This document shows, piece after piece, positions 1 through 64,000 of a DNA stretch of 64,000 bases. The translations under genes were made by a program, and so were the position numbers. The DNA lies in NCBI RefSeq assembly GCF_011682235.2, contig NZ_CP076718.1, positions 4,061,095-4,125,094 of the forward strand, read 5' to 3'. Below the pieces are notes generated by a model, which made no database searches, had not been told where the DNA came from, and saw nothing but the letters and a program-made list of their open reading frames with translations. Numbering within the stretch: the stretch's first letter is position 1; the number at the start of each line of letters is the position of its first letter. The DNA is from Rhodocaloribacter litoris (GTDB taxonomy: Bacteria; Bacteroidota; Rhodothermia; Rhodothermales; ISCAR-4553).

Positions 1-1
1 G

Positions 2-136
2 GTCCTGTGGATCGCCCGGCTGGGCGGCTTTCTGGCTCGCAAAAGCGATGGGCCTCCGGGTGTCACTGTGCTCTGGCGCGGCTGGCAACGTCTCACCGAT
101 ATCGCCTCCGCCTGGCTCGTCTTTCACCCCTCCTGA
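2..136 (+). CDS. IS4/Tn5-type transposase, C-terminal end (5' partial)
   Basis: The window opens inside a reading frame that runs from base 2 to a TGA at 134-136. The peptide contains IARLGGFLARK and TLWRG-like segments (LWRGWQRL), typical of the extreme C-terminus of IS4-family/Tn5-like transposases. Only about 44 residues are visible, so the catalytic domain and completeness of the element cannot be judged. A dispersed repeat also found at 30.8 kb begins about 15 bases after the stop, so the element end probably lies near 150. Family assignment is from remembered motif similarity. Confidence 0.7.
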   Translation, partial: VLWIARLGGFLARKSDGPPGVTVLWRGWQRLTDIASAWLVFHPS

Positions 137-151
137 TTTGTGGGTAAAGGT

Positions 152-349
152 AAGCCTTCGCATGGGGAGGGACTTTTCAGACCGCGTCGTGCCAATACAA
201 GCTCTTCCCCCTGGCCGCCCCCGGCGGCCCTGCAGGGGGAAGGTCCCCGAAGGGGGGATGGGGGTCGCCCTCTCCCTGGTCGAGGGGCCCGCCACGAAGC
301 GAAAGGGAAGCAACGTGACGGCTTCGTCGCCTACCGCGTAACATCAGTT
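152..349. repeat. Dispersed intergenic repeat A, copy 1
   Basis: This ~200-bp segment matches 30833-31029 over most of its length, starting at CCTTCGCATGGGGAGG and ending at GCGTAACATC. It contains a strong hairpin at 204-242: arms CTTCCCCCTG and CAGGGGGAAG, with inner arms GGCCGC/GCGGCC. A second small CCCC-GAA-GGGG hairpin follows. There is no convincing gene in it. Two similar intergenic copies 30 kb apart point to a repeat family rather than chance. Confidence 0.75.
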
Positions 350-378
350 ATTCACAGAGAACCTGAGGAGACCCTGCC

Positions 379-1074
379 ATGCGTACGCACCTTTTACTGC
401 CGCTTCTAGCCGTCTTTGCCGCCGCGCCGGCGACACCGCTGGCCGCCCAGGAATTCAGCCTGGGAGCCGACCTGATGAGCCGGTACGTCTGGCGCGGAAC
501 CGACTTCGGCGAGTCGGCCAGCGTCCAGCCCACGCTTGCCTTCTCGGCGGGTGGCTTCGAGATCGGCACCTGGGCGTCCTACGGCATCGCGCCCGAGGCC
601 GCCGACGTGAACGAACATGACCTGTGGATCAGCTATGGCTTCGAGACCTCGAGCGGCACGTTTACCCTGGGCGTGACCGACTATTACTTCCCCAATGCCG
701 GCGTTCCCTTCTTCGACTTCTCCGACGGCGGCGGGGCGCACTGGATCGAGCCGTTCGTGGCCTACGAGGGCCCGGCCTCCTTCCCGATCAGCCTCTTCGC
801 CGGGGTCTTCGCCTACAACGACCCCGACAATTCGGTCTATCTCGAGGCTTCCTATCCGTTTGCCCTGGATGGCGTTTCGCTGGCCTTCACCGCCGGGGCC
901 TCCGGGGGAAGGAGCGGGCTCTACGGGACGGACGGGTTCGCCCTGATAAACCTCGGCCTGTCCGCGGTGAAGGAGATCCAGGTCACCGAGTCCTTTGTGT
1001 TGCCGGTCTCGGTCGGTTACATCGTCAACCCGGACATGGAGAAGAGTTATCTGGTCTTCGGGCTGAGCTTCTGA
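379..1074 (+). CDS. TorF-like putative porin / outer-membrane beta-barrel protein
   Basis: The 231-residue product has an N-terminal signal peptide (about residues 1-23, cleavage after LAAQ). It is followed by SRYVWRGTDFGES, characteristic of the TorF putative porin family, and by alternating aromatic/polar strands (WASYGI, LWISYGF, VTDYYFP). It ends in a C-terminal Phe (LVFGLSF), usual for BAM-inserted barrels. It should sit in the outer membrane; the substrate is unknown. An AGGAG-like site (gaggag) precedes the ATG. It is monocistronic and faces a convergent HhH-GPD gene. Confidence 0.8.
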   Translation: MRTHLLLPLLAVFAAAPATPLAAQEFSLGADLMSRYVWRGTDFGESASVQPTLAFSAGGFEIGTWASYGIAPEAADVNEHDLWISYGFETSSGTFTLGVTDYYFPNAGVPFFDFSDGGGAHWIEPFVAYEGPASFPISLFAGVFAYNDPDNSVYLEASYPFALDGVSLAFTAGASGGRSGLYGTDGFALINLGLSAVKEIQVTESFVLPVSVGYIVNPDMEKSYLVFGLSF

Positions 1075-1216
1075 GGACGATGCGGCTGGTGACAGCCGTG
1101 GCTCCAGCCCGGCGCCGGTGTGTCGGCGGGGGGAGGTGCACCTGTGGATGACGGCCCGCTGCAGGTGCACCTTCTTCACACCGGCGTTTCGCGGGCGGAG
1201 GCGCTTCCGAGCCGGT

Positions 1217-1235
1217 CTTCGGAAGGCTTCCGAAG
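1217..1235. terminator. Hairpin between convergent genes
   Basis: CTTCGGAAG-G-CTTCCGAAG is a near-perfect inverted repeat between the porin stop (1074) and the convergent HhH-GPD gene stop (1251). AGGTGCACCT also occurs twice just upstream (about 1134-1172), which can form a second hairpin. No T-run follows on either strand, so this is a bidirectional terminator-like structure rather than a classical intrinsic terminator. Confidence 0.35.
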
Positions 1236-1250
1236 AGCACGGAACCGGTG

Positions 1251-1766
1251 TCAGGTTCCGGAAAAGTCCCGGTAACCGAAATAGTGCAGCACGTAGCGCA
1301 TCTTCCGGGCCTTGAGCGGGCCGAAGCCGGGCAGTTTCCGGATGCGCCGCTCGATGGTGGGGAAGTCGGCTCCGTCGTTCCAGAGGTTGGCGGCGTTGCC
1401 GTCGTACGAGGCGGCCAGGATCCTGGCGACGGCGTGGGTGCGGTCCGCCATGACGTTCGTAAAGCGATGGACGGCCGGCTTCTCGGCGAAGAGCGCGCGG
1501 AGGCGGTCCAGCGGCATCGCGGCGATCTGCTTCATGTCGAGGTGGCCCAGCCGGTCACGGAGGCGGTGCGGCCCGGTGAAGGCATACTCGGCCCGCACGC
1601 GCTGGTCGTAGAGGAGGCCGAGCAGGGCGGCGTTGGGATCCTGGCGAAGGTAGGCGTCGGCCTCCGGGTCGCCGGTGAGGGTGCCCTGCTCCCAGAAGCG
1701 ATCCATCATGCGCGCCAGGCCGCCGTTGAGGTCACCATAGTCGAGAGGTTTGATCGTCAGGGACAT
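1251..1766 (-). CDS. HhH-GPD family protein (TIGR03252-like)
   Basis: The 171-residue protein starts at MSLTIKP (base 1766); the frame stays open upstream, but those codons are low in credibility. Near the C-terminus it carries a helix-hairpin-helix segment (LPGFGPLKARK), as in endonuclease III/DNA-glycosylase relatives. The [4Fe-4S] cysteine cluster of Nth/MutY is absent. The overall pattern (GALLYDQRV-like LLGLLYDQRVRAEYAF, FRFT-like HRFTNVMADR) fits the uncharacterised TIGR03252 group. A role in base-excision repair is plausible but unproven. It lies downstream of cysS on the same strand. Confidence 0.75.
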   Translation of the reverse strand: MSLTIKPLDYGDLNGGLARMMDRFWEQGTLTGDPEADAYLRQDPNAALLGLLYDQRVRAEYAFTGPHRLRDRLGHLDMKQIAAMPLDRLRALFAEKPAVHRFTNVMADRTHAVARILAASYDGNAANLWNDGADFPTIERRIRKLPGFGPLKARKMRYVLHYFGYRDFSGT

Positions 1767-1896
1767 GGGAGATCGAGGGGTTGAGGATTTGCGATTCGCG
1801 GGTTGAAGATTCGGGGGGCATGTGCGGAGGCGGATGTCCGGGAACGCTACGGGGTTGGTGCCTTCCGTGCAGCGCAACACGCCGTCGGAACTGCGG

Positions 1897-3402
1897 CTAC
1901 AGCCTGGTTTTCTTCCGCCACCTGGGTCCTTCGGGCGTGTCCATCACCTCGATGCCCAGGGCGGTGAGCTCGTCGCGGAGGGCGTCGGCGCGGGCGAAGT
2001 CGCGGGCTTTGCGGGCCGCTTCCCGTTCGCGCAGGAGCGCCTCGACCTGTTCGGCGAAGGGATCGGGGGCATGCGCCGGCGGGGCTTCGTGCTCGGGGGC
2101 GAGGATGCCCAGCAGCGCGTTCATGCGTTCCATCCAGGCGCGGGCGCTGCGGGCCGAGGCCGCATTCAGGTGCTCCTTGAAACCCAGGATGAGGCGGGTG
2201 CCTTCGAGCGTCCGGGCGATGGCTTCCGGGGTGTTCAGGTCGTCGCACAGGGCGGCCAGGGCCTGGGTGTAGAGCGCCTCCAGCCGGGAACCGAGCCGGT
2301 CCTCACCCGGCCGCCCGGCTTCGAGGGCCGCCTCGACGTTCGCCGCCGCCTCGCGGAAACGTTCGACGTGCTTGAGGCTGGCCTTCAGCGTCTGGAGCGT
2401 GAAGTTGTACGGCTGGCGGTAGTGCCCGGCGATGAGCGCCATCCGCAGCGCCAGCGGGTCGACGCCCCGGCCTCCTTCGTGCTCGGGCCGCACCAGCTCG
2501 CGCACCGTGAAAAAGTTGCCCGCGCTTTTGGACATCTTCTCCCCCTCGACCTGCAGGAAGCGCGTGTGGACCCAGTGGCGGGCGAACGGCCTGCCGGTCA
2601 GGCTTTCGGACTGGGCGATCTCGCATTCGTGGTGGGGGAAGATGTTGTCCTCGCCGCCGGTATGCAGGTCGAGCTCTTCGCCCAGGTAGGCCATCGCCAT
2701 CACCGAGCACTCGATGTGCCAGCCCGGGAAACCCCATCCCCACGGGCTGTACCATTGCATGAGGTGCTTCTCGTCCTTTTTCCACAGGGCGAAGTCACGG
2801 GGGTCACGTTTTTCCGGATCGACCACCACGTCCCGGACGGCCCGGTCGAGTTGCCCGGCCTCCCGGTTGCCCGAGAGCTTGCCGTAGTCGGGGAAGCTGG
2901 GGACGTGGAAGTAGACGCCCTGCCGGGTTTCGTAGGCGTGGCCCTGCCGGACGAGCTGCTCGATGGCGCGGATCTGCTGGGCGACGTGTTCGGTGGCGCG
3001 GGGCCGCACGTCCGGCTCGCGGAGGTTGAGCGTGCGCCAGTCTTCGAGGAGCGCCTGCGTGTAGAAGCGGGCCAGGTCCCAGATGTTGGCGAACCGCTGC
3101 CCTTCCTTCGAACGGAGCGCCTTCATCATCCGGTCCTCACCCGAGGGGTCGCTCAGGTCGTCTTCCGTCAGGTGGCCCACGTCGGTGATGTTCGTCACGT
3201 ACGTTGTGCGCCAGCCGAGTGCCTGCGCGGTCCGCAGGATCAGGTCGGCGGTGAGGAAAGAGCGGAAGTTGCCGATGTGGGCGTAGGCGTAGACCGTCGG
3301 CCCGCACGCATAGAAGCGGAGGTGGCCGGGCTCGCGCGGCACCACCGGCTCGACCGTGTTCGTCAGCGTATTGTACAGCCGGAAAGAGGGATCGGAGGGC
3401 AT
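1897..3402 (-). CDS. cysS: Cysteinyl-tRNA synthetase
   Basis: This class I aminoacyl-tRNA synthetase charges tRNA-Cys in the cytoplasm. The 501-residue product has the N-terminal [16 protein letters not shown] segment, which includes the HIGH-type motif and a zinc-ligand Cys. It also has the [10 protein letters not shown] and [10 protein letters not shown] zinc/cysteine-binding segments and the KMSKSAGN signature loop, and ends in the usual DALR-like helical region with LxxLGIEVxDTPEG. The length is normal. It is divergent from the Spy-like gene at 3612, with about 210 bp of shared upstream region. The start [13 protein letters not shown] fits the family. Confidence 0.97.
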
Positions 3403-3611
3403 GACCGGGTGTGGATTCCAGGGACAGGAGCCGGGTTGCGGCGGCAGTATAACCCGCCCGGCGACGGGATGTGCCGTGCGGGGCCGGAGCCCGGCGCACT
3501 TTCAGCAAGAATTAAACGCTGCCTGCGTGGTTCCTGGATGGAATGCCGGCGCGGCGTTGCACGTCAGGATGCTGGCTACGGACAAGATCCCACTAACCAC
3601 AGGAGGACATC

Positions 3612-4016
3612 ATGACGGCGCATCGGATGCGGGTCATGCTGGTGGTGTGGCTGGTCGGCTTCGGCCTGGCCGCTACGGTCACCGCCCAGCCCCGATCGTT
3701 CGACCCGGAACGGATGAAGGAACGGCTGTACGAACAGGCCGAGGATCTGTTGAAGAAGATGGAACTGGACGAGGCCACGGCGGAGAAGGTGCGCCCGATC
3801 CTGCTGGCCGGCGTCGACCGCCGTATGGCGCTCATGCGGGAACTGCGCGGCACCCGGCCGGCGCCCGGCGTGATGCAGGAGAAGATGACGGAGATCGACC
3901 GGGAGACGGAGGCACAACTGGCCGGTGTGCTGACGGAGGCACAACTGGAGACGTACCGCAAGCTTCGCGACGAGCAGCGCGCCGCCGCCCGCCGGGGCAT
4001 GCGCCGGCGGAACTGA
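3612..4016 (+). CDS. Small Spy/LTXXQ-like periplasmic protein
   Basis: The 134-residue protein has a signal peptide (to about residue 26, VTAQP) and then an all-helical, charged body. LDEATAEKVRPILL and LTEAQLETYRKLRDEQ resemble the paired LTxxQ motifs of Spy/CpxP periplasmic chaperones and metal-stress proteins. An AGGAGG Shine-Dalgarno sits six bases before the ATG and fixes the start. It directly precedes the Omp85 gene, so help with outer-membrane protein folding is an attractive but untested idea. Two further proteins of this type occur at 7.2 and 9.3 kb. Confidence 0.7.
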   Translation: MTAHRMRVMLVVWLVGFGLAATVTAQPRSFDPERMKERLYEQAEDLLKKMELDEATAEKVRPILLAGVDRRMALMRELRGTRPAPGVMQEKMTEIDRETEAQLAGVLTEAQLETYRKLRDEQRAAARRGMRRRN

Positions 4017-4057
4017 CCGCACCCGACGGCAACTCCCCTGCAGGATTTGAGGCCGGA

Positions 4058-4091
4058 CAGGGACCGGGTCGGGAAACCGGCACGGTCCCTG
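4058..4091 (+). terminator. Terminator-like hairpin after the Spy-like gene
   Basis: CAGGGACCG (4058-4066) and CGGTCCCTG (4083-4091) are perfect inverse complements enclosing a GC-rich loop. The hairpin lies 42 bases after the stop of the small periplasmic gene and 128 bases before the Omp85 start. Only a weak T-rich stretch (cttgttgg) follows, so termination or attenuation is uncertain. Confidence 0.4.
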
Positions 4092-4218
4092 CTTGTTGGA
4101 TCCCGTGTTCCGATCCCGTCCAACGAAACGGCACAGGGCCGGCCGAACCCGATACGAACGTCGTGAAGCTTTCCTGGAAGAAGAACCGGAGCCGGTGCGT
4201 TCCGGGACGAATACCTGC

Positions 4219-6678
4219 ATGTTGACCCGCCTGCTGCCGTTGCTGTTCTGGGCGTTGCTTGCCGGCCTGCCGGTCCGGGCGCAGACCTTGCCGGCCGGGG
4301 AGGAGCCGGCCCAACTGACGGCCTACGACCGGCCGGTGCCGCTCACCATCGTGGACATCGCCGTGGAAGGGGTGGAGGAGCCGCTCCGGGCGTTCGTGAG
4401 GAAGGCGAGCGGGCTTCGGGTGGGACAGCGCGTGGAGGTGCCGGGCGACCCGGCCCTTTCCGCCGCCGTGCGGGCGCTCTACCGGGTGGGGCTGTTCGAG
4501 GACGTGAAGTTGCTCGAAGCCGGGCGTGAAGGCGGGAGCGTGCGGCTCCTGCTGCGCGTCAGGCCGGTGCCTCGCCTCACGGAACTTGCCTTCGAAGGTG
4601 TGGGCGGGCGGGACCGGCAGGCCCTCGAACGGGACCTGCCCCTGTTTCCCGGTGCCTACGTTCGCCCGTCCGATCTCGTCCGGGCCGAGCAGATCATCCG
4701 CCGGCATTTCGTGCGGCAAGGCTATCCCCTCGTGAAGGTCCGTGTGGAACGTGCCGGGACGGGCGACGGCGGGCTGCGGCTCACCTTCGCGGTCGAACGC
4801 GGGCCGCACGTGGAGGTGGCCGCCCTCGAGATCGAGGGCAACCGGGCCCTCTCGGACGGCACCCTCCGCAACGTGATGAAGACCCGGCCACCACCCTGGT
4901 GGCGCTTCTGGCGGAAGGCTCCCTTCAACCCCGACGTTTACCGGGAGGACCTCGACCGCCTGCTCGCCCTCTACCGCGAACGTGGCTACTACGACGCCCG
5001 CATCGTCCGGGACACGACCTACCTGCGGTACGAGGACGACAACCCGGAGATGGTCGTCGAAGTGGAGGTCGCGGAAGGACCACGCTACCACATCCGCCAC
5101 GTCGTATGGCGGGGCAACGAGGTCTTCCCGGGCGAAACCCTCACCGAGGCCCTCGGTCTCCGTCCCGGCGATCCCTACAACGGCACCCGCCTCGAAGAAA
5201 ACCTGTATTTCAACGAAGCCGGGACCGACGTCACCAGCCGTTACATGAACCGGGGCTACCTGCGCTTCAACGTGGTTCCATCGGTTCAGGTCGTCGAAGG
5301 GGACTCCCTCGATCTCATCTTCGAGGTGTTCGAGGGCGACGTCTACACGTTCGGAGAGATCGAGATCGCCGGTAATTACGCGGTGCGGGAGCACGTCATC
5401 CGGCGGGAGCTGGCGACGGTGCCGGGCCGGCCCTTCAGCCGGGCGGCCATCCAGACCTCCCTCATGCGGCTGATCGGGCTCGGCCTGTTCGATCCGGCGG
5501 TGCTGGCCGCCGGGCCCGAGATCCGCGTCGACGAGGCGCGGAAGACGGTCGATCTGACCTATCGCGTAGGCGAGGTGCGGCGGAATCCTCTGAGCCTGGG
5601 AGGCAGCTATACGGGCGACCTGATCCTGCAGGTGGGGCTGAACCTGGACAACTTCTCGCTCGGCAACCTCTTCAGACCCTCGACCTGGAACCCGCTGCCG
5701 GCCGGCGACGGGCAACAGCTTGCCCTCGGCGTGCAGACGACCGGCGCGGATTACCAGCGGTACAGCCTCGACTTCGTCGAACCGTGGTTTCGAGGGCGTC
5801 CCGAGCCGCTGGGGGTTTCGGTCTCCTACGCCCGCATCGCCGACGGCTTCCGGTCCGGCACGGACGGGGCGGGCGGGCTGCAGGCCTGGTCCGCCCGTGT
5901 CTTTCACGATCGCCGCCTGGCCACGCACCTGACGCTCTCGGCCGGCCTCCGGTATCGCCATTTCGACAACCGGGGCTGGAGCACCTCGCTGCCGGAGGGC
6001 CGGAGCCACGAACTGGTGGTGATGCCGGGGTTAACCTACGGCACGCTCGATCATCCCGTCCTCCCGCGCCGGGGGGTGCTCGCCCGCCTCGGGGTGGAGC
6101 TGGCGCCGGCGCCGGGCACGGTGCCGTACCACAAATGGCGCCTGCAGGGCCGGGCGCTGGTGCCGCTCACCACGCGGCTCGGCCTCGAGGTGTCGGCGGA
6201 CCTCGGCTACACGGCCTCGCTCACCGGAGCGCCGCAGGCATTTCGGCGCTTCATGGTGGGCGGTTCTCCGTTCGACGCACAGGGGTTCGACACTTTCTTC
6301 GGCGAGGACCTCGTCTACCTGCGGGGCTATCCGGCCCGGGCCATCGGGCCGCGGGATGCCGAAGGACGGCCCGTGGGCGGGCGGCTGCTGACGAAGTATA
6401 CCGCCGAACTCCAGTGGCACGCCGTCCGGAAGCCCCGGCTGGCGATCGTGCCCTATCTTTTCTTCGACGCCGCCAACACCTGGAGCAGCCCGGCGGCCTA
6501 CCGGCCGGGCGATCTGTTCCGGGCCGCCGGCGTGGGCCTGCGCATGACCCTGCCCGTGCTGGGCTTCGTCGAGGTCAGCTACGGATACAATCTCGACCGG
6601 TTCGCCCCGTTCGGCGACCACGACGGCGGTCGCGGCTGGCGCCTGCAGTTCACCCTGGGCCGCAGCTTCGGCTTCTGA
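4219..6678 (+). CDS. Omp85-family outer-membrane assembly protein (BamA/TamA type)
   Basis: From the ATG at 4219 the product is 819 residues: a signal peptide (MLTRLLPLLFWALLAG...RAQ), then four or five POTRA-like repeats to about residue 430. POTRA features include repeated IEGN-type turns (EIEGNRALSDGTLRNVM, EIAGNYAVREHVIRREL), each followed by Y..RGY-type strands. A C-terminal 16-strand barrel follows (Bac_surface_Ag type, with FxGG-like FMVGGSPF and VYLRGYPA) and ends in F. It would insert or translocate outer-membrane proteins. BamA versus a paralogue cannot be settled here because no skp/bam partners are adjacent. Upstream in-frame codons to 4093 overlap a hairpin and were excluded. Confidence 0.9.
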   Translation: MLTRLLPLLFWALLAGLPVRAQTLPAGEEPAQLTAYDRPVPLTIVDIAVEGVEEPLRAFVRKASGLRVGQRVEVPGDPALSAAVRALYRVGLFEDVKLLEAGREGGSVRLLLRVRPVPRLTELAFEGVGGRDRQALERDLPLFPGAYVRPSDLVRAEQIIRRHFVRQGYPLVKVRVERAGTGDGGLRLTFAVERGPHVEVAALEIEGNRALSDGTLRNVMKTRPPPWWRFWRKAPFNPDVYREDLDRLLALYRERGYYDARIVRDTTYLRYEDDNPEMVVEVEVAEGPRYHIRHVVWRGNEVFPGETLTEALGLRPGDPYNGTRLEENLYFNEAGTDVTSRYMNRGYLRFNVVPSVQVVEGDSLDLIFEVFEGDVYTFGEIEIAGNYAVREHVIRRELATVPGRPFSRAAIQTSLMRLIGLGLFDPAVLAAGPEIRVDEARKTVDLTYRVGEVRRNPLSLGGSYTGDLILQVGLNLDNFSLGNLFRPSTWNPLPAGDGQQLALGVQTTGADYQRYSLDFVEPWFRGRPEPLGVSVSYARIADGFRSGTDGAGGLQAWSARVFHDRRLATHLTLSAGLRYRHFDNRGWSTSLPEGRSHELVVMPGLTYGTLDHPVLPRRGVLARLGVELAPAPGTVPYHKWRLQGRALVPLTTRLGLEVSADLGYTASLTGAPQAFRRFMVGGSPFDAQGFDTFFGEDLVYLRGYPARAIGPRDAEGRPVGGRLLTKYTAELQWHAVRKPRLAIVPYLFFDAANTWSSPAAYRPGDLFRAAGVGLRMTLPVLGFVEVSYGYNLDRFAPFGDHDGGRGWRLQFTLGRSFGF

Positions 6679-6720
6679 ACCACGGGTATCCCTTCCATAC
6701 CGGCACGGAAGGCAGCCGGG

Positions 6721-7011
6721 CTACTTCGTACCGGTCCGGGGGGGACGGAGACGGCCGGCCGGTGCACGATCCCGCTGCGGTTCCAGCAGGTGCAGGGCCG
6801 GGCCTTCCTCCAGGTCGACGAGCCGCTTGGTCAGGGTGCGGCAAAGGGCCACGGCGGCGTACAGGTGCGTGATCTCGTCCAGCAGAGAACGGCACGTGTG
6901 CCGCTTTTCCAGGTCGATCCGGCGAAGCCGGTGAATGCGTTCCTCGAGCTCGTCCAGGGCGGAGGTGATCTCCCGGGAAAGCGCAAGACGGGTCATACGC
7001 TGGAAGTGCAT
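6721..7011 (-). CDS. Small helical protein of unknown function
   Basis: A 96-residue frame starts at ATG 7011 (MHFQRMTRLAL); ATG 6996 is an alternative. It is strongly helical and charged (LDELEERIHRLRRIDLEK, SLLDEITHLYAAVALCRTLTKRLVDLEEG), consistent with a coiled-coil protein, and has no signal peptide or membrane segment. It lies convergent to the Omp85 gene and divergent from the lipoprotein at 7180. The frame remains open far upstream through that lipoprotein gene, but only this part looks protein-like. No family recognised. Confidence 0.5.
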   Translation of the reverse strand: MHFQRMTRLALSREITSALDELEERIHRLRRIDLEKRHTCRSLLDEITHLYAAVALCRTLTKRLVDLEEGPALHLLEPQRDRAPAGRLRPPRTGTK

Positions 7012-7179
7012 GGCGGACGAGGTTTTGAAGGATGCCACACAGGGAATGATCGGAGCAGGTGCGTGCCGGTTAAATGGGAAGGGATCCCATTTCCGGGGTT
7101 GCCGGCGTGCGGTGGTGGAATGCCGCCCGGGCTGTGAACGTCCAATGGGCGACACACAACCACGAAACGAGGTGATGCC

Positions 7180-8166
7180 ATGAAGACGAGTCTCTGGAAC
7201 CGGATGCGGCGGGACGGGCACGCGCTCGGGATCGTTCTGGCGGCGGCACTCCTGCCGGTTGCCTGTGACACGACCCAGCCCCTCACCGAGACCGACACAA
7301 CGGGAGCGGAAACGCAGGCCGTGACGGAGGAGCTTCAGTCGACGCTGCAGCTCGATGCGGCGCAGACGGCCGAGCTCGGCCGGCTGCTGGGGCGTCTCGA
7401 ACAGCAGGAACGTGAGCCCGGTGCGCTGTGGACCGTGGCGGCCGCCTTGCACGAGCGTCTGAACGAGGCGCAGCGGGAACGGCTGCGCGAACAGGTCGCC
7501 GCCCTGCAGGAACGCGCCGGGGCGGAACGTCCGGGACCTTTCCGGCGGCCGGGTCGCCGGGATCGGCAGGGCGCGCCGGCGCCGTTCGGGGACAGAGGTC
7601 CCCTGGCGGACGACCTGACGGACGAGCAACGGGCTGCTCTGGAGGAACTCCGCGATCGTTTCCGTGAGCAGATGCAGACCCTCCGGCAGCAGCGGCAGGA
7701 CGGCACCCTCACGGACGAGGACTTCCGCCGGCAGATCCGCGAGCAGGCTTCTGCGATGCGTGAAGCGGCGCAGGCATTGTTGACCGAAGAACAGCAGGCA
7801 GCCCTTGCCGCGCGGCAGGAAGAGCGTCGCCGGCAGGGGGCGGAACGTCGCGAGGCCGCCCGGGCGGCCCGGGCCGAAGCCCTCGGCCTGACGGCCGAAC
7901 AGCAGGCGGCGCTGGAGCGTCTGGTCGAACGCCATCGCGAGGCGGTGCAGGCGCTTTTCCGGGAAGTGCGTGACGGCACGCGCGACCGCGAGGCGCTGCG
8001 GGACGAGCTCCAGACCCTGCGGGCAGAGCACCGCGCCGAGGTGGCCGGCATCCTGACGGAAGCGCAACAGGAGATCGTCGCCCTGCACCACCTGTTGGCC
8101 GCACGGGTGCTCCGGCAGGCCGCGAAGGACCACGCGCGGCCGGGCTTCGGAGCACGGCGGCGCTGA
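7180..8166 (+). CDS. LTXXQ/Spy-like lipoprotein with repeated helical units
   Basis: The 328-residue protein begins with a lipoprotein signal ending in the lipobox LPVAC (Cys about residue 29). The rest is Gln/Arg/Glu-rich helix with at least four LTxxQ-like units: LQLDAAQTAELGRL, LTDEQRAALEEL, LTEEQQAALAAR and LTAEQQAALERL. Each is followed by long charged helices, as in Spy/CpxP-type periplasmic chaperones but several times reiterated. It precedes an ECF sigma gene by about 30 bases, so it may belong to the same envelope-stress unit. Confidence 0.7.
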   Translation: MKTSLWNRMRRDGHALGIVLAAALLPVACDTTQPLTETDTTGAETQAVTEELQSTLQLDAAQTAELGRLLGRLEQQEREPGALWTVAAALHERLNEAQRERLREQVAALQERAGAERPGPFRRPGRRDRQGAPAPFGDRGPLADDLTDEQRAALEELRDRFREQMQTLRQQRQDGTLTDEDFRRQIREQASAMREAAQALLTEEQQAALAARQEERRRQGAERREAARAARAEALGLTAEQQAALERLVERHREAVQALFREVRDGTRDREALRDELQTLRAEHRAEVAGILTEAQQEIVALHHLLAARVLRQAAKDHARPGFGARRR

Positions 8167-8196
8167 GACGGAAACCGGTCGGGCGCGGTGGGCGGG

Positions 8197-8898
8197 ATGT
8201 CGTCCGCCACCGGACGGGTTGCAAAGACGGGCGTATACGTGGTTTACAGGCGCGAAACGTTGAACCTCCCGGCCGATGAGGCCGAACAGCGGCTGGTGGC
8301 CCGTGCCCGGCAAGGAGACCGGCAGGCGTTCCGCACCCTCGTCGACCGTTTTCAGGATGAGATCGCCGCCACGGTGGTGGCCCTGCTGGGACCGGGGCCG
8401 GAGGTGGACGACGTGGTGCAGGACACCTTCATCCGCTTCTATGAAGCCCTGGACGATTTCCGGGGAGAAGCGAAGGTGAGCACCTACCTGAAACGCATCG
8501 CCGTCAACCGCGCCCTCGACGTGCTGCGGCGAAGAAAACGAAACCTGGCCCGCTTCCTCCGCCGCGATGCAGCCGACCCCGGCCGTCTCGAAGGGACCCT
8601 CCACGCGGACACGGAGGTCGAAGAGGAGGATGCGGTGGAACAGCGGGAGCGGCAGGTGCTCGTCTATCGTGCCCTCGACCGGCTCTCGCCGAAGCACCGG
8701 GCCGTCGTCGTGCTGCGCCTGATCGAAGGGTACTCCACGGCGGAGACGGCAGCGATGCTGGGCATCCCCTACGGGACCGTGCTCTCCCGGCTGAGCCGGG
8801 CCCTGGAGAAGCTACGCAATGACCTGGCTCCCTATTTTTCCGGAACGCTTCCGGGCGACCGGGCCGAAAACCAGTCTCAAGGCCATGAACAAGCATGA
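8197..8898 (+). CDS. ECF-subfamily RNA polymerase sigma factor
   Basis: The ~233-residue sigma-70-like protein has region 2 (VARARQGDRQAFRTLVDRF ... DDVVQDTFIRFYEAL ... STYLKRIAVNRALDVLRR). Region 4 is near the C-terminus (LSPKHRAVVVLRLIEGYSTAETAAMLGIPYGTV-SRLSRAL), containing the -35-reading helix-turn-helix. Regions 1.1 and 3 are missing, as in ECF sigmas. A GTG at 8188 is an alternative start. The next gene overlaps by 14 bases and looks like its anti-sigma factor. The regulon is unknown but the flanking genes suggest envelope stress. Confidence 0.92.
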   Translation: MSSATGRVAKTGVYVVYRRETLNLPADEAEQRLVARARQGDRQAFRTLVDRFQDEIAATVVALLGPGPEVDDVVQDTFIRFYEALDDFRGEAKVSTYLKRIAVNRALDVLRRRKRNLARFLRRDAADPGRLEGTLHADTEVEEEDAVEQRERQVLVYRALDRLSPKHRAVVVLRLIEGYSTAETAAMLGIPYGTVLSRLSRALEKLRNDLAPYFSGTLPGDRAENQSQGHEQA

Positions 8899-9316
8899 TG
8901 CGGAACAGCTGCTGCGCTGGCTCGACGGCGCCATGACCCCCGAGGAGGCGGCGGCCTGGGAGCGCCGGATGGCCGCTTCGCCCGGGCTCCGGGCCCGGGC
9001 GGAGGAGATGCGGCAACTCCGGCAAACGCTGCAGGCCTCCGTTGGGGCCGGGGCCGCACAGGTCCTGAAGCCTTTCTTCACGGATCGCCTCATGCGGCGC
9101 CTGCAGCCGGTGGCGAGCCGGTCCCGTGAGGAAGCCTTTGCCGCGGCCCTGGCGACCCTCTTCCGGCCCGTGCTGGTGGCCAGCCTGGCCCTGATCATGG
9201 TGCTGGCCGCCTACAACCTGACGTTCCGGGCCGATGACGCAGAGCAGCCGGCCGCCGAAGCCGTGCTGGGGCTGCCGCCCGTCACCCTGACGGCCGCCTA
9301 CGAACTCGACCTCTGA
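8885..9316 (+). CDS. Probable membrane anti-sigma factor
   Basis: The 143-residue product begins MNKHDAEQLLRWLDGAMTPEE. Its N-terminal helical domain (LRWLDG..TPEEAAAWERR..ASPGLRARAEE) resembles the anti-sigma fold of RsrA/RskA-like proteins but lacks the zinc-binding HxxxCxxC. One membrane helix lies at about residues 96-115 (VLVASLALIMVLAAYNL), with a short C-terminal outer tail. The start overlaps the sigma gene stop, indicating translational coupling. Position, topology and size support the anti-sigma role; family membership is inference. Confidence 0.75.
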   Translation: MNKHDAEQLLRWLDGAMTPEEAAAWERRMAASPGLRARAEEMRQLRQTLQASVGAGAAQVLKPFFTDRLMRRLQPVASRSREEAFAAALATLFRPVLVASLALIMVLAAYNLTFRADDAEQPAAEAVLGLPPVTLTAAYELDL

Positions 9317-9321
9317 AGCGC

Positions 9322-9756
9322 ATGAAAGCCCGAACCAAGTCGGTCCTCGTCCTTTTTGCCACCCTCATCGTCGGGATCGCCCTCGGGGCGCTCTCTGCCG
9401 GTGTGGTCATCAACAAGCGGCTCGATAAACTCCGGGAGCTGGGCCGGCCCTCCGGCTTTTCGATGTACCTGGAGCGGGTGATCGAGCCGGTCGACGAGGT
9501 GCAGCGGCGGCAGATCCGTGCCGTCCTGCAGGCGACGGGCGAGCGCCTGGCCGCGCTCCGGCAGCGTCATTACGCCGAGATGCGGGCCGTGATCGACTCG
9601 TCTCGCGCCGCCCTCGACACCCTGCTGACCCCCGAGCAGCACGAACGGCTGGCCCAGTGGCTCGAACGGGATCGGCGCATGTTCCGGCGCCGGCCGCCAC
9701 GGGGGCCCGGGGAACGCGTGCCGCCCGCGTTTCAACGGGAACGAAAAGAGCCGTGA
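9322..9756 (+). CDS. Membrane-anchored periplasmic Spy/CpxP-like protein
   Basis: The 144-residue protein has an N-terminal transmembrane segment (VLVLFATLIVGIALGALSAGVV) and then a helical periplasmic part with LTPEQHERLAQWLERDR, an LTxxQ-like motif. The tail is Arg/Pro-rich. It starts five bases after the anti-sigma stop, so the two are certainly co-transcribed. It could be a periplasmic stress sensor that modulates the anti-sigma factor, as heavy-metal-sensor (CnrX/ZraP-like) proteins do; that is inference from order and fold. Confidence 0.7.
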   Translation: MKARTKSVLVLFATLIVGIALGALSAGVVINKRLDKLRELGRPSGFSMYLERVIEPVDEVQRRQIRAVLQATGERLAALRQRHYAEMRAVIDSSRAALDTLLTPEQHERLAQWLERDRRMFRRRPPRGPGERVPPAFQRERKEP

Positions 9757-9856
9757 TCGATGGAATCCCGAACGCCCGCCGTCGTCTAAGAGCCGGACGC
9801 GGCAACCGGGTCGGCGTCCGGGCACCGGGGATCGATCCCTCAGCACATTGACACCC

Positions 9857-11143
9857 ATGAAAAAGTTGCTTCCCATCCTGCTCGTGCTTGTCCTGGGCGG
9901 AGCCGGGTGGTGGTACTTCGTACGGGACGGCGGGCCGGCCGTCAACCCGTACCGCTTCGTCACCATCGAACGGGGTGACCTGGAGGCCGTCGTCTCGGCG
10001 ACCGGACGCCTGGAGGCCGTCACCACCGTGCAGGTGGGCACGCAGGTCTCCGGCATCATCTCGGACATTTTCGTCGACTTCAACGACCATGTCCGCAAGG
10101 GACAGGTCATCGCCCGGATCGACACGACGCTGCTCGTGAGTGCCATCCGGGATGCCGAGGCCACGCTGGAGCGAAACCTGGCGCAGCTCGAACACGCCCG
10201 GCGCGAGTTCGACCGCATCCGCGACCTGTTCGAGAAAAACTTCACCACCGAGGTCGAATACAACCAGGCGAAATACAACTACGACGTGGCGCAGGCGGCG
10301 GTGAAGTCGGCCCGGGTGAACCTGGAACGGGCGCAGCGCAACCTGGGCTATGCGACGATCCGGGCGCCGATCTCGGGCGTGGTGGTCGAGCGCAACGTGG
10401 ATGTGGGGCAGACCGTGCAGGCCAGCTTCTCCGCGCCCCAGCTCTTTCTGATTGCCAACGACCTGGCCAAGATGCAGATCCTGGCCCTGGTCGATGAGAG
10501 CGACATCGGGCACATCCACGAGGGACAGGCGGTGCGCTTCACGGTGCAGGCCTACGACGACGCGGTCTTCACCGGCACGGTGCGCCAGGTTCGCCTGCAA
10601 TCCCAGATCCAGGAGAACGTGGTCAATTACACCGTGGTGGTGGACGTGGACAACCGGGACGGCAAGCTCTTGCCCGGCATGACGGCCACCGTGGAGTTCA
10701 TCATCGACCGGCGTGAGGATGTGCTGAAGGTACCCAACGCGGCCCTGCGTTTCCGTCCTACCGAGGCCATGCTCGAAGCGGCCCGCGCACGCCTGGCGCA
10801 GCGGCGGGCGAACCTGCCGGACTCGGTGCGCACCCGGTTCGCGGAACGCGGGCGGGCCGGCGGGCTGGCGGGGGCCTTCTCCGGCGACGGCTTCCCCGGC
10901 GGTTTCGGCGGGCAACGCCCCGCCAACGTGGCCGTCCTCTGGTACCTCGACGAAAACGGCCGGCCCGCCATGACCCGCGTCCGCACCGGCCTGAGCGACG
11001 GGCAGGCAACCGAGATCGAGGGCCCCGGGGTCGAAGAAGGGATGCAGGTCATCGCCGGGGTCACGCAGGTAGCCGCCGACGAGGGGCCGGCCAACCCGTT
11101 CCAGAACAACCAGGGAGGCTTCCGGCGGCCGGGCGGGTTCTGA
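9857..11143 (+). CDS. MacA/HlyD-like periplasmic adaptor of an ABC exporter
   Basis: The 428-residue membrane-fusion protein starts at ATG 9857. It has an N-terminal membrane anchor (LLPILLVLVLGGAGWWYF), then a biotinyl-lipoyl half motif with VSATGRLEAVTTVQVGTQVSGII. An alpha-helical hairpin follows (about residues 95-160), then a second lipoyl half (ATIRAPISGVVVERNVDVGQTV) and beta-barrel/MP domains. A Gly/Phe-rich insertion near residue 330 (GFPGGFGGQRP) and a GGFRRPGGF tail are unusual and look like linkers. It lies directly upstream of the ATPase and permease genes, completing a MacAB-type system. Confidence 0.93.
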   Translation: MKKLLPILLVLVLGGAGWWYFVRDGGPAVNPYRFVTIERGDLEAVVSATGRLEAVTTVQVGTQVSGIISDIFVDFNDHVRKGQVIARIDTTLLVSAIRDAEATLERNLAQLEHARREFDRIRDLFEKNFTTEVEYNQAKYNYDVAQAAVKSARVNLERAQRNLGYATIRAPISGVVVERNVDVGQTVQASFSAPQLFLIANDLAKMQILALVDESDIGHIHEGQAVRFTVQAYDDAVFTGTVRQVRLQSQIQENVVNYTVVVDVDNRDGKLLPGMTATVEFIIDRREDVLKVPNAALRFRPTEAMLEAARARLAQRRANLPDSVRTRFAERGRAGGLAGAFSGDGFPGGFGGQRPANVAVLWYLDENGRPAMTRVRTGLSDGQATEIEGPGVEEGMQVIAGVTQVAADEGPANPFQNNQGGFRRPGGF

Positions 11144-11181
11144 GCGCGTGAAACACGAAAGGAGCAAAGGGAGCGTCGCGG

Positions 11182-11930
<749 letters not shown>

Positions 11931-11934
<4 letters not shown>

Positions 11935-13148
11935 GAGCGATTATCCTGATCAAGGTGGCCGGCAAGAGCATCTTCAAGAACAAGATGCGGACGCTGCTGA
12001 CCATGCTCGGCATCATCATCGGCGTGGGCGCCGTCATCATGATGGTGGCCATCGGCGACGGGGCACGGGAGCAGATCCAGAACCGGATCAACAGCCTGGG
12101 CACGAACCTGATCGTCATCACCCCGGGGACCAGTAACCAGGGCGGGGTGAGCCGGGGCGCCGGCAGCTTCAACCGCCTCACCCTCGCCGACGCCGAAAAG
12201 CTCAAGCGCGAGAGCCTTTATCTCTCGGCCGTCTCGCCCGTCGTCTTCACGATGAGCCAGGTCATCGGGGGGCAGGGCAACTGGCGCACCCGCATCAACG
12301 GGGTCGATACCGACTACCAGATCATCCGCGACTGGCCGCTCCGCTACGGGCGCTTCTTCGACCCGGGCGAGGTGCGCGCGATGCGCAAGGTGGCCGTGCT
12401 CGGCAAGACCGTCGCCGATCAGTTGTTCCCCGGCGTCGATCCCACCGGCCAGCAGGTCCGTATCCGCAACGTGCCGTTCCAGGTCATCGGCGTGCTCGAA
12501 GCCAAGGGCAAGACGGCCGAGGGGACGGACCAGGACGACGTCGTGCTGGCCCCCTACACGACCGTGCAGAGCCGCCTGAGCGGCTGGAGCCGCATCTTCC
12601 AGATCCTGGCAAGTACCTCGTCCCCGGCCGACATCCCGGCGGCACAGGAGGAGATCCGGCTGATCATGCGGGAGTCACACGGGCTGGCCGAGTGGGAGGA
12701 GGACGACTTCGAGGTCCGCAACCAGGCGGACCTGGCCGCGGCGGCCCAGGGTACCACCGAGGTGATGACCATGCTGCTCTTTGCCATCGCGTCGATCTCG
12801 CTGCTCGTCGGCGGCATCGGTATCATGAACATCATGCTCGTCTCTGTGACCGAGCGCACCCGTGAGATCGGCATCCGTATGGCCATCGGGGCACGCGGGG
12901 CGGACGTGCTCACGCAGTTCCTCGTCGAGAGCATCGTCATGAGCATCGTGGGCGGGCTCATCGGCGTCCTGGTGGGTTTTGCCGGCACGGCCATCCTCGA
13001 ACGGCTGACCGGCTGGGGCACGGCCATTTCCCCGGAGACGGTGTTCATCGCCCTCGTCTTCTCGGCCGCCGTCGGCATCTTCTTCGGCTTCTATCCCGCC
13101 CGCAAGGCGGCCTCGCTCAATCCCATCGAGGCCCTCCGGTATGAATGA
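11931..13148 (+). CDS. MacB-type ABC transporter permease (FtsX family)
   Basis: The 405-residue permease has an N-terminal membrane helix with the conserved KMRTLLTMLGIIIGVGAVIMMVAIGDGA. A large periplasmic MacB_PCD domain follows (about residues 50-250), then three C-terminal helices with the FtsX domain (LLVGGIGIMNIMLVSVTERTREIGIRMAIGA) and the closing FGFYPARKAASLNPIEALRYE. It transmits ATPase motion to the periplasmic adaptor for efflux of a peptide, lipid or toxic compound. It is translationally coupled to the ATPase gene. Confidence 0.96.
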
Positions 13149-13195
13149 GCGCTCCCTGCCGTGCGGCGGGGCGTTTCCGGGCCGTGGGGGGCGCC

Positions 13196-13702
13196 TCATG
13201 CCTGGCGCAGAATCTCCCACACGAGGTGGCGCAGTTCGGGGACGATGAGGCGGTCGAGGGCCAGGCGGACGGCGTTCGTGGAGCCGGGGGTGGCGAAGAC
13301 GAGCGTGTCCCGGTAGACGCCGGCCGTGGCCCGGGAGAGCATTGCGCCGGGGCCGATCTCCTCGAACGAGAGCATGCGGAAGAGTTCGCCGAAGCCGGGC
13401 AGCGTCTTTTCCAGGCGGGCGGACAGGGCGTCGTAGGTGGTGTCGCGGCGGCTGATGCCGGTGCCCCCGTTGAACAGGATGACCTCCACGCGCCCGGCCC
13501 AGGCGTCGAGCAGGGCCGTGATCTCGTCCGGCTCGTCGGGGATGATGCGGTAGCAGGCCACCTCGCACCCGGCCTCGCTCAGGCGGCTTTTCATGAGCGC
13601 GCCGCTCAGGTCGGTGGCTTCCGTGCGCGTGTCGCTGACGGTGAAGACGGCGCAGCGGACCGGCGTTTCGCGGGCGGCCTCCTTATGCGTTTCGTAGCTC
13701 AT
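13196..13702 (-). CDS. moaB: MoaB-type molybdenum cofactor protein
   Basis: The 168-residue MoCF-binding-domain protein has FTVSDTRT, the molybdopterin-binding [18 protein letters not shown], and [26 protein letters not shown], closely matching MoaB. It ends with [22 protein letters not shown]. MoaB/MogA-type proteins bind or adenylylate molybdopterin during Mo/W-cofactor synthesis in the cytoplasm. Its start overlaps the end of yidD by 20 bases on the same strand. No other moa/moe genes are nearby. Confidence 0.9.
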
Positions 13703-14033
13703 CTTGCACGGCCGGGGGAGGTGTGGGCGCGTCGCCGGCCGCCTCGTCGTGCGTGCGTGCCGGGAGGGTGGTTCCGGGGAAGGGTTTCGGCTCGCCGAAC
13801 CAGCGGGGCGGGTCGTACCCGTGCCCGCCCCACGGGTGGCAACGCCCCAGGCGATAGACCGTCAGGATGAGCCCCCTGACGGCGCCGTACCGTTGCAACG
13901 CCTCGATGGCATAGGCCGAGCACGTGGGCGTATACCGGCAACTCGACGGCAGGTGCGGTGCCAGCACGAGCTGGTAGAGACGGACCAGCCCGATCAGCAA
14001 CAGGCGGGGTAACCGAACGAGGGTGCGTACCAT
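13683..14033 (-). CDS. yidD: YidD membrane protein insertion efficiency factor
   Basis: The 116-residue protein starts at [21 protein letters not shown]. The family signature is clear: [27 protein letters not shown], then [16 protein letters not shown]. YidD is a small membrane-associated protein that aids YidC-dependent insertion. A Pro/Ala/Thr-rich C-terminal extension follows the DPPRW end of the conserved core. The gene is normally near rnpA/yidC, but here it overlaps moaB, so it is displaced from the usual locus. The frame remains open upstream through the hydrolase gene, which is a shadow. Confidence 0.93.
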
Positions 14034-14131
14034 CGCGGCGGCAGGTCGGGGACGACGGGCATCCATCCGGCGAGGAGCCGGAACCTGGGAAGGGTGTATC
14101 CCGGAGTACGCAGCGGGGTTCCGTCCCGGCG

Positions 14132-14848
14132 TCACGGTTGCCGGTGACCCACGCGGGGACGTGCCGGGCGCGGGACCCGCCCGCTCAGGCGCGAGCGCAT
14201 CCGCTCCCGAAGGCTGCTGAGGCCGGTCCGGCGGTCCCGGTGTCGCCGCTCGATCTGCTCCGCCACCCGCGCCGCCCGTGTAGACGCCGGCGCCGGGTCG
14301 AGTGTCTCGTCGATGCCGTCGAAGAACCGGAAGCGCGCCGGGTCGACGCCGAGCCGGGCGGCGTCGAGCGGTGCGGCCAGGCGAGCCCAGGGGGGCGCCT
14401 CGTGGTGCTGCATCGAGACCGGGCTGTAGAAATGACGCACGGTGATGGGGAAGGGACGCTCGCCCGGCGGGGCCTCGTATACGTCGAGGGCGATCTTCAG
14501 GGCGTTGTGCCAGGCCGGATTGTCCGTGTAGGCGTCCAGGCTGAGCAGGTAGGCCCGGCGGGGCGTCGGGTCGTTGAAGGCGCTGAACTGCCGTGGTTCG
14601 AGCACGACGTCGCGGTAGGTCGTTCCCCGGAAGCCGGTCTCGACACGGTTGCGTACTACCCAGGCGACGAGCCGCTGCTCGTGCGGGTGGTCGCTTTCGG
14701 ACAGGATGCAACGGGCCAGCCAGACCACCTCGTCCATGGCGCGCGGGTCGAGGCGACGGAGGCGCTCCCGCACGTCGTCCGGTTGTGCGGCGACCGGGCC
14801 GATGCCTGGCACGGCCAGGAACAGAAGGATCGCGAGCAGGCGATGCAT
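14132..14848 (-). CDS. SleB-like cell-wall hydrolase, secreted
   Basis: The ~238-residue protein has a signal peptide ([22 protein letters not shown]). The core, with [49 protein letters not shown], matches the Hydrolase_2 (SleB/CwlJ) pattern: an ESE-type acidic residue, VAxVVxNRV, and QFSxxN. Such enzymes are lytic glycosidases acting on peptidoglycan. The C-terminus is Arg-rich and probably disordered. An ATG two codons upstream (14854) is equally possible. It precedes yidD-moaB on the same strand with about 100 bp between. Confidence 0.75.
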
Positions 14849-15128
14849 GCACATGGGCGGGCTGTGAGGACGACGAATGCCCGCCCGGCAAAGAGCGTAC
14901 CGCCCCCGCCGAAACGGCCCGAAGGACCGCCTGGACGGCCTCTGGAAGCATGCCGGGGGAAAAGACCGGGCGGAACAACCGGAAAAAGGCGCCGGAAGGG
15001 AGGTTTGGAGATATGGCCGGAACGTGGTATGTTCAAGAGACAGCTCATCTTTACGTTAAGGGCATTTCTGGATGGGTGAGAGGCAGTCCCTGGTATTTGT
15101 TTTTTTCCAAAAAAACGTGGTAAAAATC

Positions 15129-15743
15129 ATGGTGAGACGATTCGCAGTACCTCTACGGATTGGTCTGGTGGCTTCCATGCTGCTTCTTGCCGGATGTGAT
15201 GGCGACAACAAGGAAGGCGAGGCCTTGAGCGAGGAAACCCTGGCCGAACTCAGTTCGATGATGACGGACGTCTCCACGGTGATGGGCATGGTGATGGCCC
15301 GGGTACAGGTGGGAGGCAAACAAGTGCAGGCCGCTTTCGGCCCCGAAGACATCTTCGCATGTCCCCAGGGGGGACAGGTGGATTACGACGGCTCGTCCAG
15401 TTCGAGCGGATCTGTTTTTACCTTCGACCTTGCGATGACCTTTGAGAACTGCAACGGCATCGACGGCTCGCTCTCGGTATCCGGCGACGGTGCCATTTCC
15501 GAACAGGTCTACGAATATGCTTTTTCGATGGACGGCGAGCTCCGTGAGGTCTGCACCATCGGCTATGACCAGTTCGAGCAGCGGATCGTGACCAACATCG
15601 CCACGCAGGAGTTTTCGATCTCACTGGACGGTTCGATCTCGGGGCGCTGTGGCAACGAGTCGTTCACCTGCAACATGGACGGGGTGACGTTCGACCAGAA
15701 CAGCTCGGCCGCAGCGTATCAGAACGTCTGCCGGTCCGGGTGA
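15129..15743 (+). CDS. Lipoprotein of unknown function
   Basis: A 204-residue product starts at MVRRFAVPL. The signal peptide ends with the lipobox LLLAGC (Cys about residue 23), giving an outer-membrane or periplasmic lipoprotein. The mature part is acidic, with a Ser run (YDGSSSSSG) and five scattered cysteines that could form disulfides (IFACPQGG, FENCNGIDG, EVCTIG, GRCGNESFTCNM, QNVCRSG). Beta-strand repeats with GSLSVSGDGAISE suggest a beta-sandwich. An AT-rich segment with T7 and A7 runs (15103-15117) lies just upstream. No family recognised. Confidence 0.7.
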   Translation: MVRRFAVPLRIGLVASMLLLAGCDGDNKEGEALSEETLAELSSMMTDVSTVMGMVMARVQVGGKQVQAAFGPEDIFACPQGGQVDYDGSSSSSGSVFTFDLAMTFENCNGIDGSLSVSGDGAISEQVYEYAFSMDGELREVCTIGYDQFEQRIVTNIATQEFSISLDGSISGRCGNESFTCNMDGVTFDQNSSAAAYQNVCRSG

Positions 15744-15911
15744 GCTGCGCCTGGAGGGGTGCCTGGAAGGCGAAGGTTCAGGGACGACGGGGGCGGCGGC
15801 CCGCGTTCGGCACCGTTTCCGGGAAGGACGGCGAGCCGGATCTGGCGAAAACGGTGACCATCCCGTATACTCGGGCCATACGTTTCCCATTTCTGAACCC
15901 GTTTGCCGCTC

Positions 15912-17252
15912 ATGCACCACATGCACCAGACGACGCACGTGGAGCGCCTGGTCAACCTGCTCGACCCGGCGGAGAACCTTTTTCTGAACGCCACCCCCGA
16001 GGCGGCGGTCGAGGCCCTGGCGTCCGGGGATCCGGAACGGGTGCGTGCCCTGGAAGGGCAGTTCGCCCTCGTGTACAAGGACGGCGTCACCGTGCGCATG
16101 GCCCGTTCCATCGGCCGGCCGATGCGTTATTTCCTGGCCAAACGCAGCGAGGGGCCGTGCCTGGTGGTGGCCGAACGCATCGACGAGATCGCGGGCTTCC
16201 TGGCCTCGGAAGGGCTCGACGACCAGTTCCATCCCTCCTACACGCGGATGGTGCCGGCACACTACATCGTCGAGCTCCGGCTCGTCGGCTGCCCCGATCC
16301 GAACCCGGCCTACCGGCGTTTCTTCACCCCCGAACGCAACACCCTGCCGCCCGACCTCGACGCCATCGGGCAGGCCTACATCGGCACGCTGGCCGGGGTG
16401 TGCGACCGCTGGCTCGACCGGCTCGACCCGCGCGAACCCATCGGGGTGCTCTTCTCGGGTGGGATCGACAGCGGCTCGGTTTTCCTCGTGCTCTACCACC
16501 TCTTGCTGGCGCGGGGGGAAGCCCCCACCCGGCTGAAGGCCTTCACGCTCCGCGCCCCCGGCGGCCCGGACGCCGAGCAGGCCCACCGCTTCCTCGATAC
16601 CCTCGGCCTCTCGATGTTCCTGGAAGTCGTCGACGTGGCCCTCGAAGACCTGGACTACCGCCAGGCCATCCGCGTCATCGAGGACTACAAGCCGCTCGAC
16701 GTGCAGGCGGCCACCATGACGCTCGCCCTCTGCCGGGCCCTCCGCCAGCGCTATCCGGACTGGACCTACCTCGTCGACGGCGACGGCGGGGACGAGAACC
16801 TGAAAGACTATCCCATCGAGGAAAACCCGGAACTGACCATCCGCAGCGTCCTGAACAACCTGCTGCTCTACCACGAGGGCTGGGGCGTCGAGGCCGTCAA
16901 ACACTCCCTCACGTACACCGGCGGGCTGAGCCGGGGGCACGTGCGCACGTACGCCCCCGTGCGGCACTTCGGGTTCAGGAGCTTCAGCCCCTACACGGTG
17001 CCCGAGGTGATCGCCGTGGCCGAAGGCATTCCCTTCGTGGAACTGACAGACTGGGAGCACGAGCGGCTCTACGCGCTCAAGGGCGAAGTCGTCCGGCGCG
17101 GGGTGAAGGCCATCACCGGGCTGGACATGCCGGTTTTCGAGAAACGCCGTTTCCAGCACGGCGCGGTCGATGCGTCCGCCTTCCGTGCCCTCTTCCCCGA
17201 ACGCGAAACCGCCTATCGTGCGGCCTTCCGCGCGCTGTTCGAGGCATACTGA
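15912..17252 (+). CDS. Asparagine-synthetase-like PP-loop amide ligase lacking the glutaminase Cys
   Basis: The 446-residue protein has a PP-loop ATPase motif, LFSGGIDSGS (SGGIDS at residues 182-187), and VDGDGGDENLKDYP, as in the synthetase half of AsnB and beta-lactam synthetase. The N-terminal ~150 residues resemble an Ntn amidotransferase domain (ALEGQFALVY, SIGRPMRYF) but begin MHHMHQ. They lack the nucleophilic Cys2, so glutamine hydrolysis is not expected, as in beta-lactam/carbapenam synthetases. Adenylation of a carboxylate followed by amide formation is likely; the substrate is unknown. It opens a three-gene run with a radical SAM and an FAD enzyme. Confidence 0.8.
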   Translation: MHHMHQTTHVERLVNLLDPAENLFLNATPEAAVEALASGDPERVRALEGQFALVYKDGVTVRMARSIGRPMRYFLAKRSEGPCLVVAERIDEIAGFLASEGLDDQFHPSYTRMVPAHYIVELRLVGCPDPNPAYRRFFTPERNTLPPDLDAIGQAYIGTLAGVCDRWLDRLDPREPIGVLFSGGIDSGSVFLVLYHLLLARGEAPTRLKAFTLRAPGGPDAEQAHRFLDTLGLSMFLEVVDVALEDLDYRQAIRVIEDYKPLDVQAATMTLALCRALRQRYPDWTYLVDGDGGDENLKDYPIEENPELTIRSVLNNLLLYHEGWGVEAVKHSLTYTGGLSRGHVRTYAPVRHFGFRSFSPYTVPEVIAVAEGIPFVELTDWEHERLYALKGEVVRRGVKAITGLDMPVFEKRRFQHGAVDASAFRALFPERETAYRAAFRALFEAY

Positions 17253-17279
17253 CGGCCCGGAGGGTCGCGGGGGCATTCC

Positions 17280-18284
17280 ATGGACCCACTTCTCGGAGCC
17301 GAGCGTCAGGGCGCACCGGGTGACGCGGCCGTAGTACGCGGCCCGTGGCCCCGCTTCGACGATGCCGCCATCGTGGCGGCGCGCCCGCCGAAGGCACCGG
17401 TGGATCCGCACCGGCCCTATGCGTTTTTCGTCGAGCCGGAGCACACGGCCGGCGGGCGGGTGGAGCCGGTGGCGACCGTCTTTCTGACCAACCGGGAGTG
17501 CCCGTTCCGCTGCCTCATGTGCGACCTCTGGCGGCACACCACCGACGCGCCGTTGCCCCCGGGGCTGATCCCCGCACAGATCGACCATGCGCTCGAACGC
17601 CTGCCGCCGGCCCGCCACGTCAAGCTCTACAACAGCGGCAACTTCTTCGACCGGAAGGCCATCCCACCGGCGGATCATGCGGCCATCGCCGCGCGGGTGC
17701 GGGGCTTCGAGACGGTCATCGTCGAGAACCACCCGAAACTCTGCGGCGACGACGTGCGCCGCTTTCGTGACCGCCTCGACGGGCGGCTGGAGGTGGCCCT
17801 CGGCCTGGAGACGGCCCACCCCGGCGTCCTCGAACGGCTCAATAAACGCATGACCCTTGCCGACTTCGAGCGGGCCGTCGCGTTCTTGAGAAAGGAGGAC
17901 ATCGACGTGCGGGCGTTCATCCTGCTGCGCCCGCCGTTCATGACGGAGGAAGAGGGGATCGACTGGGCGCTTCGCTCGATCCGCTTCGCCTTCGACGCCG
18001 GCGCCGGGTGCTGCGCCGTCATCCCCACCCGGGGCGACACCGGGCTGATGGCCCGCCTGGCCCGCGACGGCTTCTTCGCACCGCCGTCGATGCGGGCCAT
18101 CGAGACGGTGCTGGAGGAGGGGCTGCGGATGGGCCGGGGCCGGGTGTTCATGGACCTGTGGGACCTGGAGCGCTTCTTCGATTGCCCGCGCTGCGGTCCG
18201 GCCCGCCGCGAGCGGCTTCACCGTATGAACCTCACCCAGCGCCTTGCCCCGCCCGTCGCCTGCCCCTGCCGCCCGGCCGGATGA
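17280..18284 (+). CDS. Radical SAM protein (archaeosine RaSEA/TIGR01210-like)
   Basis: The 334-residue protein has a canonical CX3CX2C cluster motif (Cys74, Cys78, Cys81 in ECPFRCLMCDLW). It is followed by VKLYNSGNFFD, VIVENHPKL, EVALGLETAHP, LNKRMTLADFERAV and FILLRPPFMTEEEGIDWA. This order (IYTSGSF, VVESRP, EVAIGLET, KG.T..DF, KPPFLTE.EA) is that of the TIGR01210/RaSEA radical SAM group. A late Cys pair (FFDCPRCGPARRER) may bind metal. It starts 27 bases after the asparagine-synthetase-like gene. The product is unknown; family naming is by remembered motifs. Confidence 0.82.
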   Translation: MDPLLGAERQGAPGDAAVVRGPWPRFDDAAIVAARPPKAPVDPHRPYAFFVEPEHTAGGRVEPVATVFLTNRECPFRCLMCDLWRHTTDAPLPPGLIPAQIDHALERLPPARHVKLYNSGNFFDRKAIPPADHAAIAARVRGFETVIVENHPKLCGDDVRRFRDRLDGRLEVALGLETAHPGVLERLNKRMTLADFERAVAFLRKEDIDVRAFILLRPPFMTEEEGIDWALRSIRFAFDAGAGCCAVIPTRGDTGLMARLARDGFFAPPSMRAIETVLEEGLRMGRGRVFMDLWDLERFFDCPRCGPARRERLHRMNLTQRLAPPVACPCRPAG

Positions 18285-18328
18285 AGGCCGCCCGGGTGGA
18301 AGGGGCGGCCCCCTGAACGTCTTTCCCG

Positions 18329-19933
18329 ATGTCGAAAACCGACATGATGGCTTCACCTGCCCTGACCGTCGACGTCGCCGTGCTGGGCTCCGGCTTCGGC
18401 GGGAGCCTCTCCGCGCTGATCCTGCACCGCCTCGGCTACCGCGTAGCGGTTTTCGACCGGGCGCGGCACCCACGCTTCACCATCGGCGAGTCGTCCACGC
18501 CCGTGGCCGACATGATCCTGCGCGACCTGTGCGACCGCTACGACCTGCCGCGCCTGCGCCCGCTGTGGAAGTACGGCACCTGGCAGGCGGCCTACCCGGC
18601 GCTCACGTGCGGGCTCAAGCGCGGCTTCAGCTATTTCCGGCACGAGCCGGGTGAAGACTTCGTCCCGCGCCCGGACCACGCCAACGAACTGCTCGTGGCC
18701 GCCAGCCGCGACGAGGCCACGAGCGACACCCACTGGCTCCGGGCCGAGGTGGATGCCTTCTTTGCGGGCGAGGTGCGGGCGGCCGGCATACTCCTGTTCG
18801 AAGAGACGGCCGTGACCGTGTACCCGGACGGGACCGGATGGCGGCTTGCCGGCCGGAACCGCGCGGGGAACGTCCGGTGCCGTGCCGGCTTCGTGATCGA
18901 CGCCACCGGACCGGCCGCCGTGGTACCGGAAGCGCTCGGGCTGCCCGCCGCGCCGGCCACGGCGTTCCGGACGAACAGCCGGGCCGTCTACGGCCATTTT
19001 GCAGGGGTACCCACGTGGGCTTCCCGGCTCACGATGCGGGGGGCGAACCTCGCCGACCACCCGTTCCCCTGCGATGCGGCCGCCCTGCACCACCTCCTCG
19101 AGGCGGCCTGGATGTGGATGCTCCGCTTCCGGGACGGCCGCCTCAGCGCGGGCCTCGTCCTCGACGCCCGGCGGCACCCTCCCCGGCCGGACCGCCCGCC
19201 GGAGGACGAATGGGCGTGCCGGCTCCACGCCTACCCGGCGCTCCGGGAGCTCTTTGCGACCGCACGCGTCGTCGATCCGCCGGGGCGGCTCGTGGCGACG
19301 CCCCGGCTTCAGCGCCGGTGGGAACGGGTTGCCGGGGCGGGGTGGGCGCTCCTGCCGCACACCGCCGGCTTCGTCGACCCGCTGCACAGCACCGGCATCG
19401 CCCATACGCTCGGCGGCATCGAGCGGCTGATGCGGGCCTTCGAACGGGGACCGGGCCACGCGCATTTTCCTGAACGGCTGGCCGCCTACGAGCGGGCCGT
19501 TCTGGCCGAACTTTCGCTGATCGACGGGCTCGTGGCCGTCTGCTACGAGGCCCTGCCGGACTTTCGCCTCTTCACCGCGGCCGCGATGCTCTATTTTGCC
19601 GCGACGATCACGTACGAGCAGGCACGGGCCCGCCACGGTTTCGACGAGGCAGGGTATCTCTTCCGGGCGGAGGACCCGGCGCTGCGCCGCCTCGTCGACG
19701 AGGCCCATACACGGCTGGCCCGCCTCCGGCAAGGGAAACGGTCGGAAGCGGTGGTCCGGGCCTTCGAGGCATGGGTGGAAGCGGCCATCGCGCCCTACAA
19801 CACCGCCGGGCTGTTCCATCCGCCGGTGCCGAACATGTATCACCACACGGTTGCGCCGCTCGTCGAGGCGGAAGGACTCAGAGCACCAGGCGCAGGGACA
19901 TCGACAGCGCATCCGGGGCAATCACGGGCGTGA
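18329..19933 (+). CDS. FAD-dependent halogenase-like oxidoreductase
   Basis: The 534-residue flavoprotein has a GxGxxG dinucleotide motif (VLGSGFGGSLSALIL, about residues 15-29) and the FTIGESSTP segment. An AAWMWMLRF segment (Trp261, Trp263) corresponds to the WxWxIP motif of tryptophan-halogenase-family enzymes, and VIDATGP and LLPHTAGFVDPLHSTGIAHTLGG are also present. The Ile-Pro of WxWxIP is replaced by Leu-Arg, so activity could be oxidation rather than halogenation. It follows the radical SAM gene by 44 bases. Its 3' end overlaps the convergent PAP2 gene by 56 bases. Confidence 0.82.
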   Translation: MSKTDMMASPALTVDVAVLGSGFGGSLSALILHRLGYRVAVFDRARHPRFTIGESSTPVADMILRDLCDRYDLPRLRPLWKYGTWQAAYPALTCGLKRGFSYFRHEPGEDFVPRPDHANELLVAASRDEATSDTHWLRAEVDAFFAGEVRAAGILLFEETAVTVYPDGTGWRLAGRNRAGNVRCRAGFVIDATGPAAVVPEALGLPAAPATAFRTNSRAVYGHFAGVPTWASRLTMRGANLADHPFPCDAAALHHLLEAAWMWMLRFRDGRLSAGLVLDARRHPPRPDRPPEDEWACRLHAYPALRELFATARVVDPPGRLVATPRLQRRWERVAGAGWALLPHTAGFVDPLHSTGIAHTLGGIERLMRAFERGPGHAHFPERLAAYERAVLAELSLIDGLVAVCYEALPDFRLFTAAAMLYFAATITYEQARARHGFDEAGYLFRAEDPALRRLVDEAHTRLARLRQGKRSEAVVRAFEAWVEAAIAPYNTAGLFHPPVPNMYHHTVAPLVEAEGLRAPGAGTSTAHPGQSRA

Positions 19934-20675
19934 TCGACAACCGGCGTCGCTCGGCCAGGTGGCGCTTCGAAAGGTGGTAGGCCGTCAGAAAGCCGATGGC
20001 GCCCCCGGCGATGACGTCCGTGGCCCAGTGCTTGTCCCGGGCCAGGCGGGCCAGAGCCGTCCCCGTCGAGAGGGCGAACAGGCCGTACGTGACGGGATGA
20101 GGGTAATACAGCACCCAGGGTGTCAGCAGGGCGAAGGCGGCCGTCGTGTGGCCCGAGGGAAAAGAAGTGTGGCCGGAGAAGGGATCGAAGTCGTGCGCCC
20201 CGTCTCCCTCGAAGGGACGCTCCCGGCCGAAGGCGTATTTGAGCCCGTAGCTGATGGCCCCGGCATAGATCAGGGATTGCAGTGAGGTGAAGGCGGCATC
20301 CTGCAGGTGCGTATCCCGGGTGAGGAGCGAGGCGGCAAAAACCGCTACCGCCGGCAGCTTGACACCGGGGCCGCCGAAGTGGTTGGCGAAATCGAGGAAA
20401 TCGCCGAAGCGTCCCCGGTACCGCTGCTGGATCGCCGGGTTGATGGCCGGGTCGAAATGGGAGAGCGGAAGGAGAAAGGCCGCAGCGGAGGCGACGTACA
20501 GCGGCGTGCGCTCGTCGATCGTCCGGGTCAGCGCAAGGGCATCCCGGTACATCCACCGCAGAAAGCGGGCACGATCCGATGACGGCTGCGCGGTGGCGGT
20601 TTCACAGAGACATGTCAGGCTGAGGACGCACAGGACCACGCAGGTGCCGGCACGCGGGGAGCAAGAACAGAGCAT
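19878..20675 (-). CDS. PAP2-family phosphatase
   Basis: The 265-residue protein starts at MLCSCSPRAG, with a signal/anchor sequence. The three acid-phosphatase motifs are present: KYAFGRERP (KxxxxxxRP), SFPSGHTTAA (PSGH) and ARLARDKHWATDVIAG (SRxxxxxHxxxD-like, with Ala replacing Ser). Several hydrophobic helices follow the type 2 phosphatidic acid phosphatase plan. Likely substrates are lipid phosphates or undecaprenyl pyrophosphate. The IS982 element lies only 36 bases upstream of the start and has probably displaced its native promoter. Confidence 0.88.
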   Translation of the reverse strand: MLCSCSPRAGTCVVLCVLSLTCLCETATAQPSSDRARFLRWMYRDALALTRTIDERTPLYVASAAAFLLPLSHFDPAINPAIQQRYRGRFGDFLDFANHFGGPGVKLPAVAVFAASLLTRDTHLQDAAFTSLQSLIYAGAISYGLKYAFGRERPFEGDGAHDFDPFSGHTSFPSGHTTAAFALLTPWVLYYPHPVTYGLFALSTGTALARLARDKHWATDVIAGGAIGFLTAYHLSKRHLAERRRLSITPVIAPDALSMSLRLVL

Positions 20676-20711
20676 CGTGATGCGGCGGGTTCTACGAACG
20701 GAAGGAAGCAA

Positions 20712-21707
20712 ACCCGATGTGCGGGTTTTAATCCGTAATGAGCTTGGCGAATTGCAGCGGAGGCAGCCCCTGCTGCTGACACAGAAGCACAGCCAGCGTA
20801 TGACTACAGAGCTTCCTGAGCCATCGATTACACAGGTGCCAGCGGTCTCGCGCCCACACGTGCTTGGCCTGAAATCGCTCCACGAACTGCCCGATCACTG
20901 TCTCGATGCGTCGCCGCTTCTGCGTCAGACTCCTCGACCAGTGCGGCGAGGCCCCCCGCTTCTTCGGCGTAATCAGCCGTGTGCCGGCCTCGGCCAGCTC
21001 CGCAAACAGGCGCGGGCTCCAGTAGTTGCGATCCGCCAGACCCACGCCCTGCGCCTCGTCGGTCAGCGCCGGGGCCACCGAGAGGTCATGTACGTTGGCC
21101 GGAGCCAGTTCGCTCTCTACGACGACGCCCGGCCAGACCACCCGCAGATGGCTGCGCAGGCCGTAGAAGGTCTGTTTAGCCATCTCGTCGTAGCCATAGG
21201 TGGCCTCCTCGGCCAGCACCCGGCAGCGATAGGCGCGGGCGAGGCGACAAACGGGCATCGGAAAGCTGTCGATGATCCACAAGGTCGGATCACAGGCTAT
21301 GCGGCGCAGCAGCCGCTGATGCAGACGCTGTTTGACCGCCCAGAGGTTGGCAGCCTGTCGGGTGAAGGTCGTGCGATGCACCTTGAGGAGCTTCGGAAAG
21401 AAGGCTCCATGATGGCGACGGAAGTAGTGGAAGATGCCGCTGTCGGTGTCGTAGCCGAGAAACTCGCCGATGATCTCGCAGGCCAGGACGACGCTGTCGG
21501 CCAGTTTGGGCGCGGGGCCTCGGCTGCGAAGCGTGAGGCCGTCGTCTTTCATCTCGGTGAGCATGTCATCGATGAGGCAGAAAACCGTTATTATGTAGTC
21601 GGTGAGGGACATGGCTGGCTGCGGGCTGGTGCTCTGTTTTGCGTACAACAACACAGAGGCCGGTCGGCACCAGTCTGTTCCTCATCCTAAAAACCTGCAC
21701 ATCGGGT
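20712..21707 (-). mobile_element. IS982-family insertion sequence, complete
   Basis: This 996-bp element is bounded by 18-bp terminal inverted repeats, ACCCGATGTGCGGGTTTT at 20712-20729 and its complement with one mismatch at 21690-21707. It is flanked by a 6-bp direct repeat AAGCAA (20706-20711 and 21708-21713), the likely target duplication. A single intact transposase gene fills it. Near-perfect ends and an intact gene suggest recent insertion. It sits between the PAP2 gene and the terminator of the TonB receptor. Confidence 0.93.
20728..21612 (-). CDS. IS982-family transposase
   Basis: The product starts at MSLTDYIITVFCLIDDML, the characteristic N-terminus of IS982 transposases, giving 294 residues; an ATG at 21654 would add 14. 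Family features include FHYFRRHHGAFFP, IDSFPMPVC, YGYDEMAKQTFYGLRSHL (YG..K...YG..L) and the DDE-type residues in IDSFP, LADRNYWS and the RRRIETVIGQF segment. The reading frame is intact, so the element may be active. Confidence 0.92.
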   Translation of the reverse strand: MSLTDYIITVFCLIDDMLTEMKDDGLTLRSRGPAPKLADSVVLACEIIGEFLGYDTDSGIFHYFRRHHGAFFPKLLKVHRTTFTRQAANLWAVKQRLHQRLLRRIACDPTLWIIDSFPMPVCRLARAYRCRVLAEEATYGYDEMAKQTFYGLRSHLRVVWPGVVVESELAPANVHDLSVAPALTDEAQGVGLADRNYWSPRLFAELAEAGTRLITPKKRGASPHWSRSLTQKRRRIETVIGQFVERFQAKHVWARDRWHLCNRWLRKLCSHTLAVLLCQQQGLPPLQFAKLITD

Positions 21708-21877
21708 AAGCAAGGTGGAAGAAGGTCGTAGACGTGCGGCATAGACGACATCGGCTCCGTTCGGAAAAGCTAAATCCCGGGTGCCGCCCAAATTACGGAA
21801 CGTGCCGCCCGTACGCAAAGGGCCTCCGCGTTTTCCGGCAAAGGGGGGGGTCCGGCAGGCGGGCCGTTGCGGGATGT

Positions 21878-21918
21878 GTTCCCTCCCTCCCGAAGGGCGG
21901 TGCCGGGAGGGAGGGAAC
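21878..21918 (-). terminator. Strong hairpin downstream of the TonB receptor gene
   Basis: GTTCCCTCCCTCCC (21878-21891) and GGGAGGGAGGGAAC (21905-21918) form a perfect 14-bp stem with a 13-base loop, 16 bases beyond the receptor stop on the minus strand. No T-run follows, so it may terminate with Rho or protect the mRNA 3' end. Confidence 0.55.
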
Positions 21919-21934
21919 GCGTCCGGATGCGGGG

Positions 21935-24256
21935 TCAGCGGTTGAAGTGATACTTCACCGACAGGCCCGTGTAGACGCTCCGCCCCGGTGCCGGGTCGAA
22001 GAAGGCGGGCTGGCCATTGCCGAAGGCCCGGGCGTTCAACGCGGCCTGTGAGGTGTACAGCACGTCGAAGAGGTTGTCCACCCCCACGAAGGCGTTGACG
22101 TCGAGGAGCCGGCCGAGGGAGCCGGCATAGCCGGCCTTCACGTCGACGACGGAGTACGCGGGGTTGAAGGCGGTGTTGTCGTCGTTGAGGGGGGCGTCGT
22201 CGTTGAAGAAATAGGTCGCGTGGAGGTAGAACCCGGCCGCCGTCGTCACGTCGAGGCCGGCCGAGACGACGTGGGGGGCGATGCCGGTGAGGGCGTTCCC
22301 GGAGAAGTCGGCGAGGACGTTTCCCCCGGCGTCGAGCAGGCGGAAGTCCTCGAAGGTGAAGTCCGAGTAGGTATAGCTCAGGAAGGGGCGGAGGGTGGTG
22401 AAGAACGCCCGGGGCGGGAGGGGCACCGGGAAGGAGAGTGCGACCTCCAGCCCGTTGAGCGACGTCTTTCCGGCGTTGTTGAAGATCGTCCGGTTCTGCC
22501 CGACGCTCTGGGGGATGAGCTGGTCGCGCATCTGGAAGGAGAAGGCCGTCACGTCGTAGTGGAGCCGTCGTCCGAGCAGGCTGCCGCGTGCCCCGATCTC
22601 ATAGTTGACGCCGCGCTCGGCCTGCACGTCGTCGCGGAGGTGGCCGTCGGCGTCGCTGATTTCGGAAGTCGTCGGCGGGGAGAAGCCGGCGCTGATGCCG
22701 GCGTGCAGGGCCAGGGCATCGCCGAAGACGTGTGCCACCGCCAGGCGGGGCGTCACCTCCGAGTCGAACGTTTTCGTTCCGTTCTGCGCCGGTTCCAGAA
22801 AGTCCCGCACGGTGTATTCGACCTTGTTCAGGCTCGCGCCCAGCGTGGCGAAGGTGCGGGGCGTGAGTTGCACTTCGGCCTGGATGAAGAGCGTATATTG
22901 CAGGTTGTCGAGCTCCTGGTTGAGGAGGAGTGTGCCTTCCCGTCCGCCCTGGTTCTGAAACCGCCTGGCTGCCACGAAGGCCTTGATGACCTCGGCGCCT
23001 GCGGTGAGCGTCGTCGGGAGCACGGGCAGGGCGGGTTTGAACACCATCCGCGTGCGCCCGCCGTAGCTCTGGTAGGGCTGCCGGAGGTAGGCGAAGGCGA
23101 GGGGGTGGTCCAGCTCGTAGAAGGAGGCGTAGACGCTCGTCGTGTTCGAGAGGTGCTCGTTGAAATCGTAGGTCTGAGAGACCCCGATGCGGGTCCAGGT
23201 CTGGAAGCGACCGGCCTGCTGGGCCACATTGGACGCGCTGGCCTGCCGCGGGTCTTCAGCGAGCTGGTCGGCCGTCAGGGCGCCGGGGATCAACGTCTCC
23301 TGGCGCGTCTGGTTCAGCAGTACGGTAACCGCCTGCTTCTCGCTCGGGAAGTACTGGAGCGAACCGGTGAAGAAGCGGCGCTCGTCGGTGCTGTGGGCGC
23401 GGTAGCCGCCGTAGTGCTGGGTGCCGACCGTGACGGCGGCGTTGAAGCGGTCGGTGCCGATCCGGTAGGTTGATGCCAGGCGGGAGAGGTCGTACGAGCC
23501 GCCCAGGGCCGTGGCTTCCAGGCTGTTCTCGCGGTAGGGCGAGCGCTGGATCTGGAAGTGGAGTACGCCGCCCGTGCCGGCGCCGTAGAGGCTCGAAGCC
23601 GGCCCCTTGATGACCTCCACCCGCCCGAGCGTTGCCACGTCCAGCCCTTCGATCCGGGTGAACCCATCGGCCTCGGTGATCGGGATCTCGTTGACGTACA
23701 CCTTCAGGTTGCGGATGCCGAAGTTCGAGCGGATGCCTGCGCCCCGGATCGAGATGCGGGTGTTGGCCAGGTTACTCTGGTCCACGCGCACGCCGGGGAT
23801 GGTGTTGAGCACGGGCTTCAGGCTGACGCGGCTGGTGCGGTCGAAGTCTTTCTCGGTCAGGACCGCCACCGAACCGGCGGTCTCCTGGAGCTTCCGGTTC
23901 GTGTCGAAGCCGACGACCTGCACCTCGTTCAGGAGGATGTTGTCGGGTTCGAGCAGGATGTTGAGGAAGCCGTTGGCATCGTCGATCCGAACGGTTTTGC
24001 GGACGTAGCCGACGTAACTGAGCTGGAGCACGGCATCGGGGGTTGGAAGGGGGAGGAGAAAGCGTCCCTCCAGGTCGGTCGTCGTGCCGGTGGTGGTGCC
24101 GGCCACGGTCACGTTCACGCCGGCGAGCGGCTCGCCGGTCTGCTGATCGAGCACGCGGCCGCGAAGCTCGGACTGGGCCGCTGCCGGGCCGGCACCGAAC
24201 ACCAGCAGCAGGAGCAAGGCCGCGGGTATGCGCGGCAGGGAAACGGGGCTTTTCAT
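21935..24256 (-). CDS. TonB-dependent outer-membrane receptor
   Basis: The 773-residue receptor has a signal peptide (to AAAQ, about residue 27). An N-terminal carboxypeptidase-D-like regulatory domain follows (GRVLDQQTGEPLAGVNVTVAGT ... DLEGRF ... YVGY), then a plug (about residues 115-230, with IRGAGIRSNFGIRNLKVYVNEIP and VEVIKGPASSLYGAGTGG). The rest is a 22-strand barrel ending VKYHFNR. It imports a ligand with TonB energy. No SusD partner is present; the upstream lipoprotein and His-rich small protein suggest metal uptake, but this is only context. Confidence 0.93.
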   Translation of the reverse strand: MKSPVSLPRIPAALLLLLVFGAGPAAAQSELRGRVLDQQTGEPLAGVNVTVAGTTTGTTTDLEGRFLLPLPTPDAVLQLSYVGYVRKTVRIDDANGFLNILLEPDNILLNEVQVVGFDTNRKLQETAGSVAVLTEKDFDRTSRVSLKPVLNTIPGVRVDQSNLANTRISIRGAGIRSNFGIRNLKVYVNEIPITEADGFTRIEGLDVATLGRVEVIKGPASSLYGAGTGGVLHFQIQRSPYRENSLEATALGGSYDLSRLASTYRIGTDRFNAAVTVGTQHYGGYRAHSTDERRFFTGSLQYFPSEKQAVTVLLNQTRQETLIPGALTADQLAEDPRQASASNVAQQAGRFQTWTRIGVSQTYDFNEHLSNTTSVYASFYELDHPLAFAYLRQPYQSYGGRTRMVFKPALPVLPTTLTAGAEVIKAFVAARRFQNQGGREGTLLLNQELDNLQYTLFIQAEVQLTPRTFATLGASLNKVEYTVRDFLEPAQNGTKTFDSEVTPRLAVAHVFGDALALHAGISAGFSPPTTSEISDADGHLRDDVQAERGVNYEIGARGSLLGRRLHYDVTAFSFQMRDQLIPQSVGQNRTIFNNAGKTSLNGLEVALSFPVPLPPRAFFTTLRPFLSYTYSDFTFEDFRLLDAGGNVLADFSGNALTGIAPHVVSAGLDVTTAAGFYLHATYFFNDDAPLNDDNTAFNPAYSVVDVKAGYAGSLGRLLDVNAFVGVDNLFDVLYTSQAALNARAFGNGQPAFFDPAPGRSVYTGLSVKYHFNR

Positions 24257-24363
24257 GGTCTATCGGACAAGGGTTGAATACGGAGAAAGATGCCCAGGCG
24301 TGTTTCGGCCGGGATGATGGGGGCGGACCGCGCAGGCACGCCACGAACCACACAAGCCGTCTT

Positions 24364-25677
24364 TTACATCGCCGGGAGGAGATAGAGGAAGGCCTCATCG
24401 CGGGTTTGCCCGGCCAGGGCCACGGTGGAGGCGCCGGTCGCGATGGCGGGATGCTCTCCGGAAGGAAGGGGGGCGCCGGCATGGACGAGATCGCCCCGGC
24501 CATCGGTGCGGGCCAGGCGAAGTTGCCCGGTGTGCCGGTCTTCCCAAGCCAGCCAGACGTGTTCCTGCCCGTGCCCGCCGAGCTTCACCTGCGAGACACC
24601 CACCCCCGTGGCGAGCGGCACCGGAGGGGTGAAGGTGCGGCCACCGTCGGCGGACATGGCATAGTACAGCCCGGCCCGGGTCTCGACGCCCGTATACCAG
24701 GCAACGTGGAGCCGGCCGGCACGGTCGAGTGCGAGCGAAGGCCCGGCGTGCGGGCAACCGTCGATCCGCCACCGGTCGGCGTGGACCCGAACGGGTTCGG
24801 TGAAGGTGCGCCCGCCGTCGGTGGAGCGAGCCAGGGCGATGTCGCGTTCCCCGCCGGGAAAGATGTGGCGCCAGGCGAGGTAGACGGTGCCCTCTTCCGC
24901 CACGGCCAGCGCGGTCCGACAGCACGGGCAGGTGTCCGCAGCCACCACGGCCGTCTCCTCGAACGAGCGGCCCCCGTCGCGTGAGACCGCCACGCGGAGT
25001 TCGATGCCGGGAAGGACGGCGTGGTCGTGACGGCCCGGATCGTGGCTGCCGTGTGTTCCGGGAGCCGGTACCCCGGACCGGTTCGTTGTCGCCGTTTCGG
25101 CCCGCATCGCGTCGCGGGCGCGCCCGTCCAGCCAGGCGATGTAGACCGTCCCGTCCGGCCCGACGGCCAGGTCGTGGAACGTGTGGCTGGAGGGCCGGTC
25201 GCCCGCGTCGCTGTTCACCGAGAGGGCCGGTTCGAAGGTGCGGCCGCCGTCGGTGGAGCGGGCGAAGCGGAGGTTGCTGGCGGGAAACCGTCGTCCCCCG
25301 GCAGGGACGTGGTTCGTCCAGGCGACGTACACGTGGCCTTCCGGCCCGAGGGCGACCTGGGCGGGAGCCTGTGCGTGGATCGTCGCGTCGCCTTCGAGGT
25401 GGTTGACGCGCACCGGTTCGCCGAGCGGCCGTCCGTCCGGGGCCTGCCGGGTCAGGTACACGTCGGCGTTCTCGGAAGCCTGTTTCAGTCAGGCAACGTA
25501 GACCGTCCCCGTATGCGGGTCGATGGCCGTGGTCGGGGCTCGCCCCGTTGCGAGGGTGACGGTGACGGGTTCAGCGGGAGGGCGGGGTGTTTCCGGTTGC
25601 CGGCAGCCGGTCGGCAGGAACAGGACCAGCATGCCCGGCAGGGCCCCCCACCACAGGGGCAGGTGCTGCAAGCGCAT
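24364..25677 (-). pseudogene. BNR/sialidase-fold lipoprotein interrupted by in-frame TGA
   Basis: The gene would start at ATG 25677 with a signal peptide and lipobox (LFLPTGC) and run to 24364 in one frame, but a TGA at 25489-25491 interrupts it after GTVYVA. Downstream repeats read VYVAWTNH, VYIAWLDG and VYLAWRH, so the stop sits exactly where Trp (TGG) is expected: a single G-to-A change. The rest is a sialidase-like propeller with repeated STDGGRTF Asp-box-like motifs and two Cys/His motifs, DTCPCCRTAL and DGCPHAGPS. These fit a metal-linked family often beside TonB receptors. As written only a 62-residue peptide is made, barring readthrough or a sequencing error. Confidence 0.8.
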
Positions 25678-25876
25678 GGGAAATCTCCGAGGGGTGAAGG
25701 AGCAACAGCGGGGCATCGAAGGCTCCTTGCACCGGCAGGCCCACACGGGGGCACATCGGTGCCGCCGGACGGGCGTTTCGTCCACACCGATCGGACGACG
25801 ACCCGGCAGGCCCCGGTCGGCCGGCGTCGGATCAGGGTGTGTGCCCGTGCCGGCGTTCGGGATGAAAGGAGCGGGA

Positions 25877-26266
25877 TCAGCCCGGCGGGGGACCGCGCTC
25901 GGAGATGGGCAGGACCTCGCGCTCGTGCACGTGGCGCGCGGGAGGGGGAGACGGGAGCGGTACCGACGGAGCCGGCAACGCGGTGAACGTTGTCGGAGCG
26001 TGCGGGGCCAGCACCAGCGTGGCGAAGAGCGCGGCGTATTCACAGGGGGCATGCGCCGGGTGCTCCGGCCGGAGTGCCGCTTCGCCGTCCTCGCCCGGCA
26101 TCGGCATCGGTGCTGCCGCCCGGTGCGAATCCGTCGTGTCTCCGTGCCGCCAGGGCACGTAGGCCTCGCTCACCGCCATGAACAGGTGGTGCGACGCCGG
26201 GGCCAGCACACCCCCCACCGAGAACGTGAGGAGCAGCAGGAACGATATGTACCGGCGACGGGCCAT
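25877..26266 (-). CDS. Small His-rich membrane/secreted protein (DUF2946-like)
   Basis: The 129-residue protein has one N-terminal membrane segment (YISFLLLLTFSVGGVLAPASHHLFMAV). A polar stretch rich in His, Pro and Met follows (WRHGDTTDSH, MPMPGEDGE, RPEHPAHAPCEYAALFATLV). The HxxHxPCEY segment resembles the HxxCxYC pattern of DUF2946 proteins found near copper genes, though the second Cys is missing. It is 200 bases upstream of the interrupted propeller gene and the TonB receptor on the same strand. A metal-related role is inferred from composition and context only. Confidence 0.6.
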   Translation of the reverse strand: MARRRYISFLLLLTFSVGGVLAPASHHLFMAVSEAYVPWRHGDTTDSHRAAAPMPMPGEDGEAALRPEHPAHAPCEYAALFATLVLAPHAPTTFTALPAPSVPLPSPPPARHVHEREVLPISERGPPPG

Positions 26267-26443
26267 GGACCGCACAGATTACGGAACAAGACGGCGGAAA
26301 GATATGGCAGCGACCGCAACGGCGCGATGCCTTTTGGGATGGATCTTTCGAAAAACCGTTACACCCCGGGACGTTCTCAGCGCCGGGTGAACACGGGCAG
26401 ATCCGAAAAGGCCATCGCTTCTGCCGCGGAAAAGCGCAAAGAT

Positions 26444-27460
26444 TCAGACGCCGTTCGCCTCGGCCGGCGTCACCGGGGTCGGCACGGCTTTCGCCGGGGG
26501 TTCCTGCTTCGGATCCACGACGTGCAGCACCGGGCGCGGGGTGCAATGGATCTTCAACTCGAAGATGTCCGGGCGGGCGTAGTGGCCGGCCACGTCGAGC
26601 TGGAAGCGGGGGCCGGTCACCCGGGACGGCTCCAGGTCGGCGTAGAGGATCGTTTCGCATTCACGCACCGGCTCGACGACGAACTTGCCGTCCGGATCCA
26701 CGATGGCGCTGTCTCCGGGATTGATCCACGTCACGTCGGGGAGGAAATCCTGCTTGAAGGCATAGCGGTCGGGGATGGCGTTGCGGTGCATCGCCGTGCA
26801 GCAGCCGACGACGTAGACGCGGCCCTCCTTGGCCGTGTGGCGCAGCGTCGAGATCCAGGGTTCGCCCCGGTCCCAGGTGGGCGCCACCAGGATCTCCGTG
26901 CCCCAGCCGTAGAGCGCGTAGCGGGCCAGGGGCATGTACATCTCCCAGCAGATCAACCCGCCGAGCCGTCCGAACGGAGTTTCGTAGACCCCCAGGGTAC
27001 TGCCGTCGCCCATGCCGTGGACCAGCCGCTCGGCGGCCGTCGGGATGAGCTTGCGGTGCTTGCCCAGGAGGCGGCCCGTGTCGTCGATGAAGAGCAGGGT
27101 GTTATAGAGGGTGGTGCCGCTGGTCTCCACGTTGATCTCGTTGATGCCCATGACGACGTGGACGCCGGCTTCACGGGCGGCTTCGCCCAGGCGCTCCGTC
27201 ACCGGGCCCGGCACGACGACGGCGTTGTCGAGCAACTCGGCATAGAGGGCGCGCAGGTCGGCGGTGCGATACGGCGGGATGAACCATACCCAGAACGGGT
27301 ACGTCGGGATGAAGCATTCGGGAAAGACGACCAGCCGTGCACCGGCTCGGGCGGCTTCTGCGATGAGGTCACACGCCCTGGCTACGGTGGCGTCGCGGTC
27401 GAGGAAGACGGGGGCAGCCTGCACGGCCGCCACACGGAAGGGGGTACGCTGGCGGATCAT
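26444..27460 (-). CDS. Nitrilase-family carbon-nitrogen hydrolase
   Basis: The 338-residue protein (start MIRQRTPFRVAAVQAAP) has the Glu-Lys-Cys triad: Glu in LVVFPECFIPTYPFW, Lys in GKHRKLIPTAAERLVHG and Cys in GGLICWEMYMPLARYALY. CWE plus FIPxYPxW are typical of true nitrilases/cyanide hydratases rather than amidases. It converts organic nitriles to carboxylic acids and ammonia in the cytoplasm, often as helical filaments. The C-terminal tail after FELKIHCTPRPVLHVVD is Pro-rich. It is divergent from the DUF5916 gene. Confidence 0.93.
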   Translation of the reverse strand: MIRQRTPFRVAAVQAAPVFLDRDATVARACDLIAEAARAGARLVVFPECFIPTYPFWVWFIPPYRTADLRALYAELLDNAVVVPGPVTERLGEAAREAGVHVVMGINEINVETSGTTLYNTLLFIDDTGRLLGKHRKLIPTAAERLVHGMGDGSTLGVYETPFGRLGGLICWEMYMPLARYALYGWGTEILVAPTWDRGEPWISTLRHTAKEGRVYVVGCCTAMHRNAIPDRYAFKQDFLPDVTWINPGDSAIVDPDGKFVVEPVRECETILYADLEPSRVTGPRFQLDVAGHYARPDIFELKIHCTPRPVLHVVDPKQEPPAKAVPTPVTPAEANGV

Positions 27461-27613
27461 GGGTGAGCTGGAACTACGCGGTCGCCGGTGGCGACCCGGG
27501 CGGGATGAAGCAAGGGACCTCACCCAAGGTAAACTAAAACAACCGCCTGGGCAAGAGAAAAAGGAGGCGGCGGGGGACACCGGGCACCGGGGGAACACGC
27601 CACCGGAAAAATT

Positions 27614-27641
27614 TTGACCCGGCTGTAACAGGTGCTAAAAA
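27614..27641 (+). promoter_or_regulatory. Candidate sigma-70-type promoter for the DUF5916 gene
   Basis: TTGACC (27614-27619) and TAAAAA (27636-27641), separated by 16 bases, lie about 105 bases before the ATG of the DUF5916 gene. This is the most AT-rich spot in the 286-bp divergent intergenic region. It was found by eye with no supporting transcription data. Confidence 0.35.
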
Positions 27642-27746
27642 ATTAGCGTATGGGGTGGCCGAACCCTGAAAGGACGGGAGGCGGGTGTCCGTAAACGTTT
27701 CGCCTTCCGGGAAGCACATCGCAGGCATCTGGGAGGCAACCGCACC

Positions 27747-30473
27747 ATGAGGAGGGTCATGCTACTGCTTTGCCTGGGGCTGTCGTCCGGTTGGATGGGG
27801 GACGGTGCCCGGGTCCATGCTTTTCCCGCGACGCGTTCTTCCTCCGGCCCTTCGGGGTTCCTGCAGGAGGCCCGGCGGCTGGCCTCCACGGCGTCTCCTC
27901 CCGTGGAGGAAGCCGAAAGGCGCGTTCCGGCCGTTCGCCGCCGGCACCCGGTCACCATCGACGGGCGGCTCGACGAGGCTGCCTGGGAGCAGGCGCCCGT
28001 GATCGACCGGTTTCTCCAGCGCGATCCCGTCGAAGGAGCGCCGCCGACCGAGCGGACGGCCGTGCGCGTGCTCTTCGACGACGACGCGCTCTACGTCGGC
28101 GCCCGGCTCTACGACAGCGCACCGGACTCCATCGTCGCCCGCCTGGGCCGCCGCGACGCCGACCTGGAGTCCGACCGCTTCGTGGTCTTCATCGATCCCT
28201 TCTACGACCGGCGCACCGGCTATTATTTCGGCGTCAACGCCGCCGGCACGCTCTACGACGGTGTGCTCATGAACGACGACTGGGACGACGATGCGTGGGA
28301 CGGGGTCTGGGAGGGAAAGGTACACCTCGATGAAGCGGGCTGGAGCGTCGAGATGCGCATCCCGTATTCGCAGCTTCGCTTTCATCGAAAAGACCGGTAC
28401 GTCTGGGGCATTAACTTCCGGCGGGACATCTCGCGCAAGAACGAGTCGGATTACCTGGTCTACACGCCGCGGCAGGAGAGCGGCTTCGTCTCTCGCTTCT
28501 ACGACCTCGTCGGGATGGAAGACATCACGCCGCGCCGCCAGGTCGAGGTGATGCCTTACCTGACGGCACGGGCCGAGTTCACCGACCAGCCCCGGGGCAA
28601 TCCTTTCGACGACGGCTCGCGGTATGTGCCCGGCGTCGGGGTGGACCTGAAGGTGGGCCTGACGAGCAACCTGACGCTCAATGCCACCGTCAACCCCGAC
28701 TTCGGGCAGGTGGAGGTGGATCCCGCCGTCGTCAACCTGAGTGACATCGAGACCTTCTTTCCCGAGAAGCGGCCCTTCTTCATCGAGGGGGCCTCCGTGT
28801 TCAACTTCGGCCGGGGCGGGGCCAGCAGCAACTGGGGCTTCAACTGGGGCAACCCGGCCTTCTTCTACAGCCGCCGCATCGGCCGGGCGCCGCAGGGAAG
28901 CCTGCCGGAGCACGACTATGCGGACGTCTCCGACGGGGTGCGGATTCTCGGGGCCGCCAAGCTTACCGGGCGCATCGGCTCCGCCAACGTGGGCACGATC
29001 CAGGCCCTCACCGAACGCGGCGTGGCCGGCGTGGCCCGCGGTGCGGAGCGCTTCTCGGCCGAAGTGGAGCCCCTGGCCTATTACGGCGTCTTCCGGGCCC
29101 AGCAGGAATTCAACGAAGGGCGGCAGGCCCTGGGCTTCCTGGGGACCGTCGCGCAGCGCGACTTCCGCGAGGACTGGCTCCGGGACGAGGTCAACCAGGC
29201 CGCCTACGGCTTCGGTCTCGACGGCTGGACGTTCCTCGATGACGACAGGGTGTGGGTCCTCACCGGATGGCTGGGTGCCACCCACGTGCGGGGTACCCGC
29301 GCGCGCATGCTCGCCCTGCAACAGAGCGCGCTCCACTACTTCCAGCGGCCCGACCTCGGCGCCGTCGCCGTGGACAGCAACGCCACCGGCCTCACCGGTA
29401 CGGCCGGGCGCCTGGCCCTCAACAAGCAGCGCGGCCGGTTCACCGTGAACGCGGCGCTCGGCTTCATCAGCCCCGGCTTCGATGTCAACGACCTCGGCTT
29501 CATGTGGCGCACGAACGTCGTCAACGGGCACCTGGCCACAACCCTCCGCTGGACCGATCCCACGCCGTGGTACCGCCGCCTCTTCTGGAACGCTGCGGTC
29601 TTCCGCAGCCTGGACTTCGACGGCAACACCACCTGGACGGGCGTCTGGACCTCCGGCTTCATCCAGTTCCTCAACTACTACGGCCTCTGGGTGATGGTCG
29701 CCGTCAACCCCGAGACGGTCAACAACACCCGCACGCGCGGCGGCCCGCTGACGCGCAACCCCCCGGGCGTCGAGCTCGGTCTCGAGTTCGAAACCGACAG
29801 CCGCAAGCCCCTCGTCTTCACGCTGAATGCCTTTACCTACCGGCAGCCGAACGAGGGCAACCTCAGCTTCGGCCCGGGGATCGAATACAAACCGGCTTCC
29901 AACCTCTCGCTCCGGGTCAGCCCCCAGCTCAGCCTCAACCGCGAATTCGCCCAGTACGTCGGCCAGTTCGACGACCCGACCGCCACGCATACCTTCGGCA
30001 AACGCTACGTCTTCGCCGAGCTCGACCAGGTCACCCTCTCGACGAGTATCCGGCTGAACTGGACCTTTACCCCGACGATGAGCTTCCAGCTCTTCGCACA
30101 GCCCTTCATCTCCTCCGGCGACTACGCGCACTACAAGGAACTGGCCCGCCCGAAAAGCTACGACTTCATCACCTATGGCGAGGCGGGTACCACCTTCGAC
30201 CCGGCGACGCGCGTGGCCGACCCCGACGGGGAGGGGCCGGCACCCCCGCTGGAGCTGCCCGATCTCGACTTCAACTTCAAGTCGCTGCGTGGAACGGCCG
30301 TCTTCCGCTGGGAATACCGCCCCGGCTCGACGCTCTTCCTGGTCTGGACGCAGGCGCGCTCCGACACCGAGGAGCACGGCGAATTCCGGTTCTCGCACTC
30401 GCTCAGGCGCCTCTTCGATGTCCGGCCGGACAACATCTTCATGGTCAAACTCACGTACTGGCTCAGCCGTTGA
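27747..30473 (+). CDS. DUF5916 outer-membrane protein with N-terminal CBM9-like domain
   Basis: The 908-residue protein has a signal peptide and then a carbohydrate-binding-module-9-like domain at about residues 65-250 (PVTIDGRLDEAAWEQAP, VRVLFDDDALYVGARLYD, WSVEMRIPYSQLRF). A long DUF5916 region follows with DFGQVEVDPAVVNLSDIETFFPEKRPFFIEG, the diagnostic motif. The C-terminal half is beta-barrel-like, ending FMVKLTYWLSR. It is likely an outer-membrane protein; ligand and function are unknown for the family. A GGGAGG ribosome-binding site precedes the ATG. Confidence 0.92.
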   Translation: MRRVMLLLCLGLSSGWMGDGARVHAFPATRSSSGPSGFLQEARRLASTASPPVEEAERRVPAVRRRHPVTIDGRLDEAAWEQAPVIDRFLQRDPVEGAPPTERTAVRVLFDDDALYVGARLYDSAPDSIVARLGRRDADLESDRFVVFIDPFYDRRTGYYFGVNAAGTLYDGVLMNDDWDDDAWDGVWEGKVHLDEAGWSVEMRIPYSQLRFHRKDRYVWGINFRRDISRKNESDYLVYTPRQESGFVSRFYDLVGMEDITPRRQVEVMPYLTARAEFTDQPRGNPFDDGSRYVPGVGVDLKVGLTSNLTLNATVNPDFGQVEVDPAVVNLSDIETFFPEKRPFFIEGASVFNFGRGGASSNWGFNWGNPAFFYSRRIGRAPQGSLPEHDYADVSDGVRILGAAKLTGRIGSANVGTIQALTERGVAGVARGAERFSAEVEPLAYYGVFRAQQEFNEGRQALGFLGTVAQRDFREDWLRDEVNQAAYGFGLDGWTFLDDDRVWVLTGWLGATHVRGTRARMLALQQSALHYFQRPDLGAVAVDSNATGLTGTAGRLALNKQRGRFTVNAALGFISPGFDVNDLGFMWRTNVVNGHLATTLRWTDPTPWYRRLFWNAAVFRSLDFDGNTTWTGVWTSGFIQFLNYYGLWVMVAVNPETVNNTRTRGGPLTRNPPGVELGLEFETDSRKPLVFTLNAFTYRQPNEGNLSFGPGIEYKPASNLSLRVSPQLSLNREFAQYVGQFDDPTATHTFGKRYVFAELDQVTLSTSIRLNWTFTPTMSFQLFAQPFISSGDYAHYKELARPKSYDFITYGEAGTTFDPATRVADPDGEGPAPPLELPDLDFNFKSLRGTAVFRWEYRPGSTLFLVWTQARSDTEEHGEFRFSHSLRRLFDVRPDNIFMVKLTYWLSR

Positions 30474-30512
30474 ATCAAAAAAATGATGTTACGCAGTGGA
30501 GACCGGTGCGAC

Positions 30513-30814
30513 GGCAGGACTATAGCGGAGGTCAGGGTTATTGAGGGCATGGTTGCCCTTAGCGAACGTACCGTGTAGCCGCGGATCTGGACGCGTTGCG
30601 CGTCCCGTTAGCCCGGGCGCGCCGGCGGAGAGGGGGGCGCACCCGTGAAGGGTGCGGCTACATTGCTCCTCGAACGTACCGTGTAGCCGCGGATCTGGAC
30701 GCGTTGCGCGTCCCGTTAGCCCGGGCGCGCCGGCGGAGAGGGGAGCGCACCCGTGAAGGGTGCGGCTACATCGCGCTGTACAACGGCGCCTTCAACAGCA
30801 TGGACCAACGCTAT
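30513..30814. repeat. REPIN-like repeat complex, copy at 30.5 kb
   Basis: Two 89-bp units (30574-30662 and 30682-30770, period 108 bp) are almost identical. Each is bounded by the inverted repeat TGTAGCCGC ... GCGGCTACA, with an inner palindrome GACGCGTTGCGCGTC. Shared flanks (ggcAGGACTaTAGCGGAGGTCA upstream and GACCAACGCTAT downstream) recur at 38361-38634, so the whole block is a dispersed element. There is no coding content; small frames through it are artefacts. It resembles a REP doublet or MITE. Confidence 0.8.
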
Positions 30815-30832
30815 ATGAAAACCTACCCCTGT

Positions 30833-31029
30833 CAACCTTCGCATGGGGAGGATCTGGTCGTAGCCCCCACGCCTGACACCAAGCCCTTCCCCCTGGCCGC
30901 ACCCGGCGGCCCTGCAGGAGGAAGGTCCCCGAAGGGGGGATGGGGGGCGCTATCTCCCGGATCGGGGGCCTGCCATGAAGCGAAAGGAGCGAAACGTGGT
31001 GGCTTCGCCGCCTACTGCGTAACATCGGT
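30833..31029. repeat. Dispersed intergenic repeat A, copy 2
   Basis: This segment matches 152-349: the same start (CCTTCGCATGGGGAG), the same hairpin (CTTCCCCCTG at 30886-30895 with CAGGAGGAAG at 30915-30924), the same GGTCCCCGAAGGGGGGATGGGG, and the same end (GCGTAACATC). It directly follows the REPIN-like block, so two repeat families are stacked here. No gene seen. Confidence 0.75.
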
Positions 31030-31099
31030 CAAAAAAGAAACCCGGCCGGTGACACTTTTCGCCGGCGATGCCGTAGGGCTATGGAGTCACTTTGACATT

Positions 31100-31256
31100 C
31101 GGGGTGTAGGTGTGCCCGGAGCCTCTTTGCGCTACCTCCGGGGTTTCGGGCACCTCGGTTCGCGATGGTGGTGTGGCAACACCGGGCGAACGACCTGGAG
31201 GGAGGGCATCCCGGAAAAGCCGCCAGGGTGAGGGTTTCATCCTGGCGGTTTTTTTT
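31100..31256 (+). ncRNA. Candidate structured non-coding RNA with intrinsic terminator
   Basis: About 150 bases fold into three consecutive hairpins. The first pairs GGTG-GCCCG (31109-31118) with CGGGCACC (31147-31154), with inner GGAG/CTCC. The second pairs GTTCGC (31158-31163) with GCGAAC (31186-31191), enclosing GGTGT-GGCA-ACACC. The third is a terminator (31220-31256). No protein-like frame occupies it and it points toward the convergent tadA gene. I do not recognise 4.5S, 6S, tmRNA, RNase P or a known riboswitch. Expression is not shown; the call rests on structure plus terminator. Confidence 0.45.
31220..31256 (+). terminator. Rho-independent terminator
   Basis: CCGCCAGG (31220-31227) pairs with CCTGGCGG (31241-31248) and is followed by eight T residues (31249-31256). 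On the opposite strand only TTTT follows, so it works for plus-strand transcripts. The nearest annotated plus-strand gene ends 750 bases upstream, which argues for a separate short transcript. Confidence 0.85.
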
Positions 31257-31346
31257 GTGGGTCACCGTGACGCAGGTCCCACGAAACGCCGGGGCGGGGG
31301 AGGGCCCGGTGCCGGTGGCGGATGCCCTGGGAGCCTCCGGGTGCTT

Positions 31347-31829
31347 TCAGCGCTGTCCGTTGCGCATCTGCACGAAGAAAGCCTGGAGCAAGGCGGCGGC
31401 CCGTTCGGCCTCGAGGCCGGAGATCACCTCGACGCGGTGATTCAGCCGTTCATCCTGCGGGATGTTGTAGAGGGTGGAGGCACTGCCGGCTTTCTCGTCG
31501 AAGGCACCGAAGACCAGCCGGTCCAGCCGGGACCACACGATGGCCCCGGCGCACATCGGGCATGGTTCGAGCGTCACGTAGAGGGTGCATCCTGCGAGGT
31601 ATTTCGTGCCGAGCGTTTCGCAGGCGGCCGTGATGGCGATCATCTCGGCGTGGGCCGTCGGGTCCTGCAGCGTCTCGATCAGGTTGTGCCCGCGCCCGAC
31701 GACCCGTTCCCCCTGCACGATGACGGCGCCCACGGGCACCTCACCCTGTTCGAGGGCTCGTTCGGCTTCTTTCAGCGCCAGCTTCATCCAGCGCCGGTGG
31801 GGGGTAAGCAGGGTGGAGAGGCCGTTCAC
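31347..31829 (-). CDS. tadA: tRNA-specific adenosine deaminase
   Basis: The 160-residue zinc deaminase converts A34 to inosine in tRNA anticodons. It has the catalytic PTAHAEMIAI (HAE) and the zinc-ligand LEPCPMCAGAIVWSRL (PCxxC), plus ALEQGEVPVGAVIV and FGAFDEKAGSASTLYN. The preferred start is the GTG at 31829, which overlaps the upstream 62-residue gene as GTGA and implies coupling. The frame remains open further upstream, but that region is a shadow of the kelch lipoprotein. Confidence 0.93.
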   Translation of the reverse strand: MNGLSTLLTPHRRWMKLALKEAERALEQGEVPVGAVIVQGERVVGRGHNLIETLQDPTAHAEMIAITAACETLGTKYLAGCTLYVTLEPCPMCAGAIVWSRLDRLVFGAFDEKAGSASTLYNIPQDERLNHRVEVISGLEAERAAALLQAFFVQMRNGQR

Positions 31830-32014
31830 CGTCGCTTCTGTTGGAGCAGTTCGATGAAACGCAGCACGACGGCAATCAGGAAGAGCACGAGGAGGACCTT
31901 CAGCGCGAAGCCGAGCAGGAAGCCGGCCAGCTTGAGGATCACGCTCAGCACGACGACCGCCACCATCAGCACGATGGCGACCACGATCCAGCGTATGATT
32001 TGCTGAAGGTCCAT
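31826..32014 (-). CDS. Small hydrophobic membrane protein
   Basis: The 62-residue protein is almost wholly hydrophobic, with two membrane helices (IIRWIVVAIVLMVAVVVLSVIL and LLGFALKVLLVLFLIAVVL) and a basic C-terminus (LQQKRR). Its stop overlaps the tadA GTG start and it follows the kelch lipoprotein by 23 bases, so it is part of one operon. No function can be assigned. Confidence 0.7.
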   Translation of the reverse strand: MDLQQIIRWIVVAIVLMVAVVVLSVILKLAGFLLGFALKVLLVLFLIAVVLRFIELLQQKRR

Positions 32015-32037
32015 CGGGTACGGGAAGCGCGGTATCG

Positions 32038-33405
32038 TCAGAGGTCGAATTCGAAGAAGACAGCGTCGGCGAGGACGATGCCACCGGGGGCGAATCCGCC
32101 TGTGAGCAGTATTCGCGCCGGGGGGAGAAAGGTTGCAGTGAAGGTCGTTCGTTGCAACGAGGGTATGGCCAGGGCAGGCAAACGGAAGAAGCGCCGGGCG
32201 GGTTCCACGTACAGCTCGGCGGTGTCGACGAAGGCCGTGCCGGTGCCCTGCCGGCCGCCGAGGATGAGCACGAAGCCGGGGCGGAGGTGGACGGCGGCGT
32301 GGAGGGTGCGGGGCACCCGCGGTGCGCCGGTCTCCTCGAAGAGCAGCCCGACGCCGGGGCGGTAGTCGAAAAGGAGGCTGGTGGGGTCGGCGAAGTCACC
32401 GTCGAAGAAGCTGCCCAGGACGAGGAAGTACCGGGCCGCCGCCTCGTCACGGGCGTCGAGGGGGGTCTGGGTGTGGCCGGCGAGCGGGCCGATGGGAGCC
32501 CCCGAGGCCGGGTTGAGTGCAAACAGGGTGTCGTTCCGGAAGGCGAAGCCGCGCAGGTCATCGCGGGTGCCGAGGCGGGGGGTGGCGCCGTACCGGATGT
32601 CGCCGCGCCCGCCGTAGAGGTCGACGATGGGAACGCCTCCTTCGATGCGGAGCACGGCCGTGTGGAACGCCCGCCGGATCGGAGCCCCGACGACGGGCAC
32701 CTCGGCGAAGGTGGCCGTGGCGGGGTCGAACACCTCGGCGGCCTCGACGAGGTGGGTCACGGCGGTCAGGTCGTCGGTGCGGCTGCCTCCCAGGAGCAGG
32801 ACGCGGCCGTCGGGCAGCCGCGTGGCGGTGTGGCCGGTGCGCGGGGCCCGCATCGTGGCGCCCAGGGGCACGAACCGGTCTGCACCGGGAGCGAGGCGAT
32901 AGGCGGCCTGCAGCGCCTGCCCCCCGGCATGGGCGACTCCCCCGGCCAGCAGCAGGCTGCCGTCGGAGAGCATCGTGACGGTGTGACCGGCCCGCGGCAC
33001 CCGCGGCGACGGCGCCGGCCCGACGACCCGGTACGTCATGTGAACCGCGAAAAGGGTATCCCGCCGCCGTACCCCTTCGATGTCGAAGGCGTCGACGATC
33101 AGCAGGTTCAGGCCCCGTTCGAGCGTGACGCCGGCTTCCCAGGTGCTCGCCGCAGGGTCGAACGTCATGGCGGCCCCGTTGACGAGAACCCGGTCGATGG
33201 GCCGGAAGGAGGTCGCCCGTACCTGCAGGGCGATCCGGTTTTCGAGCAAAACGTCCGACAGGTCGGGCGCGACCACCTCGATCTCCGGTGCCCGCTCCTC
33301 GACGAACGGGCGCTCGCACCCGGCGAGAAAGAGCGTAACCAGGAGCAGGGCGGTCAGCCGGCAACGGCCGGAGGCTACACTACCCATCGCAGGCATATTC
33401 GACAT
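32038..33405 (-). CDS. Kelch-repeat lipoprotein
   Basis: The 455-residue lipoprotein (start at 33405; in-frame ATGs at 33396 and 33387 are alternatives) has the lipobox LFLAGC. An N-terminal beta domain (VLLENRIALQVRATSFRPIDRVLVNG) resembles a bacterial Ig-like or PKD fold. At least five kelch-type blades follow: AGHTVTMLSDGSLLLAGG, TGHTATRLPDGRVLLLGG, AFHTAVLRIEGGVPIVD, TLHAAVHLRPGFVLILGG, TFTATFLPPARILLTGG. Periplasmic or surface binding is likely; no enzyme residues recognised. Its start overlaps the end of truA. Confidence 0.82.
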   Translation of the reverse strand: MSNMPAMGSVASGRCRLTALLLVTLFLAGCERPFVEERAPEIEVVAPDLSDVLLENRIALQVRATSFRPIDRVLVNGAAMTFDPAASTWEAGVTLERGLNLLIVDAFDIEGVRRRDTLFAVHMTYRVVGPAPSPRVPRAGHTVTMLSDGSLLLAGGVAHAGGQALQAAYRLAPGADRFVPLGATMRAPRTGHTATRLPDGRVLLLGGSRTDDLTAVTHLVEAAEVFDPATATFAEVPVVGAPIRRAFHTAVLRIEGGVPIVDLYGGRGDIRYGATPRLGTRDDLRGFAFRNDTLFALNPASGAPIGPLAGHTQTPLDARDEAAARYFLVLGSFFDGDFADPTSLLFDYRPGVGLLFEETGAPRVPRTLHAAVHLRPGFVLILGGRQGTGTAFVDTAELYVEPARRFFRLPALAIPSLQRTTFTATFLPPARILLTGGFAPGGIVLADAVFFEFDL

Positions 33406-34171
33406 GTTCGAGGACGAGGCCGCGTGCCGGGGCCGCCGGGCCGGCCTCGCGCCGGTCGCCGCTGGCGAGTACGCGCAGCAGGTCGTCTTCCGGGCGTTTC
33501 CCCCGTCCGATTTCAAGGAGCGTTCCGACGATGGCCCGCACCATGCCGTGCAGGAACCGGTCGGCGGTGATGCGGAAGTGCCAGTCTCCGGGACGATCTT
33601 CGGCCACCCAGTGCGCCTCGAAGACGGTGCAACGACGGTTCTCCGTCTCGGAGCGGGTACGGCAGAAGGCGCTGAAATCGTGCGTGCCCCGGAGCGCGGC
33701 GGCGGCGCGGTTCATCCGTTCGAAGTCCGGGGCGGGCCGCAGCACGTGGCGCCACGCGCGTTCGAGCGGGTGTGGGTGGAGACCCGTGTAGTAATGATAC
33801 CGCCGCCGGCGGGCGCTGTAGCGGGCATGAAAGCCGTCCGGGGCTTCCTCGAGGGCGAGTACGGCGATACTCGGCGGGAGGAGGCCGTTGAGCGCGTTGC
33901 GCAACCGGTCCACGTTCACCGGCGTACCGGTGGTGAAATGGGCCACCTGGCCGCGTGCGTGAACCCCGGCATCCGTCCGCCCCGAACCGATGATGGAGAC
34001 CGGCTGCCGGAGTACCGTCGTGGCCGCCCGTTCGAGGGCCTCCTGCACGGTCGGGCCGTTCGGCTGCACCTGCCATCCGTGAAAGTCCGTTCCGTCGTAT
34101 TCGATCAGAAGCCGGTAGGTGGGCACGGCGTTCGGTGTCTGGACAGGAAAGCGGTCGCCCTTTGAAACCAC
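33380..34171 (-). CDS. truA: tRNA pseudouridine synthase A
   Basis: The 263-residue enzyme makes pseudouridine at positions 38-40 of tRNA anticodon arms. It has YRLLIEYDGTDFHGWQ, the catalytic Asp in GSGRTDAGVHARGQVAHF, and FHARYSARRRRYHYY, FSAFCRTRSETENRR and RFLHGMVRAIVGTLLEIGRG. All are standard TruA blocks and the length is normal. It is divergent-overlapping in its extreme 5' region with the leader of aroK on the other strand. Confidence 0.96.
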   Translation of the reverse strand: MVSKGDRFPVQTPNAVPTYRLLIEYDGTDFHGWQVQPNGPTVQEALERAATTVLRQPVSIIGSGRTDAGVHARGQVAHFTTGTPVNVDRLRNALNGLLPPSIAVLALEEAPDGFHARYSARRRRYHYYTGLHPHPLERAWRHVLRPAPDFERMNRAAAALRGTHDFSAFCRTRSETENRRCTVFEAHWVAEDRPGDWHFRITADRFLHGMVRAIVGTLLEIGRGKRPEDDLLRVLASGDRREAGPAAPARGLVLEHVEYACDG

Positions 34172-34266
34172 GGCCCGCCGATCTGGTTCGAAGAGGCCTC
34201 GAAGGGGCCGGGGGAAACCCTCCGCTTCGCGCTTCGTGTCTTTGCGGTAAACTCCCTCCAGCCGGC

Positions 34267-34821
34267 ATGTCTTCTTCCGGGCGCATCTACCTGACGGGTT
34301 TCATGGGCAGCGGCAAGAGCACCGTCGGGCCGCGTGTGGCGGCGGTGCTCGGCTATGCCTTTTACGATCTCGACGCGCTCATCGAAGCCCGGGCGGAGAA
34401 GCCCATTCCGCAGCTCTTTGCCGAAGAGGGGGAAGCGGCTTTCCGGGCGCTGGAGGCGCGGGTACTCCGGGAGACGGCCCGGCGGTCCCGGGTCGTCTTC
34501 GCGCTGGGGGGCGGGGCGCTGGCCGACGAGGACAACCTCGGCTGGGCGCTGGCCCACGGAACGGTGGTGTATCTGCGGGTACCGCCGGCGGTGCTGGTGG
34601 GGCGGCTGCGCGCCGGGCAGGCGTTGCGCCCACTCCTGTGCGATGCCCGGGGGGTGCCGCTGCCGCCGGAGGCCCTGCGCGGGCGGGTCGAGGCCCTGCT
34701 GGCCCGGCGCGAGCCCTACTACCTCCGGGCACACGTGGTCGTGGACGCCGGGGACCTCGATGCCGCGCAGACGGTGGCCGCGGTGCTGCAGGCCCTCGCA
34801 GACGCCGGCCTTCGCGACTGA
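34267..34821 (+). CDS. aroK: Shikimate kinase
   Basis: The 184-residue kinase phosphorylates shikimate at the 3-hydroxyl in the chorismate pathway. It shows Walker A GFMGSGKSTVG, the shikimate-binding FYDLDALIE, EGEAAFRALE, and the GGGA motif (FALGGGALAD). A LID segment contains Arg (ALRPLL), with REPYYLRA near the end. The start MSSSGRIYLTG follows the family. It is monocistronic, divergent from truA and convergent with korB. Confidence 0.95.
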   Translation: MSSSGRIYLTGFMGSGKSTVGPRVAAVLGYAFYDLDALIEARAEKPIPQLFAEEGEAAFRALEARVLRETARRSRVVFALGGGALADEDNLGWALAHGTVVYLRVPPAVLVGRLRAGQALRPLLCDARGVPLPPEALRGRVEALLARREPYYLRAHVVVDAGDLDAAQTVAAVLQALADAGLRD

Positions 34822-34862
34822 ATCGGACGCGTCGCCCGCCCGGAGAGCGGCGGAGCGGGTGC

Positions 34863-36089
<1,227 letters not shown>

Positions 36090-36176
36090 GTTCTTATGCG
36101 TTAACGTGTCACAGCGCTAGGCGGCCGTGACGTTGGTGGATGGGCAGAGTAGAGGCGTTGCGTGGAGGTTCAACGC

Positions 36177-38042
36177 TCACGAAAGAATTTCATTGATCCG
36201 GCCGACGATTTCGCTCCTGGTGAAGGGAAGGCCCTGCACCTTGTTGAGCGGGATGAACGGCAGCAGGTAGCGGTCTCGCAGCAGGCGCACGAGCTGGCCG
36301 TTGTTCAGCTCGGGGACGAGCAGGTGACGGAAGCGGCCGAAGTGCTCCTTCAGGTCGGGCGGGAGCGGGTTGAGGTAGCGCAGGTGGATGCTGCCGACCC
36401 GCCGGCCGCGCTGCCGGACCGTTTCTACGGCCGCCTCGATCGTACCCCGCGTGGAGCCCCAGCCGATGATGAGCAGGTCCCCCTCGGGATCTCCGAAGAC
36501 CTCGGTGGGGGGATACTCCCGGGCCACCCGTTCGACCTTCTCGGCGCGGAGGCGGGTCATGAGCTGGTGGTTTTCCGGGTCGTAGGAGACGTTGCCCGTC
36601 TCATGCTGTTTCTCCAGCCCGCCGATGCGGTGTTCGAGGCCGGGCGTGCCGGGCCGGGCCCAGGGGCGTGCCAGTGTGGCCTCGTCCCGCACGTAGGGCA
36701 GGAACGCGGCTTCTCCGTTGTGGGCGTGGTTGGGTTTGTCGGCAAAGCGAACGGAGAAGGGGGGCAGCCGGTCCAGGTCGGGGATGCGCCAGGGTTCGGC
36801 CCCGTTGGCCAGGTAGCCGTCGGCCAGGAGGATGACCGGCGTCATGTACTGGACGGCGATGCGGCAGGCCTCATAGGCCACCTCGAAGCAGTCGCCCGGC
36901 GTGGAGGCGGCCAGGACGGGCAGGGGGGCGTCGCCGTTGCGGCCGAAGAGGGCCTGGAGCAGGTCACTCTGTTCCGTCTTGGTCGGCAGGCCCGTGGAGG
37001 GGCCGCCCCGCTGCAGGTCGACGACGACGAGCGGCAGCTCCGTCATCAGGGCCAGGCCGATGGCCTCCGTCTTGAGCGCCAGGCCCGGACCGCTCGTGCC
37101 GGTGACGCCCAGGCTGCCGCCGAAACTGGCGCCGATGGCCGCCCCGACGGCGGCGATCTCATCCTCGGCCTGGAAGGTTATCACCCCGAAGTTCTTCAGC
37201 CGGCTCAGCTCGTGGAGCAGTTCAGAGGCCGGGGTGATCGGATAGGAGCCGTAGAAGATCGGCAGGCCGCTGGCCCGGCTGGCGGCAACCAGGCCCAGCG
37301 CCAGCGCCTCCGCGCCCCGGATGGCGCGGTACGTGCCAGGTGCCAGATGGGCCGGGCGAATCTCGTACCGCACCAGGAATTGCTCCGTCGTCTCGCCGTA
37401 GTGGTAGCCTTTCTTGAGCAGTTCCAGGTTGGCATCCCGGATGACCGGCTTCTTCGCAAATTTCTTGTTCAGCCAGGCGATGGCGGGCTCGATGGGGCGG
37501 GAATAGAGCCAGAGGGCCAGCCCCAGAGCAAACATGTTCTTGGAGCGGTCGATCTCTTTCTGGTTGAGCGGGCTGTCCTTGAGCGCCTCGCGCGTCAGCC
37601 GGGTCAGTTCCACCGGGACGACGTGGTAGTCCCGGAGGGAGCCGTCTTCGAGCGGATTGGTGTCGTAGCCGGCCAGTTTGAGGTTTTTGTCCTCGAAGGC
37701 GTCGACGTTGACGATGATCGAGCCGCCGGGGCGTACGCGCCGCAGGTTCACCTTGAGGGCGGCGGGGTTCATTGCCACCAGCAGGTCCACCTCGTCACCG
37801 GGGGTGCGGATGTCGACCTCGCCGAAGTGGAGCTGGAAGCCGCTGACGCCGTAGGTGGTTCCTGCCGGCGCGCGGATCTCTGCCGGGAAGTCGGGCAGGG
37901 TGGCCAGGTCGTTGCGGGCGTAGGCCGTCGCCAGGGTGAACTGCGAACCGGTCAACTGCATGCCGTCGCCGGAGTCGCCGGCAAAGAGGATGGTCGCCTC
38001 GGGCAGGGTCTCGACCCTTTTGTCGGAGGAGGGAGGATGCAT
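36177..38042 (-). CDS. korA: 2-oxoacid:ferredoxin oxidoreductase, alpha subunit (gamma-alpha fusion)
   Basis: The 621-residue protein (start MHPPSSDKRVE) begins with the gamma-type domain (ILFAGDSGDGMQLTGSQFTLA ... FPAEIRAPAGTTYGVSGFQ) and continues with the alpha pyrimidine-binding domain (GSYPITPASELLHELSRL, FQAEDEIAAVGAAIGASFGG, TGTSGPGLALKTEAIGLA). This is the standard fused KorA. With KorB it interconverts 2-oxoglutarate (or a related 2-oxoacid) and succinyl-CoA using ferredoxin. Substrate specificity cannot be read from the sequence alone. Confidence 0.95.
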   Translation of the reverse strand: MHPPSSDKRVETLPEATILFAGDSGDGMQLTGSQFTLATAYARNDLATLPDFPAEIRAPAGTTYGVSGFQLHFGEVDIRTPGDEVDLLVAMNPAALKVNLRRVRPGGSIIVNVDAFEDKNLKLAGYDTNPLEDGSLRDYHVVPVELTRLTREALKDSPLNQKEIDRSKNMFALGLALWLYSRPIEPAIAWLNKKFAKKPVIRDANLELLKKGYHYGETTEQFLVRYEIRPAHLAPGTYRAIRGAEALALGLVAASRASGLPIFYGSYPITPASELLHELSRLKNFGVITFQAEDEIAAVGAAIGASFGGSLGVTGTSGPGLALKTEAIGLALMTELPLVVVDLQRGGPSTGLPTKTEQSDLLQALFGRNGDAPLPVLAASTPGDCFEVAYEACRIAVQYMTPVILLADGYLANGAEPWRIPDLDRLPPFSVRFADKPNHAHNGEAAFLPYVRDEATLARPWARPGTPGLEHRIGGLEKQHETGNVSYDPENHQLMTRLRAEKVERVAREYPPTEVFGDPEGDLLIIGWGSTRGTIEAAVETVRQRGRRVGSIHLRYLNPLPPDLKEHFGRFRHLLVPELNNGQLVRLLRDRYLLPFIPLNKVQGLPFTRSEIVGRINEILS

Positions 38043-38360
38043 GGATCCAGCAATGGTAAGACGGAAGGCACGGCGGGTGCATGCACGCCGGAGGCCGGGA
38101 GCCTCCGAACGGCACATGCTCAAACGCCGCAAATCTGGAGTTGATTCGCGGAGTTACACCGGGCGGGCACCGCGATGATGCTTCACATAGGACGGCATGT
38201 CTCGAAAGAAGGGTATCTCTGGAAAGGATTCCCCTGATAATCCTTACCTCGAGAACTTCCTTACTGTTCGGGGGACCGGGTTTCGTGGAAATTTTTCTGA
38301 AATAGAAGCATATTTGATGTTCGGGTCCCGGACCTTGTTCTTGGCTGATGGAAGGCGAAA
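38043..38360. other. Gene-free stretch upstream of korA
   Basis: About 318 bases with no convincing reading frame. It is noticeably more AT-rich than the neighbours, including gaaatttttctgaaatagaagcatatttgatg near 38290-38320, which probably holds the korA promoter on the minus strand. GTTCGGGGGACCGGG and GTTCGGGTCCCGGACC could pair loosely. I could not place a clear -35/-10 pair. Confidence 0.5.
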
Positions 38361-38634
38361 GCAGAACTCTAGCGGAGGTCATGGTCATTGGGGGCATGGC
38401 TGCCCTTAGCGAACGGCCCACGTGTAGCCGCGGATCTGGACGCGTTGCGCGTCCCCTCGGCCCGGGCTCTCCTGTGGCCCAGGTGCGCACCCGTGAAGGG
38501 TGCGGCTACAGGGTTGTTTCCTGTAGTTGCGGGCTTTAGCCCGGGCTCTCCGGTGGACCAGGGGGCGCACCCATGAAGGGTGCGGCTACATCGCGCTGCA
38601 CAATGATGCCCTCAATGGCATTGACCAACGCTAT
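38361..38634. repeat. REPIN-like repeat complex, copy at 38.4 kb
   Basis: This second copy of the block seen at 30513-30814 has shared flanks TAGCGGAGGTCA...GGGGCATGGCTGCCCTTAGCGAACG and GACCAACGCTAT. Unit 1 (38423-38510) is bounded by TGTAGCCGC and GCGGCTACA. Unit 2 (38522-38590) is shortened and begins TGTAGTTGCGGGCTTTAGCCCGGG, whose GCGGGCTTTAGCCC part resembles widespread REP palindromes. The unknown gene at 38672 begins just after it. Confidence 0.8.
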
Positions 38635-38671
38635 CCTGGTTCTTCTGTCAAACGCACGCGTCGCCATGGTC

Positions 38672-39169
38672 ATGAGGAACATCAGAAACGTGAGTGGTTT
38701 CGTTACCAAGGAGCGATTCATTCTGGGGAAGACCCCTCGGGAGATGGCCCGACTTCTGGGATTCGATGCAGGTCGCATGTCCGAGGGGGCGGAGGTTTAT
38801 GTTTTGAAGGTCCTTCCGTCGGACGAGCAGTTCGAGCTGGCCGGCTATACGTATTGGTCGGGATTAGACCCCGCCAGGAAGCAGCGCGACGTGCTCTGGC
38901 CCCGGGAGGCCGTGGCCATCGACCGGCGCCTGGGGTTGCCGGATCCGGAGGTTCGGGCCAGGAAACGGGTACGGAACTCCTGGAGTCTGCATGGTCCGGA
39001 TCGGCTTGTAAAGGTCATACCCCGCAAGCCGCACGTTGAGGGTGTTTCTGAGTATCCTCCCGGCACGGGTGTGCCCCAGTGGGTGCTCCGGGTTGCGTTG
39101 CCCGCCGTGCTGGTGAAGACGCTCGGGCCTGACGAGCCTTACCGGCCCTACGGGGGAGTGGGCCGGTAA
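38672..39169 (+). CDS. Hypothetical protein of unknown family
   Basis: The ~165-residue frame starts at MRNIRNVSGFVTKERFILGKTPREMARLLGF; ATG 38666 and upstream codons are alternatives. No signal peptide or membrane helix is present. It is rich in Pro, Arg and Trp in the middle (YTYWSGLDPARKQRDVLWPREAVAIDRRLG). The last residues (DEPYRPYGGVGR) are encoded inside a perfect 18-bp inverted repeat. It sits between a REPIN-like block and the BtpA gene, with base composition a little lower in GC than neighbours, which suggests acquisition. No family recognised. Confidence 0.6.
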   Translation: MRNIRNVSGFVTKERFILGKTPREMARLLGFDAGRMSEGAEVYVLKVLPSDEQFELAGYTYWSGLDPARKQRDVLWPREAVAIDRRLGLPDPEVRARKRVRNSWSLHGPDRLVKVIPRKPHVEGVSEYPPGTGVPQWVLRVALPAVLVKTLGPDEPYRPYGGVGR

Positions 39170-39177
39170 GGCTCGTC
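39131..39177. terminator. Perfect 18-bp inverted repeat at gene end
   Basis: GACGAGCCTTACCGGCCC (39131-39148) and GGGCCGGTAAGGCTCGTC (39160-39177) are exact inverse complements around an 11-base loop. The stop codon of the upstream gene lies inside the right arm. No T-run follows. It could be a Rho-assisted terminator, a 3' stability element or the end of a mobile segment. Confidence 0.55.
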
Positions 39178-39306
39178 GTGTGAGATCCCGGCGGCAGCAT
39201 GGTTTCGTCACCCGGCCCGGCAGCGGAACAGAGACGGCAGCCCGGCTGTTCACCCCATGCTTTTCGTTCCGGACGAAACCCCAGCCGGTTTTTTGCGAGG
39301 CTCGCC

Positions 39307-40149
39307 ATGCCCGTCGCTTTCGCCGATCTTTTCAGCCGGCCCAAGCCCCTGATTGCCATGATCCACACGGGGCCGAGTCCGGGGTTGCCGGGGTTCGTCT
39401 GCATGGAGAGTGCCGTCGAACGGGCGGTGGCCGAGGCCGAGGTCTATCTCCGGGCCGGGGTGGACGGCATCCTGGTCGAGAACATGCACGACTTTCCCTG
39501 CGTCCACGAGCGAGAGATGGGGCCCGAGGTGGCGGCCTTCATGACGCGGGTGGCCTACGCCGTCAAACGGCGGGCGGGCAGAACGCCCGTCGGCCTGCAG
39601 GTCCTCTTTCAGGCCAACCGTACGGCCCTGGCGGTGGCCCTGGCCGCCGGGTGCGACTTCGTCCGCGCCGAGGGGTGGACGTACGCCCACGTGGCGGACA
39701 AGGGGATGGCCGAGGCCTGTGCCGGTACGGTGGTGCGTTATCGCCATCACATCCGGGCCGACCACCTGCCCGTCTTTGCCGACGTGAAGAAGAAACACGC
39801 CGCCCACGCGCTGACGGCGGACCTGAGCCTCGCCGACCTGGCGCGCGGCATGGCCCTGCACCGCGCCGATGCCGTCGTCGTCACCGGCACCCGCACGGGC
39901 GAGCCCCCGTCGCCCGACGACCTCGACGCCGTGTGCGCGGCCACGTCGCTGCCGGTGATCGTGGGCAGCGGCGTCACGGCCGGCAACCTGGGCGACCTCT
40001 TCCAGCGGGCCGACGGCTTCATCGTGGGCAGTGCGCTCAAAGAGGGCGGCGTGTGGGATGCCCCCGTCTGTGCCGAACGGGTGGAGGCCCTCGTCGGCGC
40101 CCTGGAGCGGTGCCGGGCCGCCCATCGCAGCCGGCTCATGGAAAACTGA
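39307..40149 (+). CDS. BtpA/SgcQ family TIM-barrel protein
   Basis: The 280-residue protein (start MPVAFADLFSRPKPLIAMIHTGPSPG) matches the BtpA family: IAMIHxGPxPG, GVDGILVENMHDFP, FVRAEGWTYAHVADKG, FADVKKKHAAHALTADLSLADLA, and VTGTRTGEPPSPDDL with VGSGVTAGNLGDLF and GFIVGSALKEGGVW near the end. BtpA was described as affecting photosystem I assembly in cyanobacteria, while SgcQ is a putative sugar-related enzyme. In this organism a phosphosugar- or nucleoside-related activity is more likely. Confidence 0.9.
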   Translation: MPVAFADLFSRPKPLIAMIHTGPSPGLPGFVCMESAVERAVAEAEVYLRAGVDGILVENMHDFPCVHEREMGPEVAAFMTRVAYAVKRRAGRTPVGLQVLFQANRTALAVALAAGCDFVRAEGWTYAHVADKGMAEACAGTVVRYRHHIRADHLPVFADVKKKHAAHALTADLSLADLARGMALHRADAVVVTGTRTGEPPSPDDLDAVCAATSLPVIVGSGVTAGNLGDLFQRADGFIVGSALKEGGVWDAPVCAERVEALVGALERCRAAHRSRLMEN

Positions 40150-40241
40150 TCCGAACCATTTGCCCGGTCCTTCGTTTACCGCGTCGCGAACATTTCTTTT
40201 GTGTCGAAACAACGAAGCATCGGGTAGAGCCCGAGGAAACG

Positions 40242-40625
40242 ATGGTTCCCTATGTCGCCATCACCGACGACATCGTCGTCACCGTTCGCCCGGTGTATCT
40301 CGACGGGCGGTCCGACCTGATGGCGCGGAAGTTCGTCTTCGGCTATCTGGTGCGGATCGAGAACCGGGGTGTGGACGACGTGCAGCTGCTGCGACGTCAC
40401 TGGATCATCCGGGATGCCCGCGGCCATGTACAGGAGGTGGAAGGCCGGGGAGTCGTCGGAAAGCAGCCGGTCATCTCCCCCGGTGCGGCGCACGAGTACA
40501 ACAGCTTCTGTGTGCTCGAGACGTTCGAGGGCAGCATGGAGGGGACGTATCTCATGGAGCGGGCCAGCGGCGAGCGCTTCCGGGTTACCATTCCCCGTTT
40601 CGACCTGCGCGCGGCCGCCAACTGA
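40242..40625 (+). CDS. apaG: ApaG domain protein
   Basis: The 127-residue protein has a fibronectin-III-like ApaG fold. Motifs: ITDDIVVTVRPVYLDGRSD, FVFGYLVRIENRGVDDVQLLRRHWIIRDARG, VEGRGVVGKQPVISPGAAHEYNSF, GSMEGTYLM. ApaG proteins are linked to Co/Mg resistance and diadenosine-tetraphosphate metabolism without a settled biochemical role. A GAGGAAAC ribosome-binding site precedes the ATG. A longer frame covering the BtpA gene in another phase is artefactual. Confidence 0.95.
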   Translation: MVPYVAITDDIVVTVRPVYLDGRSDLMARKFVFGYLVRIENRGVDDVQLLRRHWIIRDARGHVQEVEGRGVVGKQPVISPGAAHEYNSFCVLETFEGSMEGTYLMERASGERFRVTIPRFDLRAAAN

Positions 40626-40648
40626 CGGGCCATGGCCTACCGGCCCCG

Positions 40649-40909
40649 TCACATCATTTCGACGTCGATCACGTAGTCGGGCGTCTTCAGCTCGATCGTC
40701 CGGTTCTCGTTCTTCAGCCGGTAGCTTTCGATGGCCTCCGGGAGCAACTCTCGGGGCGTGTGCATGCGAAAGAGCGTGTCCGCCACCACGTGCCAGTCCT
40801 CCACGGTCAGGTGCACCGTTGCCCGCCCTTGTTCGGCCACGAAGGGCGCGTAGTTCAGCACCCGGTTCAGGTGGTTGATGCCCATCTTCTGATGCAGGTT
40901 CGGATCCAT
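40649..40909 (-). CDS. Small conserved-looking hypothetical protein
   Basis: The 86-residue product starts at MDPNLHQKMGINHLNRVLNYAPF and ends ELKTPDYVIDVEMM. The sequence is balanced and protein-like, with predicted helix then strand (TVHLTVEDWHVVADTLFRMHTPRELL). No signal, membrane segment or motif. It is convergent with apaG (23-base gap) and divergent from thyA. Function unknown. Confidence 0.65.
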   Translation of the reverse strand: MDPNLHQKMGINHLNRVLNYAPFVAEQGRATVHLTVEDWHVVADTLFRMHTPRELLPEAIESYRLKNENRTIELKTPDYVIDVEMM

Positions 40910-41127
40910 GGTCCTCCGGCGTCTGCCGTGAAATGCGGATGAGGTCGAAAGCGAGGGCCGGCGCGGCGGCCGGTCGAGAAAACCGGTCGACCCCGCCGGG
41001 CGTTCCGGGGCGATGCGGCCCGTTCCGCTTTTCACCCGAAGTGCATATCCGGCGGTCCGGCCGCGTTGCACGTTTTGCCCCGCTGTAGTAGGTTCTTTCC
41101 ACGTTTCGCGTTTCAGTCCGGTGTTCG

Positions 41128-41155
41128 ACGTGAAACGTTCAACGTGAAACGTTCA
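41128..41155. repeat. 14-bp tandem repeat in the thyA leader
   Basis: ACGTGAAACGTTCA occurs twice in perfect tandem (41128-41141, 41142-41155), followed by a partial third copy (ACGTTCA), ending eleven bases or fewer before the thyA ATG at 41167. Its position over the ribosome-binding region could affect translation or bind a protein. It is not a parS site. Confidence 0.7.
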
Positions 41156-41166
41156 ACGTTCAGCGC

Positions 41167-42060
41167 ATGCAGCCGTACCTCGATCTTCTCCGCCTGGTTC
41201 GAACGCACGGTGTCCGGAGGGAAGACCGCACGGGCACGGGCACGCGCAGCGTCTTCGGCTATCAGATGCGGTTCGATCTGAGCCGGGGGTTCCCCCTGGT
41301 TACGACGAAGCGGGTCTGGTTTCGCGGGCTGGCCCAGGAACTGCTCTGGTTCCTCTCGGGGGAGACCAACATCCGGCCGCTCGTCCGGGAGGGGATCTCC
41401 ATCTGGACGGACTGGCCGCTGAAGCGTTATCTGGAGCAGACCGGGCAGGCGGTTCCCCCCTCCGACAGCCCGGCCTGGGCGGCGTTGAAGGCAGATTTCG
41501 AGGCCCGCATCCGAGAAGATGAGGCTTTTGCTGTGCGCTACGGCGACCTGGGGCCGGTCTACGGGCGGCAGTGGCGCGCCTTCGGAGGGGTCGATCAGAT
41601 CGCCCGCCTCGTCGATCAGCTGCGCACGAACCCCGAGAGCCGGCGGCACATCGTCAGCGCCTGGAACGCGGCCGAGATCGACCGGATGGCCCTGCCGCCC
41701 TGCCACATGATGTTCCAGTGCTACGTGGCCGAAGGAAGGCTCTCCTGCCAGCTCTACGTGCGCTCGAACGATCTTTTTCTGGGGGCTCCCTTCAACATCG
41801 CCCAGTATGCCCTGCTCGTGCACATGCTGGCCCAGCAGTGCGACCTCATCCCCGGCGAACTCATCTACACCATCGGCGACGCCCACATCTACGAGAACCA
41901 CCTCGATCAGGTCGACGAGCAGCTCGGCCGCGAGCCTTATCCCCTGCCGACGCTGCGCCTGCGCCGGCGCCCGCCCTCGATCTTCGACTACGTGTATGAG
42001 GATTTCGAGCTGCTCGACTACCGTCACCATCCGCCCATCAAGGCGCCCGTGGCCGTCTGA
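41167..42060 (+). CDS. thyA: Thymidylate synthase
   Basis: The 297-residue enzyme methylates dUMP to dTMP with methylenetetrahydrofolate. Motifs: [40 protein letters not shown], the catalytic Cys in [35 protein letters not shown], and [13 protein letters not shown]. Length and order are standard for ThyA. It is followed 23 bases later by folA, which recycles the dihydrofolate it makes. Confidence 0.97.
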
Positions 42061-42083
42061 TCGGGCGCAGCTGCAGCGTGCTC

Positions 42084-42662
42084 ATGTCGAATGCCGCATC
42101 GTTTCCCGGGGAACAGCCGCTGGTGAAGCCGGAGGGGCCGGAGATCGTCCTCATTGCCGCACTGGCCGAGCGGAACCGTGTCATCGGGCGGGGGATGGAG
42201 CTGCCCTGGCATCTGCCCGAGGACCTGCGGCGTTTCAAGCGGCTGACGCTCGGGCACCCGCTCGTGATGGGGCGGCGGACGTTCGAGTCGCTCGTGCACC
42301 AGTTCGGCGGGCCGTTGCCGGGGCGGCGCAACGTGGTCGTCAGCACGGGGGCGGCCTGGCCGCAGTATCCGGAGGTGGAGGTGTACCGCTCGCTCCGGGA
42401 AGCCCTCGCGGCGCTCGAAGACGAACCCCGCATCTTCATCGGCGGCGGGGGCACGGTCTACGCCCAGTGCCTGCCGCTGGCCGACCGGCTGGAGCTGACG
42501 CTGGTTGCGGGGGACTACACCGGCGATGCCTTTTTTCCGCCCTACGAGCACCTTGTCGGCCCGGTCTTCGAGAAGGTGGCCGAGGACCGGCGCTCGGGCT
42601 TCCGGTTCGTCACGTACCGCCGTCGGGACGCGGCGGCCCGGCCTGTGTCTCAGCGGGCGTAG
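42084..42662 (+). CDS. folA: Dihydrofolate reductase
   Basis: The ~192-residue enzyme reduces dihydrofolate with NADPH. Motifs: IVLIAALAERNRVIGRGMELPWHLPEDLRRFK (with the substrate-binding acidic residue in the LPEDL helix), HPLVMGRRTFESL, and FIGGGGTVYAQCLPLADRLELT. The N-terminus carries about 20 extra residues before the core, so an internal start is possible; GTG 42078 is an alternative upstream. It forms an operon with thyA and overlaps the convergent methyltransferase by 13 bases. Confidence 0.95.
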   Translation: MSNAASFPGEQPLVKPEGPEIVLIAALAERNRVIGRGMELPWHLPEDLRRFKRLTLGHPLVMGRRTFESLVHQFGGPLPGRRNVVVSTGAAWPQYPEVEVYRSLREALAALEDEPRIFIGGGGTVYAQCLPLADRLELTLVAGDYTGDAFFPPYEHLVGPVFEKVAEDRRSGFRFVTYRRRDAAARPVSQRA

Positions 42663-43288
42663 AGCCACACGTGCCAGAGCAACGTGCGGCGGCTCACCCG
42701 CCGCGTGAGGCCTGCCTGCTGCACCAGGGCATCGACGGCGGCGGGCGGGTGCAGGTAGGTGCGGAACGGAGAGCGGCGGAGCCGGAAGAAGGCGTTCGCC
42801 AGCCGGAAGCCGATGCGCGTCAGCAGGTGCACGCGGGGAAAGACGAGGCCGTACACCTGCCGTGCCTTCGCGGCCGAGCGGGTCACGAGGGCCTCCACGT
42901 CGTCGTAGCAGCAGACGACCCGGTCGAGCGTGACGACGTCCGCCGCCGGGAGGGACGGTGCCAGCTCGACGAAGTCGCCCGCGTGGTAGTGCATCCTGTG
43001 TGCGTAGCCCAGCCGCGCGGCCTCGGTCCGGGCCGCGTCGAGGTAGGCCGGCGAGGCGTCCACGTTGATGCCCGCCTCGTACCCGTTACCCACCAGCGCG
43101 TGCTGGATCGCCCCGACGCCGCCGCCGATGTCGAGCAGCGAGCGGGCCCCGGGGGCTTCGGTGCGGATGGCGTCGAGGAGCAGCCGGGTGGTCTTCAGCG
43201 GGCCGCGTCGCCGGTAGCGTTTCAGCTCGCGGGCGGCCAGCCGCGCGTCGAAGAACGTGGCGATACCCCGGCACTGGGCACACGACAT
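42650..43288 (-). CDS. Class I SAM-dependent methyltransferase
   Basis: The 212-residue protein starts at MSCAQCRGIATFFDARLAARELKRYRRRGPLKTTRLLLDAI. The SAM-binding motif I is LLDIGGGVGAIQHAL, with an acidic residue in INVDASPAYLDAA and motif-IV-like ADVVTLDRVVCCYDDVEALV. The CxxC near the N-terminus (CAQC) and VCCYDD are notable cysteines. The layout recalls Mg-protoporphyrin methyltransferase relatives, but no tetrapyrrole genes are nearby. Substrate unknown. Confidence 0.85.
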   Translation of the reverse strand: MSCAQCRGIATFFDARLAARELKRYRRRGPLKTTRLLLDAIRTEAPGARSLLDIGGGVGAIQHALVGNGYEAGINVDASPAYLDAARTEAARLGYAHRMHYHAGDFVELAPSLPAADVVTLDRVVCCYDDVEALVTRSAAKARQVYGLVFPRVHLLTRIGFRLANAFFRLRRSPFRTYLHPPAAVDALVQQAGLTRRVSRRTLLWHVWLYAR

Positions 43289-43435
43289 GGCGCGGGCGAT
43301 GGAATGAGGATTGCGGGTGAGAACAGCGGCCACGCCCCCGGCGGGGCGGGTACGGTCCGGAGGTTCCGGTGTGCCGGCGTCTTGCCCGGAGAAAAGCACC
43401 GTGTGGCCGGGCTCCCAAAATATATTTTTTTGGCC

Positions 43436-43441
43436 TATAAT
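43436..43441 (+). promoter_or_regulatory. Candidate -10 element upstream of the amidase gene
   Basis: A perfect TATAAT lies in an AT-rich island (43416-43442) in otherwise GC-rich intergenic DNA, about 135 bases before the amidase ATG. No good -35 hexamer is visible 17 bases upstream; the AT tract may act as an UP-like or Bacteroidota-type element. Confidence 0.35.
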
Positions 43442-43574
43442 GCAGCCGGAAGGCAAACGCGGCCGATACCTTCCCGGGCGGGAAGCCCCGGCAGCGGGGC
43501 GGCTGGCCGGACCGGGTGAATCCCGGGGGGACCCCGTCGCATTTAAGGACCGGCTTTTTCAGCGACGCATTCGC

Positions 43575-44651
43575 ATGGCAACGGTGGCGGAAAGCGGAAA
43601 AAAAGTTCGCCAGAATATTCTCCGCGGGGTTTACGAGGACAACCTCCGGACCGTGCGGCGGCTGGGGCCGGAGCCGCGCACCGGTGCGGTTCCCCGGCGC
43701 CGTGCCGCTCCCCGGATGGCCGGCGGGCTGGTATGGCTGCTGGGGCTGGTCGTTCTGGTCGGCGGCCTGTTGTCGATGGGGGGGGACCCGGCGCGTTCCT
43801 CGGAGGCCGGAGCGGGCGAAGGCACCGTGCGGATGACCCTCGGCCTCTCGGCGGTGCCGGAGCAGCCGGCGCGGGCCGGTGCGGTCCCCACGCCGGAGCT
43901 CGTCGCCAACCCCACCGTGGCGCGCCTCTACGGGCTCGAACCCAAAACCATCGTCATCGACCCGGGACACGGCGGGTATGATCCCGGCACCACGGGGCAA
44001 AGCGGCCTGACGGAGAAAGAGATCACGCTCGACGTGGCGCACCGCCTGCGGGCACGGCTGTCCCGGTATCCCGGCTACCGGATTCTCCTGACGCGCGAGT
44101 TCGACGAGAAGAAGACCCTCAGGGAGCGAATCACGTTCGCCAACGAGAACAAGGCCGACCTCTTCATTTCCATTCACGTCAACTGGGTGCCGGACGCCTC
44201 GCTGGTGCCGATCGAGACCTATTACTACGGGCCGGGTTCGGATGCGAAGGCCACCCGGCTGGCCCAGCGGGAGAACCGTAACTCCGGCTACACCCTGGCC
44301 GAGTTCAACGAACTGACCCGGCAACTCGGCCTCGAAATGAAGATCCAGGAGTCGCGGGCGCTGGCGGGGTCGATTCAAAGCGTTTTATATCGTAATATGC
44401 GCCGGATCAACGAGCACGCCAGCGACTGGGGGGCCAAGACGGGCGACTTCATGGTGCTGCTCGGGGTGCAGGCGCCCAGTGTGCTCGTCGAGATCACCAG
44501 CCTCAGCAACCGGGAGGAGGAGGCCAAGCTGGGCACCAGCGCGCACCGGGAAGAGCTGGCGATGTTTCTGGAACAGGGCATCGTGGGTTACCTCCTGCCC
44601 GCTGCCAACGAGAACGAACCAACCGAACATGCCGCCGAAGAAAAAGACTAA
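43575..44651 (+). CDS. N-acetylmuramoyl-L-alanine amidase, membrane-anchored
   Basis: The 358-residue Amidase_3-type zinc hydrolase cleaves the lactyl-amide bond of peptidoglycan. A cytoplasmic basic N-terminus is followed by one membrane helix (MAGGLVWLLGLVVLVGGLL, about residues 48-66). The catalytic domain is from about residue 125: IVIDPGHGGYDPGTTG (His ligand), LTEKEITLDVAHRL (Glu ligand), ILLTREFDEKKTL, DLFISIHVNW (His ligand), FMVLLGVQAPSVLVEITSLSN. It overlaps the downstream MamK-like gene by 23 bases, so the two are translated from one mRNA. Confidence 0.92.
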   Translation: MATVAESGKKVRQNILRGVYEDNLRTVRRLGPEPRTGAVPRRRAAPRMAGGLVWLLGLVVLVGGLLSMGGDPARSSEAGAGEGTVRMTLGLSAVPEQPARAGAVPTPELVANPTVARLYGLEPKTIVIDPGHGGYDPGTTGQSGLTEKEITLDVAHRLRARLSRYPGYRILLTREFDEKKTLRERITFANENKADLFISIHVNWVPDASLVPIETYYYGPGSDAKATRLAQRENRNSGYTLAEFNELTRQLGLEMKIQESRALAGSIQSVLYRNMRRINEHASDWGAKTGDFMVLLGVQAPSVLVEITSLSNREEEAKLGTSAHREELAMFLEQGIVGYLLPAANENEPTEHAAEEKD

Positions 44652-45663
44652 GGAAGCTACCGAGATTCTGTACGTGGGCGTCGATCTGGGGACTTCACGG
44701 AGTGCCGTCTCCGCCAGCAACGAAAAACGCCAGTGGGTGGAGAGCTACGTGGGCTGGCCCCGGGACTTCGTCTCGCGCAAGCTGCTGGGCAAACCGGTTC
44801 TGTTCGGTGAGGAGGCCCTCAAGAACCGCATGGCGCTCACGCTCGTGCGCCCGCTCGAATACGGGGTGATCCGGGACGGCACGGCCCGCGAGGAAGAAGC
44901 CATCCGCGAACTGATTCACCACCTGATGGGACTTGCCGAGGCCGGCGAGGACAAGGCCATCTATGCCGCCGTCGGGGTGCCGGCCGAAGCCCTCAAGGTC
45001 AACAAACTCGCCATCCGGGACGCCGTCCGGGAGTTCGCGGACTCGCTGATGGTCGTCTCCGAGCCGTTCGCCGTGGCCTACGGCCTGGGGGCGCTCAACA
45101 ACGCCATGATCATCGACATCGGCGCGGGCACGGTCGACTTCTGCGTGATGCACGGCACGATGCCCGGCGAAGAGGACCAGCGCACCCTCACCACGGCCGG
45201 CGACTACATCGACCGGCAGCTCTACGACCGCCTCTCCGAGAAGTATCCGAACGCGAAGTTCAGCCTGCCCTACGTCCGGAAGCTGAAGGAAGAGCATGGT
45301 TTCGTGGGCGAGACCAAGGGCAAGGTTACCGTCAAGGTGCCGGTCGAGGGCAAGTTCGTCGAATACGAGGTGACGGAGGAGGTGCGGCAGGCGTGTGAGC
45401 GTATCCTGCCTCCCATCGTGGAGACGACCATCGACCTGATCAGCCGCTATGAGCCGGAGTTCCAGGAGCAGGTCCGGCGAAACATTTACCTGGCCGGCGG
45501 CGGCAGCCAGATCAAGGGCATCGCGACGGCCCTGGAAGAGGCCCTGCGCGAGTACGGTTCCTTCAAGGTGAGCACCGTCGAGGATCCCCTCTTCGCCGGC
45601 GCCGACGGGGCCCTGGCGCTGGCCCGCGACATGCCGGAAGAGTACTGGGAGGACATGAGCTGA
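44629..45663 (+). CDS. MamK-like bacterial actin
   Basis: The 344-residue actin-fold protein has phosphate-1 motif YVGVDLGTSRSAV, SYVGWPRDFVSRKLLGKPVLFGEEAL, VGVPAEAL, MVVSEPFAVAYGLGALNNAMIIDIGAGTVDFCVMHGTMPGEEDQ (phosphate 2) and IYLAGGGSQIKGI (adenosine). It ends with LPEEYW. These blocks resemble MamK, the magnetosome filament actin (VGYPKD..G.KLLGRP, GTVPGPEDQ.TL), more than MreB or FtsA. No other mam genes are in the window, so a non-magnetosome filament role is likelier. It is coupled to a peptidoglycan amidase gene. Confidence 0.85.
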   Translation: MPPKKKTKEATEILYVGVDLGTSRSAVSASNEKRQWVESYVGWPRDFVSRKLLGKPVLFGEEALKNRMALTLVRPLEYGVIRDGTAREEEAIRELIHHLMGLAEAGEDKAIYAAVGVPAEALKVNKLAIRDAVREFADSLMVVSEPFAVAYGLGALNNAMIIDIGAGTVDFCVMHGTMPGEEDQRTLTTAGDYIDRQLYDRLSEKYPNAKFSLPYVRKLKEEHGFVGETKGKVTVKVPVEGKFVEYEVTEEVRQACERILPPIVETTIDLISRYEPEFQEQVRRNIYLAGGGSQIKGIATALEEALREYGSFKVSTVEDPLFAGADGALALARDMPEEYWEDMS

Positions 45664-45781
45664 GGCGTACCCCGCCGACCGTTATAGAAAGGGGGGGAAG
45701 GTGCGGAGAGGAGGGGCAGAGGCCGCTTCTTTGAGTCTCGGTGGGATAGGACATATTGGATGCGTGACGCGTCCTTAGAAG

Positions 45782-47145
45782 TAGTGTACCTTTCTTTCTG
45801 TAAAAGTAGTTGTCGTCGTCGAGCTGTGGACAAGTGGGCAGCATGTCTGTCCACCGCTTGAACAGACGAGCGGCCATGATTTATCCTTTCTCTTGCCTTG
45901 TTCCATCTAAGAAAGGAGGACATCATGACCGCTCATCCGATGCAAGATACGACGCTCGACCGGCTCTTTGAACTACTCAGCCAAGAGGGCCTTGATGCCC
46001 TCGGACGGGCCTTCGTGCTGTTGTTGAACCAAGCCATGAAGCTCGAACGCCAACACTATCTCGGCCTTGAACCCTGCGAGCGTAACCCAGATCGGCGCCA
46101 CGACTGGGCCAACGGCTACAAAGACAAGACCCTCAAGACCCGCCTGGGCGAACTCACCTTCGAGGTTCCGCAGGTGCGTCAGGGCGCGTTCTACCCGAGT
46201 GCCTTGGAAAAAGGCCTCCGTTCCGAAAGGGCGCTCAAGCTGGCCCTGGCCGAGATGTATGTCCAGGGCGTCTCGACGCGCAAGGTGGCCCAGATCACCG
46301 AGCACCTCTGCGGTTTCTCGGTCAGTTCAAGCCAGGTCAGCCGGGCCAGTGTCTCGATGAGTTGCTCGACGAGTGGCGGGAGCGCCCGCTGGGTTCGTAT
46401 CCGTACCTCTTTCTCGACGCCCGGTATGAGAAAGTCCGTCAGGGTGGGCTGGTGCGTGATTGTGCCGTGCTCGTGGCCAGCGGTGTCGCGCTCGATGGCA
46501 AGCGGGAGGTCTTGGGCGTGTCGGTCTCCTTGAGTGAGGCCGAGGTGCACTGGCGCGCGTTTTTGCAGTCGTTGCAGCGGCGGGGCCTGCATGGGGTGCG
46601 TCTCGTCATCTCGGATGATCACGCGGGGTTGAAGGCGGCACGGCGGGCGGTCTTTGCGGAGGTGCCCTGGCAGCGGTGCCAGTTTCATCTTCAGCAGAAC
46701 GCCCAGGCCTATGTGCCGCGTCAGGCGATGAAGCCGGATTTGGGGCGCGATCTGCACCGGGTCTTCAACGCCGCTGACCTGGCTGAAGCGCACGACCGGC
46801 TGGCAGCTCTGGTCGAGAAGTATCACGAGAGCGCGCCGAAGCTCTCGCAGTGGATCGAGACTGACCTGATCGAAGGCCTGACGGTGTTTCGCTTTCCAGA
46901 GTCTCATCGGCGTCGTCTTCGCACGACGAACATGCAGGAGCGATTGAACCGGGAGATCCGTCGTCGCACGCGTGTGGTGAGTCAGTTTCCCAACGAGGCC
47001 TCGTGTCTTCGCCTGGTCACGGCGGTGGTCATGGAGATCTCGGAGGAGTGGCAGGCCGGCCGGGTGTACCTGAACATGGACTTGCTCTTGACAGAAGACG
47101 GGAATGGGTAGATCCAACTTTTACAGAAAGGATGTTGCGCTATCT
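45782..47145 (+). mobile_element. IS256-family insertion sequence, transposase frameshifted
   Basis: The ends share CTTTCTGTAAAAGT (45794-45807) and its exact complement (47117-47130), with weaker pairing outward to TAGTGTACC / TAGCGCAAC. CCTTAGAAG occurs at 45773-45781 and 47146-47154 and is the likely 9-bp target duplication; the exact outer ends are uncertain by two or three bases. The element separates the MamK-like gene from the sialic-acid cluster. Its transposase has a -1 phase break, so the copy is probably dead. Confidence 0.85.
45925..47111 (+). pseudogene. IS256-family (Mutator-type) transposase, frameshifted
   Basis: The first part starts at ATG 45925 after a strong GAAAGGAGGA site and reads to SSSQVSRAS. 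The second phase then continues with CLDELLDEWRERPLGSYPYLFLDARYEKVR to the stop at 47111. The break lies near 46345-46352 and is equivalent to loss of one base. DDE residues remain: Asp in LDARYEKVR, Asp in ISDDHAGLKAA and Glu in MQERLNREIRRR. There is no slippery heptamer at the break and IS256 elements do not normally frameshift, so I treat it as a mutation. Confidence 0.85.
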
Positions 47146-47163
47146 CCTTAGAAGCAGGAATAT

Positions 47164-47179
47164 CCCGCCTTTAGGCGGG
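47164..47179. terminator. Small hairpin downstream of the epimerase gene
   Basis: CCCGCC-TTTA-GGCGGG forms a 6-bp stem about 50 bases beyond the stop of the epimerase remnant (minus strand) and just outside the IS256 end. No T-run is present; weak terminator or REP-like palindrome. Confidence 0.3.
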
Positions 47180-47228
47180 GGGCAAGGAGACGAAGGCCGT
47201 TGCTCGGACGGCAGGGATCTTATTGTTT

Positions 47229-47639
47229 CTACATGAATGCCCGAGAAGTGACGTCTCCCTGATCGAGTTCTTCCAGGAGCTTCCAACAGTACCATTGCAT
47301 GCGAGGAATGTGGTAGGGGCCTTTCCAGTAATTACCTTTCAGGGGTACGGACAAGCGTCCATCCCGATGCAGGTAACCGTACCACTCGCCATAGAGAGCA
47401 TCCGGGAAATGGGTGTGCGTCCAGTTGTGGACCTGGGCGTGCCACCGGGCATAGCGTTCCTCGCCCGTTAGGACATAGGCGAGCAGGGTGGCGATGATGG
47501 CCTCGCACTGAGGCCACCAAAACTTCATATCATGCCAGTACTCTTGGATAGGCAGGTTTTTGACGTCGCGAAAATAAAAGAGGCCGCCGTACTGGTTGTC
47601 CCACCCTCGCTGCCACATCCAGTCGAGCATCGTAGTGCC
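47229..47639 (-). pseudogene. N-acylglucosamine 2-epimerase, C-terminal fragment
   Basis: This is the 3' third of an AGE-family gene, cut from its 5' part by the IS630 element. The peptide (LDWMWQRGWDNQYGGLFYFRD ... EYWHDMKFWWPQCEAIIATLLAY ... HTHFPDALYGEWYGYLHRDG) contains the EYWHDMKFWWPQ and GEWYGYL signatures of the alpha/alpha-barrel epimerase, including His residues used in catalysis. Removing the IS and one TA joins it in frame to the 5' part (DADLIA-LGTTM-LDWMW). Confidence 0.9.
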
Positions 47640-47641
47640 TA

Positions 47642-48854
47642 GTGCTGTGTCAAGTTATAATTGACGGGTATAGCCGCTTCAACTTCACCCGCGCATCCGC
47701 CGTCGTGAACTGCCAGTCTACACCCCGCTGCTTTGCGTTGCGCGCCTCGTACCAGGCGGCGATCTCGCCCTCTAACTGCGATGCATTGCCGATGCGGCGA
47801 CAGAGACCCTGACGAACCAGCACCGAAAGCTCGATCTCGGCCATGTTCAACCACGAACCATGCACCGGCGTCGAGACTATCTCCAACTTGCGCACGATGC
47901 GCCGGGCGCGCTCGGCGTCGAAGACCTCGTAGAGCGCCGAGGCGGTGTGCGCGGAGAGGTTGTCCTGAACCAGCGTGATCGTCTCGGCGTCTGGATAGAG
48001 GTCTTCGACGAGGTGGGCCACCACACGAGCCCAGGTCAAACGGTCCTGACGCTCCTTGACGAGCACCTTCCGGAAGCCGCCCAGGGGCTCGCAGAGCATA
48101 TAGAGCGTGCGGGTCCCTTCGCGTTTGTACTCGTAATCCACGTGCCGCACCCCGTCGGCACGCGTGAAGGGCTGTCGCACCTCGCTGATGAGTTGCTTGC
48201 GCGCTTCGTCGAGGCACACAACCGGTCGGAGCGGGTCGTAGGGCCGGGCGTAGACATCGAGCACTTGCTCCATCTGGCAGACGAAGGCGGCATCGGCCTG
48301 AGGAATTACCCACGACTTAACGCGCCAGGGCTTGAGTTCGTTTTTTTAAGCAACTGCCGCACGCTCTCATGCGAGATCGATTCGACGTAACCGAGTTCGA
48401 TCATACGGTCAGCCAGAAGGCGGAGCGACCACCGGGCAAAGCCTTCCGGCGGCTCTGAACAGCGCAGGGCCACCAGATGAGCCTCGACCTGCCCGTCGAA
48501 GATCTTCTCTTTAACCGGTTCGCGTTTTTTGCCGTAGAGAGCCACCTCGAAGCCTTCTTCGACGAAGCGCCGACGTAAGCGCTCGACGGTTCGGACACTG
48601 ACGTTGTAGCTTTCGGCGATGCGTTCATCGGTCCAGGCCGGTGCGCCCTGGCTCTGGTCTGCTTTGAGCAGCATGAAGGCTCGTTTGACCGGCGGGACAC
48701 CTTTTGAACGCCGCTCAATGAGGTCATCGAGGTGCTGGCGTTCACTGTCATTGAGCGTGACGCAGTATTTTTTGGCCATGGCAGGAAGTGGCTTCAGGAG
48801 TGAGCGACTGTTGAAGCTACTATCCTACCCGGCAGATGATCCTTGACGCAGCAC
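47642..48854 (-). mobile_element. IS630-family insertion sequence inside the epimerase gene
   Basis: This 1213-bp element is flanked by TA duplications (47640-47641 and 48855-48856), as IS630/Tc1 elements make. Its ends are imperfect inverted repeats: GTGCTGTGTCAAG at the left and GTGCTGCGTCAAG (complement) at the right, with further similarity through CGGGTA and GCTTCAAC. Precise removal restores an open epimerase frame. The transposase is encoded in two phases joined by an A7 run. Confidence 0.95.
47650..48779 (-). CDS. IS630-family transposase, probably made by -1 frameshifting
   Basis: The first phase (48779 to 48306, 157 residues) carries the N-terminal helix-turn-helix region (TDERIAESYNVSVRTVERLRRRFVEEG). 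At QLLKK an A7 run (complement of T7 at 48341-48347) allows a -1 slip into the second phase, which continues NELKPWRVKSWVIP and QMEQVLDVYARPYDPLRPVVCLDEARKQL to 47650. Acidic catalytic residues appear in order: CLDEARKQL, LVQDNLSAHT, NMAEIELS. Two-phase transposases with slippery A-runs are known in this family, so it may be functional rather than broken. Confidence 0.85.
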
Positions 48855-48856
48855 TA

Positions 48857-49649
48857 GGGCGATCAAGTCCGCATCGCGATTCCGGCACCTGGCCTCATGC
48901 AGGATGAACCAAGCGGCTTCGATTGCATGACCCGGGTTGAGCAGTCGGCCGTCGAAGTGGTCGATGAATTCTCCATGCGGACCAACGTTTTCCATCACGG
49001 CCTCGAACTCCGGCTTGAGGAAATCGTGGCGGATCTCATCGATGCACCGATCGATGACCTCGGTTGCTCCGGGGTCATCGATCGTCTCGCGCAACACCTG
49101 AGCCACGCCCAGGGTGATCATTGGAACTCCCAGGCTCTTGAGCCTCCTTGTTTCGGAGATGGTCTTCGGTTCGAGCAGACCGGGGGTGGTGGTGAGGCGG
49201 AGAAACCGCTGGAAGAGATCCCGTGCCTGCGAAGCGCTGTGATCGTCCTGCGCGGCTCTGGCATAGGCCGCCAGGGCCATGGTGGCAAAGGCTTCCGAGT
49301 AGGCGTAACGGCGCTTCCGCAGGGGCTGGCCTTCCCTGGTGACAAGGAAAAACATGCGCCCGTCCGCGTCGAAGCCGTGTCGGAGCAGGAAGGCCAGGGT
49401 GTGGTGTGCCAGAGCAAGCCATTCGTCGCGCCTCTCAACGGTGTTGTAGAGCGTGGCCAGTAGCCAGGCAAACCGTCCCTGGGCCCAGATGGCTTTGTCG
49501 GTGTCGAGGATGGTGCCGTCCCGATCGAGCGAGGTGATGACGCCGCCATATTCATGGTCGACGCCATGCTCTATCCAGAAGGGGAGGACATTATCGAGCA
49601 GGCCCGAACGGTAGGTCTTCCTGGCCTGAGCGAAATGTGGGGGGCTCAT
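48857..49649 (-). pseudogene. N-acylglucosamine 2-epimerase, N-terminal fragment
   Basis: This is the 5' two thirds of the AGE-family gene, with ATG at 49649 overlapping the nanA stop by four bases (ATGA). Motifs: LLDNVLPFWIEHGVDHEYGGVITSLDRDG, KAIWAQGRFAWLLATLYN, FLVTREGQPLRKRRYAYSEAFATMA, RLLNPGHAIEAAWFILHEA. These are the standard epimerase blocks, with the catalytic-His-type NPGHAIE. The frame runs into the IS630 element after DADLIA. The enzyme would convert ManNAc to GlcNAc; in this genome copy it is inactivated. Confidence 0.92.
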
Positions 49650-50599
49650 GGTCGTAGCTCGCCGTCGGATGACAGAGGGATGTCAGAGGCGCGGGCCCAT
49701 TCGAAAAAACCCATGTTTTCGAGGGCCTGCCTCATGGCCCGCAGGGCATCCGGTCCGGGAGTTTGTAACGGAAGGCGATGGCCGCCCAGATCGAGCCCGA
49801 TGAGGCTCATCACGGCCTTCAGCCCACCGCGACCGCCGTGGTGAAGGATGGCCTGGATCATCCGGTTGGCCCGGGCTTGGAGGTGCTCGGCCCGTTCCAG
49901 GTTTCCCGTTTCAACGTAATGCAGAATACGGCGGAAAAGAGGGGCGGCAAAGTTGTACGTGGAACCCACGGCACCGCGCACTCCCAGCACGAGCCCGCTG
50001 AGAAACATTTCGTCAACACCGAAGAGCACGTCGAAGCGCCCCGGCTCGATGTGGCGACAGGCCTGCAGTTCTTCGAGCCGGCGGTCGGAGAACTTGATGC
50101 CGGCCAGGGTGGAGAGCCGCTTACTGCCTTGCTGGAGAAAGGCTTCCATACTCAGGTGCACCCCGGTGAGGGCCGGAATGTGGTAGTAATAGAAGGGCAG
50201 TTCCGGCGCGGCCTGGGTGATCTCGGCAAGCGAGTCGACGAGTACCTCAATGGTTTCGGGCTTGAAATACTCCGGAGGCATGGCCGAGATGGCATCGGCG
50301 CCGATGTGCTGAGCATGGGCGGCGAGCGTGCGGGCCTCGGCCAGACTGTTGTGTCCGACCTGAACCACGACGGGAAGACGCCCCCGTGCAGCCTGCACGT
50401 ATGCTTCGGCGACAGCCATACGCTCTTGCGTCGTCAGAGAGACGCCCTCTCCCGTGCTGCCGAGGATGTACAGGGCCGAAACGCCATCACGCTGGAGGTG
50501 ATCAACGACGGCAGGAATGCGGTCAAGGTCCAGGGCGCCGTTCGCTTGCAGAGGGGTAAACGCCGCGGCTACTAGACCGGTCAGGGGTTTGTATTTCAT
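49646..50599 (-). CDS. nanA: N-acetylneuraminate lyase (DHDPS superfamily)
   Basis: The 317-residue class I aldolase splits N-acetylneuraminate into ManNAc and pyruvate. Motifs: GLVAAAFTPLQANGALD, YILGSTGEGVSLTTQER (GSTGE as in sialic-acid lyases), PFYYYHIPALTGV (Tyr) and LAGIKFSDRRLEEL with the Schiff-base Lys, plus FGVDEMFLSGLVLGVRGAVGSTYN. It lies one base after the mutarotase-symporter gene and overlaps the epimerase start, so all are one operon. The context with sialidase and epimerase makes the sialic-acid assignment firm. Confidence 0.92.
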   Translation of the reverse strand: MKYKPLTGLVAAAFTPLQANGALDLDRIPAVVDHLQRDGVSALYILGSTGEGVSLTTQERMAVAEAYVQAARGRLPVVVQVGHNSLAEARTLAAHAQHIGADAISAMPPEYFKPETIEVLVDSLAEITQAAPELPFYYYHIPALTGVHLSMEAFLQQGSKRLSTLAGIKFSDRRLEELQACRHIEPGRFDVLFGVDEMFLSGLVLGVRGAVGSTYNFAAPLFRRILHYVETGNLERAEHLQARANRMIQAILHHGGRGGLKAVMSLIGLDLGGHRLPLQTPGPDALRAMRQALENMGFFEWARASDIPLSSDGELRP

Positions 50600-50600
50600 C

Positions 50601-53192
50601 TCAGTGTAGGATCTTTTTCTCGCGCGGGTGCAGGTTGTAGATCGTCAGGCCGGCAAGCGGTTGTCCCCGGTGGGGGATCAGGCAGCTGGCCAGATAGCCG
50701 ACGGCAAAGCAGGTCATGATTCCGATCGCTGCGTAGAGGAAAAAGTGAATGGGGGTAAACATCTTCACCAGGTAGAGTACAACTATACTGGCAGCAACGC
50801 CAATGAGAGCACCGGCGCCATGGGCACGCTGCGTGAAGATGCCAAGCGCAAACAGGCCGGCTAGGCTGCTCCCGAACAGGCCGATGATTTCCAGAAACAG
50901 ATCCCAGAGTGACTGCACCGGGTAAGTCGCCAGGAGCAGGCCCGTTCCGGTCGCCATGATGCCGAAGGTCAGGGTAAGCCAGCGGGCGAGCCGGAGCCGG
51001 CGCTGCCCGGTGGTTTCGGGAATGAACCTGCGGTAAAAGTCCGTAACGATTACCGTTGCGACACTGTTCATGCTGCTATCCAGGCTGGACATCGCGGCTG
51101 CGAAGATGCCGGCGACAAGCAGTCCTGCCACACCCGCCGGGAGTTGCTGAACAATGAACATAGGGAAGATGGCGTCGGTAGGAAGGGCCGGTTCCAGCAA
51201 GGTGGGGTGCTGCTTGTAGAACACATAGAGGGCCGTACCCAGACCGAAGAAGATGACGGCGGCCGGAATCGTGAGCAGCGCACTAGTCCAGATGGATTGT
51301 GCCGCAGCCTTTTCGTCGCGCGTTGTCAGGTAACGCTGCACGACAGTCTGGTCCGCCGTGTAGGGAACGAGGTTGCCGAGCAGATTACCCAGCAGGACGA
51401 CCCAGACGGATGTGGTCGTGTAGTCCCAGCTCCAGGTGAAGACGTGGAACTTGTCGTCGGCAGCGGCGGTCGCGAGCAGGCCCTGGAAGCCCCCATCGAC
51501 TTCGAGGGTGATGATGAGGAGGCTCAAGAAAGCCCCGCCGAGCAGGACGATCACCTGCAGTACATCCGACCAAACAACGGCCTCGATCCCTCCGAGCGCG
51601 GTGTAGAGGGTAGCCAGCAGGCCCGTAGCCAGAATGGCCAGATAGATGTCGATTCCCGTCGCGGCAGAGAGAGCCAGGGCGGGCAAGAAGATGACCACCG
51701 CCATCCGCCCCATCTGCAAGAGCACAAAGGCAAAACTGCCGAAGAGACGGACGGCGACGTTGAACCGTTTCTCCAGGTACTCGTAGGCCGTCGTCACCCG
51801 GAGCCGGCGGAAGAACGGAAGGTAGAGCAAGACGATGACGGGCGCGATCAGGACAATGCTGACCTGCCCGAGGATATATACCCAGTCCGTGGCATAGGCT
51901 TTGGCCGGGATGGCCATGTACGTGATGGCGCTGAGCTGGGTGCCGAAGATGCTCAGGCCGGCCGCCCACCAAGGAATACGCCCGCTAGCGAGGAAGAAGT
52001 CCTCGTCGCTCTTTTCCCAACGCATGAAATAAATACCGATCCCCACGAGCAGGAGAAAGTAGGTCACGAGGACCAGGTAGCTGGCCGGCGCCAACGAACC
52101 GGTGTGAGGAACGGGGCGGGCACTGAGGATCTGGGGAGAACGGGTACCGGGCCGGATCTCCCCGCTGGGGATGACCAGGCGGTCTTCCCATGCGACGAGC
52201 GGCGTGGTCACGTGGGCAGCGGGGAGCGTGTCGAGCACGGCCCAGGTGTCGGTGATCGTGTGGTAGGCCAGGATCTCACGGCGAAAGCCGGGATGGCGGT
52301 CTTTCAGTTCTTGGACGCGGGGCACGTCGGAACCGTCGTTGCCGCCGAAAACGAGGAGGTGAGCAGGGCCATAGGCCGGGGTCGGTGAGGGAGCCGCTGC
52401 GGCAGGCCAGGGGAGATCGGCCAGACGCTCCCATCCCTTTTCGGGGTTGTACCGGTACGCGTCGTTCAGGAAGCGATACCGGAGCCCTCCCTGCCCGTCG
52501 GGTTGGAGTTCGGTGCCACTGATCAGATAAAAGGCGCCGTCCAGGGCAGCGGCAACGGCATTGAACCGGGCCGACCCCGGCCAGGGTGGCAGGGCGCGCC
52601 AGCCCGCCTCGACTGCCGTGAGGTCGAGGGCCCAGAACTGCCGCTGTGCGACAGAGTCGGCCGGGTGTTCGAGGCCACCGGCAACATAGATCGTCTCGCC
52701 GGCTCGGGCTGCCGCTGCGAACGCGATGGGCCGGGGCAGCGGCGGCAGCGTCCGCTCCTGTACCAGGCGCCCGCGCTCCCAGCGGAGCGAGAGCACATCG
52801 GAAACGTGTTGCCGGGCGTCGCCGCCACCCAGGCAGAGTACGGTGTCGTCCAGCGTCAGCGCAGCGCTGTAGCCACGGGGCGCGTCGAGCGCATAGCCGG
52901 TGTGCCAGACGTAGTCGCCACCGGGCGTCTGCTCCAGCACGTAGACGGAATCGGTCCAGACCTTTGTACCGCCCTCAAAGAGCGAGACCGGGAAGTGGGC
53001 TCCACCGGCTACGATCAGGGCCCCGTTGGACACGCCCGCACAGGCACCGGCCACCCCGAGCGGTTCCGGCAAATCCGGCAGTGCCTCCCAGTCGTAAAGC
53101 CGCCCCTGTGCCCGTGCAGCGTGGAACCCGCTGAGGCCAACCCCGATGGTCAGCAGCCAGATCGCCAGGAACAGGGTACGTCTAGCTATCAT
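50601..53192 (-). CDS. Fusion of NanM-type kelch mutarotase and sodium:solute symporter
   Basis: The 863-residue protein has a signal peptide, then a kelch propeller at about residues 30-360 (ALIVAGGAHFPVSLFEGG, DDTVLCLGGGDARQHVSDVL, IYVAGGLEHPADS, HLLVFGGNDG), matching the cyclically permuted sialic-acid mutarotase (NanM) family. From about 375 it is an SSS transporter (DFFLASGRIPWWAAGLSIFGTQLSAITYMAIPAKAY, VPYTADQTVVQRYLTTRDEKAA, SSLDSSMNSVATVIVTDFY). The propeller would face the periplasm, converting alpha- to beta-Neu5Ac beside the sodium-driven importer. Its start overlaps the regulator stop by 11 bases. Confidence 0.93.
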   Translation of the reverse strand: MIARRTLFLAIWLLTIGVGLSGFHAARAQGRLYDWEALPDLPEPLGVAGACAGVSNGALIVAGGAHFPVSLFEGGTKVWTDSVYVLEQTPGGDYVWHTGYALDAPRGYSAALTLDDTVLCLGGGDARQHVSDVLSLRWERGRLVQERTLPPLPRPIAFAAAARAGETIYVAGGLEHPADSVAQRQFWALDLTAVEAGWRALPPWPGSARFNAVAAALDGAFYLISGTELQPDGQGGLRYRFLNDAYRYNPEKGWERLADLPWPAAAAPSPTPAYGPAHLLVFGGNDGSDVPRVQELKDRHPGFRREILAYHTITDTWAVLDTLPAAHVTTPLVAWEDRLVIPSGEIRPGTRSPQILSARPVPHTGSLAPASYLVLVTYFLLLVGIGIYFMRWEKSDEDFFLASGRIPWWAAGLSIFGTQLSAITYMAIPAKAYATDWVYILGQVSIVLIAPVIVLLYLPFFRRLRVTTAYEYLEKRFNVAVRLFGSFAFVLLQMGRMAVVIFLPALALSAATGIDIYLAILATGLLATLYTALGGIEAVVWSDVLQVIVLLGGAFLSLLIITLEVDGGFQGLLATAAADDKFHVFTWSWDYTTTSVWVVLLGNLLGNLVPYTADQTVVQRYLTTRDEKAAAQSIWTSALLTIPAAVIFFGLGTALYVFYKQHPTLLEPALPTDAIFPMFIVQQLPAGVAGLLVAGIFAAAMSSLDSSMNSVATVIVTDFYRRFIPETTGQRRLRLARWLTLTFGIMATGTGLLLATYPVQSLWDLFLEIIGLFGSSLAGLFALGIFTQRAHGAGALIGVAASIVVLYLVKMFTPIHFFLYAAIGIMTCFAVGYLASCLIPHRGQPLAGLTIYNLHPREKKILH

Positions 53193-53925
53193 GATCGGAA
53201 CTTTCCCCGTTGGCGTGGTCCAGATCCAGCTGGTTCTCGAGGACCCTTCGGAAGTGATTATCTAGATGCAGGCGCATGGCCCGGCGATACTCGTCGGGGG
53301 TGCCACTGCGCAAGATGTCTACTAGGCCGCGGTGGCTGATGAACGGCCGGGTCGGGTCGTGTCTGGCCTGTAAGGCTTTGTCGTGTACATACCCAAAGAT
53401 GGGGAGAAGCAGAGTCTGAAAACGCTGAAGGGTCCGGTTTCCGGAGATCTCATAGAGTTTGCCATGGAAACGGGCCTCGAACTCGATATCGAAGAGGAAA
53501 GCACTCCCACCCTCCGGTTCGTCTTTCACAATTTCCTCAAGCTCCCGAAGATCTTTTTGCTGGAGACGAGAAAAGACTAGGTCGGCCATTCCTACCTCAA
53601 GAACGAGCCGAAGCTCGAACAAATCTTTAAGTGTTTCTTGGTCGAGAATCTGCGGTTGTAGGACGCGTTCTATGTTGGTGAGTACATCAGGATGGGTTAC
53701 GACACTTCCTTTGCGCTTATTGGACTCGATTAGCCCCCGCACCTTTAGACGGGTCAGGGCTTCGCGGACAACCGTGCGGCTGACACCAAAAGCGTCGGCC
53801 AGTTCGGTTTCTTTGGGTAAAACATCACCGACTTTGACTTCGTTGCTGGCGAGAAAGTCCATGAGCTGGATTTCGACCAGGTCCACCAGCGAATGCGTCG
53901 GGATGGGTTTGATCCGATGCTTCAT
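53182..53925 (-). CDS. GntR-family regulator with FCD domain
   Basis: The 247-residue regulator has an N-terminal winged helix (VGDVLPKETELADAFGVSRTVVREALTRLKVRGLIESNKRKGSVV) and a C-terminal all-helical FCD ligand domain (LFELRLVLEVGMADL, FDIEFEARFHGKLYEISGN, RPFISHRGLVDILRSG) with metal-ligand-type Asp/His. It is the first gene of the symporter-nanA-epimerase operon and resembles NanR in position and type. It likely represses the cluster until a sialic-acid-derived ligand binds. Related palindromes lie upstream of it and of susC. Confidence 0.93.
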   Translation of the reverse strand: MKHRIKPIPTHSLVDLVEIQLMDFLASNEVKVGDVLPKETELADAFGVSRTVVREALTRLKVRGLIESNKRKGSVVTHPDVLTNIERVLQPQILDQETLKDLFELRLVLEVGMADLVFSRLQQKDLRELEEIVKDEPEGGSAFLFDIEFEARFHGKLYEISGNRTLQRFQTLLLPIFGYVHDKALQARHDPTRPFISHRGLVDILRSGTPDEYRRAMRLHLDNHFRRVLENQLDLDHANGESSDHDS

Positions 53926-53975
53926 CGTTTACGTGCCCGGTTTTCGTGTACAGGGGAAAGGCAAGCTCGCGTGAA

Positions 53976-53992
53976 TATATGTATGTCATAAT
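53976..53992. promoter_or_regulatory. Candidate GntR operator upstream of the regulator gene
   Basis: TATATGTATGTCATAAT matches 13 of 17 positions of the perfect palindrome ATTATGTATAACATAAT found upstream of susC. It lies 51 bases before the regulator ATG in an AT-rich pocket, suiting autoregulation. Match found by eye; binding untested. Confidence 0.5.
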
Positions 53993-54032
53993 CGCTCCAG
54001 GCGTTGCACGGTGTGAGATGGTATAGAAAAGT

Positions 54033-54698
54033 TCACCGATCGACGTATTTCCTGATGACCTCATACCACCGGAGGTAGCCTCTGCCGTTGAGGTGCAGTC
54101 CGTCGGACGAGAGCTCTTTCATGAGCTGTCCGGACGCGTCGCGCATGGCCGAAGCCACATCCACGTAGGTGACGCCGTCCCAGGTGACCAGGCCGACAAG
54201 GCGTTCGTTGAGGGCAAGAATGCGCTCGTTATGGCGGCTGCCGTCCTCTCGGCCATAGACGGGCAGCACACTCTGCAGGTAGATCTCCGTCCCGGGCGTT
54301 TGCCGGCGGATGGTGTCGATGATCTCAACGATCTTCGCATACACGTCCGCTACGGATTCGCCATGGGCCAGATCATTGGTACCGACCAGGAGGAAGATCT
54401 TTTCGGGATGACCGGAGGTAACCTCGTCGAGGCGGGCCAGGATGCCCCAGGCCGTGTCGCCGCTGATGCCGCGATTGGTTACCCGCGCCAGGCCGGTCAA
54501 TTCCTGCCATTCGCAGCCTTCGGTGATGCTGTCTCCCAGGAAAACGATTTCCCCTTCGGGATTGGGAAGGCTACGAAACAGCGAGACCCGATGCTGCCAG
54601 TGGGGGCGCTGCACGACGAAGGCCGCCTGGCCGGAAACCGGTACCGGCAACAGACAACCTATCCCGGAAACAAGAATGATGACACAAAAAAATCGCAT
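54033..54698 (-). CDS. SGNH/GDSL hydrolase, probable sialate O-acetylesterase
   Basis: The ~221-residue secreted esterase (ATG 54698; 54707 also possible) has a signal peptide to VSGQ. SGNH blocks are all present: block I IVFLGDSITEG (nucleophile Ser), block II GISGDTAWGIL (Gly), block III LLVGTNDLAHG (Asn), block V LSSDGLHLNGRGY (Asp-His). Between a sialidase and the sialic-acid operon, removal of O-acetyl groups from sialic acids is the likely job, though the superfamily is broad. Confidence 0.85.
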   Translation of the reverse strand: MRFFCVIILVSGIGCLLPVPVSGQAAFVVQRPHWQHRVSLFRSLPNPEGEIVFLGDSITEGCEWQELTGLARVTNRGISGDTAWGILARLDEVTSGHPEKIFLLVGTNDLAHGESVADVYAKIVEIIDTIRRQTPGTEIYLQSVLPVYGREDGSRHNERILALNERLVGLVTWDGVTYVDVASAMRDASGQLMKELSSDGLHLNGRGYLRWYEVIRKYVDR

Positions 54699-54727
54699 GG
54701 TTTGCATGCTTCTGATGGCAGCAGCGT

Positions 54728-55849
54728 CTAGCGGGTGTTTGCCGGCGTATCCGCACTATCGGTAAGCCATTCCAGCGAGAAGCGCACGAACACGTTTTCC
54801 GTGTAGTTGTCCTTCTCGAAGAGAATGCCGATGTCGCCGTTGGCCAGCACAGTCATCGACGGGTAGGCCGCGCTGCCCGGATAGATGGTTTTACCATAGG
54901 GCCAAGTCTGGCCCTCATCGTAGCTCAGGCGCACGGTCATGTTTTCCCTGGCGCTCGCGGAAGCGGCATTGGCGAAGAGGAGCCAGTTGCGCTCTGCTCC
55001 GTCTGCTGTGGAGGTGTAGCGGACGATACTGCCATTGACGCCCGGATCGATGAGCGTCGAATCTGGCCTCGAACTCCAGGTTTTTCCCTTGTCGTGTGAG
55101 CGATGGATCCACCGCACGCCAGCTTTATTGACCCGGCTGTTGATCATCCAGGTGCCATCGCTCAGTTCCACCACCTTGGACTCGTCGCCCGGTTTGATGG
55201 GCGTGTCAATGAGAAACCACGAGGCACCATGGTCATCGCTACCGAAAAGATGCAGTCCTCTGTTCAGGTTCACGAGTGTGTGCAGGAGCCACCTATCACG
55301 GGTCTGGATGCCACGTCCCGACGTGATGAACTTGAAGTCTTGATGCCATTCGGGCTTGGTTATCTGGGTCGTAATGTCCTCGGGCCCGTGCCAGGTTTTG
55401 CCGTTATCGTGGCTGCGCATGAGGTGCAGGTAGTAGACATCCGGCTCTTTCTCCAGGTCCATGAAATTGTAGAATAGAAATATTTCCCCCGTCACAGCAT
55501 CCACGATCAATGATGGATCGGAGGCCGATTGTCCATCGGGAAAGTCCACGATAGTTTCGATCAGCGACCAGGTGTGGCCGCCATCGCTGCTTCGTCTCAT
55601 CACAAGGTTAATGTTACGATTTCCCCTGAGGTCGGCGCACGAGGGTACGCGCTCGTCGATGACGGCGATCAGGTCCCCGTTGGGAGCCGTAGCGAGGGCA
55701 GGGATGCGATAGCAGGCAACCCCTTCTCGCATGCTTGTATTGAACAGGTCCTGATAGGTGATGACACCGGGGGCGATGCCAGCTGGTTGTTTTTGGGCAC
55801 AGGCTGTCAGGGCAACCAGATACAGGCCGAGGCAGGTCAGGAAGCGCAT
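54728..55849 (-). CDS. Exo-alpha-sialidase lipoprotein
   Basis: The 373-residue sialidase has a lipoprotein signal (LVALTAC). It has the arginine-triad RIP motif (GVACYRIPALATAPNGDLIAVIDER) and five Asp boxes: SSDGGHTW, SHDNGKTW, SDDHGASW, SHDKGKTW, SYDEGQTW. The acid/base Asp is probably within SASDPSLIVDAVTGE, and a late Tyr lies in IGILFEKDNYTENVF. It releases terminal sialic acid from glycoconjugates at the cell surface, feeding the SusCD transporter encoded next. Confidence 0.93.
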   Translation of the reverse strand: MRFLTCLGLYLVALTACAQKQPAGIAPGVITYQDLFNTSMREGVACYRIPALATAPNGDLIAVIDERVPSCADLRGNRNINLVMRRSSDGGHTWSLIETIVDFPDGQSASDPSLIVDAVTGEIFLFYNFMDLEKEPDVYYLHLMRSHDNGKTWHGPEDITTQITKPEWHQDFKFITSGRGIQTRDRWLLHTLVNLNRGLHLFGSDDHGASWFLIDTPIKPGDESKVVELSDGTWMINSRVNKAGVRWIHRSHDKGKTWSSRPDSTLIDPGVNGSIVRYTSTADGAERNWLLFANAASASARENMTVRLSYDEGQTWPYGKTIYPGSAAYPSMTVLANGDIGILFEKDNYTENVFVRFSLEWLTDSADTPANTR

Positions 55850-55874
55850 GGGATGTGGCTTGGAGACGATGGAT

Positions 55875-57347
55875 TCAATAGCCCGGGTTCTGTTCGATGC
55901 TGGGGTTCAGGCTAATAGTTGTCTGCGAGATTGGCCAGAGCAACAGGTGTTCTTGCCCTTCCCGTCCCTGCAGTGAGGGCACCAGCTCGAATGCTTTGCC
56001 GAAGCGTACGAGATCCCACCATCGTTTACCTTCGAAGGACAGTTCTAGGAGGCGTTCCTGCAGGATGGCATCGTCGTTATCCGCCTGGCTGCCGCTGACG
56101 AATTCATGGGCTGGGAACGCGTCGCCGTAGGCGCGTTGCCGGACCTGATTGATCTCGGGTGCTGGATCCTGACCGAGGCCGTTTTTGGCTTCGGCAATCA
56201 TCAGCAGAACATCGGCATACCGGTAGAGAATCACATCGTCCAGGAACTTTCGAGACCCACTTTCTACGAAACCCCGGAATTTCCTCACGGCGGAAGCATA
56301 GAAGGTGGAGTCACCATTCTCCGTGAGGGTGTACAGCTCCACGAACGTGGCATTTTTGCGCTGGTCGTCCTCGGTGAACTGGTTACGGAGGAGCTCCGAG
56401 GGCGCCCAGCGGTTGAGACCGCCTCCGGTACCGATCAGGTTGCGCCCATACTCGGTAGCGTTCTCGGGGATTTGATCATCACGCACATACATTAAGTTGT
56501 TATAAGTTTCACCGGACTCCAGATCTCTGAAGTGAACAGCCATCAGAATCTCCCGGTTACCCTTGTTCGAATATCGGAAGATTTCGTCGTAGTTTTCGAG
56601 CAACCCGACGTCGGCAGACTGCGCGTTAAGGAGTGCGGCGAGGGCCGTATTCAGATCAGCGTTCCCGCCTCCCAGGCGCTTGGCCGTCCAGAGGTAGACA
56701 TCCCCCTTCAGAGCTTCGACCGCCGGCTTTGACCATTCACAGCGGCAGGCAGGGAAGCCGTTGTCCGGGAACAGGGACAGCGCCGCCTCAATGTCTTCTT
56801 TGATGAGGTCGAATACCTCGCTCACACTGTTTCGTGGTCTGAATGTCTTCTCCGGGTCATACTCTTCGGTCGGCTCGGTCACGATGGGTACGCCGCCCCA
56901 GGTCCGGGCCATGATGAAGTACACGTAGGCCCGCATGGCGTGAGCTTGGGCCAGTATGCTGTTTTTCTGGGCTTCGCTGTTGAAATCGATACCGGGAACG
57001 TACTTCAAGAGCAGGTTGGCATCGTGCACGACCGTATAGAGGCGGAGCCAGTCGGGGCCTGCGAACGTGGCATCAAGCGTGTTGAGGAAGTAGCGTTCGC
57101 GGCCTTCGGACGCCTGTAGCCCGAAGGAGAGTTCTTCACTGCGGGCCGCACCCCAGATGTAGAGGTTCGAACTGGCCTGATCGCGGAACCGGGCGTACAT
57201 GCCGTAAAGGGCGCCGGTCGCGTCGTCCGGGCCATTCCAGAAGGAATTGACGGTGATCTCACTGGTAGGTTTTACATCCAGGACGTTATCGCAACCGGTG
57301 GCAGTAATCGCCAGGCTCAGGAGCACGAGTATAGAAAAACGGGTCAT
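55875..57347 (-). CDS. susD: SusD/RagB family glycan-binding lipoprotein
   Basis: The 490-residue protein (start MTRFSILVLLSLAITATGC, lipobox ATGC) has a GGAG ribosome-binding site. SusD-family blocks include NVLDVKPTSEITVNSFW, an N-terminal TPR-like helical region (DANLLLKYVPGIDFN, AHAMRAYVYFIMARTWGGVPIVTEPT), ADVLLMIAEAKNGLG, and the C-terminal RLLELSFEGKRWWDLVRFGKAFEL with SLNPSIEQNPGY. It caps the SusC barrel and binds the sialylated ligand. It lies 47 bases after susC. Confidence 0.95.
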   Translation of the reverse strand: MTRFSILVLLSLAITATGCDNVLDVKPTSEITVNSFWNGPDDATGALYGMYARFRDQASSNLYIWGAARSEELSFGLQASEGRERYFLNTLDATFAGPDWLRLYTVVHDANLLLKYVPGIDFNSEAQKNSILAQAHAMRAYVYFIMARTWGGVPIVTEPTEEYDPEKTFRPRNSVSEVFDLIKEDIEAALSLFPDNGFPACRCEWSKPAVEALKGDVYLWTAKRLGGGNADLNTALAALLNAQSADVGLLENYDEIFRYSNKGNREILMAVHFRDLESGETYNNLMYVRDDQIPENATEYGRNLIGTGGGLNRWAPSELLRNQFTEDDQRKNATFVELYTLTENGDSTFYASAVRKFRGFVESGSRKFLDDVILYRYADVLLMIAEAKNGLGQDPAPEINQVRQRAYGDAFPAHEFVSGSQADNDDAILQERLLELSFEGKRWWDLVRFGKAFELVPSLQGREGQEHLLLWPISQTTISLNPSIEQNPGY

Positions 57348-57394
57348 GACGGGATCTCCAGTTTGGGTAGATGCTTCACCGAAGTTGGCCACGC

Positions 57395-60300
57395 TCAGAA
57401 GCCGATATTGACGCCCATCGTGATGGAACGCGGGAGTGGATACCGGCCATTGTCAGTGCCACCATCTTCGGGCAGCAAGCCCTTGTAGGCGGTGAAATAA
57501 TGCAGGTTGCTGCCGGTCAGGTAGACCCTTGCGGAGGCTAAGCTGAGACGCTGCACCCATTTTTGCGGAAGCGTGTAGCTTGCGGTCACCTCCCGCAAGG
57601 CCAAGTAGTCTCCCTTCTCGTAATAGTACGAGGTGCCCCGGTTACCCCGGAAAATGTTGTTCTGTGCGAGCTGGTCGGCCCAGTAGTAGCGGGGGATGTT
57701 GGTTCGATCGCCTGGCTTTTGCCAGGAACGGAGCACTTCGTCGGTGAAGCCAATGTCTCCCTGCGTCTGGCCGTTGTATGCCAGGAGCGTCTGGTTGAAG
57801 ATGGTGTGTCCCAATGCAAAATCCATCCGCACAGTCAGGGTGAGATTCTTGTAGGAGAAGGTGTTTATGATTCCTCCGGTCCAGTCCGGAAAAATGTTGC
57901 CGACGTAGACCTGATCTCGCGTGTCGATGATACCGTTGCCGTCCAGGTCGGCCAGGATGGCATCTCCGGCTTTTTTGGTCTTATCAGGGCCACTGATCAG
58001 CATGTCGAGTGGGGCATTGGCAGCCTCTTCGTCGGTGGCATAGACCCCTAGGTGTTTCCAGATGTACAGATCGCCAATAGGTTTGCCTTCCTGAAGGCCG
58101 CCGACCCACACGTACTTGCCCTGTTTAGGGTCGTATACTTCGATGCCGCCGATGCGGTTATTCTCGTTGCCGTTATCGGGCAACCTCAGAATCCTGTTCT
58201 GGTTGGTGGCGGCATTGAAGCTCGCGCGCCAATTGAGACCATTCGGGTTGTCAAAGATGCGGGCGTTGAACTCGAACTCGAAACCGCGATTTTCGAGGGA
58301 GCCTAGGTTGGTTAGAAGGCTGGAGAAGCCAGTAGACTGAGGTAGTTCGAGAGAGGTCAAAAGGTCACTTGTTACACGGCGATAGTAGTCGACGAGCAGC
58401 GTGATGCGGTCGTTCATCAGGCCAAGATCAAACCCGACATCTACGGTCTTTGATTTCTCCCATCTCAGGTTCTGGTTTGCCATCCGATTGTTTTGTATGG
58501 CGGCCGCCCCGCTGTACCGGGCTCCGACGCTGTAGAGGCCTTGGGCATGGAAGTCGGAGAGTCCTGAAATATTTCCGTTGACACCGTAGCTGGCGCGCAG
58601 CTTCAGGCTCGACATGAAGGCGGGCAGGGTGTTCCAGAAGCGTTCTCGGTGCAGGTTCCAGCCAGCCGAGATGCCGGGAAAAAAACCCCAGCGATTATTG
58701 GTTCCCAGGTTGGACGCCCCGTCATAACGGGCGGATGCCGAAAGCAGATATTTTTGCTTGTAGTCATAGGTTACCCGGCTGAAGTAGCCCAGAATAACCT
58801 GATCGGTCGAACTGCTCCACACACTTACGGGCTCGGAAGACGCATTTAGCGTGGGAACGAGGTCCGTGGAGGCTCCACGCCCGGAGGCACTCGCTTGATA
58901 CAGCTTCCGATCGTAATAGGATGCTCCCAGCTTGGCCTGCAGGTTGTGATCCCTGCCTATGCTGGCATCGTAGGTGAGTACCCCGTCGATCTGCCGCTGC
59001 CAGTAGATGCTGTTAAAGGCGGAAGCGTCGCGTGAGTCCACAAACTGGGTCGGCGTGTTCCAGTAAGACATCTGGAAGGAGTTGTCAGTCGCCCTCACGG
59101 AATACAGCGAGGCCGAGGGCTCAAAGGTTAATCCGGGCCTAATCTCCCACAGGCCATGCAGCCCGAGCGTCATGCGGTCGACGCTGTTTTTCGCCTTGAT
59201 CCGGCTCAGGTGGTAAAGTGGGTTTCCGATGCTTCGGTTCTGCCCCGGTGCAAGCGAGCCGTCTTCGTAGGTCAGTTTGGCCGTTGGAGGCAGTCCCAGG
59301 GCCCGCTGGAAGATCTGGAACTCGCTGAAGACGCGGTTGTCGCTGGCGTTGCTGTAGTTGAACTGGCCGTCAAAACTGAGGTTGTCCCTTACCTGCACAC
59401 GGCCGCCCATGTCGACGGTCATTCGACGATAGCCGGTTCGAATCGTGATGCCTTCATTGTCGAGGTAACCGAAGCTGAGGTTGTAGGCAGCATCGGGACG
59501 GCCGCCGGAAATCGACAGGTAGTGGTTCTGCGTCAAGGCAGGGTCGAAAAGAACATCCTGCCAGTCGGTCTCTTTGAAGATGATCGTTTTGGTGGAGTCC
59601 AGCGGGTCCGGCATGCTTTCCCATCCCTCCTTGAGCTTGTGCTCGTTCTCTGGGGTCAGGTATTGTGTGGTGAAAGCCGTGCGGTTCGAGAGATCGTTTC
59701 CAGTGCCGAAGCCGACGGGGAGACCGAGGCGAAAGAGCACATCGGGACGTCGCTCTGCGGTGGCGGCCACCCCGAGGCGCCCGAAGTAGATATAGTCCCG
59801 CGCCGAAGCCAGCGGCATCCGCTTGCCCAGTTCAGAGATCTGCAGGCTCGACGAATAGTTGATCTGTGTACGCCCGGGCTTGGCGGACTTGGTGGTGATG
59901 ATCACAACGCCGTTGGAGGCACGTGACCCATAGATGGCCGTCGCCGCTGCATCTTTGAGAACCTGGACGCTCTCGAAATCCAGCGCGTTCAGGTCATTGA
60001 TGTTGTTTCGAATGACGCCGTCGACGATGTAAAGCGGTTCTGCAGCGTTTGGATTGTTGATTGACGTGCCTCCTCGGAGAATGACGCGCGGTGCAGCACC
60101 GGGTTGCCCGGTCGTCGTCTGGACCCGCAGACCCGGGATGGTACCCTGTAGGGCAGAGGCGGGATTTGCGTATGGGATGTATTGCAGGGCTAGGGTATCC
60201 AACTTGGAGATGGAGGTTGTGAGCGTTGCTCTGGATTGCTCTCCATAGCCAATGACCACCACTTCGTCGAGGTTGGAAATAGATACGGTCAGCGCGACAT

Positions 60301-60583
60301 CGAGAACACTCCGATCTCCAAGTACCACTTCCTCTGTCTTGAAGCCAATGGCGCTAAAGACCAGTGTGGCACCTTCCGGTACCTTGAGGCTGTAACGACC
60401 GTCTAGGTCGGTTGCAGTCCCGATGGATGTTCCTTTTACCACGACATTGACACCTGGAAGGGGTTCTCCCGTGTCTTGAGCGGTTACTCTGCCGGTCACG
60501 ACCCGGTCTTGTGCCTGTGCCTGCAAGGCAAGCACCAGTATCATAGCCGGCAGAAGCCATACGGAGCGGGCTACTGTGTTCAT
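57395..60583 (-). CDS. susC: SusC/RagA-type TonB-dependent receptor
   Basis: The 1062-residue outer-membrane transporter has a signal peptide to AQAQ and a carboxypeptidase-D-like domain (VTGRVTAQDTGEPLPGVNVVVKGTSIGTATDLDGRY). The linker is DEVVVIGYGEQ, and the plug has ALQGTIPGLRVQTTTGQPGAAPRVILRGGTSINNPNAAEPLYIVDGV and YGSRASNGVVIITTKS. A barrel follows to the end (PLPRSITMGVNIGF). With SusD it imports sialic acid or sialo-oligosaccharide into the periplasm using TonB. Confidence 0.96.
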   Translation of the reverse strand: MNTVARSVWLLPAMILVLALQAQAQDRVVTGRVTAQDTGEPLPGVNVVVKGTSIGTATDLDGRYSLKVPEGATLVFSAIGFKTEEVVLGDRSVLDVALTVSISNLDEVVVIGYGEQSRATLTTSISKLDTLALQYIPYANPASALQGTIPGLRVQTTTGQPGAAPRVILRGGTSINNPNAAEPLYIVDGVIRNNINDLNALDFESVQVLKDAAATAIYGSRASNGVVIITTKSAKPGRTQINYSSSLQISELGKRMPLASARDYIYFGRLGVAATAERRPDVLFRLGLPVGFGTGNDLSNRTAFTTQYLTPENEHKLKEGWESMPDPLDSTKTIIFKETDWQDVLFDPALTQNHYLSISGGRPDAAYNLSFGYLDNEGITIRTGYRRMTVDMGGRVQVRDNLSFDGQFNYSNASDNRVFSEFQIFQRALGLPPTAKLTYEDGSLAPGQNRSIGNPLYHLSRIKAKNSVDRMTLGLHGLWEIRPGLTFEPSASLYSVRATDNSFQMSYWNTPTQFVDSRDASAFNSIYWQRQIDGVLTYDASIGRDHNLQAKLGASYYDRKLYQASASGRGASTDLVPTLNASSEPVSVWSSSTDQVILGYFSRVTYDYKQKYLLSASARYDGASNLGTNNRWGFFPGISAGWNLHRERFWNTLPAFMSSLKLRASYGVNGNISGLSDFHAQGLYSVGARYSGAAAIQNNRMANQNLRWEKSKTVDVGFDLGLMNDRITLLVDYYRRVTSDLLTSLELPQSTGFSSLLTNLGSLENRGFEFEFNARIFDNPNGLNWRASFNAATNQNRILRLPDNGNENNRIGGIEVYDPKQGKYVWVGGLQEGKPIGDLYIWKHLGVYATDEEAANAPLDMLISGPDKTKKAGDAILADLDGNGIIDTRDQVYVGNIFPDWTGGIINTFSYKNLTLTVRMDFALGHTIFNQTLLAYNGQTQGDIGFTDEVLRSWQKPGDRTNIPRYYWADQLAQNNIFRGNRGTSYYYEKGDYLALREVTASYTLPQKWVQRLSLASARVYLTGSNLHYFTAYKGLLPEDGGTDNGRYPLPRSITMGVNIGF

Positions 60584-60675
60584 GGCGCCAAGCTTTGTTG
60601 GTTGGGGATGGCTTGTTCTTCTGAGGAAAAGAGGCTCAGGGACCTCGCAGAAGGCAAGATGTCGATCATCAATGC

Positions 60676-60692
60676 ATTATGTATAACATAAT
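60676..60692. promoter_or_regulatory. Perfect palindromic operator candidate upstream of susC
   Basis: ATTATGT-ATA-ACATAAT is a perfect 7-bp inverted repeat with a 3-base centre, 93-109 bases before the susC ATG. It overlaps the -10 of the promoter described at 60685-60713. A 13/17 match occurs before the GntR gene. Spacing and symmetry fit a GntR/FCD dimer. Confidence 0.6.
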
Positions 60693-60713
60693 TCAAAAAA
60701 CTGGATCCGTCAA
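60685..60713 (-). promoter_or_regulatory. Candidate sigma-70-type promoter of susC
   Basis: Read on the minus strand, TTGACG (60708-60713) is followed by a 17-base spacer and TATGTT (60685-60690). The -10 lies within the palindrome, so a bound regulator would block polymerase. It would drive susC-susD and probably the sialidase and esterase genes. Confidence 0.5.
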
Positions 60714-60818
60714 GAGAGGAAAGGGAAAAGTGGTCGGATTATGGATCGTGGAAATGAAGTGGATCGGGCTCTGGACGGTACGGACCGGGACGCCTATAGT
60801 ATGAATTGCCGAACCCGC

Positions 60819-61043
60819 TCAACATCTGCGCGGTGCAGAGCTGTCTGCAAGACCCGTGTTTGCCGGGCGCGATAGAACCCCTTGAAGTGAAGGAATTGCG
60901 TCAAAGGGAAAACGCTTGAACATAATTGCCGCGGGTGTTTGCCCGGCGTTGTGTTCGGCGAGGCGTCGTTCGAGGTTGTACGTGTGGCCGATGTAGAGTC
61001 GGCCGGAGGAAGCCGATTGCCGGACGTAGACGTGGCAGTCCAT
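60819..61043 (-). pseudogene. GIY-YIG nuclease-like gene, truncated or frame-disrupted
   Basis: From ATG 61043 the peptide MDCHVYVRQSASSGRLYIGHTYNLERRLAEHNAGQTPA matches the N-terminal half of small UPF0213/YhbQ-type GIY-YIG proteins (VYV and YIG strands, Arg in LERRL, Glu-His-Asn). After about residue 38 the similarity stops: the usual Glu-containing KxxERxxK helix is missing, and the frame ends at 74 residues. Another phase stays open to 60794 and ends RVRQFIL, but I could not match it to the family. It starts just beyond the tRNA-Pro 3' end. Confidence 0.55.
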
Positions 61044-61095
61044 GGCCGGCGCGGATACGAAAAGAGCCGCCCTCGTGCTGGAGAGCGGCTCGGTG

Positions 61096-61169
61096 TCGGG
61101 GTGGCGGGATTTGAACCCACGACCTCCTCGTCCCGAACGAGGCGCGCTACCGGGCTGCGCTACACCCCG
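61096..61169 (-). tRNA. tRNA-Pro (anticodon CGG)
   Basis: The complement folds as a cloverleaf: acceptor CGGGGTG/CACCCCG, D-arm beginning TAGCGCAGCCCGGTAGCGC, anticodon arm CCTCG-TTCGGGA-CGAGG with CGG at positions 34-36, and T-arm GTGGG-TTCAAAT-CCCGC. The discriminator is A and CCA is not encoded (ACACCG follows). An anticodon CGG tRNA suits the high-GC genome, where CCG is a frequent proline codon. Confidence 0.95.
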
Positions 61170-61410
61170 AAAAGGTGGCCCTTCAACGCGGAGCGCGCGT
61201 CGAAGGATCCAAAAGCTACGAACCGCGGGCATCGTGATCCAACGGCATCCGGGCCTCCGGCCAAAGTTCAAGGTTTATCCATATAGCGATGGGAGGGGGC
61301 GGGCGAAAGGGCTGGCATAACTGATCCGGGGCGTCGTACCTTGGCCGGCCGGCACACGGCCTTCGTTTGTGTGTGCAAAAAAAGCGCTTTCACCTTTCGA
61401 ACTCGTCGTT

Positions 61411-62484
61411 ATGCATACCCTGCAGTTCCTTCGCCCTGTTGGTGCGTTGATCCTCGTCGTTCCCGTGCTTCTGGCGCTGGGTGCCTGTGAACGGCACGAA
61501 GATGCCGGCGGGTCGGTTGCCCGGGCGGCCGGACCCACCTTTGCCCTGGCCATCCATGGAGGGGCCGGCACCATCCGGCAGCGGGACATGACGCCGGAGC
61601 AGGAGGCCCGGTACCGTGCCGTGCTCGAACAGGCGCTTCGGGCGGGACACCGCATCCTGGCCGAAGGGGGGACGAGCCTCGATGCCGTCGTCGCCGCCGT
61701 CACGGTGCTCGAAGATTCGCCCCTCTTCAACGCGGGCAAGGGGGCCGTCTTCACCCATGAGGGCACGGTCGAACTCGACGCCGCGATCATGGACGGGGCC
61801 ACGCGCAACGCCGGCGCCGTTGCCGGGGTGAAGCACATCCGCAACCCGATCCTTCTGGCCCGGCGCGTCATGGAGGCCTCGCCGCACGTGCTGATGATCG
61901 GCGAAGGGGCCGAGGCCTTTGCCCGCGAGCAGGGCTTCGAGATGGTTCCCAACGAGTACTTTTACACCGACCGGCGCCGGGCACAGCTGGAGCAGATCAG
62001 AGCCCGGGAGGACGACCTGGGGCGGGCGGTGCCGGCCGGGGAAACCCTCTCGCCCGGCGCCGACAAGTTCGGCACCGTCGGAGCGGTGGCGCTCGATCAG
62101 GCCGGCAACCTGGCGGCGGCCACCTCCACCGGGGGCATGGCCAACAAGCGCTTCGGCCGCGTCGGCGACGTGCCCGTCATCGGAGCGGGGACGTATGCGG
62201 ACAATGCCACGTGTGCCGTCTCGGCCACCGGTCACGGCGAGTACTTCATCCGGGGCGTCGTCGCCCACGACATCGCCGCCATGATGGCCTACGGCGGCGC
62301 AACGCTGGAGACGGCGGCCCGGACGGTCATCATGGAAAAGCTTACCGCGATGGGTGGAACCGGCGGGGTCATTGCCCTGGACCGGCAGGGCAACGTCGCC
62401 ATGCCGTTCAACACCGAAGGCATGTACCGCGGCCACATCGACGCCGCCGGGAACGTGACCATCGGGATCTACGGTACGGACTGA
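61411..62484 (+). CDS. Isoaspartyl peptidase/L-asparaginase (Ntn hydrolase), lipoprotein
   Basis: The 357-residue protein (start MHTLQFLRP) has the lipobox LLALGAC. Family blocks: FALAIHGGAGTI, GGTSLDAVVAAVTVLEDSPLFNAGKGAVFTHEGTVELDAAIMDG, VMEASPHVLMIGEGAEAFA, and the autocleavage site KFGTVGAVALDQAGNLAAATSTGGM, with Thr becoming the N-terminal nucleophile of the beta subunit. GRVGDVPVIGAGTYAD and GHGEYFIRG follow. It hydrolyses beta-aspartyl dipeptides or asparagine outside the cytoplasm. Confidence 0.95.
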   Translation: MHTLQFLRPVGALILVVPVLLALGACERHEDAGGSVARAAGPTFALAIHGGAGTIRQRDMTPEQEARYRAVLEQALRAGHRILAEGGTSLDAVVAAVTVLEDSPLFNAGKGAVFTHEGTVELDAAIMDGATRNAGAVAGVKHIRNPILLARRVMEASPHVLMIGEGAEAFAREQGFEMVPNEYFYTDRRRAQLEQIRAREDDLGRAVPAGETLSPGADKFGTVGAVALDQAGNLAAATSTGGMANKRFGRVGDVPVIGAGTYADNATCAVSATGHGEYFIRGVVAHDIAAMMAYGGATLETAARTVIMEKLTAMGGTGGVIALDRQGNVAMPFNTEGMYRGHIDAAGNVTIGIYGTD

Positions 62485-62617
62485 ACGATCATCACGCCGC
62501 GTTTGCCGTGCTCCGGCTTCTCAAGCTGAGACGGCACCGCTTTTGTAGGGCACCGGGGACCGCACGGCGACCTCGCCCGTGCGAAGCTAAAGTACAACCC
62601 GTCAGCAGGGGGGCGTG

Positions 62618-62812
62618 ATGATACCGGTGGCCGTGATCATTGACGAACGGTGGTCCGTGGAGATGGAACTGACCGAGGACGAGTACTGTGCCCTGGTGGA
62701 AGTGACACAGCGTGGTCCCCGGATACGCCCGGAGGTCCGGATGACGATCGAAGAGGAAGACGCCGTGCCCCGGGTGATCACCGGCGATCGATGCCGGCTC
62801 GTGCTGCGCTGA
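62618..62812 (+). CDS. Small hypothetical protein
   Basis: A 64-residue acidic product (MIPVAVIIDERWSVEMELTEDEYCALVEVTQRGPRIRPEVRMTIEEE...) follows a GGGGGGCG ribosome-binding site; GTG 62615 is an alternative start. The composition is protein-like and probably alpha/beta. No recognised family. It is convergent with the small membrane protein at 62822. Confidence 0.5.
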   Translation: MIPVAVIIDERWSVEMELTEDEYCALVEVTQRGPRIRPEVRMTIEEEDAVPRVITGDRCRLVLR

Positions 62813-62821
62813 GCCGCCGGC

Positions 62822-63076
62822 TCAGCGCGGGATGCGCGGGTGACGGGCCGGCGTGGTCAGACGACGATGGGCCACCGCCTCGCGGTCGGGAGCCGCGGGG
62901 CGCAGCCGGTCATGGCGCCGCGGCGTCTGGGGCGACACGGGCAGCGGAGGACCGGGATCCGGCGGCGGGGGCTGGTCGTCTGCATCGTCGTCGTCGCTCT
63001 GGCGCATCATCTTGATGGCGTAGAGCCCGACCAGAAACGGAAAAGCACCGATGAGCAGGACTACGATCTCGAACAT
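62822..63076 (-). CDS. Small membrane protein with acidic/proline-rich tail
   Basis: The 84-residue frame (start MFEIVVLLIGAFPFLVGLYAIKMMRQ) has one membrane helix, then DDDDADDQPPPPDPGPPLP and a basic tail. The helix-plus-low-complexity layout is typical of small single-pass proteins. No family recognised; it is divergent from the acetyltransferase. Confidence 0.5.
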   Translation of the reverse strand: MFEIVVLLIGAFPFLVGLYAIKMMRQSDDDDADDQPPPPDPGPPLPVSPQTPRRHDRLRPAAPDREAVAHRRLTTPARHPRIPR

Positions 63077-63223
63077 GACGACATCCCGGTAGGCGTGGCG
63101 AAGAACGGATGGGAGCGACGACGCATCACGCAAAGGTATCTCTGTCTTTACAATGGTTTCATGAATAACGGTTCCCGTGGAAAAGGGCAAGTAAAAAATC
63201 GTTTCCCGGCAATGGAGGGTACG

Positions 63224-63700
63224 ATGCAAAACGCACACGACATGGCCATCGCACCGGCGCGGCCGGAGGAGGCCGGAGCCATGGAGGCGCTGGTGGCCGC
63301 GCAGGGGTTGCCCTCCGAAGGATTGACGGCGTGCCTGGAGACGGCCCTCGTGGCGCGGGCGAGCGGTCAGGTCGTCGGTACGGCGGCGCTGGAACTTTAC
63401 GACGGAGGGGCTCTTTTACGCTCGGTCGCGGTGGCAGCGGCCTACCGGGGGCGGGGACTGGGGCGCCGGCTCACCGGGGCGGCCCTGGCGCTGGCCCGGC
63501 AGCACGGTGCCCGGCACGTCTACCTGCTGACGACGACGGCACCGGACTTCTTCGCCCGCCAGGGCTTTCGTCCCATCGAGCGGGCCGCCGTCCCGCCGTC
63601 GGTCCGGGCTTCGGCGGAGTTTGTACACCTGTGCCCGGCCTCGGCCATCGTGATGACCTTCGACCTGTCCCACCTTTCATCTTCGGAGAACGATGCCTAA
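63224..63700 (+). CDS. GNAT acetyltransferase, ArsN2-like
   Basis: The 158-residue acetyltransferase (start MQNAHDMAIAPARPEEAGAM after GGAGGG; ATG 63212 is also possible) has a GNAT core with LLRSVAVAAAYRGRGLGRRLTGAAL (acetyl-CoA-binding RGRGLG), HVYLLTTTAPDFFARQGFRPIER, and ASAEFVHLCPASAIVM. These last blocks are characteristic of the ArsN2 group seen in arsenic-resistance loci. No other ars genes are visible before the window ends. It overlaps the next gene by eight bases. Confidence 0.87.
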   Translation: MQNAHDMAIAPARPEEAGAMEALVAAQGLPSEGLTACLETALVARASGQVVGTAALELYDGGALLRSVAVAAAYRGRGLGRRLTGAALALARQHGARHVYLLTTTAPDFFARQGFRPIERAAVPPSVRASAEFVHLCPASAIVMTFDLSHLSSSENDA

Positions 63701-64000
63701 ACAGGGTAGCGCCAGACGCCAGAGACGGGAAAAACGGGTGCGCCGCGCCCAGGTGCCGCCGCTGCGGACAGGCCCGCTCTGGGGAACGCTGGGGCTGGCC
63801 GTCTTTGGCGGAGCCCTGGCCCTCTATGCCACCGGCCTGACGTTCGAGATCGCCCGGCAGGGGGTGATCGACCCCAGCGGCTGCTCGCTCAACGACTTCA
63901 TCAACTGCGACGTCGCGCATGCTTCCAGCTATGCCTTTTTCCTCGGAGTGCCGGTAGCCTGGTGGGGTTTCCTCTTCTACCTGTGGACGGCGCTGGCCGC
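63693..64000 (+). CDS. VKOR-family thiol oxidoreductase (3' partial)
   Basis: The frame begins at ATG 63693, overlapping the acetyltransferase stop (ATGCCTAA), and is open to the window end (102 residues). A basic N-terminus precedes a membrane helix (LWGTLGLAVFGGALALYATGLTF). GCSLNDFINCDVAHASSYAFFLGVPVAWWGFLFYLW follows, matching bacterial vitamin K epoxide reductase homologues with the loop Cys pair (C...C eight apart) and GxPxAWWG. It would reoxidise periplasmic disulfide-forming enzymes. The CxxC active site lies beyond the window. Confidence 0.85.
   Translation, partial: MPKQGSARRQRREKRVRRAQVPPLRTGPLWGTLGLAVFGGALALYATGLTFEIARQGVIDPSGCSLNDFINCDVAHASSYAFFLGVPVAWWGFLFYLWTALA

Follow-up and report, generated by a model that had tools for sequence, protein, structure and literature searches.

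The locus described here lies within a stretch of 64,000 nucleotides from Rhodocaloribacter litoris, which was analysed as a whole and is referred to as the window. It consists of two forward-strand genes, the first encoding a membrane-anchored cell-wall amidase of the Amidase_3 type and the second an actin of the MamK family, with the actin start codon located inside the 3' end of the amidase gene and the overlap being read in different frames (table 1). This arrangement, already seen in the initial annotation of the DNA, suggests that translation of the two genes is coupled; of the accompanying statement that both proteins are made together, the overlap itself stands, and joint translation is what this overlap alone would imply. 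Upstream of the pair, the window contains thyA, dfrA and a methyltransferase gene, the latter on the opposite strand, with thyA and dfrA adjacent to each other and the pair located beyond the methyltransferase gene. In many Rhodothermales (L009, L010, L014, L016–L019, L023 and L031), the amidase–actin pair is found between thyA and dfrA. Directly 3' of the pair (positions 45898–48779), there are transposase genes, i.e. one of the Mutator family that is split over two frames and then, on the opposite strand, a DDE_3/HTH pair.

Table 1. Features of the amidase–actin locus, with positions counted from the first nucleotide of the window.
Feature	Position	Strand	Remarks
Amidase_3 gene	43575..44651	+	358 aa; ATG 43575, stop 44649-44651
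MamK-family actin gene	44629..45663	+	344 aa; ATG 44629, stop end 45663
Overlap of amidase and actin genes	44629..44651	+	23 nt, frames differ
Proposed actin-docking motif RQNILRGVYEDNLR, amidase codons 12-25	43608..43649	+	cytosolic tail (predicted)
Predicted amidase TM helix, residues 48-67	43716..43775	+	AF2 secondary structure and hydrophobic sequence
Amidase_3 catalytic domain, residues 126-336	43950..44582	+	Pfam match, conserved residues

The amidase clearly belongs to its family, with a score of 137 bits against the Pfam model Amidase_3 (PF01520; cut-off 27) and a catalytic domain that resembles AmiA, AmiB and AmiC, E. coli AmiA being the best Foldseek match. Residues H132, E147, H201 and E306, which we take to be the zinc ligands and the catalytic glutamate of the Amidase_3 family, are invariant in an alignment of 20 relatives. 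In the AF2 model, a helix comprising residues 4–30 is followed by a disordered linker, a transmembrane (TM) helix, which bears out the membrane anchor noted at the outset, a second disordered linker and the catalytic domain. The protein would be oriented N-in, with the tail in the cytosol and the catalytic domain in the periplasm.

In all these amidases, the region from residue 1 to about residue 110, i.e. tail, TM segment and linker, is variable except for residues 12–25. This 14-residue stretch ahead of the TM helix follows the pattern R-x-x-I-L-x-x-V-Y-x-D-N-L-R, in which L16 and N23 are the sole positions that are invariant among the 20 aligned amidases. A profile of 14 columns, which was built from 28 amidase tails only, exceeds 10 bits at 57 of the 62 distinct amidase loci, always with the invariant Asn. 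Among the five low-scoring loci, L024 shows the motif all the same, three (L008, L030 and L119) start mid-gene at a contig end and the fifth (L221) appears to do so as well; all 57 scorable amidases with an intact N-terminus carry the motif. Among the 522 open frames of the window, which was itself part of the training set of the profile, the amidase motif ranks at the top with a score of 37.9, the next best frame reaching 9.4. At the level of the entire genome, where a degenerate DNA pattern was used for counting, there is a single match, located in the amidase gene, and none for a reversed control; the second amidase of the same genome does not have the motif. In Roseithermus, the amidase even carries two copies in tandem. 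The motif is part of the predicted N-terminal helix, which precedes the TM segment and has a pLDDT of about 57–79, i.e. only moderate confidence. By eye, we would consider it reminiscent of WH2; ten motif peptides gave no match to the WH2 family (PF02205) at E values up to 10, in a search whose filters drop most weak matches of short peptides. The initial annotation missed the tail motif, which is the strongest evidence for a physical connection between actin and amidase.

The actin obtains 423 bits against the NCBIfam MamK model NF040964 (cut-off 400), which assigns it to the MamK family at the subfamily level; several other actins of its clade fall slightly short of this cut-off (371–400). 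Its score against the BeeR model (227 bits, cut-off 530) as well as those against two MreB models (83 and 66 bits, cut-offs 293 and 366, respectively) stay far below the thresholds. Its best relatives in the PDB are MamK (5ljw, E 8e-84), BeeR (3e-48) and MreB (about 1e-13), and comparison of its AF2 model (pLDDT 89.7) with the subunit of the MamK filament gave TM scores of 0.92/0.97 at 42% sequence identity. The MamK-type motif blocks by which the protein had originally been recognized—here VGWPRD, KLLGKP, GTMPGEEDQRTL and PEEYW—are all present. In a quick tree rooted with MreB as the outgroup, with SH-aLRT support only and the order of the deep clades left unsettled, the amidase-linked actins of several phyla form one clade (57 rows, 55 of them with an amidase; SH-aLRT 99). 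This clade includes the actin of the window and is separate from both groups of magnetosomal MamK. The Planctomycetota actins represent a clade of their own (98), which is sister (94) to the magnetosomal MamKs of Nitrospirota and Desulfobacterota (100), proteobacterial MamK including that of AMB-1 makes up a further group (85) and BeeR is found outside. Thus, the phylogeny that had been proposed as a check places the actin outside of MreB as well as BeeR; its identification as MamK-like is borne out by scores and tree, but it belongs to a distinct clade of the MamK family rather than to magnetosomal MamK. That the protein is just a duplicate of MreB was rejected on the basis of the tree, the MreB scores and the presence of a separate true MreB in the same genome (466 bits). 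MamK-family actins are encoded in 113 of 294 Planctomycetota genomes, with several having two or more. At one locus (L231), in a genome sampled from the class to which a gammaproteobacterial metagenome-assembled genome belongs, the actin is of the BeeR type and groups with BeeR (SH-aLRT 99).

A scan of genome contigs yielded 48 relatives of the actin, with the gene for this amidase located directly upstream in 26 of 26 cases at an identity of at least 56% and in none of 22 at an identity of at most 51%. Within the Bacteroidota, the actin occurs in 12 of 296 genomes, all of which are from the order of the window. Among 114 genomes of this order, the actin (E<1e-60) and the amidase type (E<1e-50) are present in exactly the same 34, and they are adjacent at every locus whose DNA was examined; in the remaining genomes of the order, generic amidases align from residue ~65–125 onward, i.e. 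without the tail. The pair is also found in 17 of 246 Nitrospirota genomes as well as in Desulfobacterota, Aminicenantes and Gammaproteobacteria, many of these genomes from outside the order being metagenome assemblies with phylum labels that follow either the deposited record or the grouping of the search tool. With the gene pair present in each of the 34 genomes of the order that have the actin, and also in other phyla, its conservation is far above chance, which settles the initial question of whether such conservation exists. Two actins of the amidase-linked clade have no amidase next door: at L226, an open reading frame with the motif is located upstream, followed by a hydrophobic segment in another frame and no amidase domain, and at L228, neither motif nor amidase is found beside the actin. 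The missing amidase domain at L226 (L248) may reflect either a frameshift in the assembly or a genuine loss.

With an actin inside the NCBIfam MamK subfamily, one could think that this protein is left over from a magnetosome cluster since lost and has no present link to the amidase. However, as the initial annotation had stated for the neighbourhood, no mam homologues were found in the 64-kb window, nor were any present at the loci of 26 amidase-type relatives, with probes that do detect mam genes in magnetosome clusters. Moreover, the amidase-linked clade stands apart from both magnetosomal groups and the actin has been retained together with the amidase in 34 of 34 cases. Tree, scores and missing mam genes together led us to reject this explanation, which is highly improbable.

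In one genome (G212), from a family whose members commonly have the pair, the amidase gene is in the syntenic position (ahead of dfrA, a glycosyltransferase gene and a gene of outer-membrane type) and an actin of this kind is absent. The tail of this amidase lacks the motif but has a TM helix, a single case (n=1) in which motif and actin are jointly absent.

The motif is not confined to amidases. The Planctomycetota actins have no amidase; here, the product of the preceding gene is a coiled-coil protein that in some cases also has a GGDEF domain. In 15 out of about 20 loci of this kind, the frame directly 5' of the actin is the one ranked first by the amidase-derived profile, with the motif near the C-terminus of the protein. 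Planctomycetota loci fetched later (8 to 31 frames each, L260 and L264 repeating genomes of the first set) gave the same ranking in 22 of 29 cases, with one or two being expected by chance. Shuffling of the individual proteins resulted in p values of 0.001–0.003 for most partners and of 0.01–0.1 for some. In magnetosome clusters of Nitrospirota and Desulfobacterota, the protein encoded 5' of mamK ends with the motif, for instance with DEYKKALLRGVLQENIMLREET (L233) or DDRRRGVLRAIMESNKLLWEQAG (L175) directly before the stop; these clusters were called with MamM above its cut-off (L235) and matches to MamA, MamB, MamE and MamQ below theirs. In Gammaproteobacteria, the motif is present at the end of proteins of 121–136 amino acids with hydrophobic N-terminal stretches, whose genes are likewise located directly 5' of a MamK-family actin. 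According to BLASTP, these classes of partners are not homologous to one another; the invariant Asn in the consensus of the non-amidase partners is partly due to construction, since they were collected with the profile.

Some further features of these partners were observed. The motif-ending proteins encoded 5' of mamK (L175, L176, L233–L242 and L044) have about 115–205 amino acids and no NCBIfam or Pfam name. The Planctomycetota partners (L046, L037 and L045, located upstream of the actin, as well as L128, L142, L144, L145 and L150) contain a GGDEF or coiled-coil part and share a C-terminal module in which xGxxSxYRxVQGL precedes the motif. Several Planctomycetota genomes encode additional proteins with this module away from the actin, which are possible extra clients.

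Other MamK-family loci do not have a motif-bearing neighbour (L152, L156–L160, L163–L165 and L216–L220). These include gammaproteobacterial magnetosomal mamK genes, with no motif found upstream (L216–L220), and coiled-coil-linked actins, with none found either (L158–L160, L163 and L165); the same is true for tandem MamK-family pairs in Desulfobacterota. Thus, the motif is widespread but not universal. At L179 (together with L158–L160 and L165) and at L183, the gene preceding the actin encodes an SMC/Rad50-like coiled-coil protein rather than a motif protein. At five loci in Desulfobacterota (L173, L174, L177, L178 and L184), two MamK-family actins are arranged in tandem or nearly so without recognized mam genes, with a gene for a small TM protein between the two at L173/L174.

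What could be the function of such a motif? A role at the nucleotide level is unlikely, because the motif is located ~1 kb from the actin start in the amidases and 0.1–0.4 kb from it in the other partners. As a MamK-family actin is its constant companion, docking on this actin is the simplest reading, and from the sequence patterns we regard such docking as quite likely. In this view, the amidase would be anchored in the inner membrane, the catalytic domain facing the periplasm, and the short helical motif would protrude into the cytosol and directly bind the co-encoded actin; the actin would polymerize, and the filament would concentrate, position or gate peptidoglycan cleavage from the cytosolic face. 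With an enzyme that crosses the membrane once and has its docking helix at the cytosolic end, a filament could indeed gather, place or gate cleavage. This full scenario, i.e. docking combined with an effect of the actin on wall cleavage that we infer, seems to us reasonably probable, with less assurance than docking as such. The filament that positions wall cleavage, as suggested in the initial annotation, is therefore plausible, with the positioning itself still a matter of inference.

Alternatively, the tail may act on the actin, either as its membrane anchor or as a sequestering or depolymerizing factor, with the filament not steering cleavage at all. There is a precedent in the C-terminal peptide of arcadin-2, which depolymerizes crenactin (PMC5173319), and in other phyla the motif is found on proteins without any wall enzyme, some of which have TM segments or coiled coils; in addition, motif and TM segment are kept at L226 even though the amidase domain is missing. 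However, all examined amidases of the clade have kept the invariant metal-binding and catalytic residues, for which a pure anchor would have no need, and we consider this alternative unlikely. Short amphipathic helices are common, and the motif might also serve in dimerization or membrane targeting or bind some other common protein, with the two genes being merely co-expressed. Its recurrence beside MamK-family actins in unrelated proteins, and at either terminus, as well as its absence where the actin is absent (G212) speak against this possibility, to which we give still less weight. Docking on the actin thus remains our preferred reading. Candidate contact residues of the actin, for instance M335, D334, F278, P238 and H175, are at positions where motif-paired actins differ from unpaired ones, in a comparison confounded by phylogeny.

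On a larger scale, the motif may well be a docking code that holds for the MamK family in general and is used by unrelated proteins, with the magnetosome being one of several cargoes, a proposal we hold a shade less firmly than that of actin-directed wall cleavage. Under this docking code, the clients would probably comprise small TM proteins, proteins of the GGDEF-like and coiled-coil types, the wall amidase and, in deep-branching magnetotactic bacteria, the product of the gene adjacent to mamK. The motif protein whose gene precedes mamK in the clusters of Nitrospirota and Desulfobacterota is a candidate for a MamJ-like adaptor.

How does this compare with known systems? MamK itself (5ljv, 5ljw and 5jyg) is in the same curated family, and in the Nitrospirota and Desulfobacterota clusters it also follows a motif-bearing gene; here, however, there are no magnetosome genes nearby, the actin belongs to a separate clade and the partner is a cell-wall amidase. 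MamK relatives outside of magnetotactic bacteria are not new, since two have already been described. BeeR is a MamK-related actin of non-magnetotactic Verrucomicrobiota (PDB 8r2n; PMC11929497), from which the window actin differs by the absence of a long disordered N-terminal extension, in addition to scoring below the BeeR cut-off. Bbp, the ‘big bacteria protein’, is a MamK-like actin of mostly non-magnetotactic bacteria; going by its description, the reported neighbours are a Kelch protein and a hypothetical protein rather than an amidase (PMC10580974).

With regard to the mode of interaction, ParR and arcadin-2 use short peptides to bind a hydrophobic groove of the actin encoded next to them (PMC5173319). 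The peptides of the ParR–ParM and arcadin-2–crenactin pairs are of similar size, and their C-terminal position matches that in the non-amidase partners; binding was measured there and no wall enzyme is involved, whereas here peptide, position and co-occurrence derive from sequence. In FtsEX–EnvC–AmiB (8c0j for AmiB with EnvC), a cytosolic ATPase acts on a periplasmic amidase, as proposed here, but in our case a single protein would span the membrane, no go-between of the EnvC type is apparent and the part of the ATPase would fall to an actin. In the elongasome, MreB reaches wall enzymes via the cytosolic part of the membrane protein RodZ, again as proposed here, but the actin described above fails the MreB cut-offs and is paired with a hydrolase. 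The pair would represent an actin with adaptor peptides whose cargo is unusual.

What is new is the tail motif that the amidase shares with unrelated partners of MamK-family actins, which provides a testable sequence rule across the family. In the open-access literature, we found no link between MamK and an amidase, the sole co-mention being unrelated, and the passages on MamK adaptors examined in open-access papers do not mention such a motif. According to one report, MamJ seems to be absent outside of magnetospirilla (PMC10653835), and with MamJ apparently missing there, the adaptor of MamK in other magnetotactic bacteria is largely unknown. MamK has so far been studied almost solely as the track of magnetosomes. 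If the motif docks, it would provide a candidate for the MamK adaptor of deep-branching magnetotactic lineages and a role for the widespread non-magnetic relatives of MamK, and a cytosolic actin filament would reach a cell-wall hydrolase via a single membrane-spanning protein.
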